From: Candidatus Rokuibacteriota bacterium
Lineage (GTDB): Bacteria > Methylomirabilota > Methylomirabilia > Rokubacteriales > CSP1-6
DNA: 64,000 nt
Assembly (NCBI GenBank): GCA_003220435.1
Contig: QHSL01000066.1
Location: 62,001-126,000 of the forward strand
Direction: 5' to 3'
In this document: positions 1-64,000 of the stretch, in pieces
How positions within the stretch are numbered: the first letter of the stretch is position 1
Layout of the letters: each line of letters starts with the position of its first letter
The notes under the pieces: generated by a model
The model's database searches: none
Told to the model about the DNA's origin: nothing
The model's input: only the letters and a program-made list of their open reading frames with translations
Made by a program: the position numbers and the translations under genes

Positions 1-215
1 GCCAGCTGAGGCGCTTCCTTCAGGGTCTTGGGGAACTTCGCGGAGTCGGTCACGACCTCCGGGCCTTCGAGCTTGCCGATCAAGCTGCTCTTGCCGACGC
101 CCTGGGCCAGCGCCCCGGCGGCGACGACGGCGCCCAGAGCCCCCACCACGAGAGCGGCGATGAGCCGGGACCGGAATTTGCGCGTATGCGGCCTCCGCCA
201 CCGAGGTTCCGTCAT
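1..215 (-). CDS. ABC transporter substrate-binding protein, N-terminal part (runs off left edge)
   Basis: Only the first 71 codons are present. From the ATG at 215 there is a basic n-region (RRPHTRKFRSR), a hydrophobic stretch of about 20 Ala/Val/Leu/Gly residues and an A-L-A-Q cleavage site near residue 38, so the product is exported. The mature start contains KLEGPEVVTD and then FPKTLKEAPQLA, which I recall from the N-termini of peptide-type (SBP_bac_5) solute receptors of uncultured soil bacteria. If right, it binds a peptide or similar solute in the periplasm for an importer encoded to the left of the window. The call rests on this short motif; the main domain cannot be seen. Confidence 0.5.
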   Translation of the reverse strand, partial: MTEPRWRRPHTRKFRSRLIAALVVGALGAVVAAGALAQGVGKSSLIGKLEGPEVVTDSAKFPKTLKEAPQL

Positions 216-451
216 GACGCCTCCCCTGATTTCGAGCGTTTTGGGACGGCGGGCTCGCGCCCCAGCCGGGGGCCGATTATCGAGACATTCGAGTCGCAAG
301 TCCAGGTTGTCTTGAGAGGGGGAGTGGCCCACTACCCCTGAGATGCTCGGACTTGGCTGGAATCGCGCCGTCCCGTAAGATACGCTGCCGCCGGGCCAGG
401 GGGCGATCGGCGTAATACTCGCGCGTCAAAATGGGAGTCGGGAGACACACC

Positions 452-1204
452 ATGCCAGTGTTCACGCGTCCGGATGCCGAGATCTACTACGAAGTCCACG
501 GATCGGGGTTCCCGCTGCTGCTCTTCGCGGCCGGGGGCCTGAAGTCGCAGCTCGACTACTGGCGGCAGAGCCCGAGCAACCCGTCGGCGCCGCCCCCGTG
601 GATGAACCCGATGGCCGATCTGAGCAGCAAGCTCACCGTGATCGGCATGGATCAGCGCAACGCCGGCAAGTCGCACGGCCTGCTGACGGAGACCCACGGC
701 TGGCACACCTTCGCGAGCGATCATCTGGCGCTGATGGACCATCTCGGCTTCCGCCGCTTCCACGTGATGGGCGGCTGCATCGGCGGCTCGTACTGCCTGT
801 CGCTCTGCGAGCTGGCGCCCGAGCGCATCACCGCCGCGGTCTTGCAGAACCCGATCGGCTTCCACGAGAACCGGGACACGTGGGACGACATCGTCACCGG
901 CTTCGCCAAGAAGATGCTCGCCGAGGATTCGAGCCTGACCGAGGCCACCATCAAGAAGTTCGGTCACAACTTGTTCGGCGGCGATTTCGTCTTCTCGGTG
1001 AGCCGCGAGTTCGTGCGCCGCTGCCGCACGCCGCTCTTGCTGCAGCCGGGCACCGACAAGCCGCACCCGGCCGAGACCAGCGCCGAGATCGCGAAGCTGG
1101 CCCCGAACCTCGAGATCCAGAAGGACTGGCGCGCGCCCACGCATCTGGCCGAGTCGATCCGCCGCGTCGGCGAGTTCCTGAGCCGCAACACGCCGACAGC
1201 TTAG
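452..1204 (+). CDS. alpha/beta hydrolase with cysteine in the nucleophile position
   Basis: A 250-residue alpha/beta-hydrolase-fold protein. The strand-turn MDQRNAG and the nucleophile elbow G-G-C-I-G (Cys109) are in the right order, and a His near the C-terminus (APTHLAE) can serve as catalytic base. The nucleophile is Cys rather than Ser, as in dienelactone hydrolases, so the substrate may be an ester or lactone; the exact one is unknown. ATG 452 is preferred over ATG 431 because a GGGAG/GGAG run lies 7-15 nt before it and the family begins at the MPVFTRPDAEIYYE strand. The M20 peptidase gene follows 8 bp downstream, so the two are probably co-transcribed. Confidence 0.8.
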   Translation: MPVFTRPDAEIYYEVHGSGFPLLLFAAGGLKSQLDYWRQSPSNPSAPPPWMNPMADLSSKLTVIGMDQRNAGKSHGLLTETHGWHTFASDHLALMDHLGFRRFHVMGGCIGGSYCLSLCELAPERITAAVLQNPIGFHENRDTWDDIVTGFAKKMLAEDSSLTEATIKKFGHNLFGGDFVFSVSREFVRRCRTPLLLQPGTDKPHPAETSAEIAKLAPNLEIQKDWRAPTHLAESIRRVGEFLSRNTPTA

Positions 1205-1212
1205 TCAGCGGC

Positions 1213-2553
1213 ATGAACGACGCGCTGACCGCGCAGACCGTCGAGCTGCTGCAGCAGCTCATCCGCAACCGGTGCGTGAACGACGGCACCGTCGCCTCCG
1301 GCCAGGAGGTGCGCACCAGCGACGTGCTGCGCGGCTATCTCGAAGGCAGCGGCCTCGACCTCGAAGTCTACGAGCCCGCCGGGGCGCCGGGCCGCACGAG
1401 CCTCGTGGCCCGCATCGAGGGCAGCGATCCGGCGGCGCCGACGCTGTGCCTGATGGGTCACACCGACGTCGTGCCGGTGACGCCCGAGCACTGGACGCGT
1501 GATCCCTTCGGCGGCGAGCTCGTGAACGGCGAGGTGTGGGGGCGCGGCGCGATCGACATGCTGAACCTGACGGCCTCCCAGGCCGTCGCCCTCAAGGCGC
1601 TGGCCCGGCGCGGGTGGCGACCGCGAGGCACGCTCGTGTATCTAGCGTGCGCCGACGAGGAGGCCGGTGGCGCGCTGGGCGCCGGCCACGTGTGCAAGCG
1701 CCACTGGGATTCGCTGCGGGCTGACTACCTGCTGACCGAGAACGGCGGCACCGTCAGCGCGCACGGCGGCGAGCTGAACGTCACCGTGCACGTCGGCGAG
1801 AAGGGCGTGGCGTGGCGCCGGCTTCGCGTGAAGGGCACCCCCGGCCACGGCTCGATGCCGTACGGCTCCGACAACGCGCTGGTCAAGGCCGCCCACGTGG
1901 TCTCGCGTCTGGCCGACTACCGGCCGGCGCCGTACCTCGACGACTTATGGCGCAACTTCGTCGGCTCGCTCGAGCTCGACCCGGCCGTCAAGGCCGCGCT
2001 GGGCGATCCCTCCCGCGTCGACGAGACGATCGCAACGCTGCCGGCGGGCCTGGCGCGCTTCGCGTGGTCGACCACGCACACGACGTTCTCGCCGAACATG
2101 TGCCGCGGCGGCGTGAAGACGAATGTGATTCCCGACACGGTCGATATCGAGGTCGACATCCGAACGATCCCCGGGGACAACGAGGACGAGGTGCGGCGGC
2201 ATATCGACAAGGCACTCGGCGATTTGTCCGAAGAAGTCGTCGTCGAGAAGCTCTTCTCCAAGCAGGCGTCGGTCTCGCCGACCGGGACGCCGCTCTGGGA
2301 CGTGCTGGGGCGGGTGGTCGGCGCGCACTACCCGGGTGCCAAGCTGCTGCCGCGCCTGATCGTCGGCTTCACCGACGCGCCGTACTTCCGCGAGCACGGC
2401 GCGGTCGCCTACGGCTTCGGCCTGTTCTCCCGCGCCCTGACCGCGGAGGCGATGTCAGGTCGCTTCCACGGCAACGACGAGAGGGTCGACGTCGACTCGC
2501 TGGCGCTTACGACGCAGGCCTGGCTCGACACCTGCGAGCTCTTTCTCTCGTAG
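1213..2553 (+). CDS. M20 family metallopeptidase / ArgE-DapE-like deacylase
   Basis: A 446-residue zinc-dependent amidohydrolase of the M20 family (aminoacylase, ArgE, DapE, carboxypeptidase G2). Metal ligands are visible: His83 in LMGHTDVVP, bridging Asp115 in WGRGAIDM, and the catalytic/metal Glu pair 149-150 in CADEEAGG; the dimerisation-domain Gly/His motif is KGTPGHGSMPYG. The protein has no signal peptide and should act in the cytoplasm on an N-acyl amino acid or small peptide; the sequence does not decide which. It follows the hydrolase gene by 8 bp. The ATG at 1213 gives the normal family length, and a longer reading upstream would only run through the previous gene in another frame. 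Confidence 0.85.
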   Translation: MNDALTAQTVELLQQLIRNRCVNDGTVASGQEVRTSDVLRGYLEGSGLDLEVYEPAGAPGRTSLVARIEGSDPAAPTLCLMGHTDVVPVTPEHWTRDPFGGELVNGEVWGRGAIDMLNLTASQAVALKALARRGWRPRGTLVYLACADEEAGGALGAGHVCKRHWDSLRADYLLTENGGTVSAHGGELNVTVHVGEKGVAWRRLRVKGTPGHGSMPYGSDNALVKAAHVVSRLADYRPAPYLDDLWRNFVGSLELDPAVKAALGDPSRVDETIATLPAGLARFAWSTTHTTFSPNMCRGGVKTNVIPDTVDIEVDIRTIPGDNEDEVRRHIDKALGDLSEEVVVEKLFSKQASVSPTGTPLWDVLGRVVGAHYPGAKLLPRLIVGFTDAPYFREHGAVAYGFGLFSRALTAEAMSGRFHGNDERVDVDSLALTTQAWLDTCELFLS

Positions 2554-2639
2554 CCCGGCGGGCGCGAGACGTCGCCACGACGGGAGGGCGCGATCACACG
2601 CTGCCGCGCCCCCACGCCGCACTGCGCCGGCGTCAGCGG

Positions 2640-2945
2640 CTACGCGCCGACGTCGGTGTACTTCACGTCGCAGCGATACGTCTTGTACTCACCGACGAAG
2701 AATGGCTGGAGCGGAGCCATGATCTCCCGATAGAGCGCGCTCTGCTCGTAGGCCTGCATGTCCGCGGTGTTGTCCCACAGGCTCACCGCGAATCCCGTGT
2801 CCTTGTCCGCCTCGTCCTGGGCCAGCCAGCGGCCGCGCAGCCCCTTGAGGCTCTTGCCTTTGGTGAGGACATTCTCCCGGTAGGTGCGCTCGAAGTCCTT
2901 CCATGCGCCAGCGCGAAGCTTGCCCCACGTAATGCGGATCACCAT
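2640..2945 (-). CDS. antibiotic biosynthesis monooxygenase-like (dimeric alpha/beta barrel) protein
   Basis: A 101-residue protein that starts with the strand VIRITWGKLRAG and contains the GLRGRWLAQDE and VSLWDNTADMQAYEQS segments typical of ABM-type ferredoxin-like domains, which dimerise to form a small barrel. Members include cofactor-free monooxygenases and many proteins of unknown job. A strong ribosome site (CAGGAGG, 6 nt before ATG 2945) fixes the start. The helix-hairpin-helix gene lies just upstream on the same strand (14 bp gap), so they form a small operon. Confidence 0.65.
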   Translation of the reverse strand: MVIRITWGKLRAGAWKDFERTYRENVLTKGKSLKGLRGRWLAQDEADKDTGFAVSLWDNTADMQAYEQSALYREIMAPLQPFFVGEYKTYRCDVKYTDVGA

Positions 2946-2959
2946 GGCTGACCTCCTGT

Positions 2960-3193
2960 CTACGCGCCCGGTGCTTCGGGAGCGGTGCTGTCCGAGGGAA
3001 TGAACTCCACACGCTCCCACATCGCCTCGGAGACGGGCCACATTCCCAGGATTTTCGCGAGCTGGCTCGCATCCTGGATGGGCCCGTGTTCGGCGCGAAA
3101 CGTGAGAATTGCCCGGACCTGCTCGGGACCGACGCCCGGGAGCTCCAGAAGCTCCGCCGGATTCGCCTGATTGACCCTCACCTTGTTCGACAT
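2960..3193 (-). CDS. small helix-hairpin-helix protein (ComEA-like HhH)
   Basis: A 77-residue protein whose residues 6-60 form a ComEA-type helix-hairpin-helix unit: VNQANPAELLELPGVGPEQ followed by the second hairpin. Such domains bind DNA non-specifically or act as protein scaffolds. There is no signal peptide or membrane anchor, so a competence role like that of ComEA is not supported. Start ATG 3193 has AAAGGAGG 6 nt upstream. It sits at the head of a two-gene unit with the ABM-like protein. Confidence 0.75.
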   Translation of the reverse strand: MSNKVRVNQANPAELLELPGVGPEQVRAILTFRAEHGPIQDASQLAKILGMWPVSEAMWERVEFIPSDSTAPEAPGA

Positions 3194-3329
3194 GGGCGCC
3201 TCCTTTACGACACGAAAGGCCCCTATCAGTCCGAGCTCGGCGGAGCGGTCTCCGATGCCCCCGAGAGTCAGCGCAAACGGGCCCGCCGTCAAGTACCTTG
3301 CGGCGAGATTCGGACCGCTACGCTCGGCT

Positions 3330-4175
3330 CTAGTCGCCGACCGCGGCGAGGACGGCGGGCAGCGCGGCCAGCACTTCCTGCAGGCACCGCCGAACGCGCG
3401 CGATGTTCGCGTCGGCCTTCAGAGGGATCTCGCCCCGCGACACCTGAGCGATGAACTCGTCACGGGTGGTCGTCATCAGCAGCGACGCGTTGACCTCGAG
3501 CTGGAGCGCGTGGACGCGGCGGGTCCGGGGCTGGCCGAACGTGGCCACGATGTTGCCGCCGGAGTAGCCGCTGACGTTCTGGTGCACCTCGAAGCCGTGG
3601 CGCGTGAAGATCTCGGCCACCGTCGCCGCCAGCCGGGGGGCGCACGTCGTATCGTGGCGGGTGCCAATGATGACCTGATGGTCCTTCATCCGCCGCGGGC
3701 TCCCGGTGTGGCCGTCGAGCAGCAGCACGTGGCCGTGGGCGCGATAGAGCTCGACGAGCAGCCGCTCCAGCGTCGCGTAGTAGGGATCGTAGAGCGCCCG
3801 TAAGCGCTCCTCGAGATCGCTGAGTGCCAGCGGCTGCCGGAAGATGGGCACGTCGCGCATGGTGTGGGTGCGCACCACCCCGCGCCGCGAGCGCACCTCG
3901 CCGTCCTGATGCTCGAAGTCGTCGCGGCGGCGGTTGACGTCGACGAATATGCGCGAGAACGGTGTGGTGAGGACGGTCGCGCCGTGCTCGTGCAGGTCGC
4001 TGTAGAGATCGCCCACGAAGGTGTCGGCGAAGCCGTAGGCGAAGGTCTCGAACCACGGCTCGCTATAGTCCTCGCGGGTGACGTGAGGGAGCGGCTGCGT
4101 GCCGTAGTGGGGCACGCTCACCAGCACCGGTGTGCACTTCGCCGGCGCGGGATGTCGGATGATCGGGAAGTCCAT
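3330..4175 (-). CDS. N-formylglutamate amidohydrolase family protein
   Basis: A 281-residue member of the FGase (HutG/N-formylglutamate amidohydrolase) family, recognised by the opening VLVSVPHYGTQPLP, the FVDVNRRRDD segment, the metal-site LLLDGHTGSPRRM motif and the LQLEVNASLLM strand near the C-terminus. The classical reaction hydrolyses N-formyl-L-glutamate to formate and glutamate in histidine degradation. No other hut gene is nearby, and the family also contains enzymes on other N-acyl amino acids, so the substrate is open. The gene stands alone between an HhH gene and an SDR gene on the same strand, with gaps of 136 and 63 bp. Confidence 0.8.
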   Translation of the reverse strand: MDFPIIRHPAPAKCTPVLVSVPHYGTQPLPHVTREDYSEPWFETFAYGFADTFVGDLYSDLHEHGATVLTTPFSRIFVDVNRRRDDFEHQDGEVRSRRGVVRTHTMRDVPIFRQPLALSDLEERLRALYDPYYATLERLLVELYRAHGHVLLLDGHTGSPRRMKDHQVIIGTRHDTTCAPRLAATVAEIFTRHGFEVHQNVSGYSGGNIVATFGQPRTRRVHALQLEVNASLLMTTTRDEFIAQVSRGEIPLKADANIARVRRCLQEVLAALPAVLAAVGD

Positions 4176-4238
4176 GATTCGCTGCGCCTCGGTCGGCGGG
4201 GCTCGAGGCCCCGCGACGACGTGCGGCGCACACTCTAT

Positions 4239-5024
4239 TTAGATCACGACCGACTTGCTTCCGTCGACCACCAGCGCCGCGCCGTTCACGTAGGTGGCCC
4301 GTTCGGAGACCAGGAAGCAGACCGCGTCGCCGATGTCGTCGATCGCGCCCAGGCGGCCCGACGGGATCGTCTTGACGAGCTGATCCAGGACGTCGGCGGG
4401 TGTGGCGCCCTGAGCGGCTGCGGTCGCCTTCAGGAGCTGATCGCCCCTGGCGGTCTGGATGCGCCCAGGCGCCAGGCTGTTGACCCGGATGTTCAGCGGT
4501 CCGAGCTCGATCGACAGCTCCTTGCTGAACATCCGGAGCGCGGCATTGCAGGCGCTGCCCGGCGTGTGCAGGGGGACGGCCTGCTGCGTCGTGCCCGTGA
4601 TGTTGACGATCGCACCGCCGCCGCGGCGCCGCATGTGGGGGATGGCGGCCTTCGCACACCGGATGTAGCCCAGGAGCTTGCCGTTGATCGCATCGACGAA
4701 GGCCTCGTCCGGGAGATCGACGAACGGCCCGAAGGTCGAGGCGCCGGCGTTGTTGACCAGGATATCGACCCCGCCCAGCCGCTGGGCCGCCTGGTCGACG
4801 AAGCCCCGGCAGCCGTCGAGGGTTCGTAGATCGGCGGCGATCGGCACGATCTGCATGCCGGTGGCCCGGGCGATCTCGGCCGCCGTCTCCTTCAGCTTCG
4901 ACTCGGTCCGGGCGCAGATGGCGACGCGCACCCCCTCGTCGGCCAGCTTGCGCGCGATCGCGCTGCCGATGCCCTCGCTGGCGCCCGTCACCAGCGCGGT
5001 CTTGCCCTTGAGTCCCAACTCCAT
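4239..5024 (-). CDS. SDR family protein lacking the usual catalytic Tyr-Lys pair
   Basis: A 261-residue Rossmann-fold SDR. The dinucleotide motif GASEGIG (near residue 14), the NNAG motif and the C-terminal GAALVVDGSKS are intact. Where YxxxK is expected the sequence reads GSACNAAL, so Tyr is Gly and Lys is Asn; this 'NAAL' subgroup is known among divergent SDRs. It may still bind NAD(P) but the usual proton-relay chemistry is doubtful. ATG 5024 has GAGGAGG a short way upstream; a longer reading to 5087 would overlap the divergent neighbour's control region. It is transcribed away from the 2-hydroxyacid dehydrogenase gene. Confidence 0.8.
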   Translation of the reverse strand: MELGLKGKTALVTGASEGIGSAIARKLADEGVRVAICARTESKLKETAAEIARATGMQIVPIAADLRTLDGCRGFVDQAAQRLGGVDILVNNAGASTFGPFVDLPDEAFVDAINGKLLGYIRCAKAAIPHMRRRGGGAIVNITGTTQQAVPLHTPGSACNAALRMFSKELSIELGPLNIRVNSLAPGRIQTARGDQLLKATAAAQGATPADVLDQLVKTIPSGRLGAIDDIGDAVCFLVSERATYVNGAALVVDGSKSVVI

Positions 5025-5041
5025 CGTGTTTCCTCCTCGTG

Positions 5042-5047
5042 TACACT
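5042..5047 (+). promoter_or_regulatory. possible -10 box (TACACT) for the 2-hydroxyacid dehydrogenase gene
   Basis: TACACT stands in the 61-bp divergent gap, 38 nt before ATG 5086, in otherwise GC-rich DNA. No convincing -35 box is visible. A purine-rich CCGGAGCC stretch before the ATG can serve as ribosome site. Confidence 0.3.
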
Positions 5048-5085
5048 GCCCGGACGATGCCGCTCGACCCCAGACCGGAGCCATC

Positions 5086-6156
5086 ATGACCGACCAGCCC
5101 TTCCACGTCTACGTCATCCAGGGGCGCGGTCTGCGCGACTTCGGCGACTGCCAGGCCGCGCTCGACCACGTGCCCGCACGCATGCTCTCGCTGCCGTACA
5201 TCGCCGCCGAGGACGAGCTGATCGCGCGCGCGCGCGACGCCGACGCCCTCGTCGTCTCGTTCTCGCCGGTGACCCGCGGCGTGATGAGCGCGATCGAGGG
5301 GCTCAAGACCGTGGTGCGCACCGGCGTCGGATACGACGTCATCGACGTGCCCGCCGCCACCGAGCTCGGCGTGATCGTGGTGAACATCCCCGACCTCTGG
5401 GTGCGCGAGGTCGCCAACCACGCGCTCGCCCTGCTCCTGGCGTGGAACCGCAAGATCCTCACCATGGACCGGCAGGTGCGCCTGGGCGTGTGGAGCGGGG
5501 CGGTGCCCGGCGCCCACACCGGGGCGCTCCACGGCGAGACCGTCGGCATCGTCGGCCTGGGCAACATCGGGAGCGCGTTCGCGCGTCGCGTGGCGGCGTT
5601 CGAGACCAGGGTGATCGCGTGCGATCCGTACGTGGACGACTCGCGCTTCGCCGCGCTCGGTGTCGAGCGCGTCTCCCTCGAGACTCTGGCCGAGCGCTCC
5701 GACTACGTCTCGGTGCACACGCTGCTGAACGCGGAGACGCATCATTTGATCGGCGAGTCGTTCTTCCGCCGGATGAAACCGACGGCGATCCTCATCAACA
5801 CTTCGCGAGGCCCGGTGGTCGACGAGCAGGCGCTGACTCGGGCGCTCGAGGCCAAGCGCCTCGCGGGCGCCGCGCTCGATGTGTGGGAGGAGGAGCCGGT
5901 CGCCGGCGACAACCCGCTGCTGAAGATGGACAACGTCATCGCCACGTCGCACGCCGCCTACTTCTCCTCGGCCGCGGTCGCCCAGGTGCCGCGGCGATGT
6001 GGCGAGGAGATCGCGCGCGTCCTCACCGGGCAGCGCCCCCTCAACGTGGTGAATCCCGAAGTCTACGCGCCCGGCGCGGCGCGCCGCGCCGCAGGGGTGG
6101 TGCGCGCCGCAGGCCGTCGCGGGGCAGGGGCCCCGCCGGCCGAGGCGAGCCTATGA
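5086..6156 (+). CDS. D-isomer-specific 2-hydroxyacid dehydrogenase (CtBP-like)
   Basis: A 356-residue NAD-dependent dehydrogenase. The NAD-binding motif GLGNIG is at 157-162, the substrate Arg in NTSRGPVVDE near 240, the catalytic Glu in DVWEEEPV near 269 and the catalytic His in TSHAAYFS near 288, so the active site is complete. It should interconvert a 2-oxo acid and a D-2-hydroxy acid. The last 25 or so residues (RRAAGVVRAAGRRG and on) are not family sequence: they are translated from the dispersed palindromic repeat at 6104-6147, which supplied the stop at 6154-6156. The real domain ends near NPEVYAPG. Divergent from the SDR gene. Confidence 0.85.
   Translation: MTDQPFHVYVIQGRGLRDFGDCQAALDHVPARMLSLPYIAAEDELIARARDADALVVSFSPVTRGVMSAIEGLKTVVRTGVGYDVIDVPAATELGVIVVNIPDLWVREVANHALALLLAWNRKILTMDRQVRLGVWSGAVPGAHTGALHGETVGIVGLGNIGSAFARRVAAFETRVIACDPYVDDSRFAALGVERVSLETLAERSDYVSVHTLLNAETHHLIGESFFRRMKPTAILINTSRGPVVDEQALTRALEAKRLAGAALDVWEEEPVAGDNPLLKMDNVIATSHAAYFSSAAVAQVPRRCGEEIARVLTGQRPLNVVNPEVYAPGAARRAAGVVRAAGRRGAGAPPAEASL
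6104..6147 (-). repeat. palindromic repeat family 1, copy A1 (inside 3' end of dehydrogenase gene)
   Basis: In minus orientation this matches the consensus: an outer arm GCGCC..GGCGC, a middle arm GGCCG..CGGCC and an inner stem GCGGGGC..GCCCCGC (here with a T/A variant) around a 4-nt loop. A second copy follows after a 64-bp period. It is translated as the C-terminal tail of the dehydrogenase. Confidence 0.85.
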
Positions 6157-6167
6157 AGGGGTGGTGC

Positions 6168-6211
6168 GCGCCGCAGGCCGTCGCGGGGCGGGGGCCCCGC
6201 CGGCCGAGGCG
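6168..6211 (-). repeat. palindromic repeat family 1, copy A2
   Basis: Second tandem copy of the family-1 repeat, offset 64 bp from A1 and nearly identical over the whole unit, including the GAGCCTAT flank. It lies between the dehydrogenase stop and the ribosome site of the nitroreductase-like gene. Confidence 0.85.
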
Positions 6212-6237
6212 AGCCTATAAAAAGGGGAGGTAGCGAC

Positions 6238-6675
6238 ATGTCGACCGTCCGACCCGGACCCGGAGGCCGGCCGCCAGGCTGGCAGCAGGCGCACGCGAAG
6301 CGATATCTCGAGACCGGCGGCCGCGAGGGACACATCTGGGAGGGCGTCACGACGTTGCTGCTGACGACGACCGGCCGGCGCTCCGGCCAGCCGCGGACCA
6401 CGCCGCTGATCTACGGCCGCGCCGGCGATCGTTACCTGGTCGTCGCCTCGCGCGGCGGTGCGCCGGCGCACCCGGACTGGTACCAGAACCTCGTCGCGCA
6501 GCCGGAGGTGTACGTGCAGGTGATGGCCGACCGCTTCAAGGCGCGCGCCCGCACCGCGTCGTCGGCGGAGAAGCCGGCGCTGTGGAAGACGATGACCGCG
6601 ATCTGGCCGCCGTACGAGGAGTATCAGGCGCGGACGACGCGCGAGATCCCGGTGGTCATTCTGGAGCGGGTCTAG
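6238..6675 (+). CDS. deazaflavin (F420)-dependent nitroreductase family protein
   Basis: A 145-residue split-barrel protein of the Ddn/deazaflavin-dependent nitroreductase family: residues 39-55 (TLLLTTTGRRSGQPRTTPL) are the family hallmark, followed by YLVVASRGG and HPDWYQNLVAQPEV. Relatives use reduced F420 to reduce quinones or nitro compounds. Together with the LLM-type genes in the window this suggests the organism makes F420. ATG 6238 has GGGGAGG 8 nt upstream. The 3' end overlaps the convergent next gene by 4 bp. Confidence 0.85.
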   Translation: MSTVRPGPGGRPPGWQQAHAKRYLETGGREGHIWEGVTTLLLTTTGRRSGQPRTTPLIYGRAGDRYLVVASRGGAPAHPDWYQNLVAQPEVYVQVMADRFKARARTASSAEKPALWKTMTAIWPPYEEYQARTTREIPVVILERV

Positions 6676-7181
6676 CTCAGCAGCCGAGGGCCGATCGGCT
6701 TCAGCACCCGGACGCCCGGCGCGCCCACGAGCCGATCCGCCGCCGCCGGCGGCATCACCGCGAGTCCGCGTCGTCGCACGCTGCGGTCGAGGCCGACCGC
6801 TTCCATCCACTGCACCGGCGCGTGATCCCCGAGCGTCGACGGGGTGCCGTCCTCCACTACCACCAGCCGTGCGTCTGCCGGGACGTCCGGGCTCCGGTCC
6901 ATCGCGAACAGGTTGCGGTGCCAGTTGCTCATCTTCGCCTGCCACTCGCCGGTGTTGGAGGGCCCGGGCTTCGTTTTGTAGATGGGGCCCGCGAAGATAT
7001 CGGCCGAGTCGACCTGGTGCAGGGCGACGAACGGGGACGACGTCGCATGAATCGCCTCGAAGCGCTGGCTGGCGCGAAAGCCCGGGATCGACAGGAGCCG
7101 GTGCTGGTGGCTCGTGTACCAGGCGTCCCATTCGGCGCGCCGCGCGTTGTCCAGCAGCGCCATCTCGACCATATAGATCAT
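6672..7181 (-). CDS. uncharacterised protein with EthD/DUF4286-like ferredoxin fold
   Basis: 169 residues, unknown function. The N-terminal half (MIYMVEMALLDN, then EWDAWYTSHQHRLLSIPGF) looks like the dimeric alpha/beta-barrel fold of small EthD/DUF4286-like proteins: a strand, an acidic helix, then a His-containing turn and PGF. It shares this plan with the two-unit protein at 25514-26146. The C-terminal 60 residues match nothing I know. It follows the amidohydrolase at 7213-8178 on the same strand (31 bp gap), so a shared role in breaking down a small compound is plausible. Confidence 0.55.
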   Translation of the reverse strand: MIYMVEMALLDNARRAEWDAWYTSHQHRLLSIPGFRASQRFEAIHATSSPFVALHQVDSADIFAGPIYKTKPGPSNTGEWQAKMSNWHRNLFAMDRSPDVPADARLVVVEDGTPSTLGDHAPVQWMEAVGLDRSVRRRGLAVMPPAAADRLVGAPGVRVLKPIGPRLLS

Positions 7182-7212
7182 GCGCGCGCGCTCCTTTGGC
7201 CGCGTCTCGTGC

Positions 7213-8178
7213 TCAGTGCGGGAGGCCGAGGACGATCTGGGCGTTATGGTGCAGGATCTTCTCGACGTCGGCCGCCGGCAGGCCCGCCTCGCTGAGGTAG
7301 TAGAAGTTTTGCCGGTATTTCTCGAAAGCGAGCAGCACGGGGTAGTCGCTGCCGGCCACGAGGTGGTCGGCGCCGAACGCCTTCCAGGCGCAGAGCACGG
7401 CGGCGTGCGAGCCGTGCCCGACGATGTCGTAGTAGAACCGACGCGCGGTGACGCTCGGGCGCTCCGGCAGATTCGGATGCTGGCGCGGCGCCTGGTTGTC
7501 GAGGCGCTGGAGCAGCATCGGGATGATGCCGCCCAGGTGGGGGACGACGTACGTGATGTTCGGGAAGCGCTCCGGAACGCGCCGGGCGATCAGGTGGAGC
7601 ACGATGGCGGCGTCCTCGAGCGAGGCGCCCACGGAGACCGTGAAGCCGTAATCGTTGATCATCGGCGAGCAGATGCCGTTCTGGATCGGATGGTAGTTCA
7701 GCACGGTCCGGCGCCGGTTCATCTCCTGGTAGAGCGGCTCGAACTCCGCCTCCGCGGTGGAGCGGTCGAAGCACGAGCACGTCATCGACACCCCGAGCAT
7801 GCCGAGCTGATCGAGCCCACGTTCCATCTCGCGCAGCGAGGCGTCGATGTGAGGCAACGGCAGCGAGACCACCGCGTTGAAGCGGCCGGGATACTTCCGG
7901 GCCAGATCGGCGTAGCTGTCGTTGATGAGCCGCGCGGCCGCGACCGCGTCGGCTTCCTTCTCGGCGTACGGCGGGCTCGCCGCCGGCGAGAGCACCTGCA
8001 GCTGCACGTCGGCCTCCTGCATCTGCTGCAGACGCGTCGGAATGTTGGCCGCGTCGTCGTTCCGCATCGGCCGCGCGGTGGTCGGCCGCGCCGCCTCCGG
8101 CAGGCTGCGCCCGCCGATGCGCAGCAGCAGCTCGTTGTACTCCTTGGGGAAGTAGTGGGCGTGGATGTCGACGATCAT
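7213..8178 (-). CDS. amidohydrolase-family decarboxylase (ACMSD-like)
   Basis: A 321-residue TIM-barrel metal enzyme of amidohydrolase family 2. Metal ligands: HAH at residues 6-8 (MIVDIHAHYFP), a central His in VLNYHP, a further His in VVPHLGGI and the final Asp in AGSDYPVL. This is the pattern of 2-amino-3-carboxymuconate-6-semialdehyde decarboxylase and gamma-resorcylate decarboxylase relatives, which act on aromatic or ring-opened acids. AGGAGGG lies 5 nt before ATG 8178. The unknown barrel protein lies 31 bp downstream in the same direction. Confidence 0.85.
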   Translation of the reverse strand: MIVDIHAHYFPKEYNELLLRIGGRSLPEAARPTTARPMRNDDAANIPTRLQQMQEADVQLQVLSPAASPPYAEKEADAVAAARLINDSYADLARKYPGRFNAVVSLPLPHIDASLREMERGLDQLGMLGVSMTCSCFDRSTAEAEFEPLYQEMNRRRTVLNYHPIQNGICSPMINDYGFTVSVGASLEDAAIVLHLIARRVPERFPNITYVVPHLGGIIPMLLQRLDNQAPRQHPNLPERPSVTARRFYYDIVGHGSHAAVLCAWKAFGADHLVAGSDYPVLLAFEKYRQNFYYLSEAGLPAADVEKILHHNAQIVLGLPH

Positions 8179-8270
8179 CGGTCCCTCCTGGGGCGACGCG
8201 CGCGGCCGCTTCGCGCCGGACCGATACTAATCCAGACGCGGGCGCCATGCGAACGAGGTTCGGCGTGTGC

Positions 8271-8276
8271 TACGCT
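8271..8276 (+). promoter_or_regulatory. possible extended -10 box (TGC-TACGCT)
   Basis: TACGCT with TG one base upstream lies in the 272-bp divergent gap, and would give a leader of about 165 nt for the HpcH aldolase gene that includes the repeat cluster. No clear -35 box. Weak evidence. Confidence 0.25.
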
Positions 8277-8319
8277 GCGCGTGCTCGCCGGGAGACCGGC
8301 CGCACCGTACTTAATCGTC

Positions 8320-8432
8320 GCGCCTCGGCCGGCGGGGTCTCTGTGCATCGCTCGCCTCGGGCCTGGGGGCCCCAGCTCCCGGACGGCCCTGCGGCTCGCA
8401 CTGCGGCCCCGCGACGGCCTGCGGCGCGCACC
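8320..8432 (+). repeat. palindromic repeat family 1, copy B (decayed mosaic)
   Basis: Three partial units in a row: GCGCCTCGGCCGGCGGGG at 8320, a fuller but diverged unit from about 8351 to 8400, and the right half (GGCCCCGCGACGGCCTGCGG) ending near 8432. Without knowing the repeat one could read this as coding upstream of the aldolase. Confidence 0.7.
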
Positions 8433-8450
8433 ACAACGCGAGGTGTGACA

Positions 8451-9218
8451 GTGCGTCCGAACAAGATCAAGCAGATGTGGCGCGACAAGAAGTGGGTGAC
8501 GCTCGGCTGGCTCTCGGTGTCCCACGGGTTCACGGCGGAGGTCATGGCCCGGCAGGGGTTCGACGCCCTCGTGGTCGACATGCAGCACGGGCTGACCGAC
8601 ATGAACGACGTCTGGCCGATGCTCCAGGCGATCTCGCAGACCGACACGGTGCCGGTCGTGCGGGTGCCGTGGAACGATCCGCCCACGATCATGAAGGTGC
8701 TCGACCTGGGCGCCTACGCCGTCATCGTGCCGCTGGTCAACACCGCCGAGGACGCCGCGAAGGCGGTGGCGGCGTGCCGCTATCCTCCGGTCGGCATGCG
8801 CTCGTCGGGGCCGGTGCGCGCCGTCCACTACGGCGGCAGCGACTACCTCGCCAAGGCGAACGACGAGATCGTCGTGATGGCGATGATCGAGACGAAGGAA
8901 GGGCTCGCCAACCTCGACACGATCTGCGCCACCCCCGGGCTCGACGCCGTGTACATCGGTCCCTCCGACCTCTCGTTCGCGCTCGGTATGGCGCCGCGCG
9001 GTGACAACCCCGATCCGGTGCACATCGCCACGTGCGACAAGATCCGCGACGCGGCGCACAAGGCCGGGATCAAGGCGGTTATGCACTGCGCGAGCGCGGC
9101 GTTCGCGGCCGGCGCCGTGAAGCGCGGCTTCGACATGATCATGCTGACGTCGGATCTCGCGTCGATGGTCGCCGGCGTCAGGCGCCAGCTCGACGATCTG
9201 AAGGCCGCGACGGCGTAG
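8451..9218 (+). CDS. HpcH/HpaI aldolase/citrate lyase family protein
   Basis: A 255-residue TIM-barrel class II aldolase. Recognised by GFDALVVDMQHG (residues about 37-48), the metal/pyruvate Glu in MAMIETKEGL, and the GLDAVYIGPSDLSFALG motif with the metal Asp. It should cleave or form a C-C bond between pyruvate and an aldehyde, as in catabolic side-chain cleavage. Start GTG 8451 is chosen because GCGAGG is 7 nt upstream and the coding signal begins there; the frame is open upstream only through the decayed repeat. The aldo/keto reductase gene follows 12 bp downstream. Confidence 0.85.
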   Translation: MRPNKIKQMWRDKKWVTLGWLSVSHGFTAEVMARQGFDALVVDMQHGLTDMNDVWPMLQAISQTDTVPVVRVPWNDPPTIMKVLDLGAYAVIVPLVNTAEDAAKAVAACRYPPVGMRSSGPVRAVHYGGSDYLAKANDEIVVMAMIETKEGLANLDTICATPGLDAVYIGPSDLSFALGMAPRGDNPDPVHIATCDKIRDAAHKAGIKAVMHCASAAFAAGAVKRGFDMIMLTSDLASMVAGVRRQLDDLKAATA

Positions 9219-9230
9219 GCGGGCGGAGGA

Positions 9231-10289
9231 ATGCGCTACCGTCCGTTCGGCCGGACCGGGCTCCAGGTGTCCGTGATGGGCTTCGGCTGCTGGCCGATGG
9301 CCGGCGACCGCTACGGCGCAATCGAAGACGACGAGGCCGTCAAGGCCATCCATCGTGCGCTGGACCTCGGCGTGAACTGCGTGGACACGGCACCGGCCTA
9401 CGGCGGAGGCCACTCTGAAGAGGTGGTGGCCCGCGCGCTCGAGAAGCGCCGGCGCGACGTCATCCTCGTCACCAAGTGCGGGGTGAAGGCACCGCCCCCG
9501 GGCCAGCTCGGGCCGCTCCGCGACTCGAGCCGCGGGAACATCGCTCGCGAGATCGACGCGAGCCTCAAGCGGTTGCGTACCGACTGGGTGGACGTGCTCC
9601 TCGTCCACTGGCCCGACGCCGGGACGCCGTTCGAGGAGACCATGCGCGGCCTGGAGGACGTCGTGACTTCCGGGCGCGCCCGGTTCGTCGGCGTGTCGAA
9701 CTTCAATGGCGCCATGATCGCGGAATGTTTGCGTACCCGACGCGTCGACGTCTCGCAGGTCGGCTATCACATGTTCGACCGGCGCCAGGAGGGGGAGACG
9801 TTCCCGACCTGCCTCACGCACGGCATCGGGGTCATGGGCTATGGCTCGCTCGGCCACGGTCTCCTCACTGGCGCCTTCACCGCCGCGACGAGCTTCGGCG
9901 ACCCATCCCGCGACTGGCGCGGCGGCGGGGTGGTGTTCGGCCAGCCGATCTTCCGCGGCGAGAACTTCAAGACCAACGTGTCGGTCGTCGAGCGGCTCCG
10001 GCGCGAGGTCGCCGAGCCACGCGGCGTGCCGCTGAGCCAGATCGCGCTCGCGTGGGTGCTCGGCCACCAGGCGGTCAGCACGGCGCTGGTGGGTGCCAGG
10101 ACGCCGGCCGAGGTCGACGCCAACGCCGCCGGCGCCGAGCTGGATCTGACCGCGGGCGAGCGCGCGAAGATCGATTTGATCCTGCGTGCCGCGGCGGGCC
10201 GCGTGCGCGAGTTCACGCCGCTGCGGCCGGCGATGGAGCCGTGGGGCGCCGAGATCCCGGCCGAAGCTCCCACGGGGCGGCCGGCCTGA
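9231..10289 (+). CDS. aldo/keto reductase
   Basis: A 352-residue AKR with the full catalytic tetrad: Asp52 and Tyr57 in NCVDTAPAYGGG, Lys82 in LVTKCG and His near 126 in LLVHWPD. It should reduce an aldehyde or ketone with NADPH, or oxidise a sugar the other way. ATG 9231 has GGCGGAGGA directly before it. Lying between an HpcH aldolase (12 bp) and an LLM oxidoreductase (1 bp), it probably handles the aldehyde or alcohol of the same catabolic route. Confidence 0.88.
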   Translation: MRYRPFGRTGLQVSVMGFGCWPMAGDRYGAIEDDEAVKAIHRALDLGVNCVDTAPAYGGGHSEEVVARALEKRRRDVILVTKCGVKAPPPGQLGPLRDSSRGNIAREIDASLKRLRTDWVDVLLVHWPDAGTPFEETMRGLEDVVTSGRARFVGVSNFNGAMIAECLRTRRVDVSQVGYHMFDRRQEGETFPTCLTHGIGVMGYGSLGHGLLTGAFTAATSFGDPSRDWRGGGVVFGQPIFRGENFKTNVSVVERLRREVAEPRGVPLSQIALAWVLGHQAVSTALVGARTPAEVDANAAGAELDLTAGERAKIDLILRAAAGRVREFTPLRPAMEPWGAEIPAEAPTGRPA

Positions 10290-10290
10290 G

Positions 10291-11172
10291 ATGCGCATCG
10301 GGTTCTCGCTGCTCAACAACCAGGGGATCGACGACGCGCAGGCGCTGGTCGGCCTCGCGAGCCGGGCCGAGACGCTCGGCTTCGACTCCGTCTGGGTCCA
10401 CGACCACGTGTTCAACGTGGGCCACGTGTTCGATCGGATCGGCGGCAAGCCGTACTACGAGCCGCTGACGGTTCTCGGCTACGTGGCGGCGCGAACCGAA
10501 CGCGTGCGCCTGGGCACCTCCGTGCTCGTGCTCCCGTACCACAACCCCATCCGGCTGGCCAAGACGGCGGCGACGCTCGACGTGCTGAGCGGCGGTCGGC
10601 TGATTATGGGCGTCGGCGTGGGATTGATCGAGAAGGAGACGCTGGCGATGGGCGCGCCGTTCTCCGAGCGCGGCGCCTTCACCGACGAGGCGATCGCCGT
10701 CATGCGAACGTTATGGAGCGAGGAGGAGCCGAAGTTCGACGGCAAGTACTCGCGTTTTTCAGGGATGAAGTTCTCGCCGAAGCCGCTCCAGAAGCCGTTC
10801 ATCCCCGTGATCATCGGCGGCGTCAGCCGAGCCGCCATCCGGCGGGCGGCACGGCTCGGCGACGGCTGGCACCCCCTCGGTCTTTCGCCCGAGGCGCTGG
10901 AGCAGGCCATGGCGATGCTCCGCGAGGAGGCCCGGGCCTGCGGCCGCGACGTCACGAAGGTTCCGGTCTCGATCGCGATGTCGCTCGGCGCCTCCACGCC
11001 CCGGCGCGCCGCGCTCGGCCGAGATCCGGCCGAGATCGTCAAGAACGCGAAGGCGTATGCCGCGCTCGGCGTGGAGACGCTGGTGATCTCGGCCCACACA
11101 TCCGATCCGGGCGAGGCGCGGTCCGCCATGGAGATGGTGGCCCGCGAGGTCTTGGCGGCGATCTCGCGATAG
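10291..11172 (+). CDS. LLM class (luciferase-like) oxidoreductase
   Basis: A 293-residue bacterial-luciferase-fold protein. Features: N-terminal strand MRIGFSLL, the GFDSVWVHDHV segment, the LSGGRLIMGVGVG cofactor-site motif near residue 100, and SPKPLQKPFIPVIIGG typical of F420-dependent members. It should transfer hydride or oxygenate a small substrate with F420 or FMN. The ATG lies 1 bp after the AKR stop, so the two are translationally close and the last of a three-gene operon. Confidence 0.88.
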   Translation: MRIGFSLLNNQGIDDAQALVGLASRAETLGFDSVWVHDHVFNVGHVFDRIGGKPYYEPLTVLGYVAARTERVRLGTSVLVLPYHNPIRLAKTAATLDVLSGGRLIMGVGVGLIEKETLAMGAPFSERGAFTDEAIAVMRTLWSEEEPKFDGKYSRFSGMKFSPKPLQKPFIPVIIGGVSRAAIRRAARLGDGWHPLGLSPEALEQAMAMLREEARACGRDVTKVPVSIAMSLGASTPRRAALGRDPAEIVKNAKAYAALGVETLVISAHTSDPGEARSAMEMVAREVLAAISR

Positions 11173-11204
11173 CGTCTTCCTCTCGACCTCGATGACGTCC
11201 GACC

Positions 11205-11675
11205 TCACCCCGCTTCGACGAGACCCGCTTGGCGAAGGACGGCGGCGTGATCCCAGTAGATCCGCTCACAGGCGAGTTTGTCGCCGCGAAACTGCACGAC
11301 CACCACGACATCGATGGCGATTTTCTTCGCCGTCGGTGGTACGTTCGGCAAGAGCCACGGCATCGGCTTGCTGTGGGTGAACGTGAGGTGCAGTTCATCC
11401 ACGAGTTGTCCCTCTCCGACGACACGGTTCACGGGCGTCATCTCTAGATCTTCGGGCCATGAGGGGATGAAGTCATCCCGATAGAAAGCCCGCAACGCAT
11501 CCTTCCCCCGGCCCCCGGTGTTCACCGGCATGTGGTTGACGTAGGCGTCGTCAACCATGGTGGCCAGGGTCGCCTCGACGTCCTTGCTGTCGAACTCCCC
11601 CTTGAGATGCTCTGCCCACAGGTGCTCGAGCTGTTGCGGGGAGAGACTCGGGGGCTCCGCTTGTTGCCGCGTCAT
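11205..11675 (-). CDS. SnoaL/NTF2-like ester cyclase-type protein
   Basis: 156 residues with the cone-shaped SnoaL/NTF2-like fold: a helix with LWAEHLKGEFDSKDVEATLATMVDDAYVNHMP, then GRGKDALRAFYRDDFIPSWPED and the last strands VVVVVQFRGDKLACERIYWD. Relatives include polyketide cyclases and ester cyclases as well as many proteins of unknown role. It is 31 bp downstream of an SDR gene on the same strand, a common pairing in catabolic islands. Confidence 0.75.
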   Translation of the reverse strand: MTRQQAEPPSLSPQQLEHLWAEHLKGEFDSKDVEATLATMVDDAYVNHMPVNTGGRGKDALRAFYRDDFIPSWPEDLEMTPVNRVVGEGQLVDELHLTFTHSKPMPWLLPNVPPTAKKIAIDVVVVVQFRGDKLACERIYWDHAAVLRQAGLVEAG

Positions 11676-11706
11676 TTCCTATCCCTTTCTCTCACCATGA
11701 CCTTGA

Positions 11707-12465
11707 TCATTGCGCGAGCGCTCCGCCGTCGATGACCAACTCGCTCCCTGTCATGTAGGCCGAGTCGTCCGACGCCAGGTAGAGGACCGCGGTGACGATC
11801 TCGGCGACCGTGCCCATCCGTCCCAGCGGCACGCGCTCGAGCCGCTTCTTCAGAACCTCCGGATCGGGCATCGCGCTGTGGAGCATGTCGGTGTCGACCG
11901 GGCCGGGGTGCACGGAGTTGCAGCGGATGCGGTCCTTGGCGTGCTGGCTCGCCGTCACCTTCGTGAAGATCCGGATCGCACCCTTGCTGGCGGCATAGGC
12001 CGGCTCCTGGTGGAGCGACTGGCCGATCCCCGCCACCGACGAGATGTTCACGATCGAGCCGCCGCCGGCGCGACGCATCGCCGGGATGGCGTGCTTCGTG
12101 CCGAGGAACACCCCCCGGGCGTTGACGGCCATCACCCGATCCCACTCCTCGACCGTGCGCTCCTCGATCGCGACGCGCGGGATGACGATCGCGGCGTTGT
12201 TGATCAGGATGTCGAGCTTGCCGTAGCGCCCGGTCACGGTCTGGATCGCGCTCTTCCAATCTGCTTCGCTGGTGACGTCGAGGTGCACGTAGACGCCCTC
12301 ACCGCCGTGGGCGCGGATGGTGGCCTCCACCTTCTGCCCCTCGGCGTCCCGAACGTCGCCGAAGACCACCTTCGCGCCTTCGCGTGCGAACGTCTCGGCT
12401 TCGGCGGCGCCCTGTCCGCGCGCGCCGCCGCTGATCAGCGCGACTTTTCCGTCCAGCTTTCCCAT
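11707..12465 (-). CDS. SDR family NAD(P)-dependent oxidoreductase
   Basis: A 252-residue classical SDR. Cofactor motif SGGARGQG (residues 12-19), NNAA, catalytic Ser in NISSVAG, and an intact YAASK catalytic Tyr-Lys, with the C-terminal GSELVIDGG. It should oxidise or reduce a hydroxyl/keto group. ATG 12465 is preferred to GTG 12474 because AGGAG stands 8 nt before the ATG but touches the GTG. It leads a two-gene unit with the SnoaL-like gene. Confidence 0.88.
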   Translation of the reverse strand: MGKLDGKVALISGGARGQGAAEAETFAREGAKVVFGDVRDAEGQKVEATIRAHGGEGVYVHLDVTSEADWKSAIQTVTGRYGKLDILINNAAIVIPRVAIEERTVEEWDRVMAVNARGVFLGTKHAIPAMRRAGGGSIVNISSVAGIGQSLHQEPAYAASKGAIRIFTKVTASQHAKDRIRCNSVHPGPVDTDMLHSAMPDPEVLKKRLERVPLGRMGTVAEIVTAVLYLASDDSAYMTGSELVIDGGALAQ

Positions 12466-12490
12466 GTCGATCACTCCTGTTTGTTCATAG

Positions 12491-12540
12491 GCTCGCCTCG
12501 GACGGCGGGTCCCCAGCCCCGCGACGTCCTGCGGCTCGCA
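12491..12540 (+). repeat. palindromic repeat family 1, copy C
   Basis: A single, slightly diverged unit filling the gap between the deacetylase stop and the SDR ribosome site. The inner stem is GCGGG(T)CCCC..AGCCCCGC and the outer arms carry two substitutions. It lies between two minus-strand genes. Confidence 0.75.
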
Positions 12541-13464
12541 CTACCGCGCGGGCGCCGGGTGCGTGGCGGCCCAGTGCTTCGCGATGTCCAGACGCCGCGT
12601 GAACCACACATTCTTGTGGTGGCTCATGTAGTCGAGCGCGCGCTCCAGCCCGGCGGCCCGCGACGGGTGCCCGATGAGCCGCAGGTGCAGCCCGAGCGAC
12701 ATCATCTTGGGCTGCGTCCGGCCCTCACGGTACAGCACGTCGAAGCCGTCCTTCACGAACGTGAAGTAGTCGTCGGCGGTGAAGAAGCCGCCGCGACCGA
12801 ATTTCGAGTCGTTGGTGGTGAGGCTGTAGGGCACCACCAGATGCGGGCGCTCGTTCACGCGCACCCAGTACGGGAGCTCGTCGTTGTACGCGTCGGAGTC
12901 GTACAGGAAGCCGCCCTCTTCGACCAGGAGGCGCCGCGTATTCACGCTGGGCCCGGAGCGGCAGTACCAGCCGAGCGGCCGCTCGCCGACCGTCTTCGTC
13001 AGGGACTCGATGGCCATCCGGATGTGCGAGCGCTCCTGGTCCTCCGTGAGCTCCCAGTGCTTGATCCATCGCCAGCCGTGCGAGCAGACGTCGAAGCCGG
13101 CCTCGCGGATGGCGGTGGCAACGGCCGGGTTGCGCTCGAGGGCCAGCGCGCAGCCGAACACGGTCAGCGGCAATCCGCGCTCCTTGAAGATCCGCAAGAC
13201 GCGCCAGAAGCCCACCCGGCTGCCGAACTCGAACAACCCCTCGGCCGCCAGGTCGCGGCCCGTGACGCCGGAGTCGGCGACTCCGGCTTCCGTCAGCGTG
13301 GCCTCCGAGAACCCGTCGTCCTGCGCGTTGTACTCCGAGCCTTCTTCGTAGTTCACGACGAAGTTCACGGCGATCCGCGCCTCGCCGGGCCAGTGAGCGT
13401 GGGGAGGGCTGCCGCCGTAACCGATGAGATCGCGCGGGGTGGGCGTGGGCATGGGCCCGATCAT
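12541..13464 (-). CDS. polysaccharide deacetylase / PuuE-type allantoinase family protein
   Basis: A 307-residue NodB-homology TIM-like barrel of the PuuE branch. Visible: RDLIGYGGSPPHAHWPGEARIAVNF start, NYEEGSEY, the SHGWRWIKHWELTEDQE metal/active segment and LGWYCRSGPS. PuuE-type enzymes act on allantoin or similar cyclic amides rather than polysaccharides, and the protein has no signal peptide, so cytoplasmic amide hydrolysis is more likely than cell-wall work. ATG 13464 and ATG 13452 are both possible starts. It lies 9 bp after the oppF-like stop, in the same direction, perhaps the last gene of the importer operon. Confidence 0.8.
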   Translation of the reverse strand: MIGPMPTPTPRDLIGYGGSPPHAHWPGEARIAVNFVVNYEEGSEYNAQDDGFSEATLTEAGVADSGVTGRDLAAEGLFEFGSRVGFWRVLRIFKERGLPLTVFGCALALERNPAVATAIREAGFDVCSHGWRWIKHWELTEDQERSHIRMAIESLTKTVGERPLGWYCRSGPSVNTRRLLVEEGGFLYDSDAYNDELPYWVRVNERPHLVVPYSLTTNDSKFGRGGFFTADDYFTFVKDGFDVLYREGRTQPKMMSLGLHLRLIGHPSRAAGLERALDYMSHHKNVWFTRRLDIAKHWAATHPAPAR

Positions 13465-13473
13465 ACACGGCGG

Positions 13474-14445
13474 TCAGTAGAGATGGCAGGCCACCATGTG
13501 GCCGGCGGCGATCTCCTTGGGCGACGGCTCGGTCTCCGAGCACTGCCGCATCGCGAAGGGGCAGCGGGGATGGAAGCGGCACCCTGACGGCGGATTGATG
13601 GGCGAGGGGACCTCGCCGCTCAGGATGATCTCCTCGCGTGCGATGTCCGGGTGCGCCGGCAGCGCAGCGGAGAACAGGGCCTTGGTGTAGGGATGGAGCG
13701 GGCTCGTGAACAGCTCCTTGGTCGGGGCCTTCTCTACGATCTGGCCCAGGTACATGACCGCGACCTCGTGGGCCATGTAGCGGGTCGTCGCCAGATGGTG
13801 GGCGATCAGCAGGAAGCTCACGTCGTACTGCCGCTGGAGATCGACCAGGAGATTCATGATCTGCGCGCGGATCGACACGTCGAGGGCGGAGACCGGCTCG
13901 TCGAGCACGATGAGCTTCGGCCTCGACACCAGCGCGCTGGCGACCGCGATCCGCTGGCGTTGTCCCCCGCTGAATTCGTGCGGGTAGAGATCGGCCTGCT
14001 GCGGCCGCAGGCCGACCGCGCTCAGGATCTCGGCGACGCGCTCCTTGATCTCGTGCGACGAGGCCAGCCCGTTGATCACGAGCGGCTCGGCCACGATCTC
14101 CCGCACCCGCATGCGCGGGCTGAGGGACGACCACGGATCCTGAAAGACCGCCTGCACCTTCGCCCGGTACTGCTTGAGCGCCTCACCGCCGAGCGTGTGG
14201 ACGTCCTCGCCGTCGACGGTCACGGTGCCGGCGGTCGGGCGCTCCAGTCTCAGAATCAGCTTGGCGGTCGTCGTCTTGCCGCAGCCGGACTCGCCGACGA
14301 GGGCCAGCGTCTGGCCCTGCCCGACGGAGAAGGCGATGCCGTCCACGGCCTTGACCCAGCCGACGACCTTCGTCCACAGAAGGCCCTCGGTCACCGGGAA
14401 GTGCTTCGTCAGCTCGTCGACGCGGAGAACGGGCGCGGCGTCCAT
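13474..14445 (-). CDS. oligopeptide/dipeptide ABC transporter ATP-binding protein (OppF/DppF type)
   Basis: 323 residues. Walker A GESGCGKTTT (near 48), Q-loop FQDPWSSLSP, signature FSGGQRQR, Walker B LIVLDEPVSALD and the switch His in IAHHLATT are all present, and the C-terminal oligopeptide motif with Cys cluster (GCRFHPRCPFAMRQC) marks the peptide subfamily. One of two ATPases of the importer. ATG 14445 lies inside the end of the preceding ATPase gene (37-bp overlap) with GGAGAAGG upstream, showing translational coupling. Confidence 0.92.
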   Translation of the reverse strand: MDAAPVLRVDELTKHFPVTEGLLWTKVVGWVKAVDGIAFSVGQGQTLALVGESGCGKTTTAKLILRLERPTAGTVTVDGEDVHTLGGEALKQYRAKVQAVFQDPWSSLSPRMRVREIVAEPLVINGLASSHEIKERVAEILSAVGLRPQQADLYPHEFSGGQRQRIAVASALVSRPKLIVLDEPVSALDVSIRAQIMNLLVDLQRQYDVSFLLIAHHLATTRYMAHEVAVMYLGQIVEKAPTKELFTSPLHPYTKALFSAALPAHPDIAREEIILSGEVPSPINPPSGCRFHPRCPFAMRQCSETEPSPKEIAAGHMVACHLY

Positions 14446-15428
14446 TCCTTCTCCAGCCTCCAGCAGTCGGCGGTGTGGCCCTCGCCGACGGAAAACGCGC
14501 GGGGATACTCGTGCCGACAGCGGTCGTCGGCGTGCGGGCACCGGGCGGCAAACCGGCATCCCTCCGGCAGATCCCACAGCGCCGGCGGCTGGCCGGCGAT
14601 CGAGTACAGCCGCGCGACGTCCTCGTCCATGCTGGGCACGGAGCTCAGCAGGGCCTGGGTGTAGGGATGGGACGGACGGTTGAAGATGTCGCGGACCGGG
14701 CCGCTCTCCACGGCGCGGCCGGCGTACATCACGATAACCCGGTCGCACATCTTGGCCACGATGCCGAAGTCGTGCGTGATGAAGATCAGCGCGAGGTTCG
14801 TCGCCTGCTGGATCTCGCGCAGCAGGCGCAGGTACTGCGCCTGGATGGTCACGTCGAGCGAGGTCGTCGGCTCGTCGGCGATCAGCACCTTCGGCTCGCA
14901 GGAGATCGCGATGGCGCCGACGACGCGCTGCTTCATGCCGCCGCTGATCTGGTGCGGATAGTCCGCCACGCGACGCTCGGGGGCGGCGACCCGCACCTGC
15001 TTGAGGCCTTCGATCGCCCGCCGCACCAGCGAGCCGCGGCCGTCCTTGTGATGGATCTGGATCGCCTCGATCAGCTGGTTGCCGATCGTGAACACCGGGT
15101 TGAGGGACGTCTGCGGGTCCTGGAGGATCATCGAGATGCGCCGGCCCCGGACCGCGCGCATCTCGCGCTCGCTCTTCGCGAGCAGGTCCTCGCCGGCGAG
15201 GCGGATCGATCCCTTGACGATCCGCGCCGCCGGGCGAGGCACCAGCCGCAGCAGCGAGAGGGCGGTCATGGTCTTGCCGGACCCAGACTCGCCGACGATG
15301 CCGAGCGTCTCACCCTGTCGGAGCGAAAAGCTCACCCCGTCGACGGCCTTCACCACCCCCCACCGGGTGAAGCAGTAGGTGTGAAGGTCGTCGACTTCGA
15401 GGATGACGTCGCCGACCGGTCGCGACAC
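14409..15428 (-). CDS. oligopeptide/dipeptide ABC transporter ATP-binding protein (OppD/DppD type)
   Basis: 339 residues with Walker A GESGSGKTMT (near 48), Q-loop LQDPQTSLNP, signature ISGGMKQR, Walker B VLIADEPTTSLD and switch His in FITHDFGIV, plus the C-terminal GCRFAARCPHADDRC cysteine cluster of peptide importers. Pairs with the downstream OppF-like subunit; both lie after the solute-binding protein in the order permease, permease, binding protein, ATPase, ATPase. The start at 15428 is 5 bp from the binding-protein stop. Confidence 0.92.
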   Translation of the reverse strand: MSRPVGDVILEVDDLHTYCFTRWGVVKAVDGVSFSLRQGETLGIVGESGSGKTMTALSLLRLVPRPAARIVKGSIRLAGEDLLAKSEREMRAVRGRRISMILQDPQTSLNPVFTIGNQLIEAIQIHHKDGRGSLVRRAIEGLKQVRVAAPERRVADYPHQISGGMKQRVVGAIAISCEPKVLIADEPTTSLDVTIQAQYLRLLREIQQATNLALIFITHDFGIVAKMCDRVIVMYAGRAVESGPVRDIFNRPSHPYTQALLSSVPSMDEDVARLYSIAGQPPALWDLPEGCRFAARCPHADDRCRHEYPRAFSVGEGHTADCWRLEKEWTPRPFSASTS

Positions 15429-15433
15429 CTACT

Positions 15434-17044
15434 TCACTTCGCCGGCTTGATCAGATTGAAGTGCGTCGACCGTCCGGCCGCCAGGCCGGGGTAGACCCAC
15501 TCGCCGATCACCTTCGGGTCCGCGACGACCTCGTTGGCAAACCAGAACAGCGGGATGTCGGCGAACTCCTCGAACAGGTGATCGGCGATCGCGCGCGCGA
15601 TGCGCTGCCGCTCCGCGGGATTCACGGTCTTGGTGAGGAGCTCGTACTGCTTGTCGATGAACTCGTTCTCGTAGTGGTGGTTCGGACTCTTGCTGTAGTA
15701 GCTCGTGCGGATCCACTCCTCGGCCGGCCGCCAGGAGATGATGTTGGGCCAGATGCAGCACTGGATCACTTTCTTCCTGAACATCTCGCGGACCTTGGCC
15801 CAGTCGAGCACCTCGATCTCGGTCTCGACGCCGATGTCCTTGTAGTAGATGCCCAGCGCCTCGGCCACCTGCGGTCCCTCCGACTCGCCGGGCTCGGTGA
15901 AGGCGAGGATCTTGAACTTCAGCTGGCCGGGGGCGTACCCCGCTTCCTTCAGGAGCGCCTTGGCCTTGGCCGGGTTGTAGCCGTACATCCGGTCGAACCG
16001 GCTCTGCCACTCGACGCTGTAGCCTTCTGACTTATCGGACCAGCCGGTCACGTACGTCATCGTGCCCTTGCCGGCGAAGACCGTGTTCAGCAGCTCCTTG
16101 CGGTTGATGGCCATGTTGAGGGCCTGCCGCACCGGCTTCTTCGTCCACGCCACGTCGGGCTTGAACGCCGGATCGTTCGGCAAGTAGTACTGGCCGCCCA
16201 GGTACACGGTCATCCAGTCCACCGGGAACGACGACGAGAAGACCTTCATGCCCTTCTTCAGGGCGTCCTTCTGCAGCTCACGGGGCAGGTCGGCGACGTG
16301 GGCCTCCCCGGACAGGAGCAGCGCCAGCCGGGTCGACTCCTCGCGCGCGAGGCGGAACACGAGCTCCTTGAACGCCGGCTTCTCGCCCTTCCAGTGGTTG
16401 TCGATCCGCTCGAAGCTGATGGAGAGGCCGGGCTGCCGTCCGACGTACCGGTAGGAGCCGGTGCCGGCCGGGCGCTTCTCGAATCCCTCCTGGCCCTCCT
16501 TGTCCCACTGCGCCTTGCTGACGATACGGAGGTCGCCGGCGCGGGACGCCGCGTACGGCATGACGGTGGTCGGCCGCTTGAAGTGGAACACGACCTGGTA
16601 GTCGTTGACGACCTCGACCTTCTCGACCTGGCGCCAGAACCCGGTCAGCGTCGCGGTCGCTTCAGGACGCAGCATCAGCGAGTGCGAGTGCACGACGTCC
16701 TTGGCGGTGAAGGGGCCGAATCCATTGTGGAACTGGACGCCCTTGCGCAGCATGAAGGTCCACTGCTTGAAGTCGGGGCTGTTGGACCACTTCTCGGCCA
16801 GCCGCGGCGCGTACTCGCCGGTCTTCGGATCGACGTCGAGCAGCGTCTCGAGGAACGGGTCGTACTGGAGGTGATCGGGACGAGGGATGACCCAGAACCG
16901 GTTGCCCTCGTCGAAGCCGGCGGAGGCGAAGACCAGCTTCTGGACCTTCGCGTCCTGAGCCAATCCCCGCGACGGCGCGGTCCCGAGCGTCATCGCCAGG
17001 GCCAGCACCAGCCCGAGGGCGACAAAGATAAGGGAGCGTCGCAT
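15434..17044 (-). CDS. family 5 ABC transporter substrate-binding protein
   Basis: A 536-residue exported solute receptor (SBP_bac_5). A Sec signal peptide covers residues 1-30 (MRRSLIFVALGLVLALAM, then GLAQ). The family signature region is EYAPRLAEKWSNSPDFKQWTFMLRKGVQFHNG, where a solute-binding lobe starts, and VRQALNMAINRKEL follows in the second lobe. It should capture a peptide, opine, or other medium-size solute outside the membrane. It sits between the permease and ATPase genes of the same operon. Confidence 0.9.
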   Translation of the reverse strand: MRRSLIFVALGLVLALAMTLGTAPSRGLAQDAKVQKLVFASAGFDEGNRFWVIPRPDHLQYDPFLETLLDVDPKTGEYAPRLAEKWSNSPDFKQWTFMLRKGVQFHNGFGPFTAKDVVHSHSLMLRPEATATLTGFWRQVEKVEVVNDYQVVFHFKRPTTVMPYAASRAGDLRIVSKAQWDKEGQEGFEKRPAGTGSYRYVGRQPGLSISFERIDNHWKGEKPAFKELVFRLAREESTRLALLLSGEAHVADLPRELQKDALKKGMKVFSSSFPVDWMTVYLGGQYYLPNDPAFKPDVAWTKKPVRQALNMAINRKELLNTVFAGKGTMTYVTGWSDKSEGYSVEWQSRFDRMYGYNPAKAKALLKEAGYAPGQLKFKILAFTEPGESEGPQVAEALGIYYKDIGVETEIEVLDWAKVREMFRKKVIQCCIWPNIISWRPAEEWIRTSYYSKSPNHHYENEFIDKQYELLTKTVNPAERQRIARAIADHLFEEFADIPLFWFANEVVADPKVIGEWVYPGLAAGRSTHFNLIKPAK

Positions 17045-17056
17045 CGCAACCTCCTC

Positions 17057-17953
17057 TTAGAGTTGTCGGAGCTTGGGATCCAGGTGATCGCGGAGCCAAT
17101 CACCCAACAAGTTCAACGAGAGCACGGTCAACATGATGGCCAGACCGGGGAACATCGAGACCCACCACGCCGTGACGATCAGCTCACGCCCGTCCGCGAT
17201 CATGAGACCCCAGGCGGGCATGGGACGGGGCAGGCCGGCGCCCAGGAAGCTCAGGGCCGATTCGAGCAGGATCACGTACCCCACCTGCAGCGTGGCGAGC
17301 ACGAGCAGCGAGTTGACGACGTTGGGGAAGATGTACCGCGTCATGATCCGCACGTGCGAGGCGCCGGCCACCCGCGCCCGCGCGATGAAGTCGCGCTCCT
17401 TGATGGTCAGCGTCTCGCCGCGGACGAGCCGGGCGTACCGCGCCCACAAGAGGACCACGAGGACCGTGATCACCGTGCCGAAGCTCGGGCCGACCGCCGC
17501 GACCAGGACCAGCGCTAACAAGATCGTCGGTAAGGACAGCGAGATGTCGACCAGCCGCATCAGCACCGAGTCCACCCGGCCGCCGAAGTAGCCCGACGTC
17601 AACCCCAGCGCGGTGCCGAGGGTGCCGCCGACGAAGATCGCGACCAGCGAGACCATCAGGGAGACCCGCGCCCCGTGGATCATCCGGCTCAGGATGTCGC
17701 GCCCGAGCTTGTCAGTGCCCAGCGGGTGTTCGATCGAGCCGCCCTGCTGCCACGCCGGCGCCCGCAGCCGCTTGGCGAGCGACCCTTTGAGCGGGTCGTA
17801 CGGCGCGACGTACGGCGCGAATACGGCGGGGATCACCAGAAAAAGCATGAGGATCGACAGCGATACCACGGGATAACGTTTGACCTGGCGCAGCGCATGC
17901 GCCACTCGGGGCGCCGCGTACCACGGAAGCGCTCTCGCTGTCACGGTCGCCAT
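17057..17953 (-). CDS. ABC transporter permease (DppC/OppC type)
   Basis: 298 residues with one N-terminal and five core membrane helices. The N-terminal OppC cytoplasmic segment contains HPLGTDKLGRDILSRMIHGA, the hallmark of the DppC branch, and the EAA loop is ARVAGASHVRIMTRYIFPN. Forms the channel with the DppB-like subunit encoded 12 bp upstream. Confidence 0.9.
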   Translation of the reverse strand: MATVTARALPWYAAPRVAHALRQVKRYPVVSLSILMLFLVIPAVFAPYVAPYDPLKGSLAKRLRAPAWQQGGSIEHPLGTDKLGRDILSRMIHGARVSLMVSLVAIFVGGTLGTALGLTSGYFGGRVDSVLMRLVDISLSLPTILLALVLVAAVGPSFGTVITVLVVLLWARYARLVRGETLTIKERDFIARARVAGASHVRIMTRYIFPNVVNSLLVLATLQVGYVILLESALSFLGAGLPRPMPAWGLMIADGRELIVTAWWVSMFPGLAIMLTVLSLNLLGDWLRDHLDPKLRQL

Positions 17954-17965
17954 TGACCGTCCTCC

Positions 17966-18886
17966 CTATTGATAGCGAATGCGGGGGTCGAGATAGGCGT
18001 AGAGAATGTCGACGAGCAAGTTCGTGAGAATGAAGATTCCCGCGAACACGATCACGACCGCCTGGACCACCTGAAAGTCTCGAGCTCGCACGGCGTCGAC
18101 CACGAGCAGTCCGGTCCCGGGCCAGGAGAACACGCTCTCCGTCACCACCGAGCCCGTCATCAGGACGCCTGCGATGATCGCGAAGAAGGTCAGGGGCGCG
18201 ATGGCGGCGTTGCGCAGGCAGTGCTTCCAGATCACCTTCCACTCCGAGAGCCCCTTGATGCGGCTCAGCTTCACGAACTCGCTGTCCAGCACGTCCAGCA
18301 TCGACGAGCGCATCAGCCGCATGATCGCGGCGACCTGGAACCAGCCGAGCGTGATGGCGGGCAGAATCATGTACTGGAGCCCGCCCTTGCCCGAGGTTGG
18401 AAACCAGCCGAGGTTGACCGCGAAGATCCACATCAGCACGATGCCCAGCCAGAACGCGGGCAGCGACTGGCCGAGCAGCGCGATCACCTTCGCCACGGAG
18501 TCCCAGACGGTGCCCTTCATGACCGCGGACAGGACGCCGACCGGCAACGCGATGACCACGCTGATGAGCAAGGCAAACCCGGCCAGCTGGAGCGTCGCCG
18601 GCAAGCGCTCCCAGACGAGGCTCATGGCCGAGTGGCCGTGCCACTTCCAGGAGTTCCCGAAATCACCCTGGACGGCCTTGCCGAGGAAGATCGCGTACTG
18701 GACGTAGACTGGCTTGTCGAGGCCCCAGTGCTTCCTGACCCGCTCGTAGTCCTCGGGACCGGCTTCGAGCGGCAGCATCACGTCCAGCGGGTTGCCCGTG
18801 ACGCGCACGAGCGTGAACACGATGAGGCTCATGACCCAGATGGCCAGCAAGCTCTGCAGAGCCCGCTTCGCGATAAACCGCTGCAT
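17966..18886 (-). CDS. ABC transporter permease (DppB/OppB type)
   Basis: 306 residues, six predicted membrane helices. The N-terminus MQRFIAKRALQSLLAIWVMSL and the LGLDKPVYVQYA-like segment (HWGLDKPVYVQYAIFLG) are typical of DppB, and the EAA loop reads RIKGLSEWKVIWKHCLRNA. It is the first gene of the five-gene importer operon. ATG 18886 has GGGAGGAG 4 nt upstream; the GTG at 18901 would place the ribosome site inside the gene, so I reject it. Confidence 0.9.
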   Translation of the reverse strand: MQRFIAKRALQSLLAIWVMSLIVFTLVRVTGNPLDVMLPLEAGPEDYERVRKHWGLDKPVYVQYAIFLGKAVQGDFGNSWKWHGHSAMSLVWERLPATLQLAGFALLISVVIALPVGVLSAVMKGTVWDSVAKVIALLGQSLPAFWLGIVLMWIFAVNLGWFPTSGKGGLQYMILPAITLGWFQVAAIMRLMRSSMLDVLDSEFVKLSRIKGLSEWKVIWKHCLRNAAIAPLTFFAIIAGVLMTGSVVTESVFSWPGTGLLVVDAVRARDFQVVQAVVIVFAGIFILTNLLVDILYAYLDPRIRYQ

Positions 18887-19077
18887 GAGCTCCTCCCGCA
18901 CCAGGGACTTCGATCGTCTGGAGTACGTCCGGCCGTCCGCCCCCGATCAAAGCGCAGGCAGGGCCGCGGGGCGTCGCGCGTGACGATACCGTAGGGTGAC
19001 GGCGTTCGCAAGTGGCGCGGCCCGGTCGGGGTCGAGCGGGGGCGGCCGACGCCGAGCGCCGGCGCGCGCGATTGATC

Positions 19078-19083
19078 TACAAT
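19078..19083 (+). promoter_or_regulatory. -10 box TACAAT, probably giving a leaderless amidohydrolase mRNA
   Basis: TACAAT ends 7 nt before ATG 19091 in a very GC-rich 195-bp divergent gap. Transcription from it would begin at or next to ATG 19091. No ribosome site is seen before either ATG and no clear -35 box. Confidence 0.5.
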
Positions 19084-19090
19084 GCACGCG

Positions 19091-20233
19091 ATGGCGCCGG
19101 GCTTGATCCTCTCGTCCGATTCTCATGTGTTCGAGCCGCCGGATTTGTGGAAGACCCGCATCGACGCCCCGTTTCGCGCCCGGGCGCCCCGGATGGAGCG
19201 CATCGACGGGGCCGATCAGCTCGTGGTCGAGGCCGACCAGGTCATCTCCGGAATCGGGCTGATCTCGAACGCCGGCGCACGGTTCGAGGCGCCCGAGACG
19301 ATCTCGGGCCAGGGGCGCTTCGACGACGTGCCGCGAGGAGGGTACGACCCCGACCAGCACCTGAAGGACATGGAGCTCGACGGGGTGGCGGGGGAGGTGC
19401 TCTATCCGTCGCAGGGCCTCTTCTACTTCCGCGTGGCCGACACGCCGCTGATGTCGGCGATCTTCCGCGCCTACAACGACTGGCTCGCCGACTTTTGCCG
19501 TGCCGATCGCGCGCGACTCAAGGGCATCGCGATGGTCAACCTGGACGACGTCCAGGAGGGCATCCGCGAGCTGGAGCGGGCCGCCCGCCTGGGCCTCGCC
19601 GGCGCGATGATCACCGAGTACCCACTCGAGCACCGACGCTACGACCAGCCCGAGTACGAGCCGTTCTGGGCCGCCGCCGAGGCGCTCGACATGCCGCTGA
19701 GCCTGCACACCGCCACGCGACGCCAGGGCAAGATCCGCGGCGCCGGCGAGAAGACGCTGCGTGACGCCAGCAGCCGCGCGACGAAGGCGTTCTATCCGGC
19801 GCTGTCGATGTGCGACATGATCTTCTCGGGCGTCTTCGAGCGCCATCCGCGGCTCAGGCTGGCGATCGTGGAGTTCGAGCTGTCGTGGGCGCCTCACGTG
19901 CTCGCGGCGATGGACTACACGTACCGGGAGCGCCACGGCGAGGCGATCTATCGGTTCAAGGACGGCATGCGCCCGAGCGACTTCTTCCATCGCAACGTCG
20001 TGCTGAGCTTCCAGGAGGACGCGGTCGGGATCCGGCTGCGCGACATCATCGGCGTGGACAACATGATGTGGGGCTCCGACTATCCCCACAGTGAGTCCAC
20101 GTTCCCCCGGTCTCGGCGGATCCTGGCCGAGATCCTGTCCGGGGTGCCGGACGTCGAGCAGGCGAAGATCGTCGGCGGCAACACGGCGCGCCTCTACCGC
20201 TTCGACGTGCCGCGGCCGGCCAGTCATGCTTGA
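19091..20233 (+). CDS. amidohydrolase family 2 protein
   Basis: 380 residues. The first metal motif is the altered SSDSHVFEPPDLW (Asp-x-His instead of His-x-His), central ligands are in MPLSLHTATR and the final Asp is in MMWGSDYPHSEST, with the LRLAIVEFELSWAPH segment between. This is the pattern of long ACMSD-like amidohydrolases often found in hydrocarbon and aromatic breakdown islands. ATG 19091 is chosen over 19082 because the TACAAT box overlaps the earlier ATG. It overlaps the lyase gene by 8 bp, so they form an operon. Confidence 0.82.
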   Translation: MAPGLILSSDSHVFEPPDLWKTRIDAPFRARAPRMERIDGADQLVVEADQVISGIGLISNAGARFEAPETISGQGRFDDVPRGGYDPDQHLKDMELDGVAGEVLYPSQGLFYFRVADTPLMSAIFRAYNDWLADFCRADRARLKGIAMVNLDDVQEGIRELERAARLGLAGAMITEYPLEHRRYDQPEYEPFWAAAEALDMPLSLHTATRRQGKIRGAGEKTLRDASSRATKAFYPALSMCDMIFSGVFERHPRLRLAIVEFELSWAPHVLAAMDYTYRERHGEAIYRFKDGMRPSDFFHRNVVLSFQEDAVGIRLRDIIGVDNMMWGSDYPHSESTFPRSRRILAEILSGVPDVEQAKIVGGNTARLYRFDVPRPASHA

Positions 20234-21617
20234 GGAGCCGACCTCCCTCCGGATCGACGACCCCGGCGTGCGGTCGCTGTTCACCGAGGCCGCGCGCTTC
20301 CAGTCGTGGCTCGACGTCGAAGCGGCGCTCGCCCAAGCGCAGGCCGAGCTCGGGATCATCCCCGAGCGCGCCGCCCGCGAGATCGTTCGCAAGGCCCACC
20401 TGAAGTACCTCGACCTCGCGGCCGTGCGCGCCGGCCTGGCGAAGACCGGTCATCCGCTGGTGCCGCTGGTGTGGGCGCTGGACCGCGCCTGCGAGGGTGA
20501 CGCGGGTGGCTACGTGCACTGGGGCGCGACGACTCAGAACGTCACGCAGACCGGGCTGCTCCTCCAGGTGCGCCGGGCCCATGACATCTTCCTGCACCAG
20601 CTCGCGACGATCCTCACCACGCTCGCCGACCTGGCCGAGCGGACCAAGGACGTCCTGCTGCCGGGGCGCACCCACGGCCAGCACGCGGTGCCGGCGACGT
20701 TTGGCTTCAAGGTGGCGGTGTGGATCGACGAGCTCGGCCGCCACGTCGAGCGGTTGCACGGCTGCGAGGGGCGCGTATTCGTGACGATGCTCGGCGGCGG
20801 CGCCGGGACGCTCGCGTCGCTGGGTGAAGGCGGGCTGGCGACGCAGGCGAAGATGGCGGCCCGCCTCGGGATGCGCCCGATGACGGTGCCCGCGCGCACC
20901 ATCGGCGATCACGAGGCCGAATACGTGACGCTGCTGGGCATGCTCGCCGCCACCGGCAGCAAGATCGGACACGAGATCTTCACGCTGATGAAGCAGGAGT
21001 TCGGCGAGCTCGAGGAGCCGGTGCCGCCCGGCACGGTGGGCAGCAGCACCATGCCCCAGAAGCGTAATCCCAAGCTCTCGCAAGACATCATCGCCGCCGC
21101 GGCGCAGATCCGCGCCCTGGTGCCGCTGGCGCTGGAGGCGATGCAGACGGAGCACGAGGCCGACCGGACCACCAGCATCATGATGAGCCGGGCGCTGACG
21201 CAGGCGTGCGAGCTCACCGGCGATCTGCTGCAGCGGTTGATGGTGCTGCTGGACGGCCTGCAGGTGTTCCCCGGGCGCATGCGAGAGAACCTCGACCTGT
21301 CGGGCGGCCTCATCATGGCCGAGGCGCTCATGCTCGAGCTCGGCCGGCAGATTGGCCGGCAGCGCGCCCACGACGCGGTCTACGACGCGGCGCAGGCCGC
21401 GGTGACCCAGGCGCGCCCGTTCCGCGAAACCCTGGCCGAGGAGCCTCACGTGAGCGCCGGGCTCACGGCGCCGCAGGTCGATGCGCTGCTCGACCCGGCG
21501 CGCTACACCGGGCTCTGCCGTCAGTTCGCCGAGCGCGGCGCCGCGATGGCCCGCGAGATCGCCGCGGCCATCGTCAAGCCCGGGACGCCTCGAGCGCCTC
21601 GTGCACCTTCGCCATGA
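20226..21617 (+). CDS. fumarase/aspartase-superfamily lyase (adenylosuccinate lyase or carboxymuconate cycloisomerase type)
   Basis: 463 residues of the all-helical aspartase/fumarase superfamily. The three conserved regions are there: HWGATTQNVTQTG, GRTHGQHAVPATFG and the signature VGSSTMPQKRNP. The C-terminal layout resembles adenylosuccinate lyase and 3-carboxy-cis,cis-muconate cycloisomerase rather than fumarase. In this setting, beside an amidohydrolase with which it overlaps by 8 bp, catabolic beta-elimination is more likely than purine synthesis. Its last 44 bp overlap the convergent histidine kinase gene. Confidence 0.85.
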   Translation: MLEEPTSLRIDDPGVRSLFTEAARFQSWLDVEAALAQAQAELGIIPERAAREIVRKAHLKYLDLAAVRAGLAKTGHPLVPLVWALDRACEGDAGGYVHWGATTQNVTQTGLLLQVRRAHDIFLHQLATILTTLADLAERTKDVLLPGRTHGQHAVPATFGFKVAVWIDELGRHVERLHGCEGRVFVTMLGGGAGTLASLGEGGLATQAKMAARLGMRPMTVPARTIGDHEAEYVTLLGMLAATGSKIGHEIFTLMKQEFGELEEPVPPGTVGSSTMPQKRNPKLSQDIIAAAAQIRALVPLALEAMQTEHEADRTTSIMMSRALTQACELTGDLLQRLMVLLDGLQVFPGRMRENLDLSGGLIMAEALMLELGRQIGRQRAHDAVYDAAQAAVTQARPFRETLAEEPHVSAGLTAPQVDALLDPARYTGLCRQFAERGAAMAREIAAAIVKPGTPRAPRAPSP

Positions 21618-23964
21618 GGCTCTGCCGCGTGAAGGGCTTCTGAAGGAACGTTCGAGCTGCCTCGAGCACGCCGTAGTGGAGCATCGCGCCGTCGGCGTAG
21701 CCGGATATGTAGAGGACGGGCAGGTTCGGTCGGGACGCCTTGAGGCGCTCGAAGAGCTGGGGGCCGTTCATCCCGGGCATCACGACGTCGGCGATCACGA
21801 GGTGGATGGTCCCCGGATGCCGGGCGGACGCCTGGAGCGCCTCGTCGGGGTGCTGGGCCACCAGGACCGTGTAGCCCTCGGAGGCGAGGATCTCGCTCGC
21901 AAGCCCGCGAATCTCCTCGTCGTCGTCCACGATCAGGATCGTCTCCGCCTCGCGCGTCGTTCCGGTGGTCGTCGGCTCGCGTGACGCGGGCGCCGTCGCG
22001 TCGTCCACGCGCGGCAGATAGATCCTGAACGTCGTGCCGCGGCCCGGCTCGCTGTACACCCCGATGTGCCCGTTGCTCTGCTTGACGATGCCGTAGACGG
22101 TCGAGAACCCCAGGCCGGTACCCTTACCCGGCTCCTTGGTCGTGAAGAACGGCTCGAAGACCCGCGCCTGGGTCTCACGGTCCATGCCGATGCCGGTGTC
22201 GCTCACCACGAGCATCACGTAGGCTCCCGACTTGACCTCCGGATGGGTCCGCGCGTAGGTGTCGTCCAGGTCGGCGTTCGTCACCTCGATCGTCAGCCGT
22301 CCGCCTCGTGGCATCGCGTCGCGCGCGTTGACCACGAGGTTCATGATCACCTGCTCGATCTGCGTCGGATCGGCGGTGACCCTTCCCACGTCGCGGGCCG
22401 CGATCGTCGCGATCACGATGTCCTCCGGGATCGTCCGCTCCAGCAGGGTGCGCATTCGCTCGACCACCTCGGAGAGGTCGAGCATCTGCACCTTGAGCAT
22501 CTGCTTACGCCCGAACGCCAGGAGCTGCCGCGTCAGCATCTCCGCCCGGCCCGACGCGCCGATGATCGTGTCGAGATCACGCTGCGCCGATCCACCGGCC
22601 GCCAGCCGCTCCAGGGCGAAGCGGGCGCGGCCCGCGATGATCGTGAGCAGGTTGTTGAAGTCGTGCGCGATCCCGCCGGCCAGGCGGCCCACCGCCTCCA
22701 TCTTCTGGGCCTGGCGCAGCTCGTCCTCGAGCAGCCTCCGCTCGGTGATGTCGCGGACGAAGCCAGTGAACATCGGCGGGCCGTCGGAGGGCAGGCGGGT
22801 GATCGTGAGCTCGATGGGGAACTCGGTGCCATCCGCACGCAAGCCGGGCATCTCGAGCCGCCGGCCCAGGACCGGCCCTTCGCCCGTCGCCAGGTAGCGC
22901 GCGAGGCCTTCGCGGTGCCGCTCGCGGAGCGCGGGTGGAATGATGAGCGTCGCCATCTCCCGACCCATCACGTCGGCTCGCCGATAGCCGAACACGCGCT
23001 CGGCGGCGGCGTTGAACTCGGTGATGCGCCCTCGGTGGTCGATCGTGATGATGCAGTCGAGCGCCGCTTCCAGCGTCGCCGCCTTGCGGGCTTCGCTCTC
23101 GCGCATCCGGGCGTCGGCGCGGTTGAGCGACACGGCGCTGACCCACGCCAGGGTGCCGAAGACGGCCATGATCACCGTGACCAGCAGTGAGAGACCGAAT
23201 TCCGTCGCGTAGACGCCGGCTCGCTCACCGCGCAGAGTGAACCACCCCAGCACCAGGGGCACGCCGAGCACGGCCGGCAGAAAGCGGCGAGCCATGCGCC
23301 CGCCCGCCCCGTCGCTCGTCAGGGCCGCCATGATGCCATGCTCCGACCGCGCCAACATGATCCCGGCAGCGAGCAGCGTGAGCGCGAGGGCCGTGTGTAT
23401 GGCCATCTGCGGGTACGAGCTGATCCCGTACAGCGGCTCGACGCCGTAGAGGTATCCGACGACCGCGACGAGCGCCACTGCCCCGCCCGTCAGGGCGAGC
23501 TGGGAGGCGAGTCCGGAGCATCGCGCCACATCGAGCAGGAGCAATGCCGAGCCGAGCAGGACGAAGGTCAGCGCGGTGTTGATTCCCATGCGTCCCGGCG
23601 AGGAAGGGGGAACCGTCGAGGGCGTGTCCGCGAACAGGAGCTCGTCGATACCGAGATTCAGGTCGGTCACGTACTCGCCGAGGGTGAGCAGCCCAACCAG
23701 CGCGACCGTCACGGCGAGGATCCGCGCAACGAGTCGCCCGCGCGGACCGACCGCGGATCGCGCGAGCAGCGCGAGCGCGATGCCCGCGAGGGACAGGCCG
23801 GTTGCGGTGTTCGCCTTCGTGGTCGAGAACCCGGGCAGGACGCTCTTCAGGAGCCCGACGTCGAACACCCAGCCGACCAGCACGACCGCGCCGATCGCGG
23901 CGACCGCGAGACCGGTGCCCAAACCGATGGACCGGAGCACCGCGGCGAGGGGGCGCGCGGTCAC
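21574..23964 (-). CDS. hybrid sensor histidine kinase with PAS and receiver domains
   Basis: 796 residues. About eight membrane helices occupy residues 8-280, with no obvious periplasmic sensor loop except around 101-127. A PAS domain (about 295-410) contains the ITIDHRGRITEFNAAAERVFGY strand. HisKA has the phospho-acceptor His434 in GGIAHDFNNLL; the HATPase N-box NLVVNARDAM is near 542, followed by SDTGIGM and GKGTGLGFSTVYG. A C-terminal receiver (about 675-796) has acidic DDDE and phospho-acceptor Asp726 in IADVVMPG. The His-Asp pair in one chain suggests phosphorelay through an external partner; no response regulator with an output domain is adjacent. Confidence 0.9.
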   Translation of the reverse strand: MTARPLAAVLRSIGLGTGLAVAAIGAVVLVGWVFDVGLLKSVLPGFSTTKANTATGLSLAGIALALLARSAVGPRGRLVARILAVTVALVGLLTLGEYVTDLNLGIDELLFADTPSTVPPSSPGRMGINTALTFVLLGSALLLLDVARCSGLASQLALTGGAVALVAVVGYLYGVEPLYGISSYPQMAIHTALALTLLAAGIMLARSEHGIMAALTSDGAGGRMARRFLPAVLGVPLVLGWFTLRGERAGVYATEFGLSLLVTVIMAVFGTLAWVSAVSLNRADARMRESEARKAATLEAALDCIITIDHRGRITEFNAAAERVFGYRRADVMGREMATLIIPPALRERHREGLARYLATGEGPVLGRRLEMPGLRADGTEFPIELTITRLPSDGPPMFTGFVRDITERRLLEDELRQAQKMEAVGRLAGGIAHDFNNLLTIIAGRARFALERLAAGGSAQRDLDTIIGASGRAEMLTRQLLAFGRKQMLKVQMLDLSEVVERMRTLLERTIPEDIVIATIAARDVGRVTADPTQIEQVIMNLVVNARDAMPRGGRLTIEVTNADLDDTYARTHPEVKSGAYVMLVVSDTGIGMDRETQARVFEPFFTTKEPGKGTGLGFSTVYGIVKQSNGHIGVYSEPGRGTTFRIYLPRVDDATAPASREPTTTGTTREAETILIVDDDEEIRGLASEILASEGYTVLVAQHPDEALQASARHPGTIHLVIADVVMPGMNGPQLFERLKASRPNLPVLYISGYADGAMLHYGVLEAARTFLQKPFTRQSLMAKVHEALEASRA

Positions 23965-24002
23965 GAGCGAGAGCCCATCGTCGCCATGGTCACTCGCCGC
24001 AT

Positions 24003-24774
24003 CTACACCGCCGTATACCCGCCGTCGATGAGCAGGTCGCTGCCGGTCATGAACGCGGAGGCGTCGCCGGCCAGGTAGACGGCGGCGCGCGCGATCTCCT
24101 CGGGCTGGCCGAGCCGGCCGAGCAGGTGCTTGGGCCCCATCATCCGGCGCGCCTCGTCCATGTCCTTCCAGCGGTGGAGCATGCGCCGCGTCTCGATCGC
24201 CCCGGGCGAGATCGTGTTGGCGCGAATCCCCTGCGCCGCGTGGTCGGCCGCGAGCACCTTGGCGAGCTGGATCAGCGCCCCCTTGGTGGCGCAGTAGGCC
24301 GCTCGCCCGGGCGAGGCGACGCGGCCGAGCTGCGAGGCGATGAGGATCACGCTGCCGCCGCCGCGCGCGATCATCGCCGGGACAGCGGCCTTGACCATCA
24401 GGAACGCGCCGGTGAGGTTGATCCGGATCACGCGATCCCAGGCCGCCTCGTCCATTTCCAGGACCGTGGCGGTCCGGTCACTGTCGGCCGCCCCGTAAAG
24501 CAGGACGTCGAGCCCGCCGAACCGCGTGACGGTCGCCGCGACAGCAGCGCGACAGCTCTCGCCGTCGGTGACGTCCAGACGGACGGGCAGCGCCTGCCCG
24601 CCGCCCTTCTCGATGTCGGCCCGCAGTGGTCTTGGCGCCGCCCTCCTCGACGTCGGCGCAAGCGACCCGGGCGCCCGCCGCCGCGAAGGCGAGCGCGGTC
24701 GCGCGCCCGATGCCGTTGGCGGCGCCGACCACGACGGCGGTCTTCTTGTCGAGCGTGAACGTCGGATCGATCAT
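24003..24774 (-). pseudogene. SDR family oxidoreductase gene with a single-base frameshift
   Basis: The reading from ATG 24774 gives a proper SDR start (DKKTAVVVGAANGIGRA) for about 50 codons, then turns to nonsense at 24622-24628. From there another frame continues the family sequence without loss: ADIEKGG, RLDVTD, LDVLLYGAA, then ALIQLAKVL, and DLLIDGGYTAV to the stop at 24003. The total length (772 nt) is one base more than a multiple of three. In the restored protein the catalytic region reads AAYCATKGAL, so it would be an active enzyme. A one-base sequencing or assembly insertion is as likely as true decay. Confidence 0.8.
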
Positions 24775-24790
24775 CGCGACCTCTCCCTAT

Positions 24791-24840
24791 CGCCGCACCT
24801 CGGCCGGCGGGGCCCCAGCCCCGCGAGGGCCTTCGGCGCG
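24791..24840 (+). repeat. palindromic repeat family 1, copy D
   Basis: One unit with intact inner stem GCGGGGC-CCCA-GCCCCGC and lightly diverged outer arms, filling the gap between the two damaged SDR genes. Confidence 0.8.
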
Positions 24841-24842
24841 TC

Positions 24843-25500
24843 CTACCCGTCGGGCCGTTGGAAGTGAGGAAGCCCGGTGTGGGCGGTGAGGCCCCCGTCC
24901 ACGACGAAGGCGGCGCCGGTGATGAACGAGGCCTCGGCGGACGCCAGGAACAGCACGGTGCTCGCGACCTCGTCGGCCTTGCCGACGCGGCCGATCGGAT
25001 GTTCCGCGGCGTGGGCGTGCCGTCGCGGCGTTGTAGGACGAGAGCCCGTAGTCGCCGCCCATGCCCGAGATCGACGCGGTGTTGACGACGACCCCCTTGC
25101 GCTGGGCACGCATGATCGGCAGGCAGTGCTTCAGGCCGAGGAACACGCTGGTGAGGGTGACGGCGATCACGCGGTTCCAGCTCTGGAGGGAGATCTCGTC
25201 GAGCGGCGCCGGCTCCGCCAGGCCGGCGTTGTTGACCATGACGTCGACCCGGCCGAACGTGTCGAGGGCCCGCTGCAGCGTGCGCTGCACCGCCTCCGGC
25301 TCGGACGCGTCCATCTTGATGGCGGCGGCACGCCCGCCGCTCGTCGCGATCGCCGACGCGACGGCCTCCGCGCGCGTGCCGCTCAGATCGGCGACCACGA
25401 CCGCCGCGCCCTCGCCGGCGAGGCGCCGCGCGGTGGCGGCGCCGATTCCAGAGCCGCCCGCGGTAACGATCGCGACCTGGCCCGCGAATCGGCCGGACAT
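24843..25500 (-). pseudogene. SDR family oxidoreductase gene with an internal deletion and frameshift
   Basis: From ATG 25500 the sequence is a normal SDR ([27 protein letters not shown]) up to SSYNAA, about residue 158. The catalytic Lys of YxxxK and the next 40-45 residues are missing; near 25011-25025 the reading jumps out of frame into the family C-terminus ([20 protein letters not shown], then [12 protein letters not shown]) which ends at 24843. The product cannot be a working SDR. A collapsed assembly is possible but the loss is inside unique sequence. Confidence 0.8.
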
Positions 25501-25513
25501 GATGTGCTCGCGC

Positions 25514-26146
25514 TCAGGCCGAGAGGATCCGCTCGCCGACGATGTAGCGCTTGTTGAACGTGTACGGCCGCACCTCCGGCTTCCAGCGCCCGATGTCCGA
25601 GGTGTCGTTCCAGAGCTTCGACATCGGCAAGCTCGTGTTTTCGACCTCGTAGGCGCAGAGGTAGCGCGGCTCGCCGGCGGCGGTCGTGCGGTAGCGCACG
25701 GCGTTGACCGCCCCCGGCAGCTTGAGCAGGAGCGGCAGGTGCTCGTTGTCGTAGAGGTCGTTGAAGAGGGCTTCGCGGTGGGACTCGACGTCCATCATGA
25801 CCCAGAAGACGTATGGGGTCTTCCCGGTGAGGGCGGCGCTGCCGCCGACCCACTCGTATCTGGTCAGATGGCGGTTCATGGTGTGCGGGCGCACCACCGA
25901 CGGCCATCGCCCCGCCTCGCCGGCGGCCTTCCAGGCGCCGCTGTCGAGGACGTTCAGCCCGTCGAGCTCGTAGGCGGCGAGATAGCGCGGCTCGGTCGGG
26001 GAGGGTTGCCGGTAGCGGCTGGCCCGGCGCACGCCGGGTACCGCGCGGAGATTGGGGACGTGCTCGCGCTCGTAGACCTCGTTGAAGATCGCGTCGTGAT
26101 CGTGAGCCACGTCCATCCGGACCAGGAACAGCGCGTGATTGCCCAT
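25514..26146 (-). CDS. uncharacterised protein made of two similar ferredoxin-fold units
   Basis: 210 residues, function unknown. It is an internal duplication: residues about 5-100 and 113-208 share the plan F-x-V-x-MDV, a helix, IFNEVY or LFNDLY, EHVPNL or EHLPLL, PRYLxAYE, GRWPSVVRP or GRWKPEVRP, and a last basic strand. Each unit looks like a dimeric alpha/beta-barrel (EthD-like) domain, so the chain folds as a built-in dimer. It is transcribed in the same direction as the two damaged SDR genes and divergent, by 37 bp, from the phosphodiesterase gene. Confidence 0.6.
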   Translation of the reverse strand: MGNHALFLVRMDVAHDHDAIFNEVYEREHVPNLRAVPGVRRASRYRQPSPTEPRYLAAYELDGLNVLDSGAWKAAGEAGRWPSVVRPHTMNRHLTRYEWVGGSAALTGKTPYVFWVMMDVESHREALFNDLYDNEHLPLLLKLPGAVNAVRYRTTAAGEPRYLCAYEVENTSLPMSKLWNDTSDIGRWKPEVRPYTFNKRYIVGERILSA

Positions 26147-26168
26147 GTCAATCCTCCCTCCAGCGCGC

Positions 26169-26174
26169 TAGCAT
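26169..26174 (+). promoter_or_regulatory. possible -10 box TAGCAT, near-leaderless phosphodiesterase mRNA
   Basis: TAGCAT ends 9 nt before ATG 26184 in a 37-bp divergent gap that has no ribosome site in front of that ATG. Confidence 0.35.
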
Positions 26175-26183
26175 AGCCCACCC

Positions 26184-27689
26184 ATGCCGACCGGCAAGCG
26201 GTTCATCATCGTGTTCGTGGTAGACGGGCTCCGGCCCGACGCCATTACGGCGGAGAACACGCCAACGCTCTTTCGCTTGAAGACCGAGGGCGTGGAGTTC
26301 ACGAACAGTCACGCCGTGTTCCCGACGGTGACCCGGGTCAACGCCGCCGCGCTCGGGACCGGAACGCAGCCCGGCACCAACGGCATCCTGGGCAACCAGA
26401 TGTACGTCTCGGCGGTCGATCCGCGGCGCGCCTTCGACACCGGCGACTACCGCAACCTGCTCGCCCTCGATCGCGCCACCGGCGGCCGCCTCGTGCTCGT
26501 GGGCACGCTCGCCGAGCGCCTGGCGGCGCAGGGGCTGCGGCTCGCGGCGGTCAGCTCGGGCTCGACGGGCAGCGCGCTGCTGACCAATCCCCGGGCGGTC
26601 GCCGGCGTCGGCGTGCTGATCAACGGGTACTTCGATCCCGGCCGCGTGGTGGCCTGGCCCGCGCACGTGAGCGAGGCGGTGCTCGCCAAGTTCGGGCCGG
26701 CGCCGGCGAAGACGGGCGGTGACCGCTACGACGCGGCGGTCACGTGGACCCAGCGCGTCCTGCGCGAGTACGTCGTTCCCGAGCTCCAACCGACCGTCGT
26801 GATCAACTGGCTCACCGAGCCCGATCACAGTCAGCATCACCTGGGCGTGGGCGCGCCGTCCACGCGCGAGGCGCTCCGGAACGACGACCGTGAGATCGAG
26901 CGCGTGCTGGCGACCCTCGACGACCTCGGCCTGACGGGATCGACCGACGTGTTCGTCGTGTCCGACCACGGCTTCACCACCAACACGGCCGGCGTCGACG
27001 TCGCTCGCGCGCTGATCGACGACGGCCTCAAGGCCGCGCCCGACTCCCGCGACGTGGTGCTCGCCAGCAGCGGGCAGGCGGTCGCGTTGCACGTCGAGGG
27101 GCACGACGCCGCGCGGATCGCCCGTATCGCTCGGTTCGTCCAGTCGCGCGACTGGGGCGGGGTGCTCTTCGCGGCGGGCCGCGCGCCCGAGGAGCCGCAC
27201 GGCGTCGTCGATGGCACCTTCTCGCTCGAGCTCATTCACATCGCCAACGGCGAGCGCGGCCCCGATCTGCTGGTGACGTTTCCGTGGAGCTCGACGCCGA
27301 ATGGCTTCGGCGTGCGGGGCAGCGATCTGGCCAACGTCAGCCGGGGCGGCGCGCCGCTCGCGAGCGACCACGGCAGCATGAGCCCGTGGAACGTGCGGAA
27401 CACGTTCCTGGCGTGGGGCGTGGACTTCAAGAAGCGCGCGGTGATCGAGGTGCCGGCGGGCAACGTGGACGTGACCCCGACGATCCTCGCCCTGCTGGGG
27501 ATCGTGGAGGGCGACGGCCTCGACGGCCGCGTCCTCGCCGAAGCGCTCGCGGGCGGGGGAGACGAAGCACAGGTCGCCGTCGACACGCGTGTCCACACCG
27601 TGGAGGCCCACGCGTACGCCGCGGCCCTCCAGGTGTCGGTCGTCCACGGGCATCGCTATGTGGACAAGAGCTGGCGAGTAGCGAGATAG
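26184..27689 (+). CDS. alkaline phosphatase family / type I phosphodiesterase-nucleotide pyrophosphatase
   Basis: 501 residues of the alkaline-phosphatase superfamily, NPP branch. The first metal Asp is in VVDGLRPDAI, the nucleophile Thr in FPTVTRVNAA, other ligands in TEPDHSQHHLG, VVSDHGFTT and ASDHGSMSP. It should hydrolyse a phosphodiester, pyrophosphate or phosphonate ester. No signal peptide is evident, unusual for this often exported family. The stop is followed directly by tandem repeats and then an LLM oxidoreductase gene. Confidence 0.85.
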   Translation: MPTGKRFIIVFVVDGLRPDAITAENTPTLFRLKTEGVEFTNSHAVFPTVTRVNAAALGTGTQPGTNGILGNQMYVSAVDPRRAFDTGDYRNLLALDRATGGRLVLVGTLAERLAAQGLRLAAVSSGSTGSALLTNPRAVAGVGVLINGYFDPGRVVAWPAHVSEAVLAKFGPAPAKTGGDRYDAAVTWTQRVLREYVVPELQPTVVINWLTEPDHSQHHLGVGAPSTREALRNDDREIERVLATLDDLGLTGSTDVFVVSDHGFTTNTAGVDVARALIDDGLKAAPDSRDVVLASSGQAVALHVEGHDAARIARIARFVQSRDWGGVLFAAGRAPEEPHGVVDGTFSLELIHIANGERGPDLLVTFPWSSTPNGFGVRGSDLANVSRGGAPLASDHGSMSPWNVRNTFLAWGVDFKKRAVIEVPAGNVDVTPTILALLGIVEGDGLDGRVLAEALAGGGDEAQVAVDTRVHTVEAHAYAAALQVSVVHGHRYVDKSWRVAR

Positions 27690-27767
27690 AGGCGCGCCAC
27701 GGCTTCGCCGGGGCGTGCCGAACGTGTGGGGGTAGGGGGCCATGTCGGGGCCCCCGTAGTCGCGAGA
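27687..27767 (+). repeat. hairpin repeat family 2, first tandem unit
   Basis: An 81-bp unit starting at GAGGCGCGCCACGG, containing GCCGGGGCGTGCCGAACG, and ending with the hairpin GGGGGCC-ATGTCGG-GGCCCCC. It begins within the last codons of the phosphodiesterase gene, and a second unit follows directly. Confidence 0.85.
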
Positions 27768-27848
27768 CAGAGGCGCGCCACGGCTTCGCCGGGGCGTGCC
27801 GAACGTGTGGGGGTATGGGGGCCATGTCGGGGCCCCCATGAACATAGG
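27768..27848 (+). repeat. hairpin repeat family 2, second tandem unit
   Basis: The second copy, nearly identical to the first with an 81-bp offset, ends just before the GGAGG ribosome site of the LLM gene. The hairpin arm is GGGGGCC/GGCCCCC again. Confidence 0.85.
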
Positions 27849-27855
27849 AGGACAT

Positions 27856-28707
27856 ATGGACTTCGGCGCGGCGATCTTCTTCACCGACTACTCGATGGGA
27901 CCGGCCGAGCTCGGCCGGGCGCTGGAGGCGCGGGGGTTCGGCTCGCTCTGGGCGCCGGAGCACTCGCACATCCCGCTGTCGCGCCGCTCGCCGTTCCCGC
28001 AGGGCGGTGACCTGCCGAAGAAGTACTACGACGTGATGGACCCGTTCGTGACGCTCGCCGCCGCCGCGGCCGCCACCACGCGGCTGCAGGTCGCCACCGG
28101 CGTGTGTCTGGTCGTGCAGCGCGACCCGATCCAGACCGCCAAGCAGGTCGCGAGCCTCGACCAGGTCTCGGGCGGTCGCTTCCTGTTCGGTATCGGCGCC
28201 GGGTGGAACGCCGAGGAGATGGCCGACCACGGCACCGAGTTCAAGTCGCGCTTCAAGGTGATGCGGGAGCGCGTGGAGGCGATGCGGGCGATCTGGACGA
28301 AGTCGAAGCCGGAATACACGGGCGAGTTCGTGAAGTTCCCGCCGATGATGACCTGGCCCAAGCCCGTGCAGAAGCCGCATCCGCCGGTGATCGTGGGGGG
28401 CGCGTTCCCCTACGGGGCGCGCCGCGCGATCGCCTTCGGCGACGGCTGGATGCCGCACGCGCGGCGGCCGGAGTACGGCGACGTGCTCGGCCTGCTCCCG
28501 GACTTCCGTAAGCTGGTCGTCGAGGCCGGGCGCGACCCCGCGACGCTGCCCATCACGGTCTTCGGTGTCGCCGAGGACGGCGACCTCATCAAGCGGTACC
28601 GCGACACCGGCGTCGCTCGTCTGGTGTTCAATCTGCCGCCGGCGAAGGCCGACGAAGTGCTGCCGACGCTCGACCGCTGCGCAAGACTCATGCGTCAGGC
28701 GGGCTGA
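27856..28707 (+). CDS. LLM class F420-dependent oxidoreductase
   Basis: A 283-residue luciferase-fold protein: GFGSLWAPEHSHIP, QVATGVCLVVQRDPIQTAKQ, the SGGRFLFGIGAGWNAEEM cofactor segment, and VQKPHPPVIVGGAFPYGARR. These motifs place it in the F420-dependent TIGR03619-like group. Substrate unknown. ATG 27856 has GGAGG 4 nt upstream; upstream codons in frame are translated repeat sequence and are not part of the gene. Confidence 0.88.
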   Translation: MDFGAAIFFTDYSMGPAELGRALEARGFGSLWAPEHSHIPLSRRSPFPQGGDLPKKYYDVMDPFVTLAAAAAATTRLQVATGVCLVVQRDPIQTAKQVASLDQVSGGRFLFGIGAGWNAEEMADHGTEFKSRFKVMRERVEAMRAIWTKSKPEYTGEFVKFPPMMTWPKPVQKPHPPVIVGGAFPYGARRAIAFGDGWMPHARRPEYGDVLGLLPDFRKLVVEAGRDPATLPITVFGVAEDGDLIKRYRDTGVARLVFNLPPAKADEVLPTLDRCARLMRQAG

Positions 28708-28780
28708 CCGACCGCCGGACCGCGATCGCTTGTCGGGCGGGTGGCGTTCGTATATCGTAGCGGGCACTTTTGACGTGGAT

Positions 28781-28794
28781 TTGAATCGATTCGA
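28781..28794. promoter_or_regulatory. near-palindrome TTGAATCGATTCGA upstream of the second Dpp-type operon
   Basis: The 10-bp perfect core GAATCGATTC lies about 100 bp before the binding-protein start, in the only AT-rich part of the gap, with a further CGAATCG at 28810-28816 and a TTGAC motif at 28770. It could be an operator. No regulator is encoded nearby, so this is only a suggestion. Confidence 0.3.
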
Positions 28795-28887
28795 CGGGGC
28801 GGCAATGCTCGAATCGCGCTCTTCCTCGGCACGTTCGGGACTCAGTCCCGCTCACCAGCTGTCCGCTCAGTGAAAGGGGAAAGATCG

Positions 28888-30483
28888 ATGTCACCGTCCA
28901 TGCGGATTTCTGCATGCCTGGTGCTGCTGTTGACGTTCACGGCCCTGGGTTTCGTCGCGACGCCCCTCGCAGAGGCGCAGAAGAAGGTCGTCAACATCGC
29001 CGCCAAGGAGCCGGACACGCTCGACCCGCACTCCAGCACGCTCGGACAGAGCCAGGCGATCGCGCGCTTCATGTTCCGGGGGCTCGCGCGCTTCGCCATC
29101 AAGGACGGCAAGGTCACCACCGCCGAGGTGGAGCCGGACCTGGCCGAGAGCTGGACGCTCTCGCCCGACGGCACGATCTGGACGTTCAAGCTCAGGAAGG
29201 GCGTTCAGTTTCACAAGGGCTACGGTGAACTGACCGCCGAGGACGTCAAGTTCAGCTTCGAGCGGCAGATCAACAAGGCGCCAGGCACGCGCTATGGGGT
29301 CAACCTCGACGTGATCAAGTCCATCGAGGTGGTCAACCCGCACACCGTGCAGATCGCGCTCAAGTCCTACGACCCCATCTTCCTGCTGAGGATGGTCGGC
29401 TACCAGCAGGGCTACATCCTGTCCAAGAAGGCCAGCGAGAAGCTCGGTGACCAGTTCAAGTGGAACCCCGTCGGCACCGGGCCGTTCTACTTCGACCGGC
29501 ACTCGCCACGAGAGAAGATCGTCCTCAAGGCCTTCGACAAGTTCCACGCCGGCCGGCCCCAGATCGACGAGGTGCACTGGTTCGACGTTCCCGAGGACGC
29601 GACCAAGCTGATCGGGCTCGAGAAGGGGACCTTTGACCTGTTGTATCCGGAGGCCGTCACGTGTGACTTCGATGACCAGGTCAGGAAGATGGGCATGGTC
29701 ATGGATCGGCGCGGCCCCGGTGGCCAGGAGCGCTTTTACATCAACATCACCAAGCCGCCCTTCGACGACATCCGCGTCCGCAAGGCCTTCATGCACGCCA
29801 TCGATCGCAACGCCATCAAGGAGACCTTGTATTGCCGTGACCTGGCGAAGGTCGCGACGAGCGTGGTGCCGCCGGGCTACTTCGGTCACATCCCGATGAA
29901 GTTCCCGGAGTACAACCCCGAGCTGGCCAAGAAGCTCCTGGCCGAGGCGGGTCACCCGAACGGATTCACGATCAAGAACTACTTCATCAGCAAGTCCTTC
30001 TTCTATCCCAAGGTGCTCACGCTGGCCCAGGAGCAGCTCAGGAAGGTCGGCATCATCCTGGAGCTGCAGGTCGTCGAGCACGCGACCTATCACGAGAACA
30101 TCCGCAAGAACCTGAACCCCTTCGTGCTCTACGGCGGCACGCGCATCACCGACGCCGACGCGTGGCTGTCGCTGTTCTTCGACTCCAAGGAGATTCCCGA
30201 TCCGGCGACCGGCAACAAGGGGACGAATTTCTCGCACTACCGGGCGATCGATGACCTGCTCGCGGCCGGGCGGGTGGAGCGGGACGTGAAGAAGCGCGCC
30301 GCGATCTATGCCGAGGCGCAGAAACGCATGGAGCGCGACCTGGTCTGTCTGCCGCTGAACGACGTGCCGGGGCAGTGGGCGCGGAACCCGAAGCGCGTCA
30401 GCACGCCCTTCCCGGCCGACTACGGGGAGTTCTCGCTGCACTACAGCTACAACTATCCCGAGCTGCTGAAGGTGCTCAACTAG
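28888..30483 (+). CDS. family 5 ABC transporter substrate-binding protein
   Basis: A 531-residue exported solute receptor with a Sec signal peptide (MRISACLVLLLTFTALGFV, then AEAQ). Family features are EPDTLDPHSSTLGQSQ, DLAESWTLSPDGTIWTFKLR and VRKAFMHAIDRNAI. It should bind a peptide-like or other solute for the two permeases encoded 16 bp downstream. ATG 28888 is used because the signal peptide starts there and GGGGAAAG precedes it. It is only distantly like the first importer's binding protein. Confidence 0.9.
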   Translation: MSPSMRISACLVLLLTFTALGFVATPLAEAQKKVVNIAAKEPDTLDPHSSTLGQSQAIARFMFRGLARFAIKDGKVTTAEVEPDLAESWTLSPDGTIWTFKLRKGVQFHKGYGELTAEDVKFSFERQINKAPGTRYGVNLDVIKSIEVVNPHTVQIALKSYDPIFLLRMVGYQQGYILSKKASEKLGDQFKWNPVGTGPFYFDRHSPREKIVLKAFDKFHAGRPQIDEVHWFDVPEDATKLIGLEKGTFDLLYPEAVTCDFDDQVRKMGMVMDRRGPGGQERFYINITKPPFDDIRVRKAFMHAIDRNAIKETLYCRDLAKVATSVVPPGYFGHIPMKFPEYNPELAKKLLAEAGHPNGFTIKNYFISKSFFYPKVLTLAQEQLRKVGIILELQVVEHATYHENIRKNLNPFVLYGGTRITDADAWLSLFFDSKEIPDPATGNKGTNFSHYRAIDDLLAAGRVERDVKKRAAIYAEAQKRMERDLVCLPLNDVPGQWARNPKRVSTPFPADYGEFSLHYSYNYPELLKVLN

Positions 30484-30499
30484 CGGGCGGGGCGCCACC

Positions 30500-31504
30500 G
30501 TGCTCCAGTACGTTCTCCGGCGCATCCTCATCGCAGTCCCGATGTTGATCGGGGCGATGAGCATCGTCTTCTTCGCGATGCGGGTCCTGCCCGGTGACCC
30601 GTGCGTCGCCATGATGGGTGACCAGGCGACCTCGGAGGCCCTGGCCGATTGCACGAAGAACCTCGGATTGAATCGGCCGCTGGCGGTGCAGTACGCGGAC
30701 TACCTCTGGCGGTCAGTGCGCTTCGACTTCGGCAACTCATTCCGCCAGGGCTACCCCGTGCGCGACTACATCGCCCGGATGTTCCCGCACACGTTCGTGC
30801 TGGTCATGGCGAGCGCGATCGTGGCCGCCCTGGTGGGCATTCCGATCGGGATCGTGTCGGCGCTCAAGCGCCGGAATCCGCTCATCGACTATCCACTTCG
30901 CATCTTCGCGCTCCTGGGACTCTCCATGCCCGTCTTCTGGCTTGGCATCCTGCTGCTCATCGTCTTCTCGCTCCGCCTGAACATCTTTCCACTGATCGGC
31001 GCCGGCGATCTGGACGGAGTGCTCGCCATGATCGGCTCCGGCGAGGTCTTCCTCTATCCTCGCGACTTCCTGGTCGCGGTGGGCGACGTGCTCCACCACC
31101 TCACGCTGCCGGCCCTGGCGCTTGGCTTCACGCTGGCGGCGACGGTCAGCCGATTGTCACGCTCGGCGATGCTGGAGGTGATCAGCCAGGATTACATCCG
31201 GACCGCCCGCGCCAAGGGTCACGTGGAGCGCGTGGTCGTCTACAAGCATGCGCTGCGCAACATGCTGGTCCCGCTGCTCACGATCATCGGAATCTTCGTC
31301 GCCATCGCGCTCACCGGCACCGTGCTCACCGAAACGGTCTTCACGCGGCCGGGGCTGGGCAAGATGCTCGTCGACGCGATCGGTGCTCGAGACTACCCGC
31401 TGGCCCAGGGCGCCATCACGGTCTTCACGATGATCATCATCGTGGTCAACCTGGTCGTCGACATGCTCTACGCCGTCGTCGACCCACGGATCACGTACCG
31501 CTAG
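30500..31504 (+). CDS. ABC transporter permease (DppB/OppB type)
   Basis: 334 residues, six membrane helices. N-terminus LQYVLRRILIAVPMLIGAMS, the DppB segment LGLNRPLAVQYADYLWRS and the EAA loop RAKGHVERVVVYKHALRNM are characteristic. Start GTG 30500 follows the binding-protein stop by 16 bp. Forms a membrane channel with the next gene product. Confidence 0.9.
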   Translation: MLQYVLRRILIAVPMLIGAMSIVFFAMRVLPGDPCVAMMGDQATSEALADCTKNLGLNRPLAVQYADYLWRSVRFDFGNSFRQGYPVRDYIARMFPHTFVLVMASAIVAALVGIPIGIVSALKRRNPLIDYPLRIFALLGLSMPVFWLGILLLIVFSLRLNIFPLIGAGDLDGVLAMIGSGEVFLYPRDFLVAVGDVLHHLTLPALALGFTLAATVSRLSRSAMLEVISQDYIRTARAKGHVERVVVYKHALRNMLVPLLTIIGIFVAIALTGTVLTETVFTRPGLGKMLVDAIGARDYPLAQGAITVFTMIIIVVNLVVDMLYAVVDPRITYR

Positions 31505-31515
31505 GCGGAGACCGT

Positions 31516-32418
31516 ATGGCGATCGTTCGACGCGCGGATCCGGTCGACCTGGCGATCGCCACCGCCGGTGAGGCGGCGCGAAGCGCGAGACGCGGCCGCC
31601 TGCGCCGGTGGCTCCCCATCAGCATCGGGATCGTGCTGGCGGCGACCATGGTCGTGGTCGCGGCAGCGGCGCCGCTCATTGCTCCGCTGAGCCCGTCCGC
31701 GCAGTACGCCGACGCGGTGCTCAAGGGCCCGGGGGCGGCCGATCGTCACGTTCTCGGGACCGACGAGTTCGGACGGGACGTGCTCAGCCGCATCATCTGG
31801 GGGGCGCGCGTCTCGCTCGAAGTCGGGCTCGTGTCGGTGGTGTTCGCATTCGCGGTCGGAGTGCCGCTCGGCATCGTCGCCGGCGTGCTGGGCGGGCGGG
31901 TCGAGATGCTGATCATGCGCGGTGCGGACATGCTCATGGCGTTCCCGACGCTGCTGCTGGCGCTGATCATCGTGACGGCGCTGGGCGGCTCGCTGAGCAA
32001 CGAGATGCTGGCCATCGGTGTGGCGCTGACGCCGAACTTCGTGCGGCTCTCGCGGAGTCTGGCCCTGACGATCCGCGAGCAAGACTACATTCTGGCCGCG
32101 CGCGCCCTCGGCAGCGGCCAGCTGCGGGTGATGGCGCGCCACGTCTTCCCCAACGCCCTCTACGCGCTGGTGGTCGTGGCCACGCTCTACATCGCCACCG
32201 CCATTCGCACGGAGGCGAGCCTGTCCTTCCTCGGGCTCGGCATTCCGCCGCCCACGCCGAGCTGGGGCAACATCCTCAGCGAGGGCCGTCAGTACATCAA
32301 GTGCTGCCCCTGGATCACCACGTTCTCGGGGCTCGCGATCATGGTCGCGGTGCTGGCGTTCAACCTGGTGGGCGACGCCCTGCGCGACCTGCTCGATCCG
32401 CGGCTCAAGGGCGAATGA
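31516..32418 (+). CDS. ABC transporter permease (DppC/OppC type)
   Basis: 300 residues with HVLGTDEFGRDVLSRIIWGA, RALGSGQLRVMARHVFPNA (EAA loop) and five to six membrane helices. It completes the receptor-channel unit. No ATPase gene follows; the operon ends here with a 14-bp overlap with the convergent thioredoxin-like gene. ATPases from another cluster, such as the OppDF pair at 13.5-15.4 kb, would have to be shared. Confidence 0.9.
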   Translation: MAIVRRADPVDLAIATAGEAARSARRGRLRRWLPISIGIVLAATMVVVAAAAPLIAPLSPSAQYADAVLKGPGAADRHVLGTDEFGRDVLSRIIWGARVSLEVGLVSVVFAFAVGVPLGIVAGVLGGRVEMLIMRGADMLMAFPTLLLALIIVTALGGSLSNEMLAIGVALTPNFVRLSRSLALTIREQDYILAARALGSGQLRVMARHVFPNALYALVVVATLYIATAIRTEASLSFLGLGIPPPTPSWGNILSEGRQYIKCCPWITTFSGLAIMVAVLAFNLVGDALRDLLDPRLKGE

Positions 32419-33106
32419 CCAGCCGTTCGTGAAGCGCGCTGAGGATCTCCGCGATCCCGGCGTGGGCCCACACGTCGAAGAACGGCGACTCGAGCAGGGT
32501 CGCGATATCGCGGCCGCCGCGCGCCTTCACCTGATCGTCCGTCTCGCCCGCGCGCGGCGCGCGCAGGTGGCCGATCACCCGGTCTTTTTGGTAAATGGCC
32601 GGATACTCGACGTAGCGGTACAGCTCGACGAAGTCCTGCGTGAAGAAGACGGCGACGGGGATCGTCGCCCACTTCTGGCCCTTCTTCTCGTTGGCGTACT
32701 CCACCACCAAGTCGGCATTGCTGCCGGCCGTCGCGTCCGGCAGCCCCTTCATCAGCATCGCGTCCCCGTCGCGGGTGAAGATCCGCAGCTCGAGGCCGCC
32801 GGCCTCGGCCAGCCGCGCCAGGTACGGCACGTCGCGGCGGCAGTCGGACGACCAGTCCTCCGAGATGACCAGCACCTTCGCGGGCCCGCCCGGCTGGGCG
32901 GCCAGCCACGTGATGGCCGCAGCCTGCTCGCTGGTGAGACTCGCCTTCGCGTGACGCTCGCGCAAGAAGCCGCTCCAGTCGACGCGCGGGCGGACCAGGC
33001 TGAACCGCCGGATGTCGAACCCCTCGCGACCGAGATTCTCAGGCGAGCCGGTGAACTTCACGTAGTCGTCGAACGTCATGCCTCGAGCGAAGCGCTCCGG
33101 CGTCAT
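32405..33106 (-). CDS. thioredoxin-like protein with a SxxC active-site motif
   Basis: A 233-residue protein with a thioredoxin fold from about residue 70: KVLVISEDWSSDCRRDVPYLA. The usual motif in this group is WCxDC; here the first Cys is Ser (W-S-S-D-C), so ordinary disulfide exchange is not possible, though a single-Cys monothiol reaction is. The following TIPVAVFFTQDFVELYRY segment carries the cis-Pro. The N-terminal 60 residues are a helical extension. The gene is convergent with the permease operon and upstream of an amidohydrolase on the same strand. Confidence 0.75.
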   Translation of the reverse strand: MTPERFARGMTFDDYVKFTGSPENLGREGFDIRRFSLVRPRVDWSGFLRERHAKASLTSEQAAAITWLAAQPGGPAKVLVISEDWSSDCRRDVPYLARLAEAGGLELRIFTRDGDAMLMKGLPDATAGSNADLVVEYANEKKGQKWATIPVAVFFTQDFVELYRYVEYPAIYQKDRVIGHLRAPRAGETDDQVKARGGRDIATLLESPFFDVWAHAGIAEILSALHERLVIRP

Positions 33107-33133
33107 GCGAGCACCAACCTTTCGTGAGTGGTA

Positions 33134-34132
33134 TTAGAGCTTCAGCAGCGACTCGAGATTGCGCCAGAGGATCTTCTCTTTCTCGTCCTGGGTCACCGTC
33201 TTCATGGACTGCAGCCAGGTGACGGGCGAGGGGTGCCAGGGCACGAAGGGCCAATCGCTGCCGAGCACCACGCGGTCGGCGCCGACCTCGTCGAGCAAGA
33301 AACGGAGCGCCTTCTCACTGCCGACCACGGTGTCGTAGTAGAGGCGGCGCTGATAGGTGCTGGGCGCCTGCTTGATGACGCGATTGGCCTCGGGCGTGCC
33401 CTGCCAGCCGCGGTCGAGGCGGCCCATCGCGAAGCACGCCGGGCCGCCGCCGTGGGCGATGCACACCTTGAGGTCGGGGCAGGCGTCGAAGACGCCGCCG
33501 AAGATCATGACCGAGAGGACGATCGCGTCCTCGACAATGACGCCCAGGCTGTTGAAGAGCCCGTAGCGGGTCGTGCGCTGCATCATGAAGTTGTGCTGCG
33601 GCTGCGGGTGGAAGAACAGCACCGCGCCCATGGCCTCCGCGGCCTTGAAGAACGGCCGGAACTTCGGCTCGTCCCAGTTCTCGCCGTTCACCACGGTGTC
33701 GAGCTCGACGCCCTTGAGGCCGAGCACGTTCACCGCGCGCTCCAGCTCGTCGATCGACGCCTTGACGTCCTGCAGGGGGAGCGTGGCGAGGCCCGCGAAG
33801 CGCGTCGGCCACTGGCGGGCCATCCCGGCGATCTCGTCGTTGACCTCGCGGGCCAGCGCCAGTCCCTGCGGTGACTCGAGGTGGTAGCCGAAGAACGGCG
33901 TGTGGATCGAGACCACCTGGACGTCTACGCCCTGCGTGTCCATGTCCTTGATCCGCTCCTCCGGGGTGAAGCGCACCTTGGGCGAGTTGAACTGCGTGCG
34001 CTTTCCGTTTCCCACGACGGTGCCGAGCCCGTCGCCGGGCTCGTGACGGAAGCCGTACCACTCCCGGCGCGCCTCTGCGGCCTGCCACAGCGAGCGCGGC
34101 ACCAGATGCGCGTGGATGTCGATGGTCTTCAT
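33134..34132 (-). CDS. amidohydrolase family 2 protein (ACMSD-like), paralogue 1
   Basis: 332 residues with the full amidohydrolase metal set: HAH in IDIHAHLVPR, a His in LFFHPQPQHN, a His in CIAHGGGPA and Asp in VLGSDWPFV. It should hydrolyse or decarboxylate a cyclic or aromatic acid. It is clearly a paralogue of the 332-residue protein at 53503-54501: same length, the same segments such as FTPEERxxDMD and SIHTPxFGYHL, and the same C-terminal end. Located 27 bp upstream of the thioredoxin-like gene. Confidence 0.87.
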   Translation of the reverse strand: MKTIDIHAHLVPRSLWQAAEARREWYGFRHEPGDGLGTVVGNGKRTQFNSPKVRFTPEERIKDMDTQGVDVQVVSIHTPFFGYHLESPQGLALAREVNDEIAGMARQWPTRFAGLATLPLQDVKASIDELERAVNVLGLKGVELDTVVNGENWDEPKFRPFFKAAEAMGAVLFFHPQPQHNFMMQRTTRYGLFNSLGVIVEDAIVLSVMIFGGVFDACPDLKVCIAHGGGPACFAMGRLDRGWQGTPEANRVIKQAPSTYQRRLYYDTVVGSEKALRFLLDEVGADRVVLGSDWPFVPWHPSPVTWLQSMKTVTQDEKEKILWRNLESLLKL

Positions 34133-34145
34133 GAGCGCGTCCTCC

Positions 34146-34739
34146 CTAGAGGTCGAGAATCCGGCGGGTCATCGCCTCGATCCACTTCTGCTTCGGGTCC
34201 TCGTCGAACACGAGCCGCTCGTCGGCGGGGGCGACGCCCCACGCGCCGGTCTTCAGCTCGGCGTCGAGCTGACCCGGCGCCCATCCGGCGTAGCCCAGCA
34301 TGAACAGCGCCCGCCGCGGACCCGCGCCTTTCGCCATCGCCTGCAGCACCTTGGGATCCTCGGTGAGCGCGAAGTGATCGTCGACCACGGTCGTGCCCTC
34401 GCCCTTCCAGTCGGGCGTGTGGAGGACGAAGCCGCGCCTCTCCTGGACCGGCCCGCCGTAGTGGACCCGGACGTCACCGCTCTCGGATGGTGCCTCGAGC
34501 CCGAAGGGCCGCAGCGCGCGCTCGTAGGACACGTCGGTCAGCGGCCAGTTGACGACGAGCCCGAACGCACCGTCGGCGTTGTGCCGCACGATGTAGATGA
34601 CCGTCCGGGCGAAGCGCGGGTCGCGAAGCACGTCGGTCGCGACCAGCAGGCGTCCGGCGAGCGATCGTCGGGTCGGCGTCTCTTCGCCGTCGGCTGCGGT
34701 CCCCAGGACGAGGATCACAGCAACGAGGAGTGCCGCCAC
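34146..34739 (-). CDS. YqgE/AlgH family protein with an N-terminal signal-like helix
   Basis: About 197 residues from GTG 34739. The YqgE/AlgH fold is shown by SLAGRLLVATDVLRDPRFARTVI, NADGAFGLVVNWPL, HYGGPVQERRGFVLHT and MLGYAGWAPGQLDAEL. Unlike most members it starts with a hydrophobic stretch (VAALLVAVILVLGTAADG) that looks like a signal peptide or anchor. GTG 34739 lies just after the zinc-ribbon stop; an alternative start at 34817 inside that gene would lengthen the n-region. The family's biochemical role is not known. Confidence 0.78.
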   Translation of the reverse strand: MAALLVAVILVLGTAADGEETPTRRSLAGRLLVATDVLRDPRFARTVIYIVRHNADGAFGLVVNWPLTDVSYERALRPFGLEAPSESGDVRVHYGGPVQERRGFVLHTPDWKGEGTTVVDDHFALTEDPKVLQAMAKGAGPRRALFMLGYAGWAPGQLDAELKTGAWGVAPADERLVFDEDPKQKWIEAMTRRILDL

Positions 34740-34746
34740 CGCCCAG

Positions 34747-35157
34747 CTACTTCTTGAACAGGTTGTCGAAACCCCGGCGGATGTCGCCGGGGCGCGTCGA
34801 GTCGGGCGAGGCATCACGCTCGACGGTCACCCGGAGCGAGAACGAGGCACAGTCGTTGCGACCGTTCTTGTCCGCCACCCGCTCGGCGATGGGCTCTTCG
34901 CACTCGAAGCGCCGGCTCGTGTCGAAGTGGGTGCACTGGCGGCAGGCGCGGATGGCGGCGCGGCAGTTCGGACACTGCTCGAGCGCAGCGGTCGCGATCG
35001 GCAGCACCGCGCCGCATGCCCCGCATCGGGAGACCGTGCGCTTGGCGAGCATGCCGCCGCTTCGCGGCGCATCGGCCGGCGGCGGCTCTGGCCGGCGCTC
35101 CCCGGCGGGCTGGGAGCGATAGCCCTGCTGGCGATACTTGCGGTCGCGGTCGGACAT
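34747..35157 (-). CDS. zinc-ribbon protein
   Basis: A 136-residue soluble protein. After a basic, disordered N-terminus (about 35 residues), two Cys-x2-Cys pairs (RCGACG and QCPNCR) form a zinc ribbon, and a second cluster (ACRQCTHFDTSRRFEC, then DCASF) can bind another zinc. The C-terminus is polar. Similar 'double zinc ribbon' proteins occur next to housekeeping genes but have no assigned role. It lies 66 bp downstream of the OsmC-like selenoprotein gene in the same direction. Confidence 0.6.
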   Translation of the reverse strand: MSDRDRKYRQQGYRSQPAGERRPEPPPADAPRSGGMLAKRTVSRCGACGAVLPIATAALEQCPNCRAAIRACRQCTHFDTSRRFECEEPIAERVADKNGRNDCASFSLRVTVERDASPDSTRPGDIRRGFDNLFKK

Positions 35158-35207
35158 GGTCTCTCCAGACCCTACTCTAGCCGATGGTAGTATCGCCTGC
35201 CTACCGG

Positions 35208-35225
35208 GAGGCGTCGTAACGCCTC
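35208..35225 (-). terminator. short hairpin at the stop codon of the OsmC-like selenoprotein gene
   Basis: GAGGCGT and ACGCCTC form a perfect 7-bp stem around a 4-nt loop, overlapping the TGA stop at 35224-35226. No T-run follows, so it may be a weak terminator, an mRNA-end protector or chance. Confidence 0.3.
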
Positions 35226-35694
35226 ACACCTCTTCGAACTCGGCGCTGTACTCGACGTTGATCCCACGGCGCACGCTCTGGCTGGCCGGGCAGCCCTTCT
35301 CGTGCACGCCGAGCGCGCGCTCGGCCTCGGCCCGCTTGCCCTTGGGGATCTTGCACGTGTAGCGGACGCGGATCGTGGTGATCAGCGCCACGCCGTCGAC
35401 GTTCTCGATGATGCCCTCGACGTGGGCGACCAGATTGTCCGGAGCGCTCTTGATTCCGCGCGCATCCAGCGCGCTTCCCATATTCCCGGTGAGTCAGCCG
35501 GCGACGGCCATCACGAGATGGTCCAGCGTCGCGGGCCGCTCGACCTCCGGCTCCGTCTTGTAGAACTTCTTGATGCCCCCGTGGATGCCGTAGGGAACGG
35601 GGGTGTCGGGGAACGCGTCCAGGTACGCCGTCTTCATGCCGCGTCCCGGCTCCTTGACGACCCGCGCCTTCGTCACGTGGATGATCTCACCCAT
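35224..35694 (-). CDS. OsmC-like selenoprotein (Sec67 by in-frame TGA)
   Basis: Read through the TGA at 35496-35494, this gives a 156-residue OsmC-family protein. Before the TGA: MGEIIHVTKARVV, YGIHGGIKKFYKT, RPATLDHLVMAVAG; after it: LTGNMGSALDARGI, ENVDGVALITTIRVRY, GCPASQSVRR. The TGA falls exactly where the family has its peroxidatic Cys (AVAGC-LTG); the resolving Cys is kept in EKGCPAS. OsmC proteins reduce organic hydroperoxides. A GC-rich stem-loop lies 20-36 nt after the TGA. ATG 35694 has GAGGAGG 6 nt upstream. Sec-containing OsmC proteins are known from bacterial selenoproteome surveys; assignment here is from sequence only. Confidence 0.85.
35458..35474 (-). promoter_or_regulatory. 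predicted bacterial SECIS element of the OsmC-like gene at 35224-35694
   Basis: On the minus strand, GCGCGC-UGGAU-GCGCGC forms a 6-bp stem with a 5-nt loop. The loop starts 26 nt after the UGA and has G at its second and third positions, within the usual spacing and loop rules for SelB-binding elements in bacteria. Confidence 0.7.
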
Positions 35695-35720
35695 GGAACA
35701 CCTCCTCACTCGGGGCGCAT

Positions 35721-35728
35721 GATATACC
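35721..35728. promoter_or_regulatory. shared AT-rich core (GATATACC) between the divergent selenoprotein genes
   Basis: GATATACC in the 68-bp divergent gap reads as TATACC on the plus strand and TATATC on the minus strand, so it could hold -10 boxes for both directions. No -35 boxes are clear. Confidence 0.35.
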
Positions 35729-35762
35729 GAGGGCGACGCGAATTCCGCCCTTGGAGGTCCCA

Positions 35763-36425
35763 ATGACACTTCGTGAAAGGCTCGACACGATGCGAGAGGC
35801 GTCCAAGGCGCGCATCCCGCCGGAGGCGCGCGCCGTCATGGAGCGCAGCGTCGCAGATCTACGATCTTCCGGGATCATGACCCGGATCGCCGCCGTCGGC
35901 CAGAAGGCGCCCGACTTCGCGCTGCCCAACGCGGCCGGCCGCACCGTCAGCCTCGCCGAGCTGCGGGCCCGTGGACCCGTCGTGCTGTCGTTCTACCGCG
36001 GCCGCTGGTGACCGTACTGCAACGCAGAGCTGGAGGCTCTGCAACAGGCCCTGCCCGAGATCGCCGCGGCCGGCGGGGCGCTGGCCGTGATCTCGCCCCA
36101 GGTGGCCCGCACACCGCGTGAGACCGAGGAGCCGAAGCCCATGGAGTTCGCGCTGCTCCGCGACTTCGGCAACCGCGTGGCCGAGGCGTACGGCCTGGTC
36201 TTCACGCTGCCCGACGACCTGCGCGCGATCTATCTCAAGTTCGGCATCGACCTGGCGCGGGGCAACGGCGACGGCACCTGGCGGCTGCCGGTGCCGGCCC
36301 GCTTCGTGATCGACCGCGGGGGCGTGATCCGCGCCGTCGACGCCGACCCGGACTACACGCGGCGCCCGGAGCCGGCGCACACGGTCGAGATTTTGAAACG
36401 GCTCCGCGACGGAGGCGCGTCATGA
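35763..36425 (+). CDS. peroxiredoxin-like selenoprotein (Sec83 by in-frame TGA, U-P-Y-C)
   Basis: Read through TGA 36009-36011 this is a 220-residue AhpC/TSA-type protein. Before the TGA: an N-terminal helix, KAPDFALPNAAGRTVSLAEL and VVLSFYRGRW; after it: PYCNAELEALQQALPEI, LAVISPQ, EFALLRDFGNRVAEAYGL, FVIDRGGVIRAV. Relatives have FYRGxWCPYCNxEL, so the TGA replaces the catalytic Cys and the motif is U-x-x-C. It should reduce hydrogen peroxide or thiol-linked substrates. ATG 35763 has GGAGG 5 nt upstream. Its stop overlaps the next start as ATGA, so the two selenoproteins are coupled. Confidence 0.88.
36017..36047 (+). promoter_or_regulatory. predicted bacterial SECIS element of the peroxiredoxin-like gene
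   Basis: The upper stem GCAGAG/CUCUGC (36024-36029 with 36037-36042) closes a 7-nt loop CUGGAGG, and a lower CUG/CAG stem (36017-36019 with 36045-36047) lies beyond a small internal loop. The apical loop starts 19 nt after the UGA. The loop shares UGGA with the element of the first OsmC-like gene. Confidence 0.7.
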
Positions 36426-36928
36426 GCGCCGTGCCCGAAGGCCTCAACCCCCGGATCGAGAGCCGCGAGATCGTGTTCGACGCCAGCGTCGACCTGGTCA
36501 CGCCGTTTCTCAAGCTCGCGACCGTCAGCCGGGGCGGCGCCGGCCACATGACGTTCGCCTCCGACGAGGGGCCGAGCCTCGGCGGGCTCGGCTCGGCGCC
36601 CACGCCGCTCATGTACTTCAGCGCCGCGCTCGCGTTCTGACTGATGACCCAGGTGTCCCGGTACGGGCACATGCTGAAGGTCACGGTGAACGGGATGCGG
36701 ATGAAGGTGACGGCGCGCTACCGGGTCGACGGCTCGGTGCTCAACGACACGGTCCAGGGCCGGATGGTGGGCGCCGAGACCACGCTGGAGATCGACTCGC
36801 CGGATCCGCCCGAGCGCGTCGCCCGGGTCGTGCGCAACGCCGAGCGCGGCTGCTTCGTTCTGCAGGCGTTGCAGAACCCGGTGCCGGTGACGGGGCGCAC
36901 CCTGCTCAACGGCACGCCGCTCGAGTGA
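36422..36928 (+). CDS. OsmC-like selenoprotein (Sec73 by in-frame TGA), second type
   Basis: Read through TGA 36638-36640 this gives 168 residues of a different OsmC branch. Before the TGA: FDASVDLVTPFLKLATVSRGG, LGSAPTPLMYFSAALAF; after it: LMTQVSRYGHMLKVTVNGM, ARYRVDGSVLNDTVQG, RNAERGCFVLQAL. Relatives have AxAFC-LMTQ at this point, so the TGA again sits at the peroxidatic Cys, and the second Cys (ERGCFVLQ) is kept. ATG 36422 overlaps the peroxiredoxin stop (ATGA). It should be an organic hydroperoxide reductase. Without read-through both halves would be useless fragments. Confidence 0.87.
36653..36670 (+). promoter_or_regulatory. predicted bacterial SECIS element of the second OsmC-like gene
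   Basis: GUG-(U)-CCCG pairs with CGGG-CAC around a GUA loop; the U at 36656 is bulged. The loop starts 21 nt after the UGA. A bulged U in the 5' arm and a loop opening with GU are also features of the well-studied E. coli fdhF element. Confidence 0.7.
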
Positions 36929-36934
36929 GCGCGC

Positions 36935-36962
36935 TTGACTCCCGATTGCCCATCGATAGTAT
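36935..36962 (+). promoter_or_regulatory. sigma70-type promoter of the AbrB-type antitoxin gene
   Basis: TTGACT (36935-36940), a 16-nt spacer and TAGTAT (36957-36962), with the start ATG 36975 thirteen nt further. This is the best two-box match in the window. Confidence 0.65.
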
Positions 36963-36974
36963 CCGGGTAAGAGG

Positions 36975-37184
36975 ATGGAGACGGTGACGCTGTCCAGCAA
37001 GTATCGGCTCGTGGTGCCGCCCGGCGCGCGCGAGCGGCTGCGCCTCCGGCCGGGGATGCGGATCACCGTCCTCGACAAGGGGGGAGTGATCTTCCTGATC
37101 CCCGAACGGCCGCTGGCGACCTACCGAGGCATCGCCCGTGGGGTGAGCGCCAGGGGACTGCGCGAGAAGAAGGACCGCCTCTGA
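36975..37184 (+). CDS. AbrB/MazE-type (VapB-like) antitoxin
   Basis: A 69-residue swapped-hairpin DNA-binding protein: VTLSSKYRLVVPPGARERLRLRPGMRITVLDKGGVIFLIP is the full SpoVT/AbrB domain, followed by a short tail (RGIARGVSARGL) of the kind that covers a PIN toxin's active site. Such proteins repress their own promoter and block a VapC ribonuclease. Here the toxin gene that follows is a remnant, so the antitoxin is orphaned. Transcribed from the promoter just upstream. Confidence 0.8.
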   Translation: METVTLSSKYRLVVPPGARERLRLRPGMRITVLDKGGVIFLIPERPLATYRGIARGVSARGLREKKDRL

Positions 37185-37289
37185 CTCTCGTCGATTCGAG
37201 CGGGTGGATCCGCCAGGCGCTTCGGCGCGACCCTCGTCACCAGCGACGCCGACTTCGAAGGCCTCCCGGCCACCGTCGTAGTCAGCTGA
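37181..37289 (+). pseudogene. VapC-type PIN toxin remnant (two ends only)
   Basis: Overlapping the antitoxin stop, the sequence encodes LTLVDSSGWI, the PIN-domain opening with its first acidic residue, in one frame. After about ten more codons it joins, in another frame, FGATLVTSDADFEGLPATVVVS and a stop, which is the normal C-terminal end with the final acidic pair. Around 90-100 central residues are missing. The toxin is dead. I rate this as a real deletion since the flanking antitoxin is intact. Confidence 0.7.
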
Positions 37290-37320
37290 CGTCCATCGAC
37301 GTATATAAAGGAGAGGACCG

Positions 37321-37629
37321 ATGGCCCAACCGGCACTGCCACCGTGGATCCAGGCCCTGCAGCAGCGCGATCCGAAGTTCGTCGAGACCTACATGACCCA
37401 GCGCGAGCACGTCCTGCGCGACGGCGCCATTCCGGCCAAGTACAAGCACCTCATGACGATGATCGTGGACGCGCTCCAGTCCCACCCGGACGGCGTGACG
37501 AACATCGCCAACCGCGCGCGCGGTGCTGGCGCCTCGGAGGCGGAGATCCAGGAGGCCGTCGAAGTCGCGTACCTGTTCGGCGGCACGCCGGCGCTGGTGA
37601 CCGCGATGAACGCCTTCAAGAGCAGTTAG
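37321..37629 (+). CDS. carboxymuconolactone decarboxylase (AhpD-like fold) family protein without cysteines
   Basis: 102 residues of the all-helical CMD/AhpD family: FVETYMTQREHVLRDGAIPAKYKHLMTMIVDAL then GVTNIANRARGAGASEAEIQEAVEVAYLFGGTPAL. The AhpD active site CxxC is absent, and in fact the chain has no Cys at all, so it is not a peroxidase partner of that kind and is nearer to the CMD enzyme-like or structural members. GGAGAGG 4 nt before ATG 37321 and TATATA at 37302 precede it. Confidence 0.82.
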   Translation: MAQPALPPWIQALQQRDPKFVETYMTQREHVLRDGAIPAKYKHLMTMIVDALQSHPDGVTNIANRARGAGASEAEIQEAVEVAYLFGGTPALVTAMNAFKSS

Positions 37630-37951
37630 GAACACGCCAGAGGGCGATCGAGGAACGTCACGGCTGCGCCGGGGGGCGCACCGAGACATCCTGTGTCAAC
37701 CCCACCGTCAGGCGGCTGACCGGGCGGCACCTGGCGGCTGGCGTCGTCGGGTTCGTGAGCTTGCCGGCGGCACCGAGCAACGCGAGGTGCCGGCCGGAGC
37801 TGGGTGCCTGAGAATCGTCGCTTCATTGTCCGTCGTCCAGCTAACGCCTGCGCATCAGCGGCCGCGGTACTACTCGGCGAAGCTACCTCCGAGCGGCACG
37901 GTCAGGTCAAGGGCAGGAAGGTGACCCCGAAGCCCTTCTAGGCCCCCCATA
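37630..37951. other. 322-bp stretch without a convincing gene
   Basis: The left part (37650-37690) resembles decayed family-2 repeat (CACGGCTGCGCCGGGG). From GTG 37804 to TAG 37941 a 45-codon frame ends in GQVKGRKVTPKPF, which could be the tail of a lost gene, but it has no ribosome site and no family I recognise. Confidence 0.4.
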
Positions 37952-38608
37952 TCAACCAGCCACGAAGATCTGATGCGAAGCGCGTAGCTGTGTGTGATCG
38001 CGGAGGGCCAGCCCGGCCTCCGCGAGCAGCCAGCGCCAGTCGTCCGGCGTGTACTTGTTGTGGACGGGGAAGAGGCGAAAGCCCCGCCGCATCGCGTCGG
38101 GTCCGGTCTCCCCGATCACGTCTCGTCGGTACGCCATGTAGGTCTCGAGCGGCTGGCGGACCCAGTCGTGCAGCAGGAAGATCCCGCGCGGCGCCAGCAC
38201 GCGCCGGATCTCGGCGAGCACCGGCAGCGGCTCGTCGAAGACGTGCAGGACCGACGACATCGACACCAGATCGACGCTGCCGGCTGGGTGCCGCAGCGGC
38301 TTCGCGGTTACGTCGTGTAGCTCGAGCGTCAGCTTGGCGCCCGCCAGCTGCCGGCCGTAGGCGATCATCGCCGGCGTGATGTCGTAGCCGTGCAGAGACG
38401 CCGACGGATAGCGCAGCCCTAGATCGCGCAGCAAGAGTCCGGGACCACATCCCAGATCGACGATCACCGGCCGCGTCGGCAACGAGGGCGCGACGCGCGC
38501 GGTGAAGAACGCCCAGAACGTGTCCCCGTAGCGGTCCGCGTGGGTGTCGACCATGCGCCGGAGCAGCTCTTCATCCGTCGATCCCGCGAGCGATTGGTGG
38601 GTGGGCAT
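37952..38608 (-). CDS. class I SAM-dependent methyltransferase
   Basis: 218 residues. The SAM-binding motif I is VIVDLGCGPGLLLRDLG, motif II lies at LHGYDITPAMIAYGRQL, and SVDLVSMSSVLHVFDEPLPVLAEIRRVLAPRGIFLLHDW gives the later motifs. Domain type Methyltransf_11/25; substrate unknown. It stands alone, divergent from the transglycosylase-like gene with an 85-bp gap. Confidence 0.82.
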   Translation of the reverse strand: MPTHQSLAGSTDEELLRRMVDTHADRYGDTFWAFFTARVAPSLPTRPVIVDLGCGPGLLLRDLGLRYPSASLHGYDITPAMIAYGRQLAGAKLTLELHDVTAKPLRHPAGSVDLVSMSSVLHVFDEPLPVLAEIRRVLAPRGIFLLHDWVRQPLETYMAYRRDVIGETGPDAMRRGFRLFPVHNKYTPDDWRWLLAEAGLALRDHTQLRASHQIFVAG

Positions 38609-38693
38609 GACGTGGCTCCGAACTTACCACGGAGCGGTATCGCGCGGTTGGTTGGTGGGGGCGCGCCGGCTAGGGCATAGTGAAAGGACCGCC

Positions 38694-39569
38694 ATGGCCC
38701 ACATGCGTGTCGTCAAAGCCACGACCACGGCGCGCCGGACGCGCACGCGTCCGGCGAGAGTCAGGACCAAGCTCGCGGCCGGGATGACGAAGGCCCGGAA
38801 GCTGTGGCGCCTGGCCCGCCGCGCCCTGCGGGCGTTCCGGGCGGCGCCGCTGGCGATCCGGCTCCTCGTGGGCGCCAGCGTCATCCTGACGGTGTGGTGG
38901 ATCGTCAACTGGACCTACCAGGCGGTGCGCAAGCCGACCGAGCTGTTCTTCCCGGTGAGCGGCGCGCTGTCGAAGACGCCCCCCGAGACGTGGCGCGAGT
39001 ACGAGCGGCTGTTCCGCGCGCACTCCACGGCCGTGATGACGCCGGAGCTCCTGGCGGCGCTGGCGCAGGTCGAGGGCTCGGGCAACCCGGTGGCCCGGAC
39101 GTACTGGCGGTGGCGGTTGTCCTGGAATCCCTTCGAGCTCTATCGGCCCGCGTCGAGCGCGGTCGGGATGTACCAGATCACCGACCCGACGTTCCTCGAG
39201 GCCAAGCGCTATTGCATCCACGACCACGTGGTGGTGGAAGACGGCCCCTGGCACGACCTGCGATCGTGCTGGTTCAATATGGTCTACACGCGTGTGATCC
39301 CGAGCCACGCCGTCGAGATGACCGCCGCGCTCCTGGATCGCAGCGTCTCGAGCACGCTGGCGCGCCAGCGGGTCGCCGCCGCCACGCTCCAGCAGAAGCA
39401 GGACCTGGCCGCGATCATCCACTTGTGCGGCGCCGGCCCGGGCGATGCCTACGCGCGCCGCGCGTTCCGGCTGACGGCTGGCCAGAAGTGCGGCGACCAC
39501 GACGTCGCGAGCTACCTTTCGCGAGTCAATGGCCTGAAGCGACAATTCGCGCGAATGGCCGCCAGCTAG
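38694..39569 (+). CDS. membrane-anchored transglycosylase SLT-like protein
   Basis: 291 residues. A basic cytoplasmic start (residues 1-50, rich in Arg/Lys), a membrane helix (about 55-80: LAIRLLVGASVILTVWWIVNW), then a periplasmic domain with TPELLAALAQVEGSGNP and SSAVGMYQITDPTFLEAK. The ES-like position reads VEGSGNP and the GxYQIT motif is that of lytic transglycosylases of the SLT fold, so peptidoglycan cleavage is likely. AAAGGA precedes ATG 38694. The following DAO oxidase lies 25 bp downstream. Confidence 0.78.
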   Translation: MAHMRVVKATTTARRTRTRPARVRTKLAAGMTKARKLWRLARRALRAFRAAPLAIRLLVGASVILTVWWIVNWTYQAVRKPTELFFPVSGALSKTPPETWREYERLFRAHSTAVMTPELLAALAQVEGSGNPVARTYWRWRLSWNPFELYRPASSAVGMYQITDPTFLEAKRYCIHDHVVVEDGPWHDLRSCWFNMVYTRVIPSHAVEMTAALLDRSVSSTLARQRVAAATLQQKQDLAAIIHLCGAGPGDAYARRAFRLTAGQKCGDHDVASYLSRVNGLKRQFARMAAS

Positions 39570-39594
39570 GAGGCTGGCACAGTAGGGGACGGCT

Positions 39595-40686
39595 ATGGCA
39601 CTTCCCCGCCACGTCGTCGTGTGCGGCGCCGGCGTCATCGGCGCTTCCGTCGCTTACTTCCTGGCCCGACGCGGCATCCCCGTCACCGTGGTGGAGCGCT
39701 CGGGCGTCGCCTGCGCGGCGTCGGGAAAGTCGGGCGGATTCCTGGCGCTGGACTGGTGCGACGGCTCGCCGCTCGGCGCGCTGGCGCGCGCGAGCTTCAC
39801 CCTGCACGCCGAGCTGGCCCGCGAGCTCGCGACCGACTACGGCTACCGTCGTGTCGACACGTTCATGCTGGCCGCGCGCGAGCGCGGGACGCCGAGCGGC
39901 GGCCATCGCATCGCGGCGCCGAGCTGGCTCGACGGCGCGGGTGTCGTCACCGCCGCGCTCGGATCGACCGCCACCACCGCCCAGGTCCAGCCGGCGCGCT
40001 TCACCGCCGCGCTGCTCGATGCGGCGCAGGCGCGCGGCGGCACGCTGCGCATCGGGCTCGTCGAGTCGCTGGTCCAGCACGGCGGCGCCGCGCGCGGCGT
40101 CAGAGTCGGCGGGGAGACCATCGACGCCGACGCCGTCGTCCTGGCGATGGGGCCGTGGACGGGGCGCCTGGGCGGCAGGGTGCCGTTGCCCAACATCTAC
40201 GGGCTGAAGGGCTACAGCGTGACGCTGGTCGGCGCCGACGTACCCGCCCACGCGCTGTTCGTCGACTACCGCGCGGCTGACGGCCGCGCGTTCGAGCCCG
40301 AGATCTTTCCGCGGCCCGACGGCGACGTCTACGTGTGCGGGATGGCGGATCCGGCGCCGCTGCCGGACTCGCCGGAGCGGGTCGAAGTGAGCGAGGCCGC
40401 ATGCGACACGCTGGCCCGCGCGGCCGGCCGCGTGTCGACCGCGCTGGCGGCGGCGCGGATCTCGCGACGCCAGGCGTGCTACCGACCCGTCACCGACGAC
40501 GGGCTGCCGCTGATCGGCCGCGTCCCCGGAGTGGCCGCTGCCTACGTGGCCACGGGTCATGGGCCGTGGGGCATCCTCAACGCGCCCGCGACCGGCCGGG
40601 CCCTCGCCGAGCTGATCGCCGATGGCGCCGCATCGTCCATCGATCTTCGCCCCTTCGATCCCGTGCGCCTCCCGGCCGCGCGGTGA
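39595..40686 (+). CDS. FAD-dependent oxidoreductase (DAO/glycine oxidase family)
   Basis: 363 residues. The N-terminal FAD motif is VVVCGAGVIGASVAYFLARRG, followed by the ERSGVACAASGKSGGFLALDW segment and C-terminal GLPLIGRVPGVAAAYVATGHGPWGILNAPATG, the standard end of D-amino-acid-oxidase-like enzymes. It should oxidise a C-N bond of an amino acid or amine to an imine with O2 or another acceptor. The next gene, a methyltransferase, lies 41 bp downstream with its own possible promoter. Confidence 0.87.
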   Translation: MALPRHVVVCGAGVIGASVAYFLARRGIPVTVVERSGVACAASGKSGGFLALDWCDGSPLGALARASFTLHAELARELATDYGYRRVDTFMLAARERGTPSGGHRIAAPSWLDGAGVVTAALGSTATTAQVQPARFTAALLDAAQARGGTLRIGLVESLVQHGGAARGVRVGGETIDADAVVLAMGPWTGRLGGRVPLPNIYGLKGYSVTLVGADVPAHALFVDYRAADGRAFEPEIFPRPDGDVYVCGMADPAPLPDSPERVEVSEAACDTLARAAGRVSTALAAARISRRQACYRPVTDDGLPLIGRVPGVAAAYVATGHGPWGILNAPATGRALAELIADGAASSIDLRPFDPVRLPAAR

Positions 40687-40692
40687 GAAGAA

Positions 40693-40721
40693 TTGACTCG
40701 CCGCGAGCGGGCGTGCAATCT
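40693..40721 (+). promoter_or_regulatory. possible promoter, TTGACT-N17-CAATCT, leaderless methyltransferase mRNA
   Basis: TTGACT (40693-40698) and CAATCT (40716-40721) are 17 nt apart and the ATG at 40728 lies 6 nt after the second box, where transcription would start. No ribosome site precedes the ATG. Confidence 0.4.
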
Positions 40722-40727
40722 GCAGCC

Positions 40728-41369
40728 ATGCTCTCCGAGCTGGTGCGCGGCGACGGCCTGTTTCCGCCCGCCGCTTATGCGCGTGACGACGAGTCTCCGG
40801 ACGCCCACTTCTACGACGTCCCGCGCAAGGTCGTCCACATCGACGACGGCGCCATCGCCGCGCTCGGCCGCCTGTACGCCGAGGTGCTGCCGGCCGCCGG
40901 ACGCCTGCTCGACGTGATGAGCAGCTGGCGCAGCCATCTGCCGCAGGATTTCCACGTCAAAGAGGTCGTGGGGCTCGGGCTCAACGCCGAGGAGATGGAC
41001 GACAACCCGCAGCTGACGAGGTCGGTCGTGCACGACCTGAACCGTGACCCGCGGCTGCCGTTCGGCGACCGGGAGTTCGACGGCGCGATGTGCGCGGTCT
41101 CGATCCAGTACGTGCTCCATCCGGTGATGGTCCTGCGCGAGATGCGTCGGGTGTTGAGACCGGGCGCGCCCTTCGTGGTGTCCTTCTCGAATCGCTGCTT
41201 TCCCACCAAGGCGGTGGCGGTCTGGCTCGACACCGTCGACGAGCAGCACCTCCAGCTCGTGCGCGCCTACTTCGACGCCGCCGGCGGCTGGGTGGACGTG
41301 ACGGGGGAGGACCGGTCGTCCGGGCGCGGCGCGGACCCGCTCTACGCAGTGTGGGCGCGCGCCTCGTGA
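40728..41369 (+). CDS. class I SAM-dependent methyltransferase domain protein
   Basis: 213 residues. The motif I region is degenerate (AGRLLDVMSSWRSHLP in place of a Gly-rich loop), but motif-II-like VVGLGLNAEEMDDNP and the later FDGAMCAVSIQYVLHPVMVLREMRRVLRPGAPFVVSFSNRCF are typical of Methyltransf_11 proteins. The weak motif I makes activity uncertain. The stop overlaps the next start as GTGA, giving translational coupling to the LLM gene. Confidence 0.72.
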   Translation: MLSELVRGDGLFPPAAYARDDESPDAHFYDVPRKVVHIDDGAIAALGRLYAEVLPAAGRLLDVMSSWRSHLPQDFHVKEVVGLGLNAEEMDDNPQLTRSVVHDLNRDPRLPFGDREFDGAMCAVSIQYVLHPVMVLREMRRVLRPGAPFVVSFSNRCFPTKAVAVWLDTVDEQHLQLVRAYFDAAGGWVDVTGEDRSSGRGADPLYAVWARAS

Positions 41370-42418
41370 CGCGATTCGGCCTGTTCTTCCAGGCGTCCGA
41401 AGCCCCCGGTCGCTCGCACGCCGAGCGGTTCGCCGAGATGCTCGATCTCATCGAGCTCGGCGACTCGCTCGGCTTCGACGTGGCCTGGCTGGCGGAGATC
41501 CACTTCGGCGGCGCGTTCTCGCTGCTGTCGAGCCCGCTGATGGCGGTGCCGACGATCGCGCAGCGCACCCGGCGGATTCGCATCGGGACCGCCGTCGTCC
41601 TGCTGCCGCTCCATCACCCGCTGAGTTGCGCCGAGCAGGCCGCGACCGCCGATCTCCTGTCCGGCGGACGTCTCGAGTTCGGCGTCGGCCGGGGCTCGAT
41701 CCCGAGCCAGTTCCACGGATTCGGCGTGCCGGTAGCGGAGAACCGCGCCCGGTTCGACGAGGCGCTCGACATCATTCGCCTGGCGTGGACGCAGGAGCGC
41801 TTCAGCTATCGCGGGAAGTTCTACCAGGTGGAGGACCTCGCGGTGGTGCCCAAGCCCGTGCAGCGGCCGCACCCGCCGATTCGTGTCGCGGTCCACACCG
41901 CCGAGAGCTTCGCCCACATCGGCGACAGGGGGTTGCCGATCTACTCCGGCACGACGACCACGCCGCTGCCGCAGCTGCGTGAGTGCATGGCGCTCTATCG
42001 CAAGCGTCTCGCGGCCGGCGGCCACCCGTGGCAGCGCGATCAGATGGCGCTGATGCTGCCGGTGCACGTCGGCGACAGCGGCGCCGCCGCGCGCGACGCC
42101 ATGCGGCCGGGCGTGCTCCAGTACTACAAGAACCTCCGGACGATCTTCGCCCAGCTGCCCGAGTCCTACGCCGACCACTTGCCGCGGCTGCGGTCGATCG
42201 AGGAGACCATCGCCAATCTCCCGTTCGAGAGGTTCTGCCGCGATCAGGCGGTGTTCGGTGACGTCGCGGAGGTCGTCGACCGGCTGCAGGCGGCACGCGA
42301 CGAGTTCGGGCTCTCGCAGATCATCTGCTGGTTCGACCAGGGATCGCAGCTGCCGCGGGAGGAGGTCGAGCGCACGATGCGGCGATTCGCCGATCAAGTC
42401 ATGCCGAAGCTCGCGTAA
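41366..42418 (+). CDS. LLM class flavin-dependent oxidoreductase
   Basis: 350 residues with the bacterial-luciferase fold: RFGLFFQASEAPGRSHAERF, LGFDVAWLAEIHFGGAFSLLSSP, RIRIGTAVVLLPLHHPL, LSGGRLEFGVGRGSIP, and a C-terminal lid with IICWFDQGSQLPREEVE. This longer form with a LAEIHF motif is closer to alkanal monooxygenase-type (flavin) members than to the short F420 type. GTG 41366 overlaps the methyltransferase stop. The next gene begins 5 bp after the stop. Confidence 0.87.
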   Translation: MTRFGLFFQASEAPGRSHAERFAEMLDLIELGDSLGFDVAWLAEIHFGGAFSLLSSPLMAVPTIAQRTRRIRIGTAVVLLPLHHPLSCAEQAATADLLSGGRLEFGVGRGSIPSQFHGFGVPVAENRARFDEALDIIRLAWTQERFSYRGKFYQVEDLAVVPKPVQRPHPPIRVAVHTAESFAHIGDRGLPIYSGTTTTPLPQLRECMALYRKRLAAGGHPWQRDQMALMLPVHVGDSGAAARDAMRPGVLQYYKNLRTIFAQLPESYADHLPRLRSIEETIANLPFERFCRDQAVFGDVAEVVDRLQAARDEFGLSQIICWFDQGSQLPREEVERTMRRFADQVMPKLA

Positions 42419-42423
42419 CGCCG

Positions 42424-43408
42424 TTGGCGGCGACCCGCCCGCTGGCGCAGGGCTATCTGGTCCTCGCCGACATCTCCGGGTACACCTCGTTCCTGACGCA
42501 CACTGAGCTCGAGCACGCCCATGGCATCGTGGCCGAGCTCACGTCTCTGGTCATCGCGCGCCTGGGCGACCCGCTGCGCTTCGTCGAGCTCGAGGGCGAC
42601 GCCGTCTTCGCCTACGCGCCGGCCGCGGCGTTCGCCGATCCCGAGCGGCTGCTCGACATGATCAAGGCGTGCTACGTCGCGTTCCAGCTGCGGCTCGACG
42701 AGATGCGCCGCGCCACCACGTGCACGTGCTCCGCGTGCGCCGCCATCGGCGCCCTCGATCTCAAGTTCATCGCCCACCTCGGCTGCTTCGTGCTCCAGGA
42801 GACGCCCACCGGCGCCAAGCCGATCGGGCCCGACGTGATCCTGGTCCACCGCCTGCTCAAGAACCGGGTGATCGAGATGCTGGGGACGCGAGCGTACGCG
42901 CTGCTGACCGACGCGCTGCTCGAGCGTGCCGGCTCCACGCTGGGTCCGCCCGCGCACGCCGAGCGCTCGACGACCTCGGTGAGGTGCACGGGCGCGTCAC
43001 CCGCGCAAGCGGATGCGCTGGCAGCTCGACGCGCGCGAGATCGAGGCGCGGCCGAACGCCGCGGGTCGGGCCGGGGTGGGCTGGGAGAGCCACTGCGATC
43101 ACGGCGGCTATACGCTCGTGCACCGGGCGGTGGACTGGCGCCCGTTCGAGTACCTCACGCTCGAGGGCACGCCTCTCATGCGTGGTGGGGTGAAGCTGCC
43201 GCGAAGCTACTCCACGTTCGAGTTCACCCAGGTCGGCGCCAGCCGCTGCGTGGTCGCGATGCGCGTGCGCGCGCGCGAGCGCGGCGTGCTCGGCCTGGTC
43301 AGGATCCCGCTCGGCGTCTGGGTCATCCGGCGGCAATTCCGCGCGCACTACGCCGTGCTGGCGCGCGTTCTGGCCGAGGACGCCCAGGCGTGGCAGACCG
43401 CGCCCTGA
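42424..43408 (+). pseudogene. DUF2652-like protein gene with two frameshifts
   Basis: From TTG 42424 the product starts GYLVLADISGYTSFLTHTELEHAHGIVAEL, the opening of a DUF2652 (adenylate-cyclase-like) domain, up to ALLTDALLERAG. Near 42960 the frame moves by one base to LDDLGEVHGRV, and near 43005 by one more to RMRWQLDAREIEARP, which continues as a SRPBCC-like domain (WRPFEYLTLEGTPLMRG) to the stop at 43408. Both shifts are in the same direction and 45 nt apart, so two missing bases in a GC-rich tract are likely; real decay cannot be excluded. The whole protein would be about 327 residues, two domains. Confidence 0.75.
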
Positions 43409-43409
43409 C

Positions 43410-44567
43410 TCACCGGAGCTTCACGCCGTACTTCTCGAGCGTGTCCTCACGGAGCTCGAGACCGAGCCCCGGCGTCTCCGGTACCGCCATGAACCCATCG
43501 ACGATCTTCGGCCGCTCGCGGAACAGCTCGAACCAGAGCGGATCGCGCGTCGGGTCGGCGAACGATTCGAGGATGAAGCCGGTCGGGCTGGCGGCCACCG
43601 CGTGCACGTGGATCTGCGGATCGTGGTGGGCGGCCAGTGGGATCTGATAGAGCTCGGTCATGACCGCGGCCTTGCGCCAGGTCGTGAGCCCTCCGGCCCA
43701 CGTGGAGTCGATGATCAGGTAGTCGACGAGGCCCTCGGCCACCATCGTGCGCAGGCCGAACGGCGTGAACTCCGTCTCGCCGGCGGCAATCGGCACGTCG
43801 ACCTCGTCCTTCAGCCGGCGCAGCGCATGGCGCTCGTCGTACCAGGGCATCGGGTCCTCGAGCCAGAAGAGGTTGTGCGGCTCGCAGAGCCTGGTCGCGC
43901 GGACGGCCGTGGGCAGGTCCCAGCCCTGATTGGCGTCGAGCATGATCGCGACGTCGTCACCCACCGCCTTGCGGATCACCCCGACACGCTCGGCATCGGC
44001 CTCCGGCGGCAACCCCGCCACCTTCACCTTCACGGTGCGATAGCCGTGCTCGAGGTACATCGCCGCCTCGCGCCGCAGGTCGTCCGGGCGCTCGCCCTCG
44101 CGGTAGTAGAAGCCGGTGACGTAGGCGGGCACACGCGAGCGCAGCGCGCCGCCGAGCAGCGCGTGCACCGGCCGGCCGGTCGCCTTGCCCGCGAGATCCC
44201 AGAGCGCGATGTCGATCGCGCTGATCGCCGTCACGAGCTGACGCCGCTGCGGCGCCAGCGTGGGGATGCCCCGCACGCTCGTGTAGGTCAGCGCGAAGAG
44301 GTCCTGCCAGATCCGCTCGATGCCGGACGGGTCCTGGCCGACGACGAGCGGGGTGACGCGCTCGAGGATCTGTCCGACCGCGCGCATGGCCTCGGGGCCG
44401 CCCTGCGACAGGAACGGGCCGTGCGCCTCGCCGATCCCGACGAGGCCCGCGTCCGTCGTGAGCTTGACGACGAGCTCGCTGACCCGGCTGATCGTCGAGG
44501 TGGACGTGCGGACCGGCTGCGGCAGCGTCGCGGACAGGAAGTACGTGTCGAGCGCCTTGATCTTCAT
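43410..44567 (-). CDS. mandelate racemase/muconate lactonizing enzyme family protein
   Basis: 385 residues of the enolase superfamily. The N-terminal capping domain is followed by a barrel with KVK (RTVKVKVAG), metal ligands Asp in MLDANQGW, Glu in WLEDPMP, Glu in AAGETEF, and a C-terminal His in LAAHHDPQIHVH. These form the MR-type catalytic set, so proton abstraction next to a carboxylate is expected (racemisation, dehydration or cycloisomerisation). ATG 44567 begins the conserved MKIKALDTYFL strand; longer readings upstream are unsupported. Transcribed convergently to the DUF2652-like gene, 1 bp apart. Confidence 0.86.
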   Translation of the reverse strand: MKIKALDTYFLSATLPQPVRTSTSTISRVSELVVKLTTDAGLVGIGEAHGPFLSQGGPEAMRAVGQILERVTPLVVGQDPSGIERIWQDLFALTYTSVRGIPTLAPQRRQLVTAISAIDIALWDLAGKATGRPVHALLGGALRSRVPAYVTGFYYREGERPDDLRREAAMYLEHGYRTVKVKVAGLPPEADAERVGVIRKAVGDDVAIMLDANQGWDLPTAVRATRLCEPHNLFWLEDPMPWYDERHALRRLKDEVDVPIAAGETEFTPFGLRTMVAEGLVDYLIIDSTWAGGLTTWRKAAVMTELYQIPLAAHHDPQIHVHAVAASPTGFILESFADPTRDPLWFELFRERPKIVDGFMAVPETPGLGLELREDTLEKYGVKLR

Positions 44568-44651
44568 CGGGGGCCTCCGGGGCCGATGATACCCTAGCGC
44601 CATGACGGGCGTATCCGCCGCCCGGCATTGATCGGACCGCGCAGAACGGTC

Positions 44652-44657
44652 TAGAGT
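44652..44657 (+). promoter_or_regulatory. -10 box TAGAGT, leaderless Uma2 mRNA
   Basis: TAGAGT ends 6 nt before ATG 44664, which has no ribosome site before it. Transcription should start at or next to the ATG. Confidence 0.4.
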
Positions 44658-44663
44658 GGGCAC

Positions 44664-45239
44664 ATGACGCAACCGCCGCTCACGGTACGCCGGTGGAAGC
44701 GAGCGGAGTACGATCGGCTCGTCGAGTTGGGCGTCTTCGACAGCGAGCCGATCGAGCTCATCGCTGGCCAGCTGGTCGTCGCCGAGCCGCAGCGCCCCTA
44801 TCACGCGTCCGCGGTCAGCAGCACGGACTACGCGCTGAGAGCCGTGCTGCCGCCGGGCTGGATCGTGAGGACGCAGTCACCGGTGTGGCTCGACGACGAG
44901 TCGGAGCCGGAACCCGACCTCGTTGTCGTGCCGGGTCGTCCCGCCGACTATCGCCTGGCGCATCCTGGACGGCCCGTGCTCACGATCGAGGTGGCGGAGT
45001 CGAGTCTCGCCTTCGACCGCGAGGTCAAAGGGAGCCTCTATGCGCGCGCGGGAATTCAGGACTACTGGATCCTGAACCTCGTCGATCGAGCTCTCGAGGT
45101 CTACCGCGATCCCGTGCCCGACGCGGCGGCGCCGTACGCGTGGCGGTATCAGGTCATGACGGCGATGACTCCGCCCGCCGTCGTCGCGCCACTCGCGTTC
45201 TCGGCCATTCGGATCGCCGTCGCCGATCTCTTGCCCTAA
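44664..45239 (+). CDS. Uma2 family restriction-endonuclease-fold protein
   Basis: 191 residues of the Uma2 (DUF820) family: an opening with WKRAEYDRLVELGVF, IELIAGQLVVAEPQ, the core acidic SEPEPDLVVVPG and VLTIEVAESSLAFDREVKGSLYARAGIQDYWILN, where the Asp, Glu-x-(Ala) and Lys form a PD-(D/E)XK-like site. The family is widespread in soil bacteria and cyanobacteria; the natural role is not established. It overlaps the convergent sigma-factor gene by 4 bp. Confidence 0.85.
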   Translation: MTQPPLTVRRWKRAEYDRLVELGVFDSEPIELIAGQLVVAEPQRPYHASAVSSTDYALRAVLPPGWIVRTQSPVWLDDESEPEPDLVVVPGRPADYRLAHPGRPVLTIEVAESSLAFDREVKGSLYARAGIQDYWILNLVDRALEVYRDPVPDAAAPYAWRYQVMTAMTPPAVVAPLAFSAIRIAVADLLP

Positions 45240-46495
45240 CGCAGGTTCTTCTCGCACGCCGCGAGGCGCGCGGCCAGGAACTTCCGCTCGCTCGCGTTGT
45301 CGGCCATACCGAGGGCGCGGCGATACTCCTCGGCCGCCTCGGCCCAGCGCTCGAGGCGACGGAGGAAGTCGGCGCGGGCGGCCGGCAAGAGGTGATAGCT
45401 CCGCAGCGCGGAGGCGTCCACGGCGTCGAGCGCGGCGAGCCCGCGGGCCGGCCCGTACCCCAACCCGATCGCGACCGCGCGGTTCAACTCGACCACCGGC
45501 GACGGCGTCACCGCGATGAGCGCGTCGTAGTGGTCGACGATCCGCGGCCAGTCCGTCTCCTCCCACGAGGCGGCGCGGGCGTGGCAGGCGGCGATGGCGG
45601 CCTGCAGCTGATAGGGGCCCGCGCCCGCGAGCGATCCGGCTCGGTCGAGATCGTCGAGCCCGCGCGCGATGCGCGTCCGGTCCCAGCGCGAGCGATCCTG
45701 GTCGGCGAGCAGGATCAGGTTCCCTTCGGCGTTGGCGCGCGTTGCGGCCCGTGAAGCCTGCAGCTCCATCAGCGCCAGGAGCCCGAGCCCCTCGGGCTCC
45801 TCGGGCATCAGCTCGGCGAGGATCCGCCCGAGGCGGATCGCCTCCTCGCAGAGGTCGTGACGCACCAGGGTGTCGCCGGTGTGCGCCGAGTACCCTTCGT
45901 TGAACACCAGGTAGATGACCGCGAGCACAGCCGGCAGGCGCTCGGCCAGCTCGTCGCCCTCGGGCACCTCGTACGGTAGCGCGCGGTCCCGGATCGTCCG
46001 CTTGGCGCGCACGAGCCGCTGAGCGATCGTGGGCTCGGGCACCAGGAAGGCCCGCGCGATCTCCGCGGTCGAGAGGCCGCCGACCAGCTTGAGCGTGAGC
46101 GCGACGCGGCTGTCGGGCGGCAGCCCCGGGTGGCAGCAGGTGAAGATCAGCCGCAGCCGGTCGTCGGCGATCGCTTCGGGATCGCTCACGTCGGGGCCCT
46201 CATCGAGCGCGCCGAGCCCGGTCTCGTACGCGAGCGCGTCGGCGCGCGCCCCGGCCCGCCGGTCACGGCGCAGGCGGTCGAGCGCGCGGCGACGCGCGGT
46301 GGTGAGGAGCCAGGCGCCCGGCCGATCCGGTGTTCCGCCCGCGGGCCAGCGATCGAGCGCCTGGGTGAACGCCTCCTGGACGACTTCTTCGGCCGCATCG
46401 ATGTCGCGCACGATCCGGACCACGGACGCGACGACGCGCGCGTACTCCTGGCGAAACACTTCCGCCACGCGCGAGTGCACGCCGCCGTCCGGCAC
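45236..46495 (-). CDS. ECF RNA polymerase sigma factor, ECF42-like with C-terminal TPR-type extension
   Basis: 419 residues. Sigma region 2 (ARVVASVVRIVRDIDAAEEVVQEAFTQAL) and region 4 (LTLKLVGGLSTAEIARAFLVPEPTIAQRLVRAKR) are complete; a long C-terminal helical extension (about 190 residues, with YSAHTGDTL, LLALMELQASR and ARAASWEETDWPRI) marks the ECF42-like group, which is typically paired with YciI/DGPF proteins. That pair is present here: the YciI gene lies 44 bp upstream. No anti-sigma factor is nearby, in line with the group, where the extension is thought to control activity. Confidence 0.9.
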   Translation of the reverse strand: MPDGGVHSRVAEVFRQEYARVVASVVRIVRDIDAAEEVVQEAFTQALDRWPAGGTPDRPGAWLLTTARRRALDRLRRDRRAGARADALAYETGLGALDEGPDVSDPEAIADDRLRLIFTCCHPGLPPDSRVALTLKLVGGLSTAEIARAFLVPEPTIAQRLVRAKRTIRDRALPYEVPEGDELAERLPAVLAVIYLVFNEGYSAHTGDTLVRHDLCEEAIRLGRILAELMPEEPEGLGLLALMELQASRAATRANAEGNLILLADQDRSRWDRTRIARGLDDLDRAGSLAGAGPYQLQAAIAACHARAASWEETDWPRIVDHYDALIAVTPSPVVELNRAVAIGLGYGPARGLAALDAVDASALRSYHLLPAARADFLRRLERWAEAAEEYRRALGMADNASERKFLAARLAACEKNLR

Positions 46496-46539
46496 GCATC
46501 GATGTTACCCGAAGCGGGGAGCCCTCCTCGGGCGACCGT

Positions 46540-46887
46540 TCACATCGGCCAGATCGGCCGCACGTCGATGTAGCCGCCCTCGCGGAGCGGGATCTTCTTC
46601 GCCCACTCGACGGCTTCCTCCTTGGTGGCGCACTCGATCAGGTAGAAGCCGCCCAGGGCCTCCTTGGTCTCGGCGAACGGGCCGTCCGTGACCTGCCGCT
46701 GGCCGGCCTTGATCCGGATGCGGCTGGCTTCGCTGTCGGGCCGCAGCCGCTCGCCGTGGACCATCTTTCCCGACGCCTGGAGCTCCTGGGCGAACCGCAT
46801 GTGGCCCTGCAGGACCGCGGCCATTTCGGCTTGCGGCGCCTGGGCTTGAGCCTTCTCGTCACCGGAGATGAGCAGCATGTAGCGCAT
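46540..46887 (-). CDS. YciI/DGPF family protein
   Basis: 115 residues with the ferredoxin-like YCII fold. Diagnostic motifs are MRYMLLISGDE, the catalytic-candidate DGPFAETKEALGGFYLIE, and WAKKIPLREGGYIDVRPI. The DGPF subgroup is encoded next to ECF42 sigma factors in many bacteria, as here, and is probably its target or partner; the reaction is not known. AGGAGGATCC lies just before ATG 46887. Confidence 0.88.
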   Translation of the reverse strand: MRYMLLISGDEKAQAQAPQAEMAAVLQGHMRFAQELQASGKMVHGERLRPDSEASRIRIKAGQRQVTDGPFAETKEALGGFYLIECATKEEAVEWAKKIPLREGGYIDVRPIWPM

Positions 46888-46906
46888 GGGATCCTCCTAT
46901 TGATAG

Positions 46907-46953
46907 CGGCGTCTCGGCCGACGGGGCCCCAGCCCCGCGACGGCCTGCGGCGC
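46907..46953 (+). repeat. palindromic repeat family 1, copy E1
   Basis: Full unit with inner stem GGGGC-CCCA-GCCCC and outer GCGTC/GGCGC arms. The first of a pair in the gap between the divergent YciI and MBL-fold genes. Confidence 0.85.
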
Positions 46954-46969
46954 CTGCGGTGGTTATAGC

Positions 46970-47014
46970 GGCGCCTCAGCCGGCGGGGCCCCAGCCCCGC
47001 GACGGCCTGCGGCG
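46970..47014 (+). repeat. palindromic repeat family 1, copy E2
   Basis: Closest to the consensus: GCGCCTCAGCCG-GCGGGGC-CCCA-GCCCCGC-GA-CGGCC-TGC-GGCGC. It lies 61 bp after E1 in the same direction. Confidence 0.88.
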
Positions 47015-47103
47015 CCTGCTTCCATCTCAACCAGTACGACGACGATGACCCGCCGAAATCGACAGGCTCCGTCTTCTCCGCCTCGGCCGCGGGAGCGTCC
47101 TGA

Positions 47104-47109
47104 TAGGAT
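47104..47109 (+). promoter_or_regulatory. -10 box TAGGAT, leaderless MBL-fold mRNA
   Basis: TAGGAT ends 6 nt before ATG 47116, with no ribosome site between. Confidence 0.4.
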
Positions 47110-47115
47110 ACGCGC

Positions 47116-48075
47116 ATGCCCGGCGCCGTCGACCGCGTCCGCGTGACGACCGTCGTCGACAACTACATCGACAACCTGCGCCAGGACGACGCGGTGGCCC
47201 GCCGGTATAGCGCGTTCGTGGCCGGCAAGATGCCGGATCTCCGCGCCGAGCACGGCCTGGCGCACCTGGTCGAGATCACCCGCGGCCGCGACCGGTTCAC
47301 GATGGCCTTCGACTTCGGCCTCACGCCGGACACGCTGAACCACAACTTCCGCGAGCTGGCCATCGACCCGTCGGCGATCGACGCGCTCGCCCTCTCCCAT
47401 GGGCATCGCGATCACTGGGGCGGGCTGACCGGCTTCCTGCACGCGTGGCGGCGGCGCCTGCGGCGCGACCTGCCCTTTTATGGCGGCATCGACCACTTCG
47501 AGCCACGCTGGCAGCAGCGCGGCGAGCGACGCGTCTACAGCGGCCGCCTCAACCGCGACGAGATCGAGCGCTACGACGTACCGATCACGCTGGTGGCGAA
47601 GCCGACCGAGCTCGCCGAGGGCGTGTGGCTCTCCGGCGAGATGCACGCCGCCGAAGACTGGGAGACCATCCCGAGCAACCTGCGCGTCGAGCGTGGCGGC
47701 GAGCTGATCCAGGACACGTTCATCGGGGAGCAGACGCTGGTGGCCAACGTGCGCGACCTTGGCCTCGTCGTGATCACGTCGTGCTCGCACCGGGGCATCG
47801 TCGGCATCTGCCGCAACGCGGTGCGCGTCACCGGCGTTCCCCAAGTGCACGCGGTCATCGGCGGCTTCCACCTGAGCGGCCTCGACGAGGCGCGCGTCAC
47901 CCGGGTGGTCGACGCGTTCCGCGACCTCGACGTCGAGCACATGGTGCCCCAGCACTGCACCGGCATCGAGGCCATCGCGAGCATCGCCCACCGGCTGCCC
48001 GGACGCTTCACCGCCAGTTCGGTGGGCACCACGTTCGAGTTCGCGGCGCCCGACGGAGCCGCGCCCTCACCCTGA
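47116..48075 (+). CDS. MBL-fold metallo-hydrolase
   Basis: 319 residues. The metallo-beta-lactamase metal motif is SHGHRDHWGG (His95, His97, Asp99, His100), with further ligands in VVITSCSHRGIVG and AVIGGFHLSG and the final His in VPQHCTG. The layout resembles the methanopterin-linked beta-ribofuranosylaminobenzene-phosphate-synthase-like members, but the substrate is not known. The gene is divergent from YciI and is followed by a tiny open frame with a good ribosome site. Confidence 0.87.
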   Translation: MPGAVDRVRVTTVVDNYIDNLRQDDAVARRYSAFVAGKMPDLRAEHGLAHLVEITRGRDRFTMAFDFGLTPDTLNHNFRELAIDPSAIDALALSHGHRDHWGGLTGFLHAWRRRLRRDLPFYGGIDHFEPRWQQRGERRVYSGRLNRDEIERYDVPITLVAKPTELAEGVWLSGEMHAAEDWETIPSNLRVERGGELIQDTFIGEQTLVANVRDLGLVVITSCSHRGIVGICRNAVRVTGVPQVHAVIGGFHLSGLDEARVTRVVDAFRDLDVEHMVPQHCTGIEAIASIAHRLPGRFTASSVGTTFEFAAPDGAAPSP

Positions 48076-48097
48076 CCATCCACAGGAGGCGACGACC

Positions 48098-48172
48098 ATG
48101 AGCGAGTCGAAGCAGCTGTTCAGCGCGAACCTGGCCAAGGACGCCGTGCACAAGACCGGGGCGGCGCGCTGA
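48098..48172 (+). CDS. very short open frame (24 residues) with a strong ribosome site
   Basis: ACAGGAGG lies 8 nt before ATG 48098, and the frame encodes MSESKQLFSANLAKDAVHKT and four more residues to the TGA at 48170-48172. No family recognised. It may be the intact first codons of a deleted gene, or a small peptide. Reading past the TGA gives no sensible protein. Confidence 0.35.
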   Translation: MSESKQLFSANLAKDAVHKTGAAR

Positions 48173-48206
48173 GCGCCCGCGCCACCGCCGGAAAGGGTCA
48201 CGAGCG

Positions 48207-48572
48207 ATGCCGAAGATGTTTCGCGTGTACAGCGGGACCGACGGAAAGTCGCGCGTCGCCGAGGTGCCGTTCGATATGAAGCCGTTCAAGGACGTCGAGG
48301 GCGCGTACGGCGAGGGCACCGCGATGCAGAACGCCTCGGGCATCGCGTTTCGCGTCTCGCCACCCGGCTACGTGCTGAGCTGGCACTGCGCGCCCCGGCG
48401 CCAGTACTCGATCTCACTGTCAGGCCGCGCCGAGATCGAGGTGGGCGACGGCACGAAAGCCCAGGTCGGCCCGGGCGACGTGATTCTCGCCGAAGATCTC
48501 ACCGGCCAGGGCCACGTCACGCGCGTGGTCGGCGACCAGCCCAGGTTTTACGCGATCATCCCGCTGACCTAG
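48207..48572 (+). CDS. cupin domain protein
   Basis: 121 residues forming one cupin barrel: VSPPGYVLSWHCAPRRQYSISLSGRAEIEVGDG is cupin motif 1 with its single His/Glu-type metal set reduced, and VGPGDVILAEDLTGQGHVTRV is motif 2 with the metal His. It may bind a metal weakly and act as a small-molecule sensor, isomerase or dioxygenase. AAAGGGTCACGAGCG precedes ATG 48207. Function not assigned. Confidence 0.75.
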   Translation: MPKMFRVYSGTDGKSRVAEVPFDMKPFKDVEGAYGEGTAMQNASGIAFRVSPPGYVLSWHCAPRRQYSISLSGRAEIEVGDGTKAQVGPGDVILAEDLTGQGHVTRVVGDQPRFYAIIPLT

Positions 48573-48904
48573 GCGGCCGAGAAGGGTCTAGCTGGGCCCT
48601 TATCGGCTGCCGCCACCACGCGTGAGGCGCTGGCGCTCTTCCGGGGTCCACGGGATCGACGCGTCCGGCGCCGCCCGCGCCCGCACCAATTGCGATCGAG
48701 GTCGCACGCGCGCAGATAGAGCGGGCGGGCGCGATGGTGGCGTCCGCCTACCCGGTCTTGAAGACGGACGTGCCTTTCTACAAGGCGGTCGCGATCGTCA
48801 CCGCCGCGAGCACCGTGGCCCTGCTCCACGCCGGAGACGGGCAGGGGGAAGGCCCCTACGGGCTCGAGGTGTGGCAGCTGCAGTATGCGGCGAAGTAGCG
48901 CGCC
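48573..48904. other. 332-bp stretch with a probable gene fragment
   Basis: Plus-strand frame from ATG 48734 to TAG 48898 encodes 54 residues including PFYKAVAIVTAASTVALLHA and GPYGLEVWQLQYAAK; the frame is open back to about 48630 but has no start with ribosome site there. The end looks like real protein, so it is probably the C-terminal remnant of a lost gene or a small gene starting at 48734. Nothing else is visible. Confidence 0.4.
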
Positions 48905-50365
48905 TCAGCGGGCGCCGACGATCTTCGCGGCCTCGCCGGCGAGCCGCACGATGTGCAGCCCGGTGTTGGCCCGGTCGGCGAGATAGACGAACCCGCGCTC
49001 GTCCGCCTCGACGTTGTTCGTCTGGATCGCGACCTTGCAGCTGCGCGTCCCGTTTTGCACGCAGCGCTCCGCCGTCCGCTCGGTCGTCGCCGGGATGTAG
49101 AACGCGGCCTCGCGCGGCGCATAGGGATCGCGCACGTCGACAGCCCGTACGCCGGCGTTGAAGTAGGCGACGAACACCATCTTCCTGTAGAAGATCGGCG
49201 CGAACGTCTCGCTGCTCGAGTGCGGCCCGAATCGCCCGCCGCGCCGGCAGAAGGCGCCCTTCGACTCCGGCACCTGGAACGTCGACACGGAGAACGGCTT
49301 GGTCTCGGCGGTGATGTCGACCAGGAAGCTTGCGTGCCGGGATTCGCGGCACTCGTTGGCGATGGCCTCGGAGACCAGGAAGACGAAGTCGCGCACCCGG
49401 TCCTTGGTGTTGGGCGCCCAGTCGCCGATCGTCACGCCCAGGATCGGGAACGAGGTGTGGCCGCCCCAGTTGGGCGACATGTAGAGCCGGCCGATCTCGG
49501 GATGATTCAGGTTCGCCGCGGTCGGCTCCTTGGGACCGGTGAGCAGCTTCTGCCGGTCGACGATCTGCAGCGCGCCCTCGCCGCTGGTCCCGTAGGCGAA
49601 GTAGACACGGTTGCCGAAGACGATCGGCCCGTGGACGCCGTGGGCGACCGTGATGGGCCCGGTCGAGCCGGGCTGCTGGCCGGCCAGCCCGAAGTCGCGG
49701 ACGAACACCGGCTTCGCTGGATCGCTGAGGTCGTAGATCTTCGTCATCCGCCACGTGCGCCAGCCCGAGGGGCCGAGCTGCAGCGGGTCTACCTTGACGA
49801 GATCGCCCGAGACCAGGTACGCGATGCCGGTGTCGCACTCCCACCAGTTCTTGTGCGTCGACGTGAGGCCGGTGACGACGGTGCTCGTCTTCTGCGGCTT
49901 CGCCGGATCGGTGACGTCCCACACCTCGTGGCCCGAGTTCGGAACCGAGTTGCCGATGGTCCTCAGCAGATATGTCCGGCCCTGCCGGTCGCACACGCGG
50001 GCCATCTGCGCGCCGCCCTGTTCCCCGCCGCCGGGCACGCCGGGAATGTGGAAGAGATAGCGCGGCTTCGCGGGATCGGTGACATCGACGATCGACGTGC
50101 CGTTGTCCTCCTCGGCACCGGTGAGCGGGTTGCGCGCGCGTCCGCCGTGATGGCCGACGTAGGCGATGAAGCGCCCGCGCTGCGGGTGGATCGTCGGCTG
50201 GTAGGCCGAGCGGCCCTGCAGGTCGTCGTGGCCGACCAGCTCCATATCGTGAGCCTCCGCGCCGTGGCCGCGTGCCGGCGTCTGCGTGGCGGCGGGCCCG
50301 GCCGCGAGCACCACCAGGGCGCAGCCGAGGAGGATCAGCCGGAGCGACCGTGAGAGGGACGTCAT
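48905..50365 (-). CDS. exported LVIVD-repeat (beta-propeller-like) protein
   Basis: 486 residues. A Sec signal peptide (RSLRLILLGCALVVLAAG, then ATQT) is followed by LVIVD-type blades: TSIVDVTDPAKPRYLFHIPG, HEVWDVTDPAKPQKTSTVV, TKIYDLSDPAKPVFVRDFG, ALQIVDRQKLL, AVDVRDPYAPREAAFYI and VYLADRANTGLHIVRL. Such proteins fold as extracytoplasmic beta-propellers and may bind surface partners or metals. Function not known. The damaged MDR gene lies 22 bp upstream in the same direction. Confidence 0.82.
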   Translation of the reverse strand: MTSLSRSLRLILLGCALVVLAAGPAATQTPARGHGAEAHDMELVGHDDLQGRSAYQPTIHPQRGRFIAYVGHHGGRARNPLTGAEEDNGTSIVDVTDPAKPRYLFHIPGVPGGGEQGGAQMARVCDRQGRTYLLRTIGNSVPNSGHEVWDVTDPAKPQKTSTVVTGLTSTHKNWWECDTGIAYLVSGDLVKVDPLQLGPSGWRTWRMTKIYDLSDPAKPVFVRDFGLAGQQPGSTGPITVAHGVHGPIVFGNRVYFAYGTSGEGALQIVDRQKLLTGPKEPTAANLNHPEIGRLYMSPNWGGHTSFPILGVTIGDWAPNTKDRVRDFVFLVSEAIANECRESRHASFLVDITAETKPFSVSTFQVPESKGAFCRRGGRFGPHSSSETFAPIFYRKMVFVAYFNAGVRAVDVRDPYAPREAAFYIPATTERTAERCVQNGTRSCKVAIQTNNVEADERGFVYLADRANTGLHIVRLAGEAAKIVGAR

Positions 50366-50387
50366 GCGCGGCTCCTTTCCGCTCGGG

Positions 50388-51439
50388 TCAGCTTCTCCAG
50401 GGCTCGACGAGGACCTTGGCGTGACGCTCCGGCGAGCCCAGCTCCTCGAACGCGCCCGCGACGCCCTCGACGCCCACCTTGCCGGTGACGAGCGGCGCCG
50501 TCGCGATCGCGCCCGCCGCGATCGCACCCAGCGTCGCGGCGAACTCATCGGCGGTGTAGCCGAGGACGAACTGGAGGCTCAGCTCCTTCACGATCCCCAG
50601 CATCGGAGAGATCGCGTCCTGCTCCATGCACACGCCGACGACTACGATGCGCGTACCGCGCGGTGCGGCGCCCATGATCTGATCGAGCACGCCCGGTACG
50701 CCCACGCACTCGAACACGACGGCGGGGCGCAGCGGCGGCCCCGGGATCCACGGCGGGAGCTTCGGCGCGCGGCTCGCGTCGCGCCAGACGGCGACCTCGC
50801 GCCAGCTCTGCCACGGCGTGGTCGCCTTCGGATCCACGACGACGTCGGCGCCGAGCGTCGCCGCCAGCTCGCGCCGGCGCGGCGAGAAATCGGCACCGAC
50901 TGCCGGCTCGGCGCTCGGCCTCGACGAACTTCTCGGCGTGCTTGAGCGCGTGCAGGTCCGAGCCGCAGATTCCGCACGCGAGCGTCTTCACCAGCACCTC
51001 GCCCGGCCCGGGCGCGGGCAGGGGTACGTCCGCGACGACGAGTCGCTGCTTCCGCATCACGCTCGCGCGCATCGCCGGCAAGCCCTCCTGAGGTGTCGTT
51101 GGAGTAGCCCACCGTCCACACGCCGTCCGGGCGGACGAGCCCCGGTCGCGAGCAGACGCGCTCGCCGCGGGGGAGATGCCGGCGCGTCTCGGGACCGTGC
51201 TCGATGATCTCGGCGCAGAACTCGTGGCCCATCACGATGTCGCGGCTCAGGTCCATCACGAACCGACTGCCGGCTCGGCGCTCGGCCTCGACGAACTTCT
51301 CGGCGTGCTTGAGCGCGTGCAGGTCCGAGCCGCAGATTCCGCACGCGAGCGTCTTCACCAGCACCTCGCCCGGCCCGGGCGCGGGCAGGGGTACGTCCGC
51401 GACGACGAGTCGCTGCTTCCGCATCACGCTCGCGCGCAT
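50388..51439 (-). pseudogene. zinc-type alcohol dehydrogenase (MDR) gene disrupted by a 199-bp internal duplication
   Basis: From ATG 51439 the first part is normal: CGICGSDLHALKHAE with the first zinc ligands, DIVMGHEFCAEIIEHG, then GVWTVGYSNDT. At 51094 the sequence jumps back to a copy of its own 5' end (50895-51093 equals 51262-51460). After the copy, ADFSPRRRELAATLGADVVVD and FECVGVPGVLDQIMGAAPRG resume the family C-terminal half to the stop at 50388. The segment that should hold the GxGxxG NAD loop (about 60 codons) is missing. Either recombination replaced it or the assembly is wrong here. Confidence 0.75.
50895..51093 (-). repeat. direct repeat of MDR 5' end, misplaced copy
   Basis: 199 bp identical, as far as I can compare, to 51262-51460, offset 367 bp. 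It includes the ribosome site, the start codon and the first zinc motif, lying in the middle of the gene. Confidence 0.85.
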
Positions 51440-51460
51440 CGCCGGCAAGCCCTCCTGAGG
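51262..51460 (-). repeat. direct repeat of MDR 5' end, true start
   Basis: Partner of the copy at 50895-51093. This one carries the functional position of the start codon, with AGGAGGG about 10 nt before ATG 51439. Confidence 0.85.
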
Positions 51461-51531
51461 GCATTCGCGGATCTGACCGAGTACGCGAGCCCACACGACG
51501 GCGCGCTCCCTTCGCGCCGTGCGCTCGACTC

Positions 51532-52950
51532 TTACGCCGCGGCGCGCGGCACCGCGGGACGCAGGCGCGACCCGATGACGAGCGCCGCCATCGGCGCCAC
51601 CACGAAGCCGCCGAAGAGCCACGCGCCCGCGAGCGCCGCCGCCGTCCTCGAGGGGCCGCCCCCGAGCCCGGCGGCATTGGCGATGATGCCGGACAGCGCG
51701 GCGCCGAGCGAGACCGCAAAGAGCTGCGTGCTCGGGATCATCGACGCCGTGACCGCGCCCTCGTCCGGCCGCCCTGCCGACAGGACGGCCGCGGCGACGT
51801 GCGCCCAGCACGTGCCGATCCCGAGACCGACCAGCGTCAGCGCCACCGCGATCGCCGCCACCGGACCCGAGCCGATCGTGAGGAAGAGGCCGATGAATCC
51901 CGATGCGGTCAGCAGCGGGCCGAGGGTCACGGCCCACCGCACTCGCTTCGCAGCCACGGACGCGCTTGCCAGCGTGCCCGCCGTCCACGCGAGTGACTGG
52001 AGCGCGTAGAGATAGCCGGAGGCCGCCGGCGTCACGCCGTGCAGCACCTGGACCAGCAGCGGGAGGTAGATGCCGCCGGGCGTGGTCGACATGCCGAGCA
52101 GGAGGATCATCCAGAATCCCTTCCCGATGCGGTTCGCGGGGGAGAGCATACCCGTCGGGAAGAGCCGCTCCGGCGCCTTGCCGTCGAGCCGGAGCATGAC
52201 GGCCACGAAGATGATCGCCGCGGCGAAGAGCGCGACGCGCGCCGCCGCGCCGCCGGCGTTCGCGATCGAGCCGACGCAGAGGACGCTCGTGCAGACGAGC
52301 GCCAGGCGTCCGAAGGGGACGCGCGCCGATTCGGTGCCCACGCTCGCCCTCGCGGGCAGGATGCGCCACGTGAGCACGCCGACCAGCACGGCGATCGGTG
52401 CCACCGCCCAGAACGCCGTGCGCCAGAGCCCGAGCCCCGCCAGTACGCCTCCGACCGCCGGCCCGCTCAGCGCCGGAATCGCCCACGTGCAGGAGATCGC
52501 GGTGAGCATGCGTGGCCACAGAACTTCGGGAAAGACCTCGCGCACCATGCTGTGGGCGCCGGCGATCAGCATCCCGCCACCGAGGCCCTGTAGCGCGCGG
52601 CCGGCGACCAGGACGGTCATGCTCGGCGCGGTGGCGCAGACGGCCGTGCCCACTACGAACACGGCGGCGGCGAGGACGAACGCGCGGCGCATCCCCGCCC
52701 GGCCGATGGCGACCGAGCTCCCGGCGCTTCCGAGCATCGAGGCGATCGCATAGGCCGTCGAGGCCCATGCGTAGATCGCGAGACCGCCGATCTCGGCGAT
52801 GGCCGAGGGCAGGACCGTCGCGGTGATGAACGCGCTGAACGCGGGCGCCAGGATGCAAAGCACGACGATGACCGCGGACAGCGTGTACGGAGGTTCGAGC
52901 AGCGCGGTCCAGGAGCCCTCGGGTTCGGCGAGGCGCGCATGAGGGGCCAT
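51532..52950 (-). CDS. MFS transporter
   Basis: 472 residues with 12-14 membrane helices. The DHA-type loop GRAGMRRAFVLAAAVF lies between helices 2 and 3, and GRALQGLGGGMLIAGAHSMVREVFP is the family motif of drug:H+ antiporters. Probably exports a small organic compound. The first residues (MAPHARLAEP) are encoded by a family-2 hairpin repeat, and an alternative ATG at 52965 lies within it, so the true start is uncertain. The MDR gene lies downstream in the same direction. Confidence 0.85.
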   Translation of the reverse strand: MAPHARLAEPEGSWTALLEPPYTLSAVIVVLCILAPAFSAFITATVLPSAIAEIGGLAIYAWASTAYAIASMLGSAGSSVAIGRAGMRRAFVLAAAVFVVGTAVCATAPSMTVLVAGRALQGLGGGMLIAGAHSMVREVFPEVLWPRMLTAISCTWAIPALSGPAVGGVLAGLGLWRTAFWAVAPIAVLVGVLTWRILPARASVGTESARVPFGRLALVCTSVLCVGSIANAGGAAARVALFAAAIIFVAVMLRLDGKAPERLFPTGMLSPANRIGKGFWMILLLGMSTTPGGIYLPLLVQVLHGVTPAASGYLYALQSLAWTAGTLASASVAAKRVRWAVTLGPLLTASGFIGLFLTIGSGPVAAIAVALTLVGLGIGTCWAHVAAAVLSAGRPDEGAVTASMIPSTQLFAVSLGAALSGIIANAAGLGGGPSRTAAALAGAWLFGGFVVAPMAALVIGSRLRPAVPRAAA

Positions 52951-52968
52951 GTCGGGGCCCCTCATGTT
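52930..52968 (-). repeat. hairpin repeat family 2, partial copy overlapping the MFS start
   Basis: ATGAGGGGCCCCGACATGGC on the minus strand matches the hairpin part of the units at 27.7 kb (GGGGCCCCGACATGGCCCC). It provides the first codons of the transporter. Confidence 0.7.
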
Positions 52969-53030
52969 ACTGCACTAGCTACCCCTCGGGTACCGGCCGG
53001 ACCTCCTCGCCGACTCCTTGATGCCCTCCG

Positions 53031-53291
53031 TCACTGCCCGGAACGATTCGACACCGCGCTCAGCGTACGCTGTCCCGCTTGGAGCGCCGCGCTGACGTGC
53101 TCTTTCGTCCGGTCCAGCACATGCTCCGTCCGCTTCTCGACCGTCTGGAGCCTCTTCTCGAGCGCCTGGAGCGTGTCGATCGCCCCCACGCGAACGCCCC
53201 TGGTCTTGCTCTCGGCGAATTCTCGAACCTGATCGCCCCAGAACCAGACCGCGAGCCCGCCTGCCACCGCGCCCAGGATGAATCGAACCAT
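53031..53291 (-). CDS. small membrane-anchored coiled-coil protein (YtxH-like)
   Basis: 86 residues: a short N-terminal membrane helix (VRFILGAVAGGLAVWFWG), then a charged helix with heptads (DTLQALEKRLQTVEKRTEHVLDRTKEHVSAALQAGQRTL) that should be a coiled coil. YtxH-like proteins are stress-associated and poorly understood. AAAGGAGAACGACC precedes ATG 53291. It stands alone between the MFS gene and the amidohydrolase. Confidence 0.65.
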   Translation of the reverse strand: MVRFILGAVAGGLAVWFWGDQVREFAESKTRGVRVGAIDTLQALEKRLQTVEKRTEHVLDRTKEHVSAALQAGQRTLSAVSNRSGQ

Positions 53292-53502
53292 GGTCGTTCT
53301 CCTTTCTTCGGTTACTGTTTTGCTCGCTGGGTGATCGGCTGCAGCAAGACGCATGCCGGCGGTCACCGGGCCGAAAAATCGCGGGAGAAGCGTGTGATGG
53401 GCGGTTCGGCGACGCCGGATGCGGCCGACTTGGTAACTCTTGCCGTGTAAGAGTCCGTGTAAGAAATGGAGGGCGGCGTCGATCGCCCGACGGCGGCTCG
53501 GG

Positions 53503-54501
53503 CTAGAGGCCCAGCAGCGCCTCCAGGTTCTGCCAGAGGATCCTGTTCTTCTCGTCCTGGGTGAGGCTCGCGAGCCCCTGCACCCAGCCGACGGGTGAGG
53601 GGCTCCAGCCGACGAACGGCCAATCGCTTCCGAGCACCACCCGGTCGGCGCCGACGTGATCGATCAAGTAACGCAGCCCCGGCTCGCTGTCGGTCACGCA
53701 GTCGTAGTAGAGACGGCGCTGGTAGGAGCTGGGAGGTTTGTGGATGTGCTCGCGCGCCTCGGTGCGGACCCGCCAGCCGTGGTCGAGGCGACCCATACCG
53801 AAGCACGCCGGTCCGCCGCCGTGGGCGATGCACACTTTGAGGGCGGGGCACGCGTCGAGGATTCCGCCGAACATGAGCGTCGCGACGATCAGCAAGTCCT
53901 CCACGATGACGCCGATGGAGTTCGGGATCCCGTAGCGACCGCGGCTGGCGAAGAGCAGGTTGTGCTGCGGCTGCGGATGGAAGAACAGGACGGCGCCCAT
54001 GCTCTCGGCGGCCTTGAACAGCGGCAAGAACCGCGGCTCGTCCCAGGTGGAGTCATTCACCACCGTGTCGAGCTCGGCGCCCTTGAGGCCGAGCACCGTC
54101 ACCGCGCGCTCGAGCTCGCCGACGGCGGCGCCGACGTTCTGCAGCGGCAACGTCGCCAGGCCCGCGAAGCGCCGAGGCCACTGGCGTGTCATGCCGGCGA
54201 TCTCGTCGTTGACGTCGCGGGCGAGCTGACGCCCCGGCGACGCGTCCAGGTGGTAGCCGAAGAGCGGCGTGTGGATCGACACGACCTGCACGTCGATGCC
54301 TTGCACGTCCATGTCCTGGAGCCGCTCTTCCGGCGTGAAGCGCAGCTTGGGCGTCTGGACGCGGCTGCGCCGGCCGCTGGTCACCGTGGTGCCCAGCCCT
54401 TCGCCGGGCTCGTACGTCGTCCCGTACCAGTCACGCCCAGCGTCGACGGCTCGCCACAGACACTGCGGCATCAGATGCGCGTGGATGTCGATGCTACGCA
54501 T
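53503..54501 (-). CDS. amidohydrolase family 2 protein (ACMSD-like), paralogue 2
   Basis: 332 residues with the same metal set as paralogue 1: IDIHAHLMPQ, LFFHPQPQHN, CIAHGGGPACF and VLGSDWPFV. The length, FTPEERLQDMDVQGIDVQVV and the C-terminus match the protein at 33134-34132 closely; the two differ mainly in surface regions such as the segment after RRLYYD. It probably acts on a related substrate. Divergent from the sugar-type ABC operon by 164 bp that contain a family-1 repeat. Confidence 0.87.
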   Translation of the reverse strand: MRSIDIHAHLMPQCLWRAVDAGRDWYGTTYEPGEGLGTTVTSGRRSRVQTPKLRFTPEERLQDMDVQGIDVQVVSIHTPLFGYHLDASPGRQLARDVNDEIAGMTRQWPRRFAGLATLPLQNVGAAVGELERAVTVLGLKGAELDTVVNDSTWDEPRFLPLFKAAESMGAVLFFHPQPQHNLLFASRGRYGIPNSIGVIVEDLLIVATLMFGGILDACPALKVCIAHGGGPACFGMGRLDHGWRVRTEAREHIHKPPSSYQRRLYYDCVTDSEPGLRYLIDHVGADRVVLGSDWPFVGWSPSPVGWVQGLASLTQDEKNRILWQNLEALLGL

Positions 54502-54596
54502 CGACCGCGTTCCCTTTTTGCCTTGACACCTTCGTGACCTCGCTGTTAGACGTGAGCCACTCGCTGCCCGGCCGCCATCATAACCGAGTTGTTGGG

Positions 54597-54643
54597 CGCG
54601 CCTCGGCTGGCGGGGCCCCGGCCCCGCGACGGCCTGCGGCGCG
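54597..54643 (+). repeat. palindromic repeat family 1, copy F
   Basis: A full unit with inner stem GCGGGGC-CCCG-GCCCCGC, ending 23 bp before the ATG of the binding-protein gene. Confidence 0.85.
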
Positions 54644-54665
54644 CGCACTGCCACAGGAGGCTCAC

Positions 54666-55964
54666 ATGACGACGCTCGCGAAGATGCTCGGCGTCCTGAT
54701 CGCGCTGCTCACCATCGCCGCCGTGCCCCTCCTCGAGCCCGCGTCCGCGGCGGGCAAACTGAGCCTCTGGCGCCTCAAGACCTACATCCCGCCCGCCGAC
54801 AAGATCCTCGACGCGAACGCCCAGGAGTGCGCGAAGAAGGCCGGCATCGAGCTCGCGATCCAGACCTACACCTTCGACGACATGTGGACGAAGTTCACCG
54901 CGGCGATCGAGGCGAAGACGCTGCCGGACATCGCGGAGCTCGACGCCGTCGGGCCGGCGCGGCTGGCCAATCTCGGACGGCTCTCGGACGTGTCCGACGT
55001 GGTGGCGGCGGCCACCAAGGAGCTCGGCCCGATCCTGTCCAACGCCGACGGCGCGGTGAAGTTCGGCGGCAAGTACTACGCGGTGCCCCACTACGCGATC
55101 CCGCTCGTGCTGTTCTACCGCTCGGATATCCTCACCAAGGTCGGCGCCGAGCCGCCGGACACCTGGGAGGACATCCAGAAGGTCTCCGAGAAGGTGAAGA
55201 AGGCCGGCGTGCAGGACTTCCCCAACGGCTTTCCTTGGAACCGCACCGGCGACGGCTACGACCCGGCGATGAGCCTGCTGTGGAGCTACGGCGCCGCGTG
55301 GGTCGACAAGAGCGGGAAGTTCACGGGCATCCCGAAGGCCCAGGGCCTCGAAGCGCTCAAGGTCGTGACGCGCGCCTACCTCGCCGACAAGACCGCCGCC
55401 TTCGACTACCTCTCGTGGTCGGGCGCCACCAACAACGAGGCGTTCATGGCCGGCAAGATCACCTTCACCCCGAACGGGCCGAGTATTCTCTTCCAGGAGG
55501 AGTCGACCCAGCATCCGCTGCTGAAGGACACCGCGATCAAGGTCATGCCGAAGGGTCCGGCGGGACGCAACCTGGCGCTCACCTTCGTGATGAACTGGGC
55601 GGTGCCGTCCGACGGCAAGCAGCAGAAGGAGGCCAAGGCGCTGATCGGGTGCGTGATGGCCCGCGAGAATTTCGTGAAGTACATGACCGGCTCGTTCCGC
55701 CAGATGGTGCCGCTCTTCGCCAAACCGCTCGACGACGCGTACTGGAACACGCCCTCCGGCAAGATCATCGTCGACACCGTGAAGCAGGGCCATCCCGTCG
55801 GCTGGCCGGGCCCGACGACGCCGGCGGCGGCGGAGGTCGTCTCCGGCAACGTGCTCACCGACATGATCACGCGCGTGATCGTCGACAAGGTGGCGCCGGA
55901 GGCGGCGATCGACGAGGCCAACAAGCGGATCAAGGAGATCTACGATCGGCTCCCGGTAAAGTGA
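54666..55964 (+). CDS. family 1 ABC transporter substrate-binding protein (sugar type)
   Basis: 432 residues. Signal peptide MLGVLIALLTIAAVPLLEP, then ASAAG; the mature part has the family-1 layout: TFDDMWTKFTAAIEAKTLPDIAEL, KYYAVPHYAIPLVLFYRSDIL, TWEDIQKVSEKVKKAG, and FMAGKITFTPNGPSILF. It should bind an oligosaccharide, glycerol-phosphate or related solute. ATG 54666 has GGAGG 5 nt upstream. The first permease gene overlaps its stop (GTGA). Confidence 0.9.
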   Translation: MTTLAKMLGVLIALLTIAAVPLLEPASAAGKLSLWRLKTYIPPADKILDANAQECAKKAGIELAIQTYTFDDMWTKFTAAIEAKTLPDIAELDAVGPARLANLGRLSDVSDVVAAATKELGPILSNADGAVKFGGKYYAVPHYAIPLVLFYRSDILTKVGAEPPDTWEDIQKVSEKVKKAGVQDFPNGFPWNRTGDGYDPAMSLLWSYGAAWVDKSGKFTGIPKAQGLEALKVVTRAYLADKTAAFDYLSWSGATNNEAFMAGKITFTPNGPSILFQEESTQHPLLKDTAIKVMPKGPAGRNLALTFVMNWAVPSDGKQQKEAKALIGCVMARENFVKYMTGSFRQMVPLFAKPLDDAYWNTPSGKIIVDTVKQGHPVGWPGPTTPAAAEVVSGNVLTDMITRVIVDKVAPEAAIDEANKRIKEIYDRLPVK

Positions 55965-56845
55965 ATGCGCTGACCGACCGCCACCGGGAGCGGCTGCTCG
56001 GCTACGCGCTCATCGCCCCGGTGGCGATCTTCCTCGCTGGCCTCGTCGCCTATCCGTTCCTCTCCGCCATCTATCTGAGCCTCACCGAGAAGATCGTGGG
56101 CTACCCGGCCCACTTCGTCGGGCTCAAGAACTACGAATCGCTCCTGGAGAGCGGGCGCTTCCGGATCGTGGCGTGGAACAGCGCGGCCTTCACGGTGGGC
56201 TCGATCGTCGTAAAGCTCGTCATCGGCATGGCCATGGCGCTGGCGCTCCACCACGTGGTGCGCGGCAACCAGTTCATCCGGGGGATTTTGCTGCTGCCGT
56301 GGGTCATCCCCACCGTGGTCATCGCGCTCACCTGGAAGTGGCTGATGGATCTGTTCCGCGGGCTCATCAACGTGGCGCTGATCGACGTGGGCGTGGTGCG
56401 GAGCGGCGTGCACTGGCTCGGCGATCCCACGCTGGCGATGGTCTCGGTGATCATGGCCAACGTCTGGCGCGGCTTTCCGTTCTTCGGCGTCTCGTTCCTG
56501 GCGGCCATGCAGACCGTGCCCCAGGAACTGTACGACGCCGCCGCGGTCGACGGCGCCGGCGGCTGGCACAAGTTCTGGCAGATCACGCTGCCCAGCATCA
56601 AGGGCGTCGTCGCGGTGGTGACGCTCCTGAGCACGATCGTCACGCTGAACGACTTCAACATCGTCTACATCATGACCCGCGGCGGCCCCGGCGCCGCCAC
56701 CCACATCTTCGCGACCTACAGCTACGAGCTCGGGATCATGTCGCAGCGCTGGGGGCTGGCGATGGCGGCATCGCTGGCCTCGCTGCCGCTGGTGGCGTTG
56801 CTCATCGTGGCGGTCGTGCGGTACCTGCACCGGGAGGAGGAGTGA
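55961..56845 (+). CDS. sugar-type ABC transporter permease (MalF-like)
   Basis: 294 residues with six membrane helices; GYALIAPVAIFLAGLVAYPF is the usual start and the EAA loop is ELYDAAAVDGAGGWHKFWQITLPSI. Start GTG 55961 overlaps the binding-protein stop (TGA 55962-55964), so the two are translationally coupled. Partner of the next permease. Confidence 0.9.
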   Translation: MNALTDRHRERLLGYALIAPVAIFLAGLVAYPFLSAIYLSLTEKIVGYPAHFVGLKNYESLLESGRFRIVAWNSAAFTVGSIVVKLVIGMAMALALHHVVRGNQFIRGILLLPWVIPTVVIALTWKWLMDLFRGLINVALIDVGVVRSGVHWLGDPTLAMVSVIMANVWRGFPFFGVSFLAAMQTVPQELYDAAAVDGAGGWHKFWQITLPSIKGVVAVVTLLSTIVTLNDFNIVYIMTRGGPGAATHIFATYSYELGIMSQRWGLAMAASLASLPLVALLIVAVVRYLHREEE

Positions 56846-56847
56846 CG

Positions 56848-57669
56848 ATGCGCCCGGCGACGCTCGCGCGCTGGATCGTGCTCGCCCTGATCGTGTTGGT
56901 CGTGTTCGTGCCGATGTACTGGATCCTGGTGACCTCGTTCAAGACCGGGCGGCAGATCCTCCTCTCCGAGCGCATCTACGTGCCGTGGCCGTTCACGATC
57001 GACAACTACGTCTATCTGTTCCAGGAGAGCCGCTTCGCGCTGTGGATCCGCAACAGCGCGATCACCGCCACCGCCAGCACCCTGCTCTCGCTGGTGATCG
57101 GCGCCGCCGGCGCCTATTCGCTGACGCGGCTGTCGTTCCCCGGGCGCCGGACCTTCGGCGGAATCGTGCTCATCACGTACCTGGTGCCGCCGGGACTCAT
57201 GTTCATCCCGCTCTACCGCACCTTCATCCAGATGGGCTACACGGATTCGCTCGGCACCCTGATCCTCGCCTATCCGACCTTCCTGGTGCCGTTTGTGACG
57301 TGGCTGCTCATGGGCTTCTTCCGCTCGATCCCGCGTGAGCTCGAGGAGGCGGCGCTGGTGGACGGTGCCACGCGCCTGCAGGCGATGGTGCGGGTGGTCC
57401 TGCCGCTGGCGGCCCCGGGACTGCTGGCGGCCGGCCTCTTCTGCTTCACGCTCTCGTGGAACGAGTTCCTCTACGCGCTGATCTTCATCGGCGACGACAG
57501 TCTGAAGACGCTACCGGTCGGCCTCTCGGAGTTCGTGGTCTCCGACTTCGCGTTCTGGGGCCAGCTCATGGCGGCGGCGGCGCTGGCCTCGCTGCCGGTG
57601 ATCGTGGTTTACATTTACCTGCACAAGTACATGGTGCAGGGGCTGACGGCGGGCGCGGTGAAGGGGTAG
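56848..57669 (+). CDS. sugar-type ABC transporter permease (MalG-like)
   Basis: 273 residues, six membrane helices: RWIVLALIVLVVFVPMYWIL, SFKTGRQILL, FTIDNYVYLF and the EAA loop ELEEAALVDGATRLQAMVRVVLPLAAPG. It completes the channel. The ATPase usual for this class is not encoded here, so it must be supplied from elsewhere. ATG 56848 has GGAGGAG 6 nt upstream; GTG 56842 is also possible. Confidence 0.9.
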   Translation: MRPATLARWIVLALIVLVVFVPMYWILVTSFKTGRQILLSERIYVPWPFTIDNYVYLFQESRFALWIRNSAITATASTLLSLVIGAAGAYSLTRLSFPGRRTFGGIVLITYLVPPGLMFIPLYRTFIQMGYTDSLGTLILAYPTFLVPFVTWLLMGFFRSIPRELEEAALVDGATRLQAMVRVVLPLAAPGLLAAGLFCFTLSWNEFLYALIFIGDDSLKTLPVGLSEFVVSDFAFWGQLMAAAALASLPVIVVYIYLHKYMVQGLTAGAVKG

Positions 57670-57692
57670 ACGGACCGAGGCGCCGAACGCGC

Positions 57693-57698
57693 TACACT
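57693..57698 (+). promoter_or_regulatory. -10 box TACACT, near-leaderless PrcB-like mRNA
   Basis: TACACT ends 8 nt before ATG 57707 and no ribosome site is present, so the transcript probably starts at the coding sequence. Confidence 0.4.
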
Positions 57699-57706
57699 GG
57701 CGCGCG

Positions 57707-58162
57707 ATGAGGAAGATGGCCCCCTTGGTGCTCGGCGTGCTGGTCCTGCCGGCGGCGTGCGCGGGCCGAACGCCGGGGGAGCCCGTGGCCTTCGCCACCG
57801 TGGAGCGCGGAGCGGCCAGCGGAATCCGCGAACCGAGCCAGATCGTCGTTCGAGCCTCTCGCGAGTGGGTCCTGGTCTGGGCGCGCCACGCGCGGTCCGT
57901 CGGCACCGTTGTGGCGCCGCCGGTGGATTTCTCGCGCGAGATGGTCGTGGGTGTCTTCATGGGGGAGCGCGAGACGGGCGGCTACCGGATCGAGATTTCC
58001 GGAATCGAGCGGACGGAATCGGGGATTCGCGTTCGGTATGTGACGAGGGCGCCCGAGCCCGGCGCCGTGCTCACCCAGGCGTTGACCCAGCCATTTCATT
58101 TGATCCGCCTCGCTCGCGACGAGCGCCCCGTGACGTTCCTTCGCGAGGAGCCCGCCCGGTGA
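57707..58162 (+). CDS. PrcB-like lipoprotein (protease complex inhibitor type)
   Basis: 151 residues. A lipoprotein signal peptide with lipobox L-P-A-A-C (Cys18) is followed by a PrcB_C-type domain: SREWVLVWARHA, PPVDFSREMVVGVFMGERETGGYRIEI and VRYVTRAPEPGAVLTQALTQPFHLI. In Treponema the PrcB protein is associated with a surface subtilase. Here too the gene is directly coupled (GTGA) to a subtilase gene. It may be an inhibitor or chaperone of that protease. Confidence 0.8.
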   Translation: MRKMAPLVLGVLVLPAACAGRTPGEPVAFATVERGAASGIREPSQIVVRASREWVLVWARHARSVGTVVAPPVDFSREMVVGVFMGERETGGYRIEISGIERTESGIRVRYVTRAPEPGAVLTQALTQPFHLIRLARDERPVTFLREEPAR

Positions 58163-61100
58163 GCCGGCGGCGCGCGGGGGTGCGGGTCGGGCTGGTCCTC
58201 GGTGTGTCGTTCCTGCTGCTCGGTGCGTCGAGCGTCGCGGCGCAGCCGCTTCCCCGCCATGCGCCGGATACCGTGCTCGTGAGGTTCGCCCCCTCGACGC
58301 CGCCGTCCGAGCAGGCCCTCGCCCACGCGCTGGTGGGCGCCCGCGTCTTGAAGAGCTTCACGATCGTCGAGGGGCTGCACGTGGTGCGGCTGCCGCCCGG
58401 GATGCGCGTCAAGGCGGCTCTCGAGGCGTATCGCCGCCATCCCGCGGTCGTCTACGCCGAGCCCGACTGGATCGTCGAGCGCCAGACGACGCCCAATGAT
58501 CCTAGCTTCGGCGAGCTGTGGGGGCTCAACAACACGGGTCAGAGCGGCGGAGTCCCCGACGCGGACATCGACGCCGTGGAGGCGTGGAACATCACCACCG
58601 GCAGCAGCGACGTCGTCGTGGCGGTGATCGACACCGGGGTCGATTACAACCATCAGGACCTGTCCGCGAACATGTACCGGAGCGCGCGCGACTGCGTCAT
58701 CAACGGGATCGACGACGACGGCAACGGCCAGATCGACGACTGCTTCGGCATCGACACCGCGAACAACGATTCGGACCCGATGGACGACCATGGGCACGGC
58801 ACGCACGTCTCCGGCACGATCGGCGCCGTCGGCAACAACGGGGTCGGCGTCGTCGGCGTCAACTGGACCGTTCGGATCATGGCGTGCAAGTTCCTGAACG
58901 CCAGCGGCTCCGGCACCACCAGCGACGCCATCGACTGCCTCGAGTACGTCAAGCTCATGAAGGACCGGGGCGTGAACATCGTCGCGACCAACAACAGCTG
59001 GGGCGGCGGCGGATTCTCCCAGGCCCTCCTCGATGCCATCGAGGCGCACCTGCAACGGGGGATCCTCTTCATCGCCGCGGCCGGGAACAACTCGAGCGAC
59101 AACGACGTCACGCCCGCCTATCCGGCCGGCTACAACCTCCCAAACATCCTCGCGGTCGCGGCGACGACCCGTACGGACGCGCTGGCGTCCTTCTCCAACT
59201 TCGGCCGGCGGACCGTCCATCTCGGCGCCCCCGGCCAGGAGATCCTGAGCACCACGCCGGGGAACACCTACTCGGTGTTCAGCGGGACCTCGATGGCGAC
59301 GCCCCACGTCACGGGCGTGGCGGCGCTGCTGAAGGCACAGGATCCATCGCGCGACTGGCGCGCGCTCAAGAACCTGATCCTGGCCGGCGGCGACCCGAAC
59401 TTCTCGCTGACGAACACCATCACGCAGAGGCGGCTCAATGCCCGCGGCGCGCTCGCCTGCGCCAACACCACGGTCCTGTCGCGTCTGCTGCCGGCCGGCG
59501 GCGCGATCACCGGCGCGGTCGGGACGCCGGTCGTTCTGGCGGCGCTGCACATCAACTGCGCCATCCCGAACGGGAACCTCACCGTGACCGTCGACCCGGG
59601 CGGCCAGAGCGTCGTCCTCACCGACGACGGGCTCGGTGCCGATCGCGCCGCCGGCGACGGGATCTATTCCGGCCAGTGGACGCCGACGGCCACCGGGACC
59701 TACTTCCTCACGTTTCCGGGTGGCGACACGGTGACGGTTCAGGTCCTCTCGAGCTACACCGTGACGCCGACGGCGTTCAGCTACCGGACGATCAGCGGAA
59801 GCAACTTGAACCTGGACGACGATTCCTCCGTCGGGATCGGCCTGCCGTTCCCGATCGCCTTCGCCGGCGGGAGCTTCAGCGTGGTCTTCGTCGGGAGCAA
59901 CGGGAACGTGAGCTTCACCGCGCCGTTCATCGCCTACCTCAACGAGCCGATCCCGACCACACAGATCGCCACGCTCGTCGCGCCCTGGTGGGACGATCTC
60001 TTACCGCTCGTCGGGACGAGCCAGAACGTCTTCTGGGCCGTGACCGGAACCGCGCCCAACCGGGAGCTGGTCGTCGAATGGAGGGACGTGCCGCACTACG
60101 AATGCGGGCCGAGCGCCGCCACCACGGTCAAGTTTCAGGCGGTGTTCTTCGAGGGGAGCAGCAACATCCTGTTCAACTACGCGGACGCCACCTTTGGCGG
60201 AGGCTGCGCCTTCGACGACCGGGGCGCCTCGGCGACGGTCGGCGTGCAGACGGGCGCGGGTCTCGGGACCTCGTTCAGCTTCAACACGCAGAGCCTGAGC
60301 AGCGGCCTGGCGCTGCTGTGGACGACCACGGCGGGATCGCCGGCGCTCAATGTGAGTCCGAGCTCCCGGAGCTTCGGCAACGTTCCCCTGGGCGGCTCGG
60401 AGGACCGGAGCTTCACGGTGCAGAACGTCGGCGGCGGCACGATCACGGGGAGCGCGACGACGAGCCCGCCGTTCGCGGTCGTCGCCGGAGGCGCCTACGC
60501 CCTCACCATCGGCCAGAGCCAGCAGGTGACCGTCCGCTTCGCGCCGACCTCGGTCGCCACGTTCACCGGCAGCGTGACCTTCGGCGGAGGGGCGGGGACC
60601 ACCAGGAGCGTGAGCGGGAGCGGCATCTCGGTGTCGCCGGTGGCTCCGGCCGCCCTGACCGCGACGGCGGTGTCGCCGAGCCAGATCGACCTCGCGTGGC
60701 TGGACAACAACGGCAACGAGACGGAGATTCGGATCGAGCGCAAGACGGGCGCCGGGGGGACGTTCGGTCAGATCGCCGTGACCGGCGCGAACTCGACGAT
60801 GTACTCGGACGCCGGACGGAGTCCGGCGACCACCTACGTCTACCGGGTCCGGGCCTGCAACACCGTCGGATGCTCCGACTATTCGGCCGAGGCGACGGCG
60901 ACCACCCCGGCGCTCCCGGTCGTCGTCTCGCTCAGCGTGGTCGTCAACGGCTCGGCCGCCGGCACGGTGACGAGCGTCCCGGTCGGGATCAGCTGCGCGC
61001 CGAGCTGTGCCGCCGGCTTCACCGCCGGGACGACCGTGACGCTCACGACGGCGCCGGGGGCCAGGGCGCGCTTCAAGAGCTGGGGCGGGGCGTGCAGCGG

Positions 61101-61437
61101 CTCGACGGCGACGTGCACCCTGACGCTGAACGACGTCGCGTCGGTGACGGCGACGTTCCAGGTGATCTTCACCGATGCGGCCGGCGACGATCGGCTGCCG
61201 GCGGGGACGCCGATCAAGCTCGCGCACTTCACCGAGCTCCTCGACGCGATCAACGCCGTGCAGCCCGGGACGAACTTGAGTTGGTCTATCCCCGCGCCGA
61301 CGGGCGGCGGCGCGGTGCTCCTGGCCCACATCAACGCGCTCCGGCTGCCGCTCGGCCTGCCGGCCGTCGATGCCGGGAGCGTGATCCGGGCGGCGCACAT
61401 CGACGACGTCCGTCTGCGTATTCGGGCGCTCGAGTAG
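58159..61437 (+). CDS. secreted subtilase (S8) with multi-domain C-terminus
   Basis: 1092 residues. Signal peptide to about residue 29 (VLGVSFLLLGASSVAAQ); prodomain about 38-105 (DTVLVRFAPSTPPSEQ). The S8 triad is Asp158 in VIDTGVDYNH, His213 in DDHGHGTHVSG and Ser378 in SGTSMATPHVTG; a GIDDDGNGQIDD loop may bind calcium. Next come a jelly-roll-like region, an Ig-like choice-of-anchor segment (SFGNVPLGGSEDRSFTV), a fibronectin type III domain (VSPSQIDLAWLDNNGNETEI), an InlB-like repeat (GTVTSVPVGISCAPSCAAGF) and a C-terminal helical repeat (IKLAHFTELLDAIN, LLAHINALRLPLG, IRAAHIDDVRLRIRALE). GTG 58159 overlaps the PrcB-like stop. Confidence 0.92.
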   Translation: MSRRRAGVRVGLVLGVSFLLLGASSVAAQPLPRHAPDTVLVRFAPSTPPSEQALAHALVGARVLKSFTIVEGLHVVRLPPGMRVKAALEAYRRHPAVVYAEPDWIVERQTTPNDPSFGELWGLNNTGQSGGVPDADIDAVEAWNITTGSSDVVVAVIDTGVDYNHQDLSANMYRSARDCVINGIDDDGNGQIDDCFGIDTANNDSDPMDDHGHGTHVSGTIGAVGNNGVGVVGVNWTVRIMACKFLNASGSGTTSDAIDCLEYVKLMKDRGVNIVATNNSWGGGGFSQALLDAIEAHLQRGILFIAAAGNNSSDNDVTPAYPAGYNLPNILAVAATTRTDALASFSNFGRRTVHLGAPGQEILSTTPGNTYSVFSGTSMATPHVTGVAALLKAQDPSRDWRALKNLILAGGDPNFSLTNTITQRRLNARGALACANTTVLSRLLPAGGAITGAVGTPVVLAALHINCAIPNGNLTVTVDPGGQSVVLTDDGLGADRAAGDGIYSGQWTPTATGTYFLTFPGGDTVTVQVLSSYTVTPTAFSYRTISGSNLNLDDDSSVGIGLPFPIAFAGGSFSVVFVGSNGNVSFTAPFIAYLNEPIPTTQIATLVAPWWDDLLPLVGTSQNVFWAVTGTAPNRELVVEWRDVPHYECGPSAATTVKFQAVFFEGSSNILFNYADATFGGGCAFDDRGASATVGVQTGAGLGTSFSFNTQSLSSGLALLWTTTAGSPALNVSPSSRSFGNVPLGGSEDRSFTVQNVGGGTITGSATTSPPFAVVAGGAYALTIGQSQQVTVRFAPTSVATFTGSVTFGGGAGTTRSVSGSGISVSPVAPAALTATAVSPSQIDLAWLDNNGNETEIRIERKTGAGGTFGQIAVTGANSTMYSDAGRSPATTYVYRVRACNTVGCSDYSAEATATTPALPVVVSLSVVVNGSAAGTVTSVPVGISCAPSCAAGFTAGTTVTLTTAPGARARFKSWGGACSGSTATCTLTLNDVASVTATFQVIFTDAAGDDRLPAGTPIKLAHFTELLDAINAVQPGTNLSWSIPAPTGGGAVLLAHINALRLPLGLPAVDAGSVIRAAHIDDVRLRIRALE

Positions 61438-61487
61438 GCGGATCGGGGGCGCGGGGGCGGGTCACCGAACCACGGAGGCCGGAACGC

Positions 61488-62582
61488 ATGAAGATCACCA
61501 GGGTCGAGACGATGGTCCTCAACCTGCCGATGCTGATCGACGGCGCGACCCCGATGCTGGGCGGGCGCGCGCGGACCAGCATCGACATGCTGCTGGTCCG
61601 CGTCGACACCGACGGAGGCGTCACCGGGTGGGGCGAGGCGTTCGGCCACCGCATCTTCCCGGCGACGCGCGCCACGATCGACACGCTGCTCGGGCCGATG
61701 TGCGTCGGCCGGGACCCGAGCCAGATCGCTCAGCTCAACGACGAGATCCAGCGGCTGCTACACGGGATCGGCCGCAGCGGGCCCGCGATCTACGCGCTGT
61801 CCGGCATCGACATCGCGCTCTGGGACATCGCGGGCAAGGTGGCCGGCGCCCCGCTCTACCGGTTGCTGGGCGGGAGCAGCCGCGCGGATCTCCCGGCGTA
61901 CGCGAGCCTGCTGCGCTACGGCACCGCGGCCGCCGTGAGCCACTACACGGAGCAGGCGCTGACCCGCGGCTATCGGCTCGTCAAGGTGCACGAGATCACC
62001 GTGCCGGAGATCAAGGCGGCGCGCGACGTCATGGGCGCGTCCATGCCGCTGATGGTCGACACGAACTGCCCGTGGACAGTGGCGCAGGCCGTCGAGATGG
62101 CCCGCCGGCTGGTGCCGCTCGGCCTGCACTGGCTCGAGGAGCCCGTGTGGCCACCGGAGAACCTCCAGGGGCTCGCGGAGGTCCGGTCGCAGGGCGGCGT
62201 CGCGACCGCCGCCGGCGAGAACTACGGCACGGTCTGGGAGTTCCGGCGCGCGCTCGAAGCCGGCGCCCTCACGTACGCGCAGCCGAGCGTGACCAAGATC
62301 GGCGGCGTGACCGAGATGCGCCGGGTCATGACGCTGGCCGAGATGTTCGGGGTTCAGGTGGTGCCGCACTCGGCGTACTTCGGGCCAGGACTGCTGGCGT
62401 CGATCCACTGCATCGCGGCGCTGCCGACCGAATCACCGGTCGAGCGCTTTTACTGCGATTTCGCCGACAATCCTCTGGGGGACGCGATCCATCCGAGGGG
62501 CGGACGCATCGCGGTGCCCCAGGGGCCGGGCCTCGGGGTCGACCCCGACCCGCGGCTGCTCGAGAAGCTTCGGCGGAGCTGA
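61488..62582 (+). CDS. mandelate racemase/muconate lactonizing enzyme family protein
   Basis: 364 residues of the enolase superfamily. Capping-domain Trp-Gly-Glu (GWGEAFGHR), barrel Lys-x-His (LVKVHEI), metal Asp in MVDTNCPW, Glu in WLEEPVW, Glu in AAGENYG, and a C-terminal His in VVPHSAYFGPG. The KxH in place of KxK is seen in some acid-sugar dehydratase and racemase groups. Substrate unknown. Followed by another superfamily member 34 bp downstream. Confidence 0.87.
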   Translation: MKITRVETMVLNLPMLIDGATPMLGGRARTSIDMLLVRVDTDGGVTGWGEAFGHRIFPATRATIDTLLGPMCVGRDPSQIAQLNDEIQRLLHGIGRSGPAIYALSGIDIALWDIAGKVAGAPLYRLLGGSSRADLPAYASLLRYGTAAAVSHYTEQALTRGYRLVKVHEITVPEIKAARDVMGASMPLMVDTNCPWTVAQAVEMARRLVPLGLHWLEEPVWPPENLQGLAEVRSQGGVATAAGENYGTVWEFRRALEAGALTYAQPSVTKIGGVTEMRRVMTLAEMFGVQVVPHSAYFGPGLLASIHCIAALPTESPVERFYCDFADNPLGDAIHPRGGRIAVPQGPGLGVDPDPRLLEKLRRS

Positions 62583-62616
62583 GCGAGGTCGCCGAGCCAA
62601 GCGAAGGAGACGAACG

Positions 62617-63855
62617 ATGAAGATCGCGCGTGTGGAGGCGCTGCACTGTGACGCCGGATGGCGGCCGTGGACGTTCGTGCGCATCGAGACCGACGACGGG
62701 CTGGTCGGGTGGGGCGAGTGCAGCGACAACCGGAGCCCGCACGGCCTCGCCGGCTGCGTCCGCGATCTCGCCGATCTCCTGGTCGGACAGGACCCGCGGC
62801 CGGTCGAGCGGATTTACTGGGACATGCTGCGCCGGGTCCGCCAGAACAGCGGCGGCGTCTCGCACAAGGCCATGGCCGGGATCGAGCTGGCGCTGTGGGA
62901 TATCAAGGCCAAAGCGCTCGGTGTGCCGGTCTACGAGCTGTTCGGCGGACCGCTGCGCGACCGGGTGCGCCTCTACTGGTCGCACTGCGGGACGACGCGC
63001 GCGCGGATGGGCGCCGTGCTGGGGACTCCGCCGCTGCGCACCTACGACGACATCGCGGCGCTGGGGCGTGAGGTGGTCGCGCGCGGGTTCACGGCGCTGA
63101 AGACCAACATGGTCATCCCCGGGGATCCGGCGACCGTCTACTTCCCGGGGTTCGCCAGCGGCATCAACACCACGGACGGCGCCCCCTCCGTGGAGATCCT
63201 CGACGCGATCGATCGCCTCATCGGCACCTTCCGCGACGCCGTGGGCCCGCAGGTCGGCCTGTGCCTCGACCTGAACTACAACTTCCGCACCGAGGGCGTG
63301 CTGCGGATCGCCAAGCTCCTCGAGCGCTACGACATGCAGTGGCTCGAGTACGACAACTGGGACCCGGACGCGCTGCTCCAGATCAAGCAGTCGACCACCA
63401 CGCGCCTGGCCTCGTGCGAGAGCCTGGTGACGCTGCGCCAGTACCGCCCGTTCCTCGAGCGCCACGCGGTGGACGTGGCGATCATCGACGTGCCGTGGAA
63501 CGGGTTCTCGCAGTCCGTGCAGATCGGGCGGCTCGCCGAGTCGTGCGAGATCAACATCGCCCCGCACAACTACTACAGCCACCTGGCCGATCTCCACTCG
63601 CTGCACCTCTGCGCCGTGCTGCCCAACGTGCGCATCATGGAGATCGACATCGACGACGTGCCGTGGAAGGGCTCGCTCGTCACCAAGCCGCCCCTGATCC
63701 GTGACGGCGCCATCTGGCTCAGCGACGCGCCGGGCTGGGGGGCCGACATCAACGAGAGCGTGCTGCGCGAGCATCCCTGGCCGCGCCCGGGTGACGGCGG
63801 CGCTCCGCTGTTCTACGGCATGGATCCGTCGCAGATGTCGGCGCGCCCACGGTGA
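62617..63855 (+). CDS. mandelate racemase/muconate lactonizing enzyme family protein, longer type
   Basis: 412 residues. Visible: GWGECSDNRSPHG, GIELALWDIKAKALG, TALKTNMV in place of KxK, metal Asp in CLDLNYNF, Glu in WLEYDNW, Glu in LASCESL, and His in IAPHNYYSHLADLHSL. Only one Lys of the KxK pair is kept, so it is probably a galactonate-dehydratase-like enzyme that uses the C-terminal His as base. Substrate unknown. AAGGAGACG precedes ATG 62617. Its stop overlaps the next start (GTGA). Confidence 0.85.
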   Translation: MKIARVEALHCDAGWRPWTFVRIETDDGLVGWGECSDNRSPHGLAGCVRDLADLLVGQDPRPVERIYWDMLRRVRQNSGGVSHKAMAGIELALWDIKAKALGVPVYELFGGPLRDRVRLYWSHCGTTRARMGAVLGTPPLRTYDDIAALGREVVARGFTALKTNMVIPGDPATVYFPGFASGINTTDGAPSVEILDAIDRLIGTFRDAVGPQVGLCLDLNYNFRTEGVLRIAKLLERYDMQWLEYDNWDPDALLQIKQSTTTRLASCESLVTLRQYRPFLERHAVDVAIIDVPWNGFSQSVQIGRLAESCEINIAPHNYYSHLADLHSLHLCAVLPNVRIMEIDIDDVPWKGSLVTKPPLIRDGAIWLSDAPGWGADINESVLREHPWPRPGDGGAPLFYGMDPSQMSARPR

Positions 63856-64000
63856 CCGGGAGGCGGCGGGCCTGCCGCCTCGCCATCCTCGTCGGTGTCG
63901 TCCTCGTCGGCGCCGTCGCGTGCTCGTATCCCGGGGCGGACGTGCCGTACGTCCAGACGCCCCACGAGGTGGTGGCCGAGATGCTGCGCCTGGCCGGCGT
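63852..64000 (+). CDS. exported SAM-dependent methyltransferase, N-terminal part (runs off right edge)
   Basis: Only 49 codons are in the window. After GTG 63852 there is a basic start (VTGRRRACR), a hydrophobic stretch and a lipobox V-A-C (Cys24), then VPYVQTPHEVVAEMLRLAGV. The latter matches the N-terminus of a family of exported class I methyltransferases (VPxVPTPxxVVxxMLxLA). The catalytic domain is outside the window. Translationally coupled to the preceding gene by GTGA. Confidence 0.6.
   Translation, partial: MTGRRRACRLAILVGVVLVGAVACSYPGADVPYVQTPHEVVAEMLRLAG

Follow-up and report, generated by a model that had tools for sequence, protein, structure and literature searches.

The spread of REPs is generally attributed to RAYTs; in the GTAG superfamily, TnpA-REP cleaves the single-stranded hairpin in a strand-specific manner. 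Another class of short repeats, the MIRUs of Mycobacterium tuberculosis, reportedly described by Supply et al. in 1997, is said to lie in the intercistronic gaps of operons, co-oriented, singly or in tandem, and to overlap stop and start codons, without the hairpin considered here. The unit studied in this work is likewise intercistronic, co-oriented with the operon (sense in 61 and antisense in 14 same-direction gene pairs) and single or tandem; the likeness to MIRUs is one of placement. For REPs of the GTAG superfamily, the family descriptions in PMC3733652 give an unpaired head at one end (GTAG, or GYAG, GYRG, GTRG), mostly kept in >90% per family, a size of 20-40 bp with stems of 5-13 bp, a high and mostly extragenic copy number, and a RAYT in the genome that is flanked by the repeats; REPtrons can be lost. 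The same source describes CGTC-tagged REPs, which are like our unit in being REP-like palindromes without a known dedicated transposase, and differ from it in their 8-9 bp stems, their CGTC head and their occurrence mostly in alphaproteobacteria.

Here we describe a palindromic repeat, designated family 1, from a soil-dwelling member of the Rokubacteria. The window (G000:C17:62001-126000) is a 64-kb stretch of its 5.44-Mb draft genome (147 contigs) and contains nine copies at seven sites (Table 1). The first-pass annotation of this DNA listed six sites; the unit was confirmed at all of them, and the divergent copy 1 is an additional, seventh one. In the stretch 6104-6211, two copies (97% identical) follow each other in tandem, 64 nt apart. 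Note that in several relatives the version of the gene at 5086-6156 ends before the repeat (window 6093-6156), and that both short-chain-dehydrogenase-like genes next to copy 6 (24003-25500) appear frameshifted in their translations (pseudogenes or assembly error).

Table 1. Family-1 copies in the window, numbered by position; gene coordinates refer to the window, with strand in brackets.
Copy	Position	Strand	R1 (bits)	Remarks
1	4173-4239	-	62.0	Divergent copy; occupies the gap from the stop of gene 4239-5024(-) to the start of gene 3330-4175(-)
2	6094-6159	+		First of a head-to-tail pair; gene 5086-6156 runs into it and takes its stop codon (6154-6156) from it
3	6158-6223	+	79.1	Second of the pair; 3' end 14 nt from the ATG at 6238
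4	8309-8437	-	49.2	Composite; second hairpin (about 8355-8397) inside the apical loop of the family-1 hairpin
5	12482-12547	-	71.8	Between the stop of gene 12541-13464(-) and the start of gene 11707-12465(-)
6	24784-24849	-	63.0	Flanked by two frameshifted short-chain-dehydrogenase-like genes; just ahead of the downstream gene's SD and ATG
7	46898-46963	-		Second of a head-to-tail pair; found by the covariance model; adjoins AGGAGG and ATG of gene 46540-46887(-)
8	46960-47025	-	80.7	First of the pair
9	54587-54652	-	62.3	Between divergent genes; 13 nt separate its 5' end from the start of gene 54666(+)

The unit is an imperfect hairpin of ~60 nt with 6+5+7 bp (an 18-bp interrupted stem) behind an unpaired, GYRG-like head. 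Read in the sense direction, it consists of the head G-Y-R-G, TG, three stems around a TGGG loop (CGCGCC/GGCGCG, GGCCG/CGGCC and GCGGGGC/GCCCCGC, with a GCA/GA internal loop and a TC bulge between them), and a short A-rich tail CTATAA. Folding reproduced the core recognized in the first-pass annotation, i.e. a 7-bp stem with a 4-nt loop and two further paired arms, with a predicted energy of about -42 to -45 kcal/mol in all four single copies folded. Among 139 first copies, G occupies the two end positions of the head in 93% and 90%, respectively; the head, with the full GYRG in 84 of 157 copies, is looser than in most REPs. The stem is constrained, and its pairing is kept via compensatory changes: among 141 copies, 16 of the 23 pairs have double changes, with 67 double-change cells observed against 20.5 in shuffles. 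Mutual information, computed over 146 copies from the two flanks of the core, locates this coupling to the outer stem. It comprises a change of C/C to A/A, which creates a tandem mismatch of the G.A type, and the swap of a C-G pair to G-C. Head and tail do not covary in the same 146 copies, for which reason the fold's outermost predicted pairs are probably not real. The second hairpin seen in copy 4 is nested in the family-1 apical loop at the identical point in all 11 of its occurrences in the genome; the simplest reading of these 11 places is one nesting event followed by amplification and spread of the 126-nt composite. We also considered a transcription terminator and dropped it, as judged by eye from the missing T-run after the hairpin.

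A covariance model built from 30 copies was used to scan the whole genome. It revealed at least 150 dispersed copies (all with E <= 4e-8 in 5.44 Mb), so that the search of the whole bin proposed in the first-pass annotation gave a family larger than the one reported there. The core 20-mer, allowing for up to three mismatches, matched the genome 188 times, compared to 44 matches for a reversed-pattern control; together with the copies found by the model, this shows that the repeat is not due to chance. Among 84,980 species, each represented by one genome, the exact 40-letter unit pattern matched 82 stretches, all of them from Candidatus Rokubacteria/Rokuibacteriota. The unit was found in 41 of 95 genomes of the phylum: in 9/9 of the genus, in 40/57 of the family (genus included), in 1/3 from the other families of the order, and in 0/35 from other orders. 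The family-1 repeat is confined to Rokubacteria and their order. No exact match of the 20-mer was found in viral_contigs, and viral carriage of the unit was dropped. A known RNA family was ruled out in the window, which gave no Rfam match at the gathering score. Nor did the literature searched contain a description of this repeat in Rokubacteria; within the scope of these searches, the first-pass annotation, which recognized no named family, is upheld.

The unit is mobile, and it has been gained or lost recently between species of one genus. Stretches of the window genome and other Rokubacteria loci form filled/empty pairs that differ by about one unit. In the comparison of the locus L061 (another species) with the window, the filled version reads ...CACGAGG, unit, AGGAGACGCGATG, and the empty one ...CACGAGG, AGGAAACACGATG; the L061 site orthologous to the composite at 8309-8437 is also empty. 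Further pairs with and without the unit are L194/L080, L097/L075, L214/L249, L242/L078 and L165/L072. (All pairs cited here were read at the base level; the automatically assigned class of empty sites also takes in misses of the regular expression.) Within the genus, the pair at 46.9 kb is absent in 7/7 relatives for which the locus was recovered. In the nearest of them, G051, the locus reads GTACTGGTTGA joined to ATGACATCCTCAAGGAGGATCCGATG. In G048, another of these seven, a unit is present at a different position of that intergenic region. Where G050 and G053 carry a unit, G048 is empty. For the gene following the pair at 6.1 kb, G051, G048 and G052 lack a preceding copy, and G055 has one in inverted orientation. 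In the junctions of empty/filled pairs, whose exact ends are blurred by divergence of the flanks, neither a uniform target nor a target duplication is apparent. Some sites are occupied in different species, e.g. that of copy 1, which is filled in L061 as well with one stem pair changed on both sides in a compensatory manner; such common sites could reflect function or simple inheritance. In one intergenic region (L073:2197 vs L221:3512 and L087:5096), the orientation of the unit is opposite between species, due to either separate insertions or an inversion.

The strongest feature of the family, absent from the first-pass annotation, is its directional placement just 5' of ribosome-binding sites. 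Genes were called with an in-house codon-usage script, which misses frameshifted genes. Although 89% of the window is covered by called genes, 9 of 155 copies overlap such a gene, in agreement with the earlier impression that copies always lie at gene borders. (Element calls by regular expression, some of which are false or partial, put 12 of 127 singletons inside called genes, and 7 of 118 with a stricter filter.) Of the 155 copies, 84 are located between genes both oriented like the copy itself, 16 between genes both oriented the other way, 43 in divergent and 7 in convergent contexts, and 5 at contig edges. A co-oriented gene lies downstream of 131 of them, its start most commonly 9-17 nt after the model end. 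For single intergenic copies, the 3' end falls -5 to 35 nt from a co-oriented start in 69 of 115 cases, compared to 13.2% expected from random intergenic points; the reversed placement (5' end near an oppositely oriented start) occurs in 19 of 115 against 12.9% expected. The same direction prevails in MAGs of other species, with 36 co-oriented and 9 reversed among 67 loci found by sequence alone. The earlier remark that copies occur in both orientations thus holds for the strands of the window and fails relative to the neighbouring gene, where one orientation strongly dominates.

What could cause this placement? The insertion itself could be aimed at regions of translation start, such as single strands exposed at transcribed gene starts. 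We regard this as rather unlikely. The fourfold enrichment, in one direction only and with the reversed direction at the chance level, would agree with it, and oriented insertion during transcription could still underlie the direction bias. However, copies away from gene starts lack an SD-like motif (11% vs 9% at the 3' side for the 28 strict non-start copies), and the SD was therefore rejected as an insertion target. Neither was there a strand effect relative to the local GC skew (intercept 0.0019 +/- 0.0017, with a weak skew here), from which a replication-strand bias is undetectable. Selection after insertion is supported by the predicted accessibility of the SD. In 54 leaders, SD openness was 0.49 for the native arrangement, 0.47 after removal of the unit and 0.42 after flipping it (p = 0.005 for native vs flipped). 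A difference of 0.07 is small and perhaps insufficient to explain the nearly 4:1 direction bias, and for this reason directed insertion stays a rival.

Alternatively, the unit could be a cis-acting RNA element, such as a leader or intercistronic hairpin, that is selected in the sense transcript and spread by recombination. Its strong co-orientation with the downstream gene at a near-fixed distance to the start codon, its stable fold and the conservation of some sites between species would fit this explanation. On the other hand, sites are gained and lost within the genus, and no regulon is evident among the neighbouring genes, which, as named by reading their sequences, belong to ordinary abundant families (ABC transporters, SDRs, LLM-type oxidoreductases, amidohydrolases and similar); a regulon reading was accordingly dropped. 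Furthermore, the two inner helices have as many C-to-T as G-to-A changes (23 vs 23, counted per column), so that there is no G-U bias of the sense strand there. In the whole structure, C-to-T exceeds G-to-A (78 vs 38 in A2, 49 vs 9 in A3), a lean that comes largely from one column in A2 and mainly from three columns in A3, the latter limited by how the loci were found; as the totals favour C-to-T and the inner helices are even, we did not use this asymmetry as a sign of selection on sense RNA. Because of the missing regulon and the even inner helices, we treat a cis-acting RNA role as a rival, and an unlikely one, rather than as the main reading. Cargo genes between inverted copies were considered as well and rejected, since only ordinary genes lie in the pairs listed.

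With GTAG-tagged REPs, as presented in PMC3733652, PMC2817692 and PMC8266576, the unit has in common that it is a high-copy, extragenic, imperfect palindrome with a bulged stem and subfamilies with complementary stem changes; its unpaired head resembles their G-[TC]-[AG]-G, with the looser conservation given above. It differs from these published families in its length (1.5 to 3 times that of a REP), in its arrays and in its position. Close neighbours (<120 nt) are head-to-tail in 19 of 20 pairs, with one inverted, whereas head-to-tail dimers are absent or under-represented in the GTAG REPs of these accounts; and the unit lies mostly shortly before start codons, whereas the REPs described there lie downstream of ORFs at varying distance to the next gene. 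The designation REP/BIME-like in the first-pass annotation can therefore be kept in its first half (high copy number, extragenic location, imperfect palindrome with a GYRG-like head, empty sites, covarying stem) and not in its second, as the alternating orientation of BIMEs is not seen. By analogy, the unit would appear to act like a REP and to be placed like a MIRU, and we assign it to neither.

A search for a RAYT, likewise proposed at the outset, was run with two profiles and gave none in the nine genomes of the genus (drafts, 87-98% complete). PF01797 (Y1/RAYT) matched 0/9 of them, and a profile made for RAYT-like proteins of Rokubacteria (A4) had no credible match, the best (E 0.05) lying outside the Y1 part. 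In the family, Y1 genes, some RAYT-like, are present in 11 of 57 genomes. Their presence does not follow the unit, which occurs in 6/11 Y1-positive vs 34/46 Y1-negative genomes, and the Y1-positive genomes are not the unit-rich ones. In the five Y1 gene loci retrieved (L272-L276), no R1 copy adjoins the gene. Some family members without the unit (L272, L273) have a Y1 gene of the IS200/IS605 type, which in L272 is followed by a TnpB-like ORF. These data bear on the possibility that the units are true GTAG-superfamily REPs whose RAYT was lost, or was missed in the draft genomes. The GYRG-like head, the bulged hairpin and the high copy number fit the GTAG/GYRG families of PMC3733652, the loss of REPtrons has a precedent there, and Y1 genes do exist in the family. 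Nevertheless, no RAYT was recognized in the nine genomes of the genus, the distribution of Y1 genes does not match that of the unit, and the unit is longer than REPs, repeated head-to-tail and anchored to gene starts instead of ends. We consider this origin possible, if somewhat doubtful.

It appears probable to us that the units are non-autonomous mobile REP-like palindromes specific to Rokubacteria, served by an enzyme in trans and placed mostly by selection after insertion. As no mobilising enzyme was identified, the transposition step is something we only infer: an enzyme that is not a recognizable Y1/RAYT transposase, or one that has since been lost, may copy the unit while it is folded into a hairpin of single-stranded DNA. 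The bias in place and direction would then come mostly from post-insertion selection. In the short gaps of operons, the sole safe place would be the interval from a stop codon to the SD that follows it; there, a unit in sense orientation, with its self-contained hairpin and A-rich tail, would leave the SD open, and a reversed one would cover it somewhat. Units would be retained where the hairpin leaves translation undisturbed, and any effects on the mRNA (insulation of cistrons, protection of RNA ends) would be a by-product. More tentatively, the hairpin may have its own non-RAYT route and be delivered, or strongly retained, in one direction 5' of ribosome-binding sites, so that one genome would hold more than 150 similar insulating hairpins ahead of its cistrons or between them.

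In this genus, each genome searched holds young REP-like copies, in numbers from dozens to more than a hundred, and has no detectable RAYT. Such a genus offers a natural test of whether REP-like palindromes can move by a route other than RAYTs. Two genome sets display the directional placement at gene starts, which furthermore provides many natural pairs with and without the unit for studying how a strong hairpin upstream of the SD affects expression.

The window also contains repeats of other kinds. A 199-nt direct repeat (50895-51093 and 51262-51460, 367 nt apart) is 100% identical, and two paralogous stretches (33135-34124 and 53504-54493) are about 80% identical at a distance of 20,369 nt. 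There are two further short repeat families, one at 27677-27739 and 27758-27820 and another at 27728-27755, 27810-27837 and 52935-52962; one of the two has GGGGGCCATGTCGGGGCCCCC-like palindromes.

Follow-up and report, generated by a model that had tools for sequence, protein, structure and literature searches.

Three neighbouring selenoprotein genes of the OsmC and peroxiredoxin folds in a soil Rokubacteria genome

The window analysed here, a stretch of 64,000 nucleotides from contig QHSL01000066.1, belongs to a metagenome-assembled genome (MAG) of 5.44 Mb in 147 contigs (95.5% complete, 3.5% contaminated), the nearest named relatives of which are Candidatus Rokuibacteriota soil MAGs, that is, bacteria of the Methylomirabilota type. 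Three adjacent genes of the window, designated OsmC1, Prx-like and OsmC2 (Table 1), each contain exactly one internal in-frame TGA, as the initial annotation had reported and as the read-through translations bear out, and the terminal stop of all three is also TGA. With the internal codon translated as selenocysteine (Sec, U), the motifs are AVAGULTG in OsmC1, RWUPYC in the Prx-like protein and ALAFULMTQ in OsmC2. OsmC1 lies on the strand opposite the other two genes and diverges from the Prx-like gene, while the start of OsmC2 overlaps the Prx-like stop (ATGA, 36422-36425); because OsmC1 is divergent, the three genes are not one operon. Located 3' of OsmC2 are a MazE-like antitoxin fragment that scores slightly under its cut-off (36975-37181) and a carboxymuconolactone decarboxylase-like gene lacking a CxxC (37321-37629).

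Table 1. Coordinates of the genes, putative Sec codons and predicted hairpins (positions in the window)
Feature	Position	Strand	Description and basis
OsmC1, OsmC-fold selenoprotein gene	35224..35694	minus	156 residues, U67 (ULTG), C135 (HEKGCPASQ), stop TGA; read-through translation
OsmC1 Sec (UGA) codon, residue 67	35494..35496	minus	Translation; TGA column kept in relatives
SECIS-like hairpin of OsmC1	35458..35474	minus	GCGCGC-UGGAU-GCGCGC, 19 nt 3' of UGA; folding
OsmC1/Prx-like intergenic region	35695..35762	none	68 bp, divergent
Prx-like selenoprotein gene (AhpC/TSA)	35763..36425	plus	220 residues, UPYC (U83, C86), stop TGA; read-through translation
Prx-like Sec (UGA) codon, residue 83	36009..36011	plus	Translation; TGA column kept in relatives
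SECIS-like hairpin of Prx-like gene	36024..36042	plus	8-bp stem, loop beginning GG, 12 nt 3' of UGA
OsmC2, selenoprotein gene, family NF041052	36422..36928	plus	168 residues, U73 (ULMT), C144; read-through translation
OsmC2 Sec (UGA) codon, residue 73	36638..36640	plus	Translation; TGA column kept in relatives
SECIS-like hairpin of OsmC2	36650..36676	plus	3' of UGA; folding, synonymous resampling

All four components of the Sec machinery for which a search had been proposed are present in the source genome: a tRNA-Sec (69.8 bits; anticodon tca according to ARAGORN), selA (569 bits) and selB (351 bits), both beside the tRNA-Sec gene on contig C138, and selD (341 bits; contig C100, L019:1501-2445). 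A single in-frame TGA close to the start of selD (AACAGUASK) makes this gene, too, a selenoprotein gene. Across the phylum, selA was detected in 84 of the 95 genomes. Among relatives of the three genes, reaching down to 37–45% identity, the TGA is confined to a single alignment column per family (30/30 sequences for OsmC1, 17/17 for Prx-like and 16/16 for OsmC2, the window's own sequence counted in each), so that the same codon recurs in related genomes, where the initial annotation had suggested looking for it. Such agreement goes far past what chance would produce. Relative to congeneric sequences, most differences fall in the third codon position, and this holds equally on both sides of the TGA; between OsmC1 and its relative L025, for instance, the counts at first, second and third positions are 1, 1 and 18 upstream and 2, 1 and 20 downstream. 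Substitutions 3' of the TGA are of the coding type and, with the Pfam matches given below, bear out the earlier claim that coding similarity continues on both sides of the codon. A codon-usage scan of the window, judged by eye, showed no other TGA read-throughs with family similarity on both sides. Since the Sec machinery is present, the TGA occupies the same column in relatives and substitution downstream of it is of the coding type, the three internal TGAs almost certainly specify selenocysteine, and the genes are selenoproteins of known fold families. The refuting conditions set out in the initial annotation do not overturn this reading.

Two other accounts of the internal TGAs deserve consideration. 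The sequence was assembled from a metagenome, and ordinary gene calling would split each gene in two, as might be expected if the three were pseudogenes or the TGAs sequencing or assembly errors; however, the same codon is TGA in independent assemblies, isolates included, and both the reading frame and protein-level constraint persist 3' of it. Given that the TGA column is kept across relatives, and that selA scores above cut-off in all 24 genomes tested among OsmC1 carriers, Bacillaceae isolates included, such an origin is extremely improbable; single-column conservation of the TGA excludes it for practical purposes. An organism-wide change of code, with TGA read as Trp or Cys instead of Sec, would likewise place in-frame TGAs in several genes, as is seen here. 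Against it, TGA is also the terminal stop of these three genes, the homologous ends in relatives, which keep the shared TGA internal, being TAA, TAG or TGA; a true tRNA-Sec accompanies SelA, SelB and SelD; and internal TGA is restricted to sites at which homologues have a redox cysteine or begin a CxxC. No non-redox genes with internal TGA at Trp positions were seen in the scan of the window. The probability of a code change is accordingly negligible, and the initial annotation was right to regard the code as not reassigned, as the terminal TGAs and the tRNA-Sec machinery indicate.

Folding predicts a hairpin 3' of the UGA in all three genes, with short apical loops containing G. On average the hairpins are more stable than synonymous recodings that keep the peptide unchanged, with a mean z of -1.07 for OsmC1, -1.26 for Prx-like and -2.06 for OsmC2; the excess exceeds the synonymous null for OsmC2 and Prx-like and is weak for OsmC1, where it is weakest within the window's own genus (z of 0 to -0.8). 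Of the 17 Prx-like sequences, 5 show a double change at one hairpin pair, U-A replacing C-G; pairing holds in 98.5% of cells, versus 22.8–51.5% when the hairpin is slid. The covariation count for the OsmC2 hairpin was not above that of shuffles, and matching against Rfam SECIS families yielded no hits at this locus. Overall, the SECIS signal of these predicted hairpins is modest.

OsmC1 matches Pfam family PF02566 with 48.5 bits (gathering cut-off 27.5). In a profile match, U67 and C135 align on the two cysteines of Escherichia coli OsmC (1nye) and Thermus thermophilus OsmC (1ukk), with which OsmC1 shares the fold and the two-cysteine layout; U67 and C135 sit on the reactive and the resolving cysteines, respectively, of OsmC/Ohr proteins, from which OsmC1 differs by Sec at the first of these sites. 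A phmmer search with the single sequence retrieved no PDB relatives, although the profile search did. The predicted model of OsmC1 resembles OsmC/Ohr structures with TM-scores near 0.55, the pLDDT being near 50 around residues 31-50. With respect to catalogued families, OsmC1 scores 21 and 17 bits against the OsmC/Ohr models TIGR03562 and TIGR03561 (cut-offs 86 and 89), and reaches no cut-off in NCBIfam 20.0. Against NF041052 (OsmC_like_Se), the window's OsmC1 gives no match at E 0.01, and 9 of 12 OsmC1 members match weakly (best E 5.3e-6; cut-off 95 bits); OsmC1 differs from that family in its motif, ULTG/UMTG (UxxG), and in its second site, CPASQ. A UxxG OsmC is absent from the 119-family table of a review (PMC13188914), in which the sole OsmC entry is UxxT. 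OsmC1 is probably an uncatalogued Sec subfamily of the OsmC fold.

When GTDB representative genomes were scanned with the OsmC1 alignment, the best 80 of 318 candidates had TGA in the OsmC1 column without exception (80/80). These best 80 loci span about eight phyla and come from Rokubacteria/NC10/Methylomirabilota, Acidobacteria, Nitrospinota and Tectomicrobia, from one member each of the Anaerolineales and Armatimonadetes, from one KSB1 MAG, and from about a dozen Bacillaceae, many of which are isolates. The cultured Bacillaceae with both the OsmC1 TGA and selA are L170, L173, L175-L183, L187 and L188. In a separate case, L171, from a record titled Chryseobacterium sp. ISL-80, the OsmC1 sequence is nearest to the Bacillaceae copies; a wrong title or a mixed assembly is possible. 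No OsmC1 relatives were detected in plasmid records, and clustering of flanking frames for conserved OsmC1 neighbours in other phyla gave nothing usable, antisense frames dominating. Because the window's OsmC1 is closer to most Tectomicrobia and Nitrospinota copies (76–93% identity) than to most copies in Rokubacteria of other genera (~60%), the gene has probably moved laterally between Sec users and been acquired separately.

OsmC2 also matches PF02566 (58.3 bits, cut-off 27.5), and U73 and C144 align on cysteines of PDB 3cje, so that, as in OsmC1, the alignment with Cys-containing homologues proposed in the initial annotation places the Sec and the conserved cysteine on the OsmC cysteines. 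With 164.4 bits against NF041052 (cut-off 95) and the same UxxT motif, OsmC2 is a member of this known and catalogued Sec family, the Sargasso Sea family, and such OsmC-like UxxT selenoproteins were described, together with Prx-like UxxC proteins, in 2005 and 2008 (PMC1088965, PMC2398784). OsmC1 and OsmC2 are different families, of which OsmC2 is catalogued as a selenoprotein and OsmC1 is not, a distinction absent from the initial annotation.

The Prx-like protein belongs to the AhpC/TSA family (PF00578, 96.5 bits; gathering cut-off 26), reaches no NCBIfam cut-off, and shares family, motif and fold with the known Prx-like UxxC selenoproteins (Prx-like 1 of the GOS survey), differing from these by a 40-residue N-terminal helical extension and the motif FYRGxWUPYC. 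The counterpart of U83 is the leading Cys of WCPYC in the thioredoxin-family structure 3hdc and, in 2cx3, the S/T of the peroxiredoxin motif, where C86 takes the peroxidatic column. The alignments indicate that Sec takes the place of Thr in the Prx motif and forms a thioredoxin-type UxxC. The initial annotation had placed the TGA on the catalytic cysteine in all three genes, which is correct for OsmC1 and OsmC2; for the Prx-like protein, with U83 in the Thr/Ser column, C86 peroxidatic and Pro in the Arg column, the description holds only in the thioredoxin sense. As the Prx-like Sec makes a UxxC and not a peroxidatic site, the further proposal that the locus covers organic and inorganic peroxides does not follow.

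The reading implied by that proposal, a genuine Prx-like peroxidase that attacks through its Sec, can draw on the predicted model, the fold of which is closest to peroxiredoxins and the best PDB matches of which are Bcp/Prx proteins, and on the chemistry of a selenol, which might attack peroxide directly from the leading position of UxxC. The alignment columns speak against it, U83 falling in the Thr column of PxxxTxxC, C86 in the peroxidatic one and Pro in that of Arg: of the motif and catalytic Arg of peroxiredoxins proper (PxxxTxxC/U), only the peroxidatic-column Cys, C86, is present. Peroxiredoxin paralogues in the same genome read TPxC or TPxU and have Arg before the last strand, where the window protein has UPYC and Pro. 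We therefore consider a peroxidase unlikely. Because a peroxiredoxin fold is combined with a thioredoxin-type UxxC and a Pro in the Arg column, the protein is fairly likely to be a thiol/selenol-disulfide reductase.

A related question is whether the three genes act together or stand side by side by coincidence in a genome in which all OsmC and many AhpC/TSA proteins use Sec. The source genome is Sec-rich: all three of its OsmC matches and 11 of its 25 AhpC/TSA (PF00578) matches carry one TGA, which makes the clustering less special than it looks. The TGA of these AhpC/TSA paralogues (L210-L229) occupies the peroxidatic position (TxxU), opens a UxxC motif or falls in a UGC motif. In the third OsmC gene of the genome (L209:1501-1782, G000:C109:30378-30659), the first site is still Cys (SSCGVTL) and the TGA lies at the second (RGRUPLYRTV), apparently with Sec in place of the resolving cysteine. 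According to a review (PMC13188914), Deng et al. 2026 report 63 predicted selenoproteins in a Methylomirabilota MAG, which would be a Sec-rich genome of the same phylum-level group. Coincidence is also favoured by the restriction of the complete cluster to part of one genus, the genes being mostly apart elsewhere, and by the probable separate acquisition of OsmC1. In the source genome (G000) and G003 the three genes are together with an OsmC1/Prx-like gap of 68-69 bp; in G001 and G007 they are together with a TetR-type regulator gene (L109:906-1592, L111:4291-5005), missing from the window's gap, between OsmC1 and Prx-like, OsmC2 of G001 running off the contig. The TetR-type gene suggests inducible control in these two genomes. 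G004 has all three genes, with Prx-like joined in frame to the end of OsmC2 (L113:4244-4810), through an internal deletion or a misassembly. On the other side, Prx-like adjoins OsmC2 in 7 of 9 genomes of the genus (G004 as the fusion; G002 and G006 also with this pair), the two are about 1 kb apart in G015, of another genus, and an OsmC1 paralogue is again beside a Prx-like gene in G025. Coincidence thus appears a serious possibility, though somewhat the less probable one. Of the dedicated locus initially proposed, the adjacency of the genes stands, and the term itself is overstated, given the confinement to part of one genus, the Sec-rich genome and earlier reports of operons that combine several selenoprotein genes (PMC13188914). 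Like SAO, Tso, grdAB, frhA-frhD-hdrA and the Prx/SelW and Prx-like/AhpD neighbours, the three are neighbouring selenoprotein genes of related redox function; the set of OsmC1, Prx-like and OsmC2 differs from these in being divergent rather than one operon, and is not among the multi-selenoprotein arrangements named in the accessible literature.

Taken as a whole, the locus is very probably best explained as three selenoprotein genes, encoding an OsmC-type redox pair and a UxxC reductase-like Prx protein. The data establish the three genes, their conserved TGA, a Sec machinery in the genome and where U falls relative to homologous Cys; catalysis, electron flow and regulation are inferred, as follows. 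The hairpin just 3' of each internal UGA would recruit SelB and Sec-tRNA, leading to Sec insertion, whereas the terminal UGA of the same genes, without such a context, would act as a stop. OsmC/Ohr proteins reduce hydroperoxides via a reactive and a resolving cysteine, and Sec at the reactive site is expected to bring faster attack and easier recovery from over-oxidation. OsmC1 and OsmC2 would be thiol-peroxidase-fold proteins in which Sec replaces the first, reactive cysteine and the conserved second cysteine resolves: the selenol would attack peroxide or another oxidised substrate, forming a selenenyl-sulfide with C135 or C144 that would be reduced by a thiol carrier. Hydroperoxide chemistry of the OsmC type is somewhat more likely than not for both. 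The Prx-like protein would be a thiol/selenol-disulfide reductase and might supply electrons to OsmC2, its partner in the operon.

What looks new at this locus is the OsmC1 (UxxG) family; the OsmC2 family, Prx-like UxxC proteins and multi-selenoprotein operons are already known. It is an evenly balanced proposition that OsmC1 (UxxG ... CPASQ) is an obligate, uncatalogued selenoprotein family over Methylomirabilota, Acidobacteriota, Nitrospinota, Tectomicrobia, Chloroflexota, Armatimonadota, KSB1 and cultured Bacillaceae, without a close Cys form, and that, in one soil lineage, OsmC1, OsmC2 and the Prx-like UxxC protein jointly constitute a peroxide/thiol redox module based on selenium. If this is right, members of a widespread selenoprotein family are probably being annotated as fragments, also in culturable Bacillaceae, in which the prediction is directly testable. 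A family whose close members never exchange Sec for Cys would be a good test of why some bacteria keep selenium, and the locus would show the extent to which Sec has entered the redox enzymes of soil Rokubacteria.
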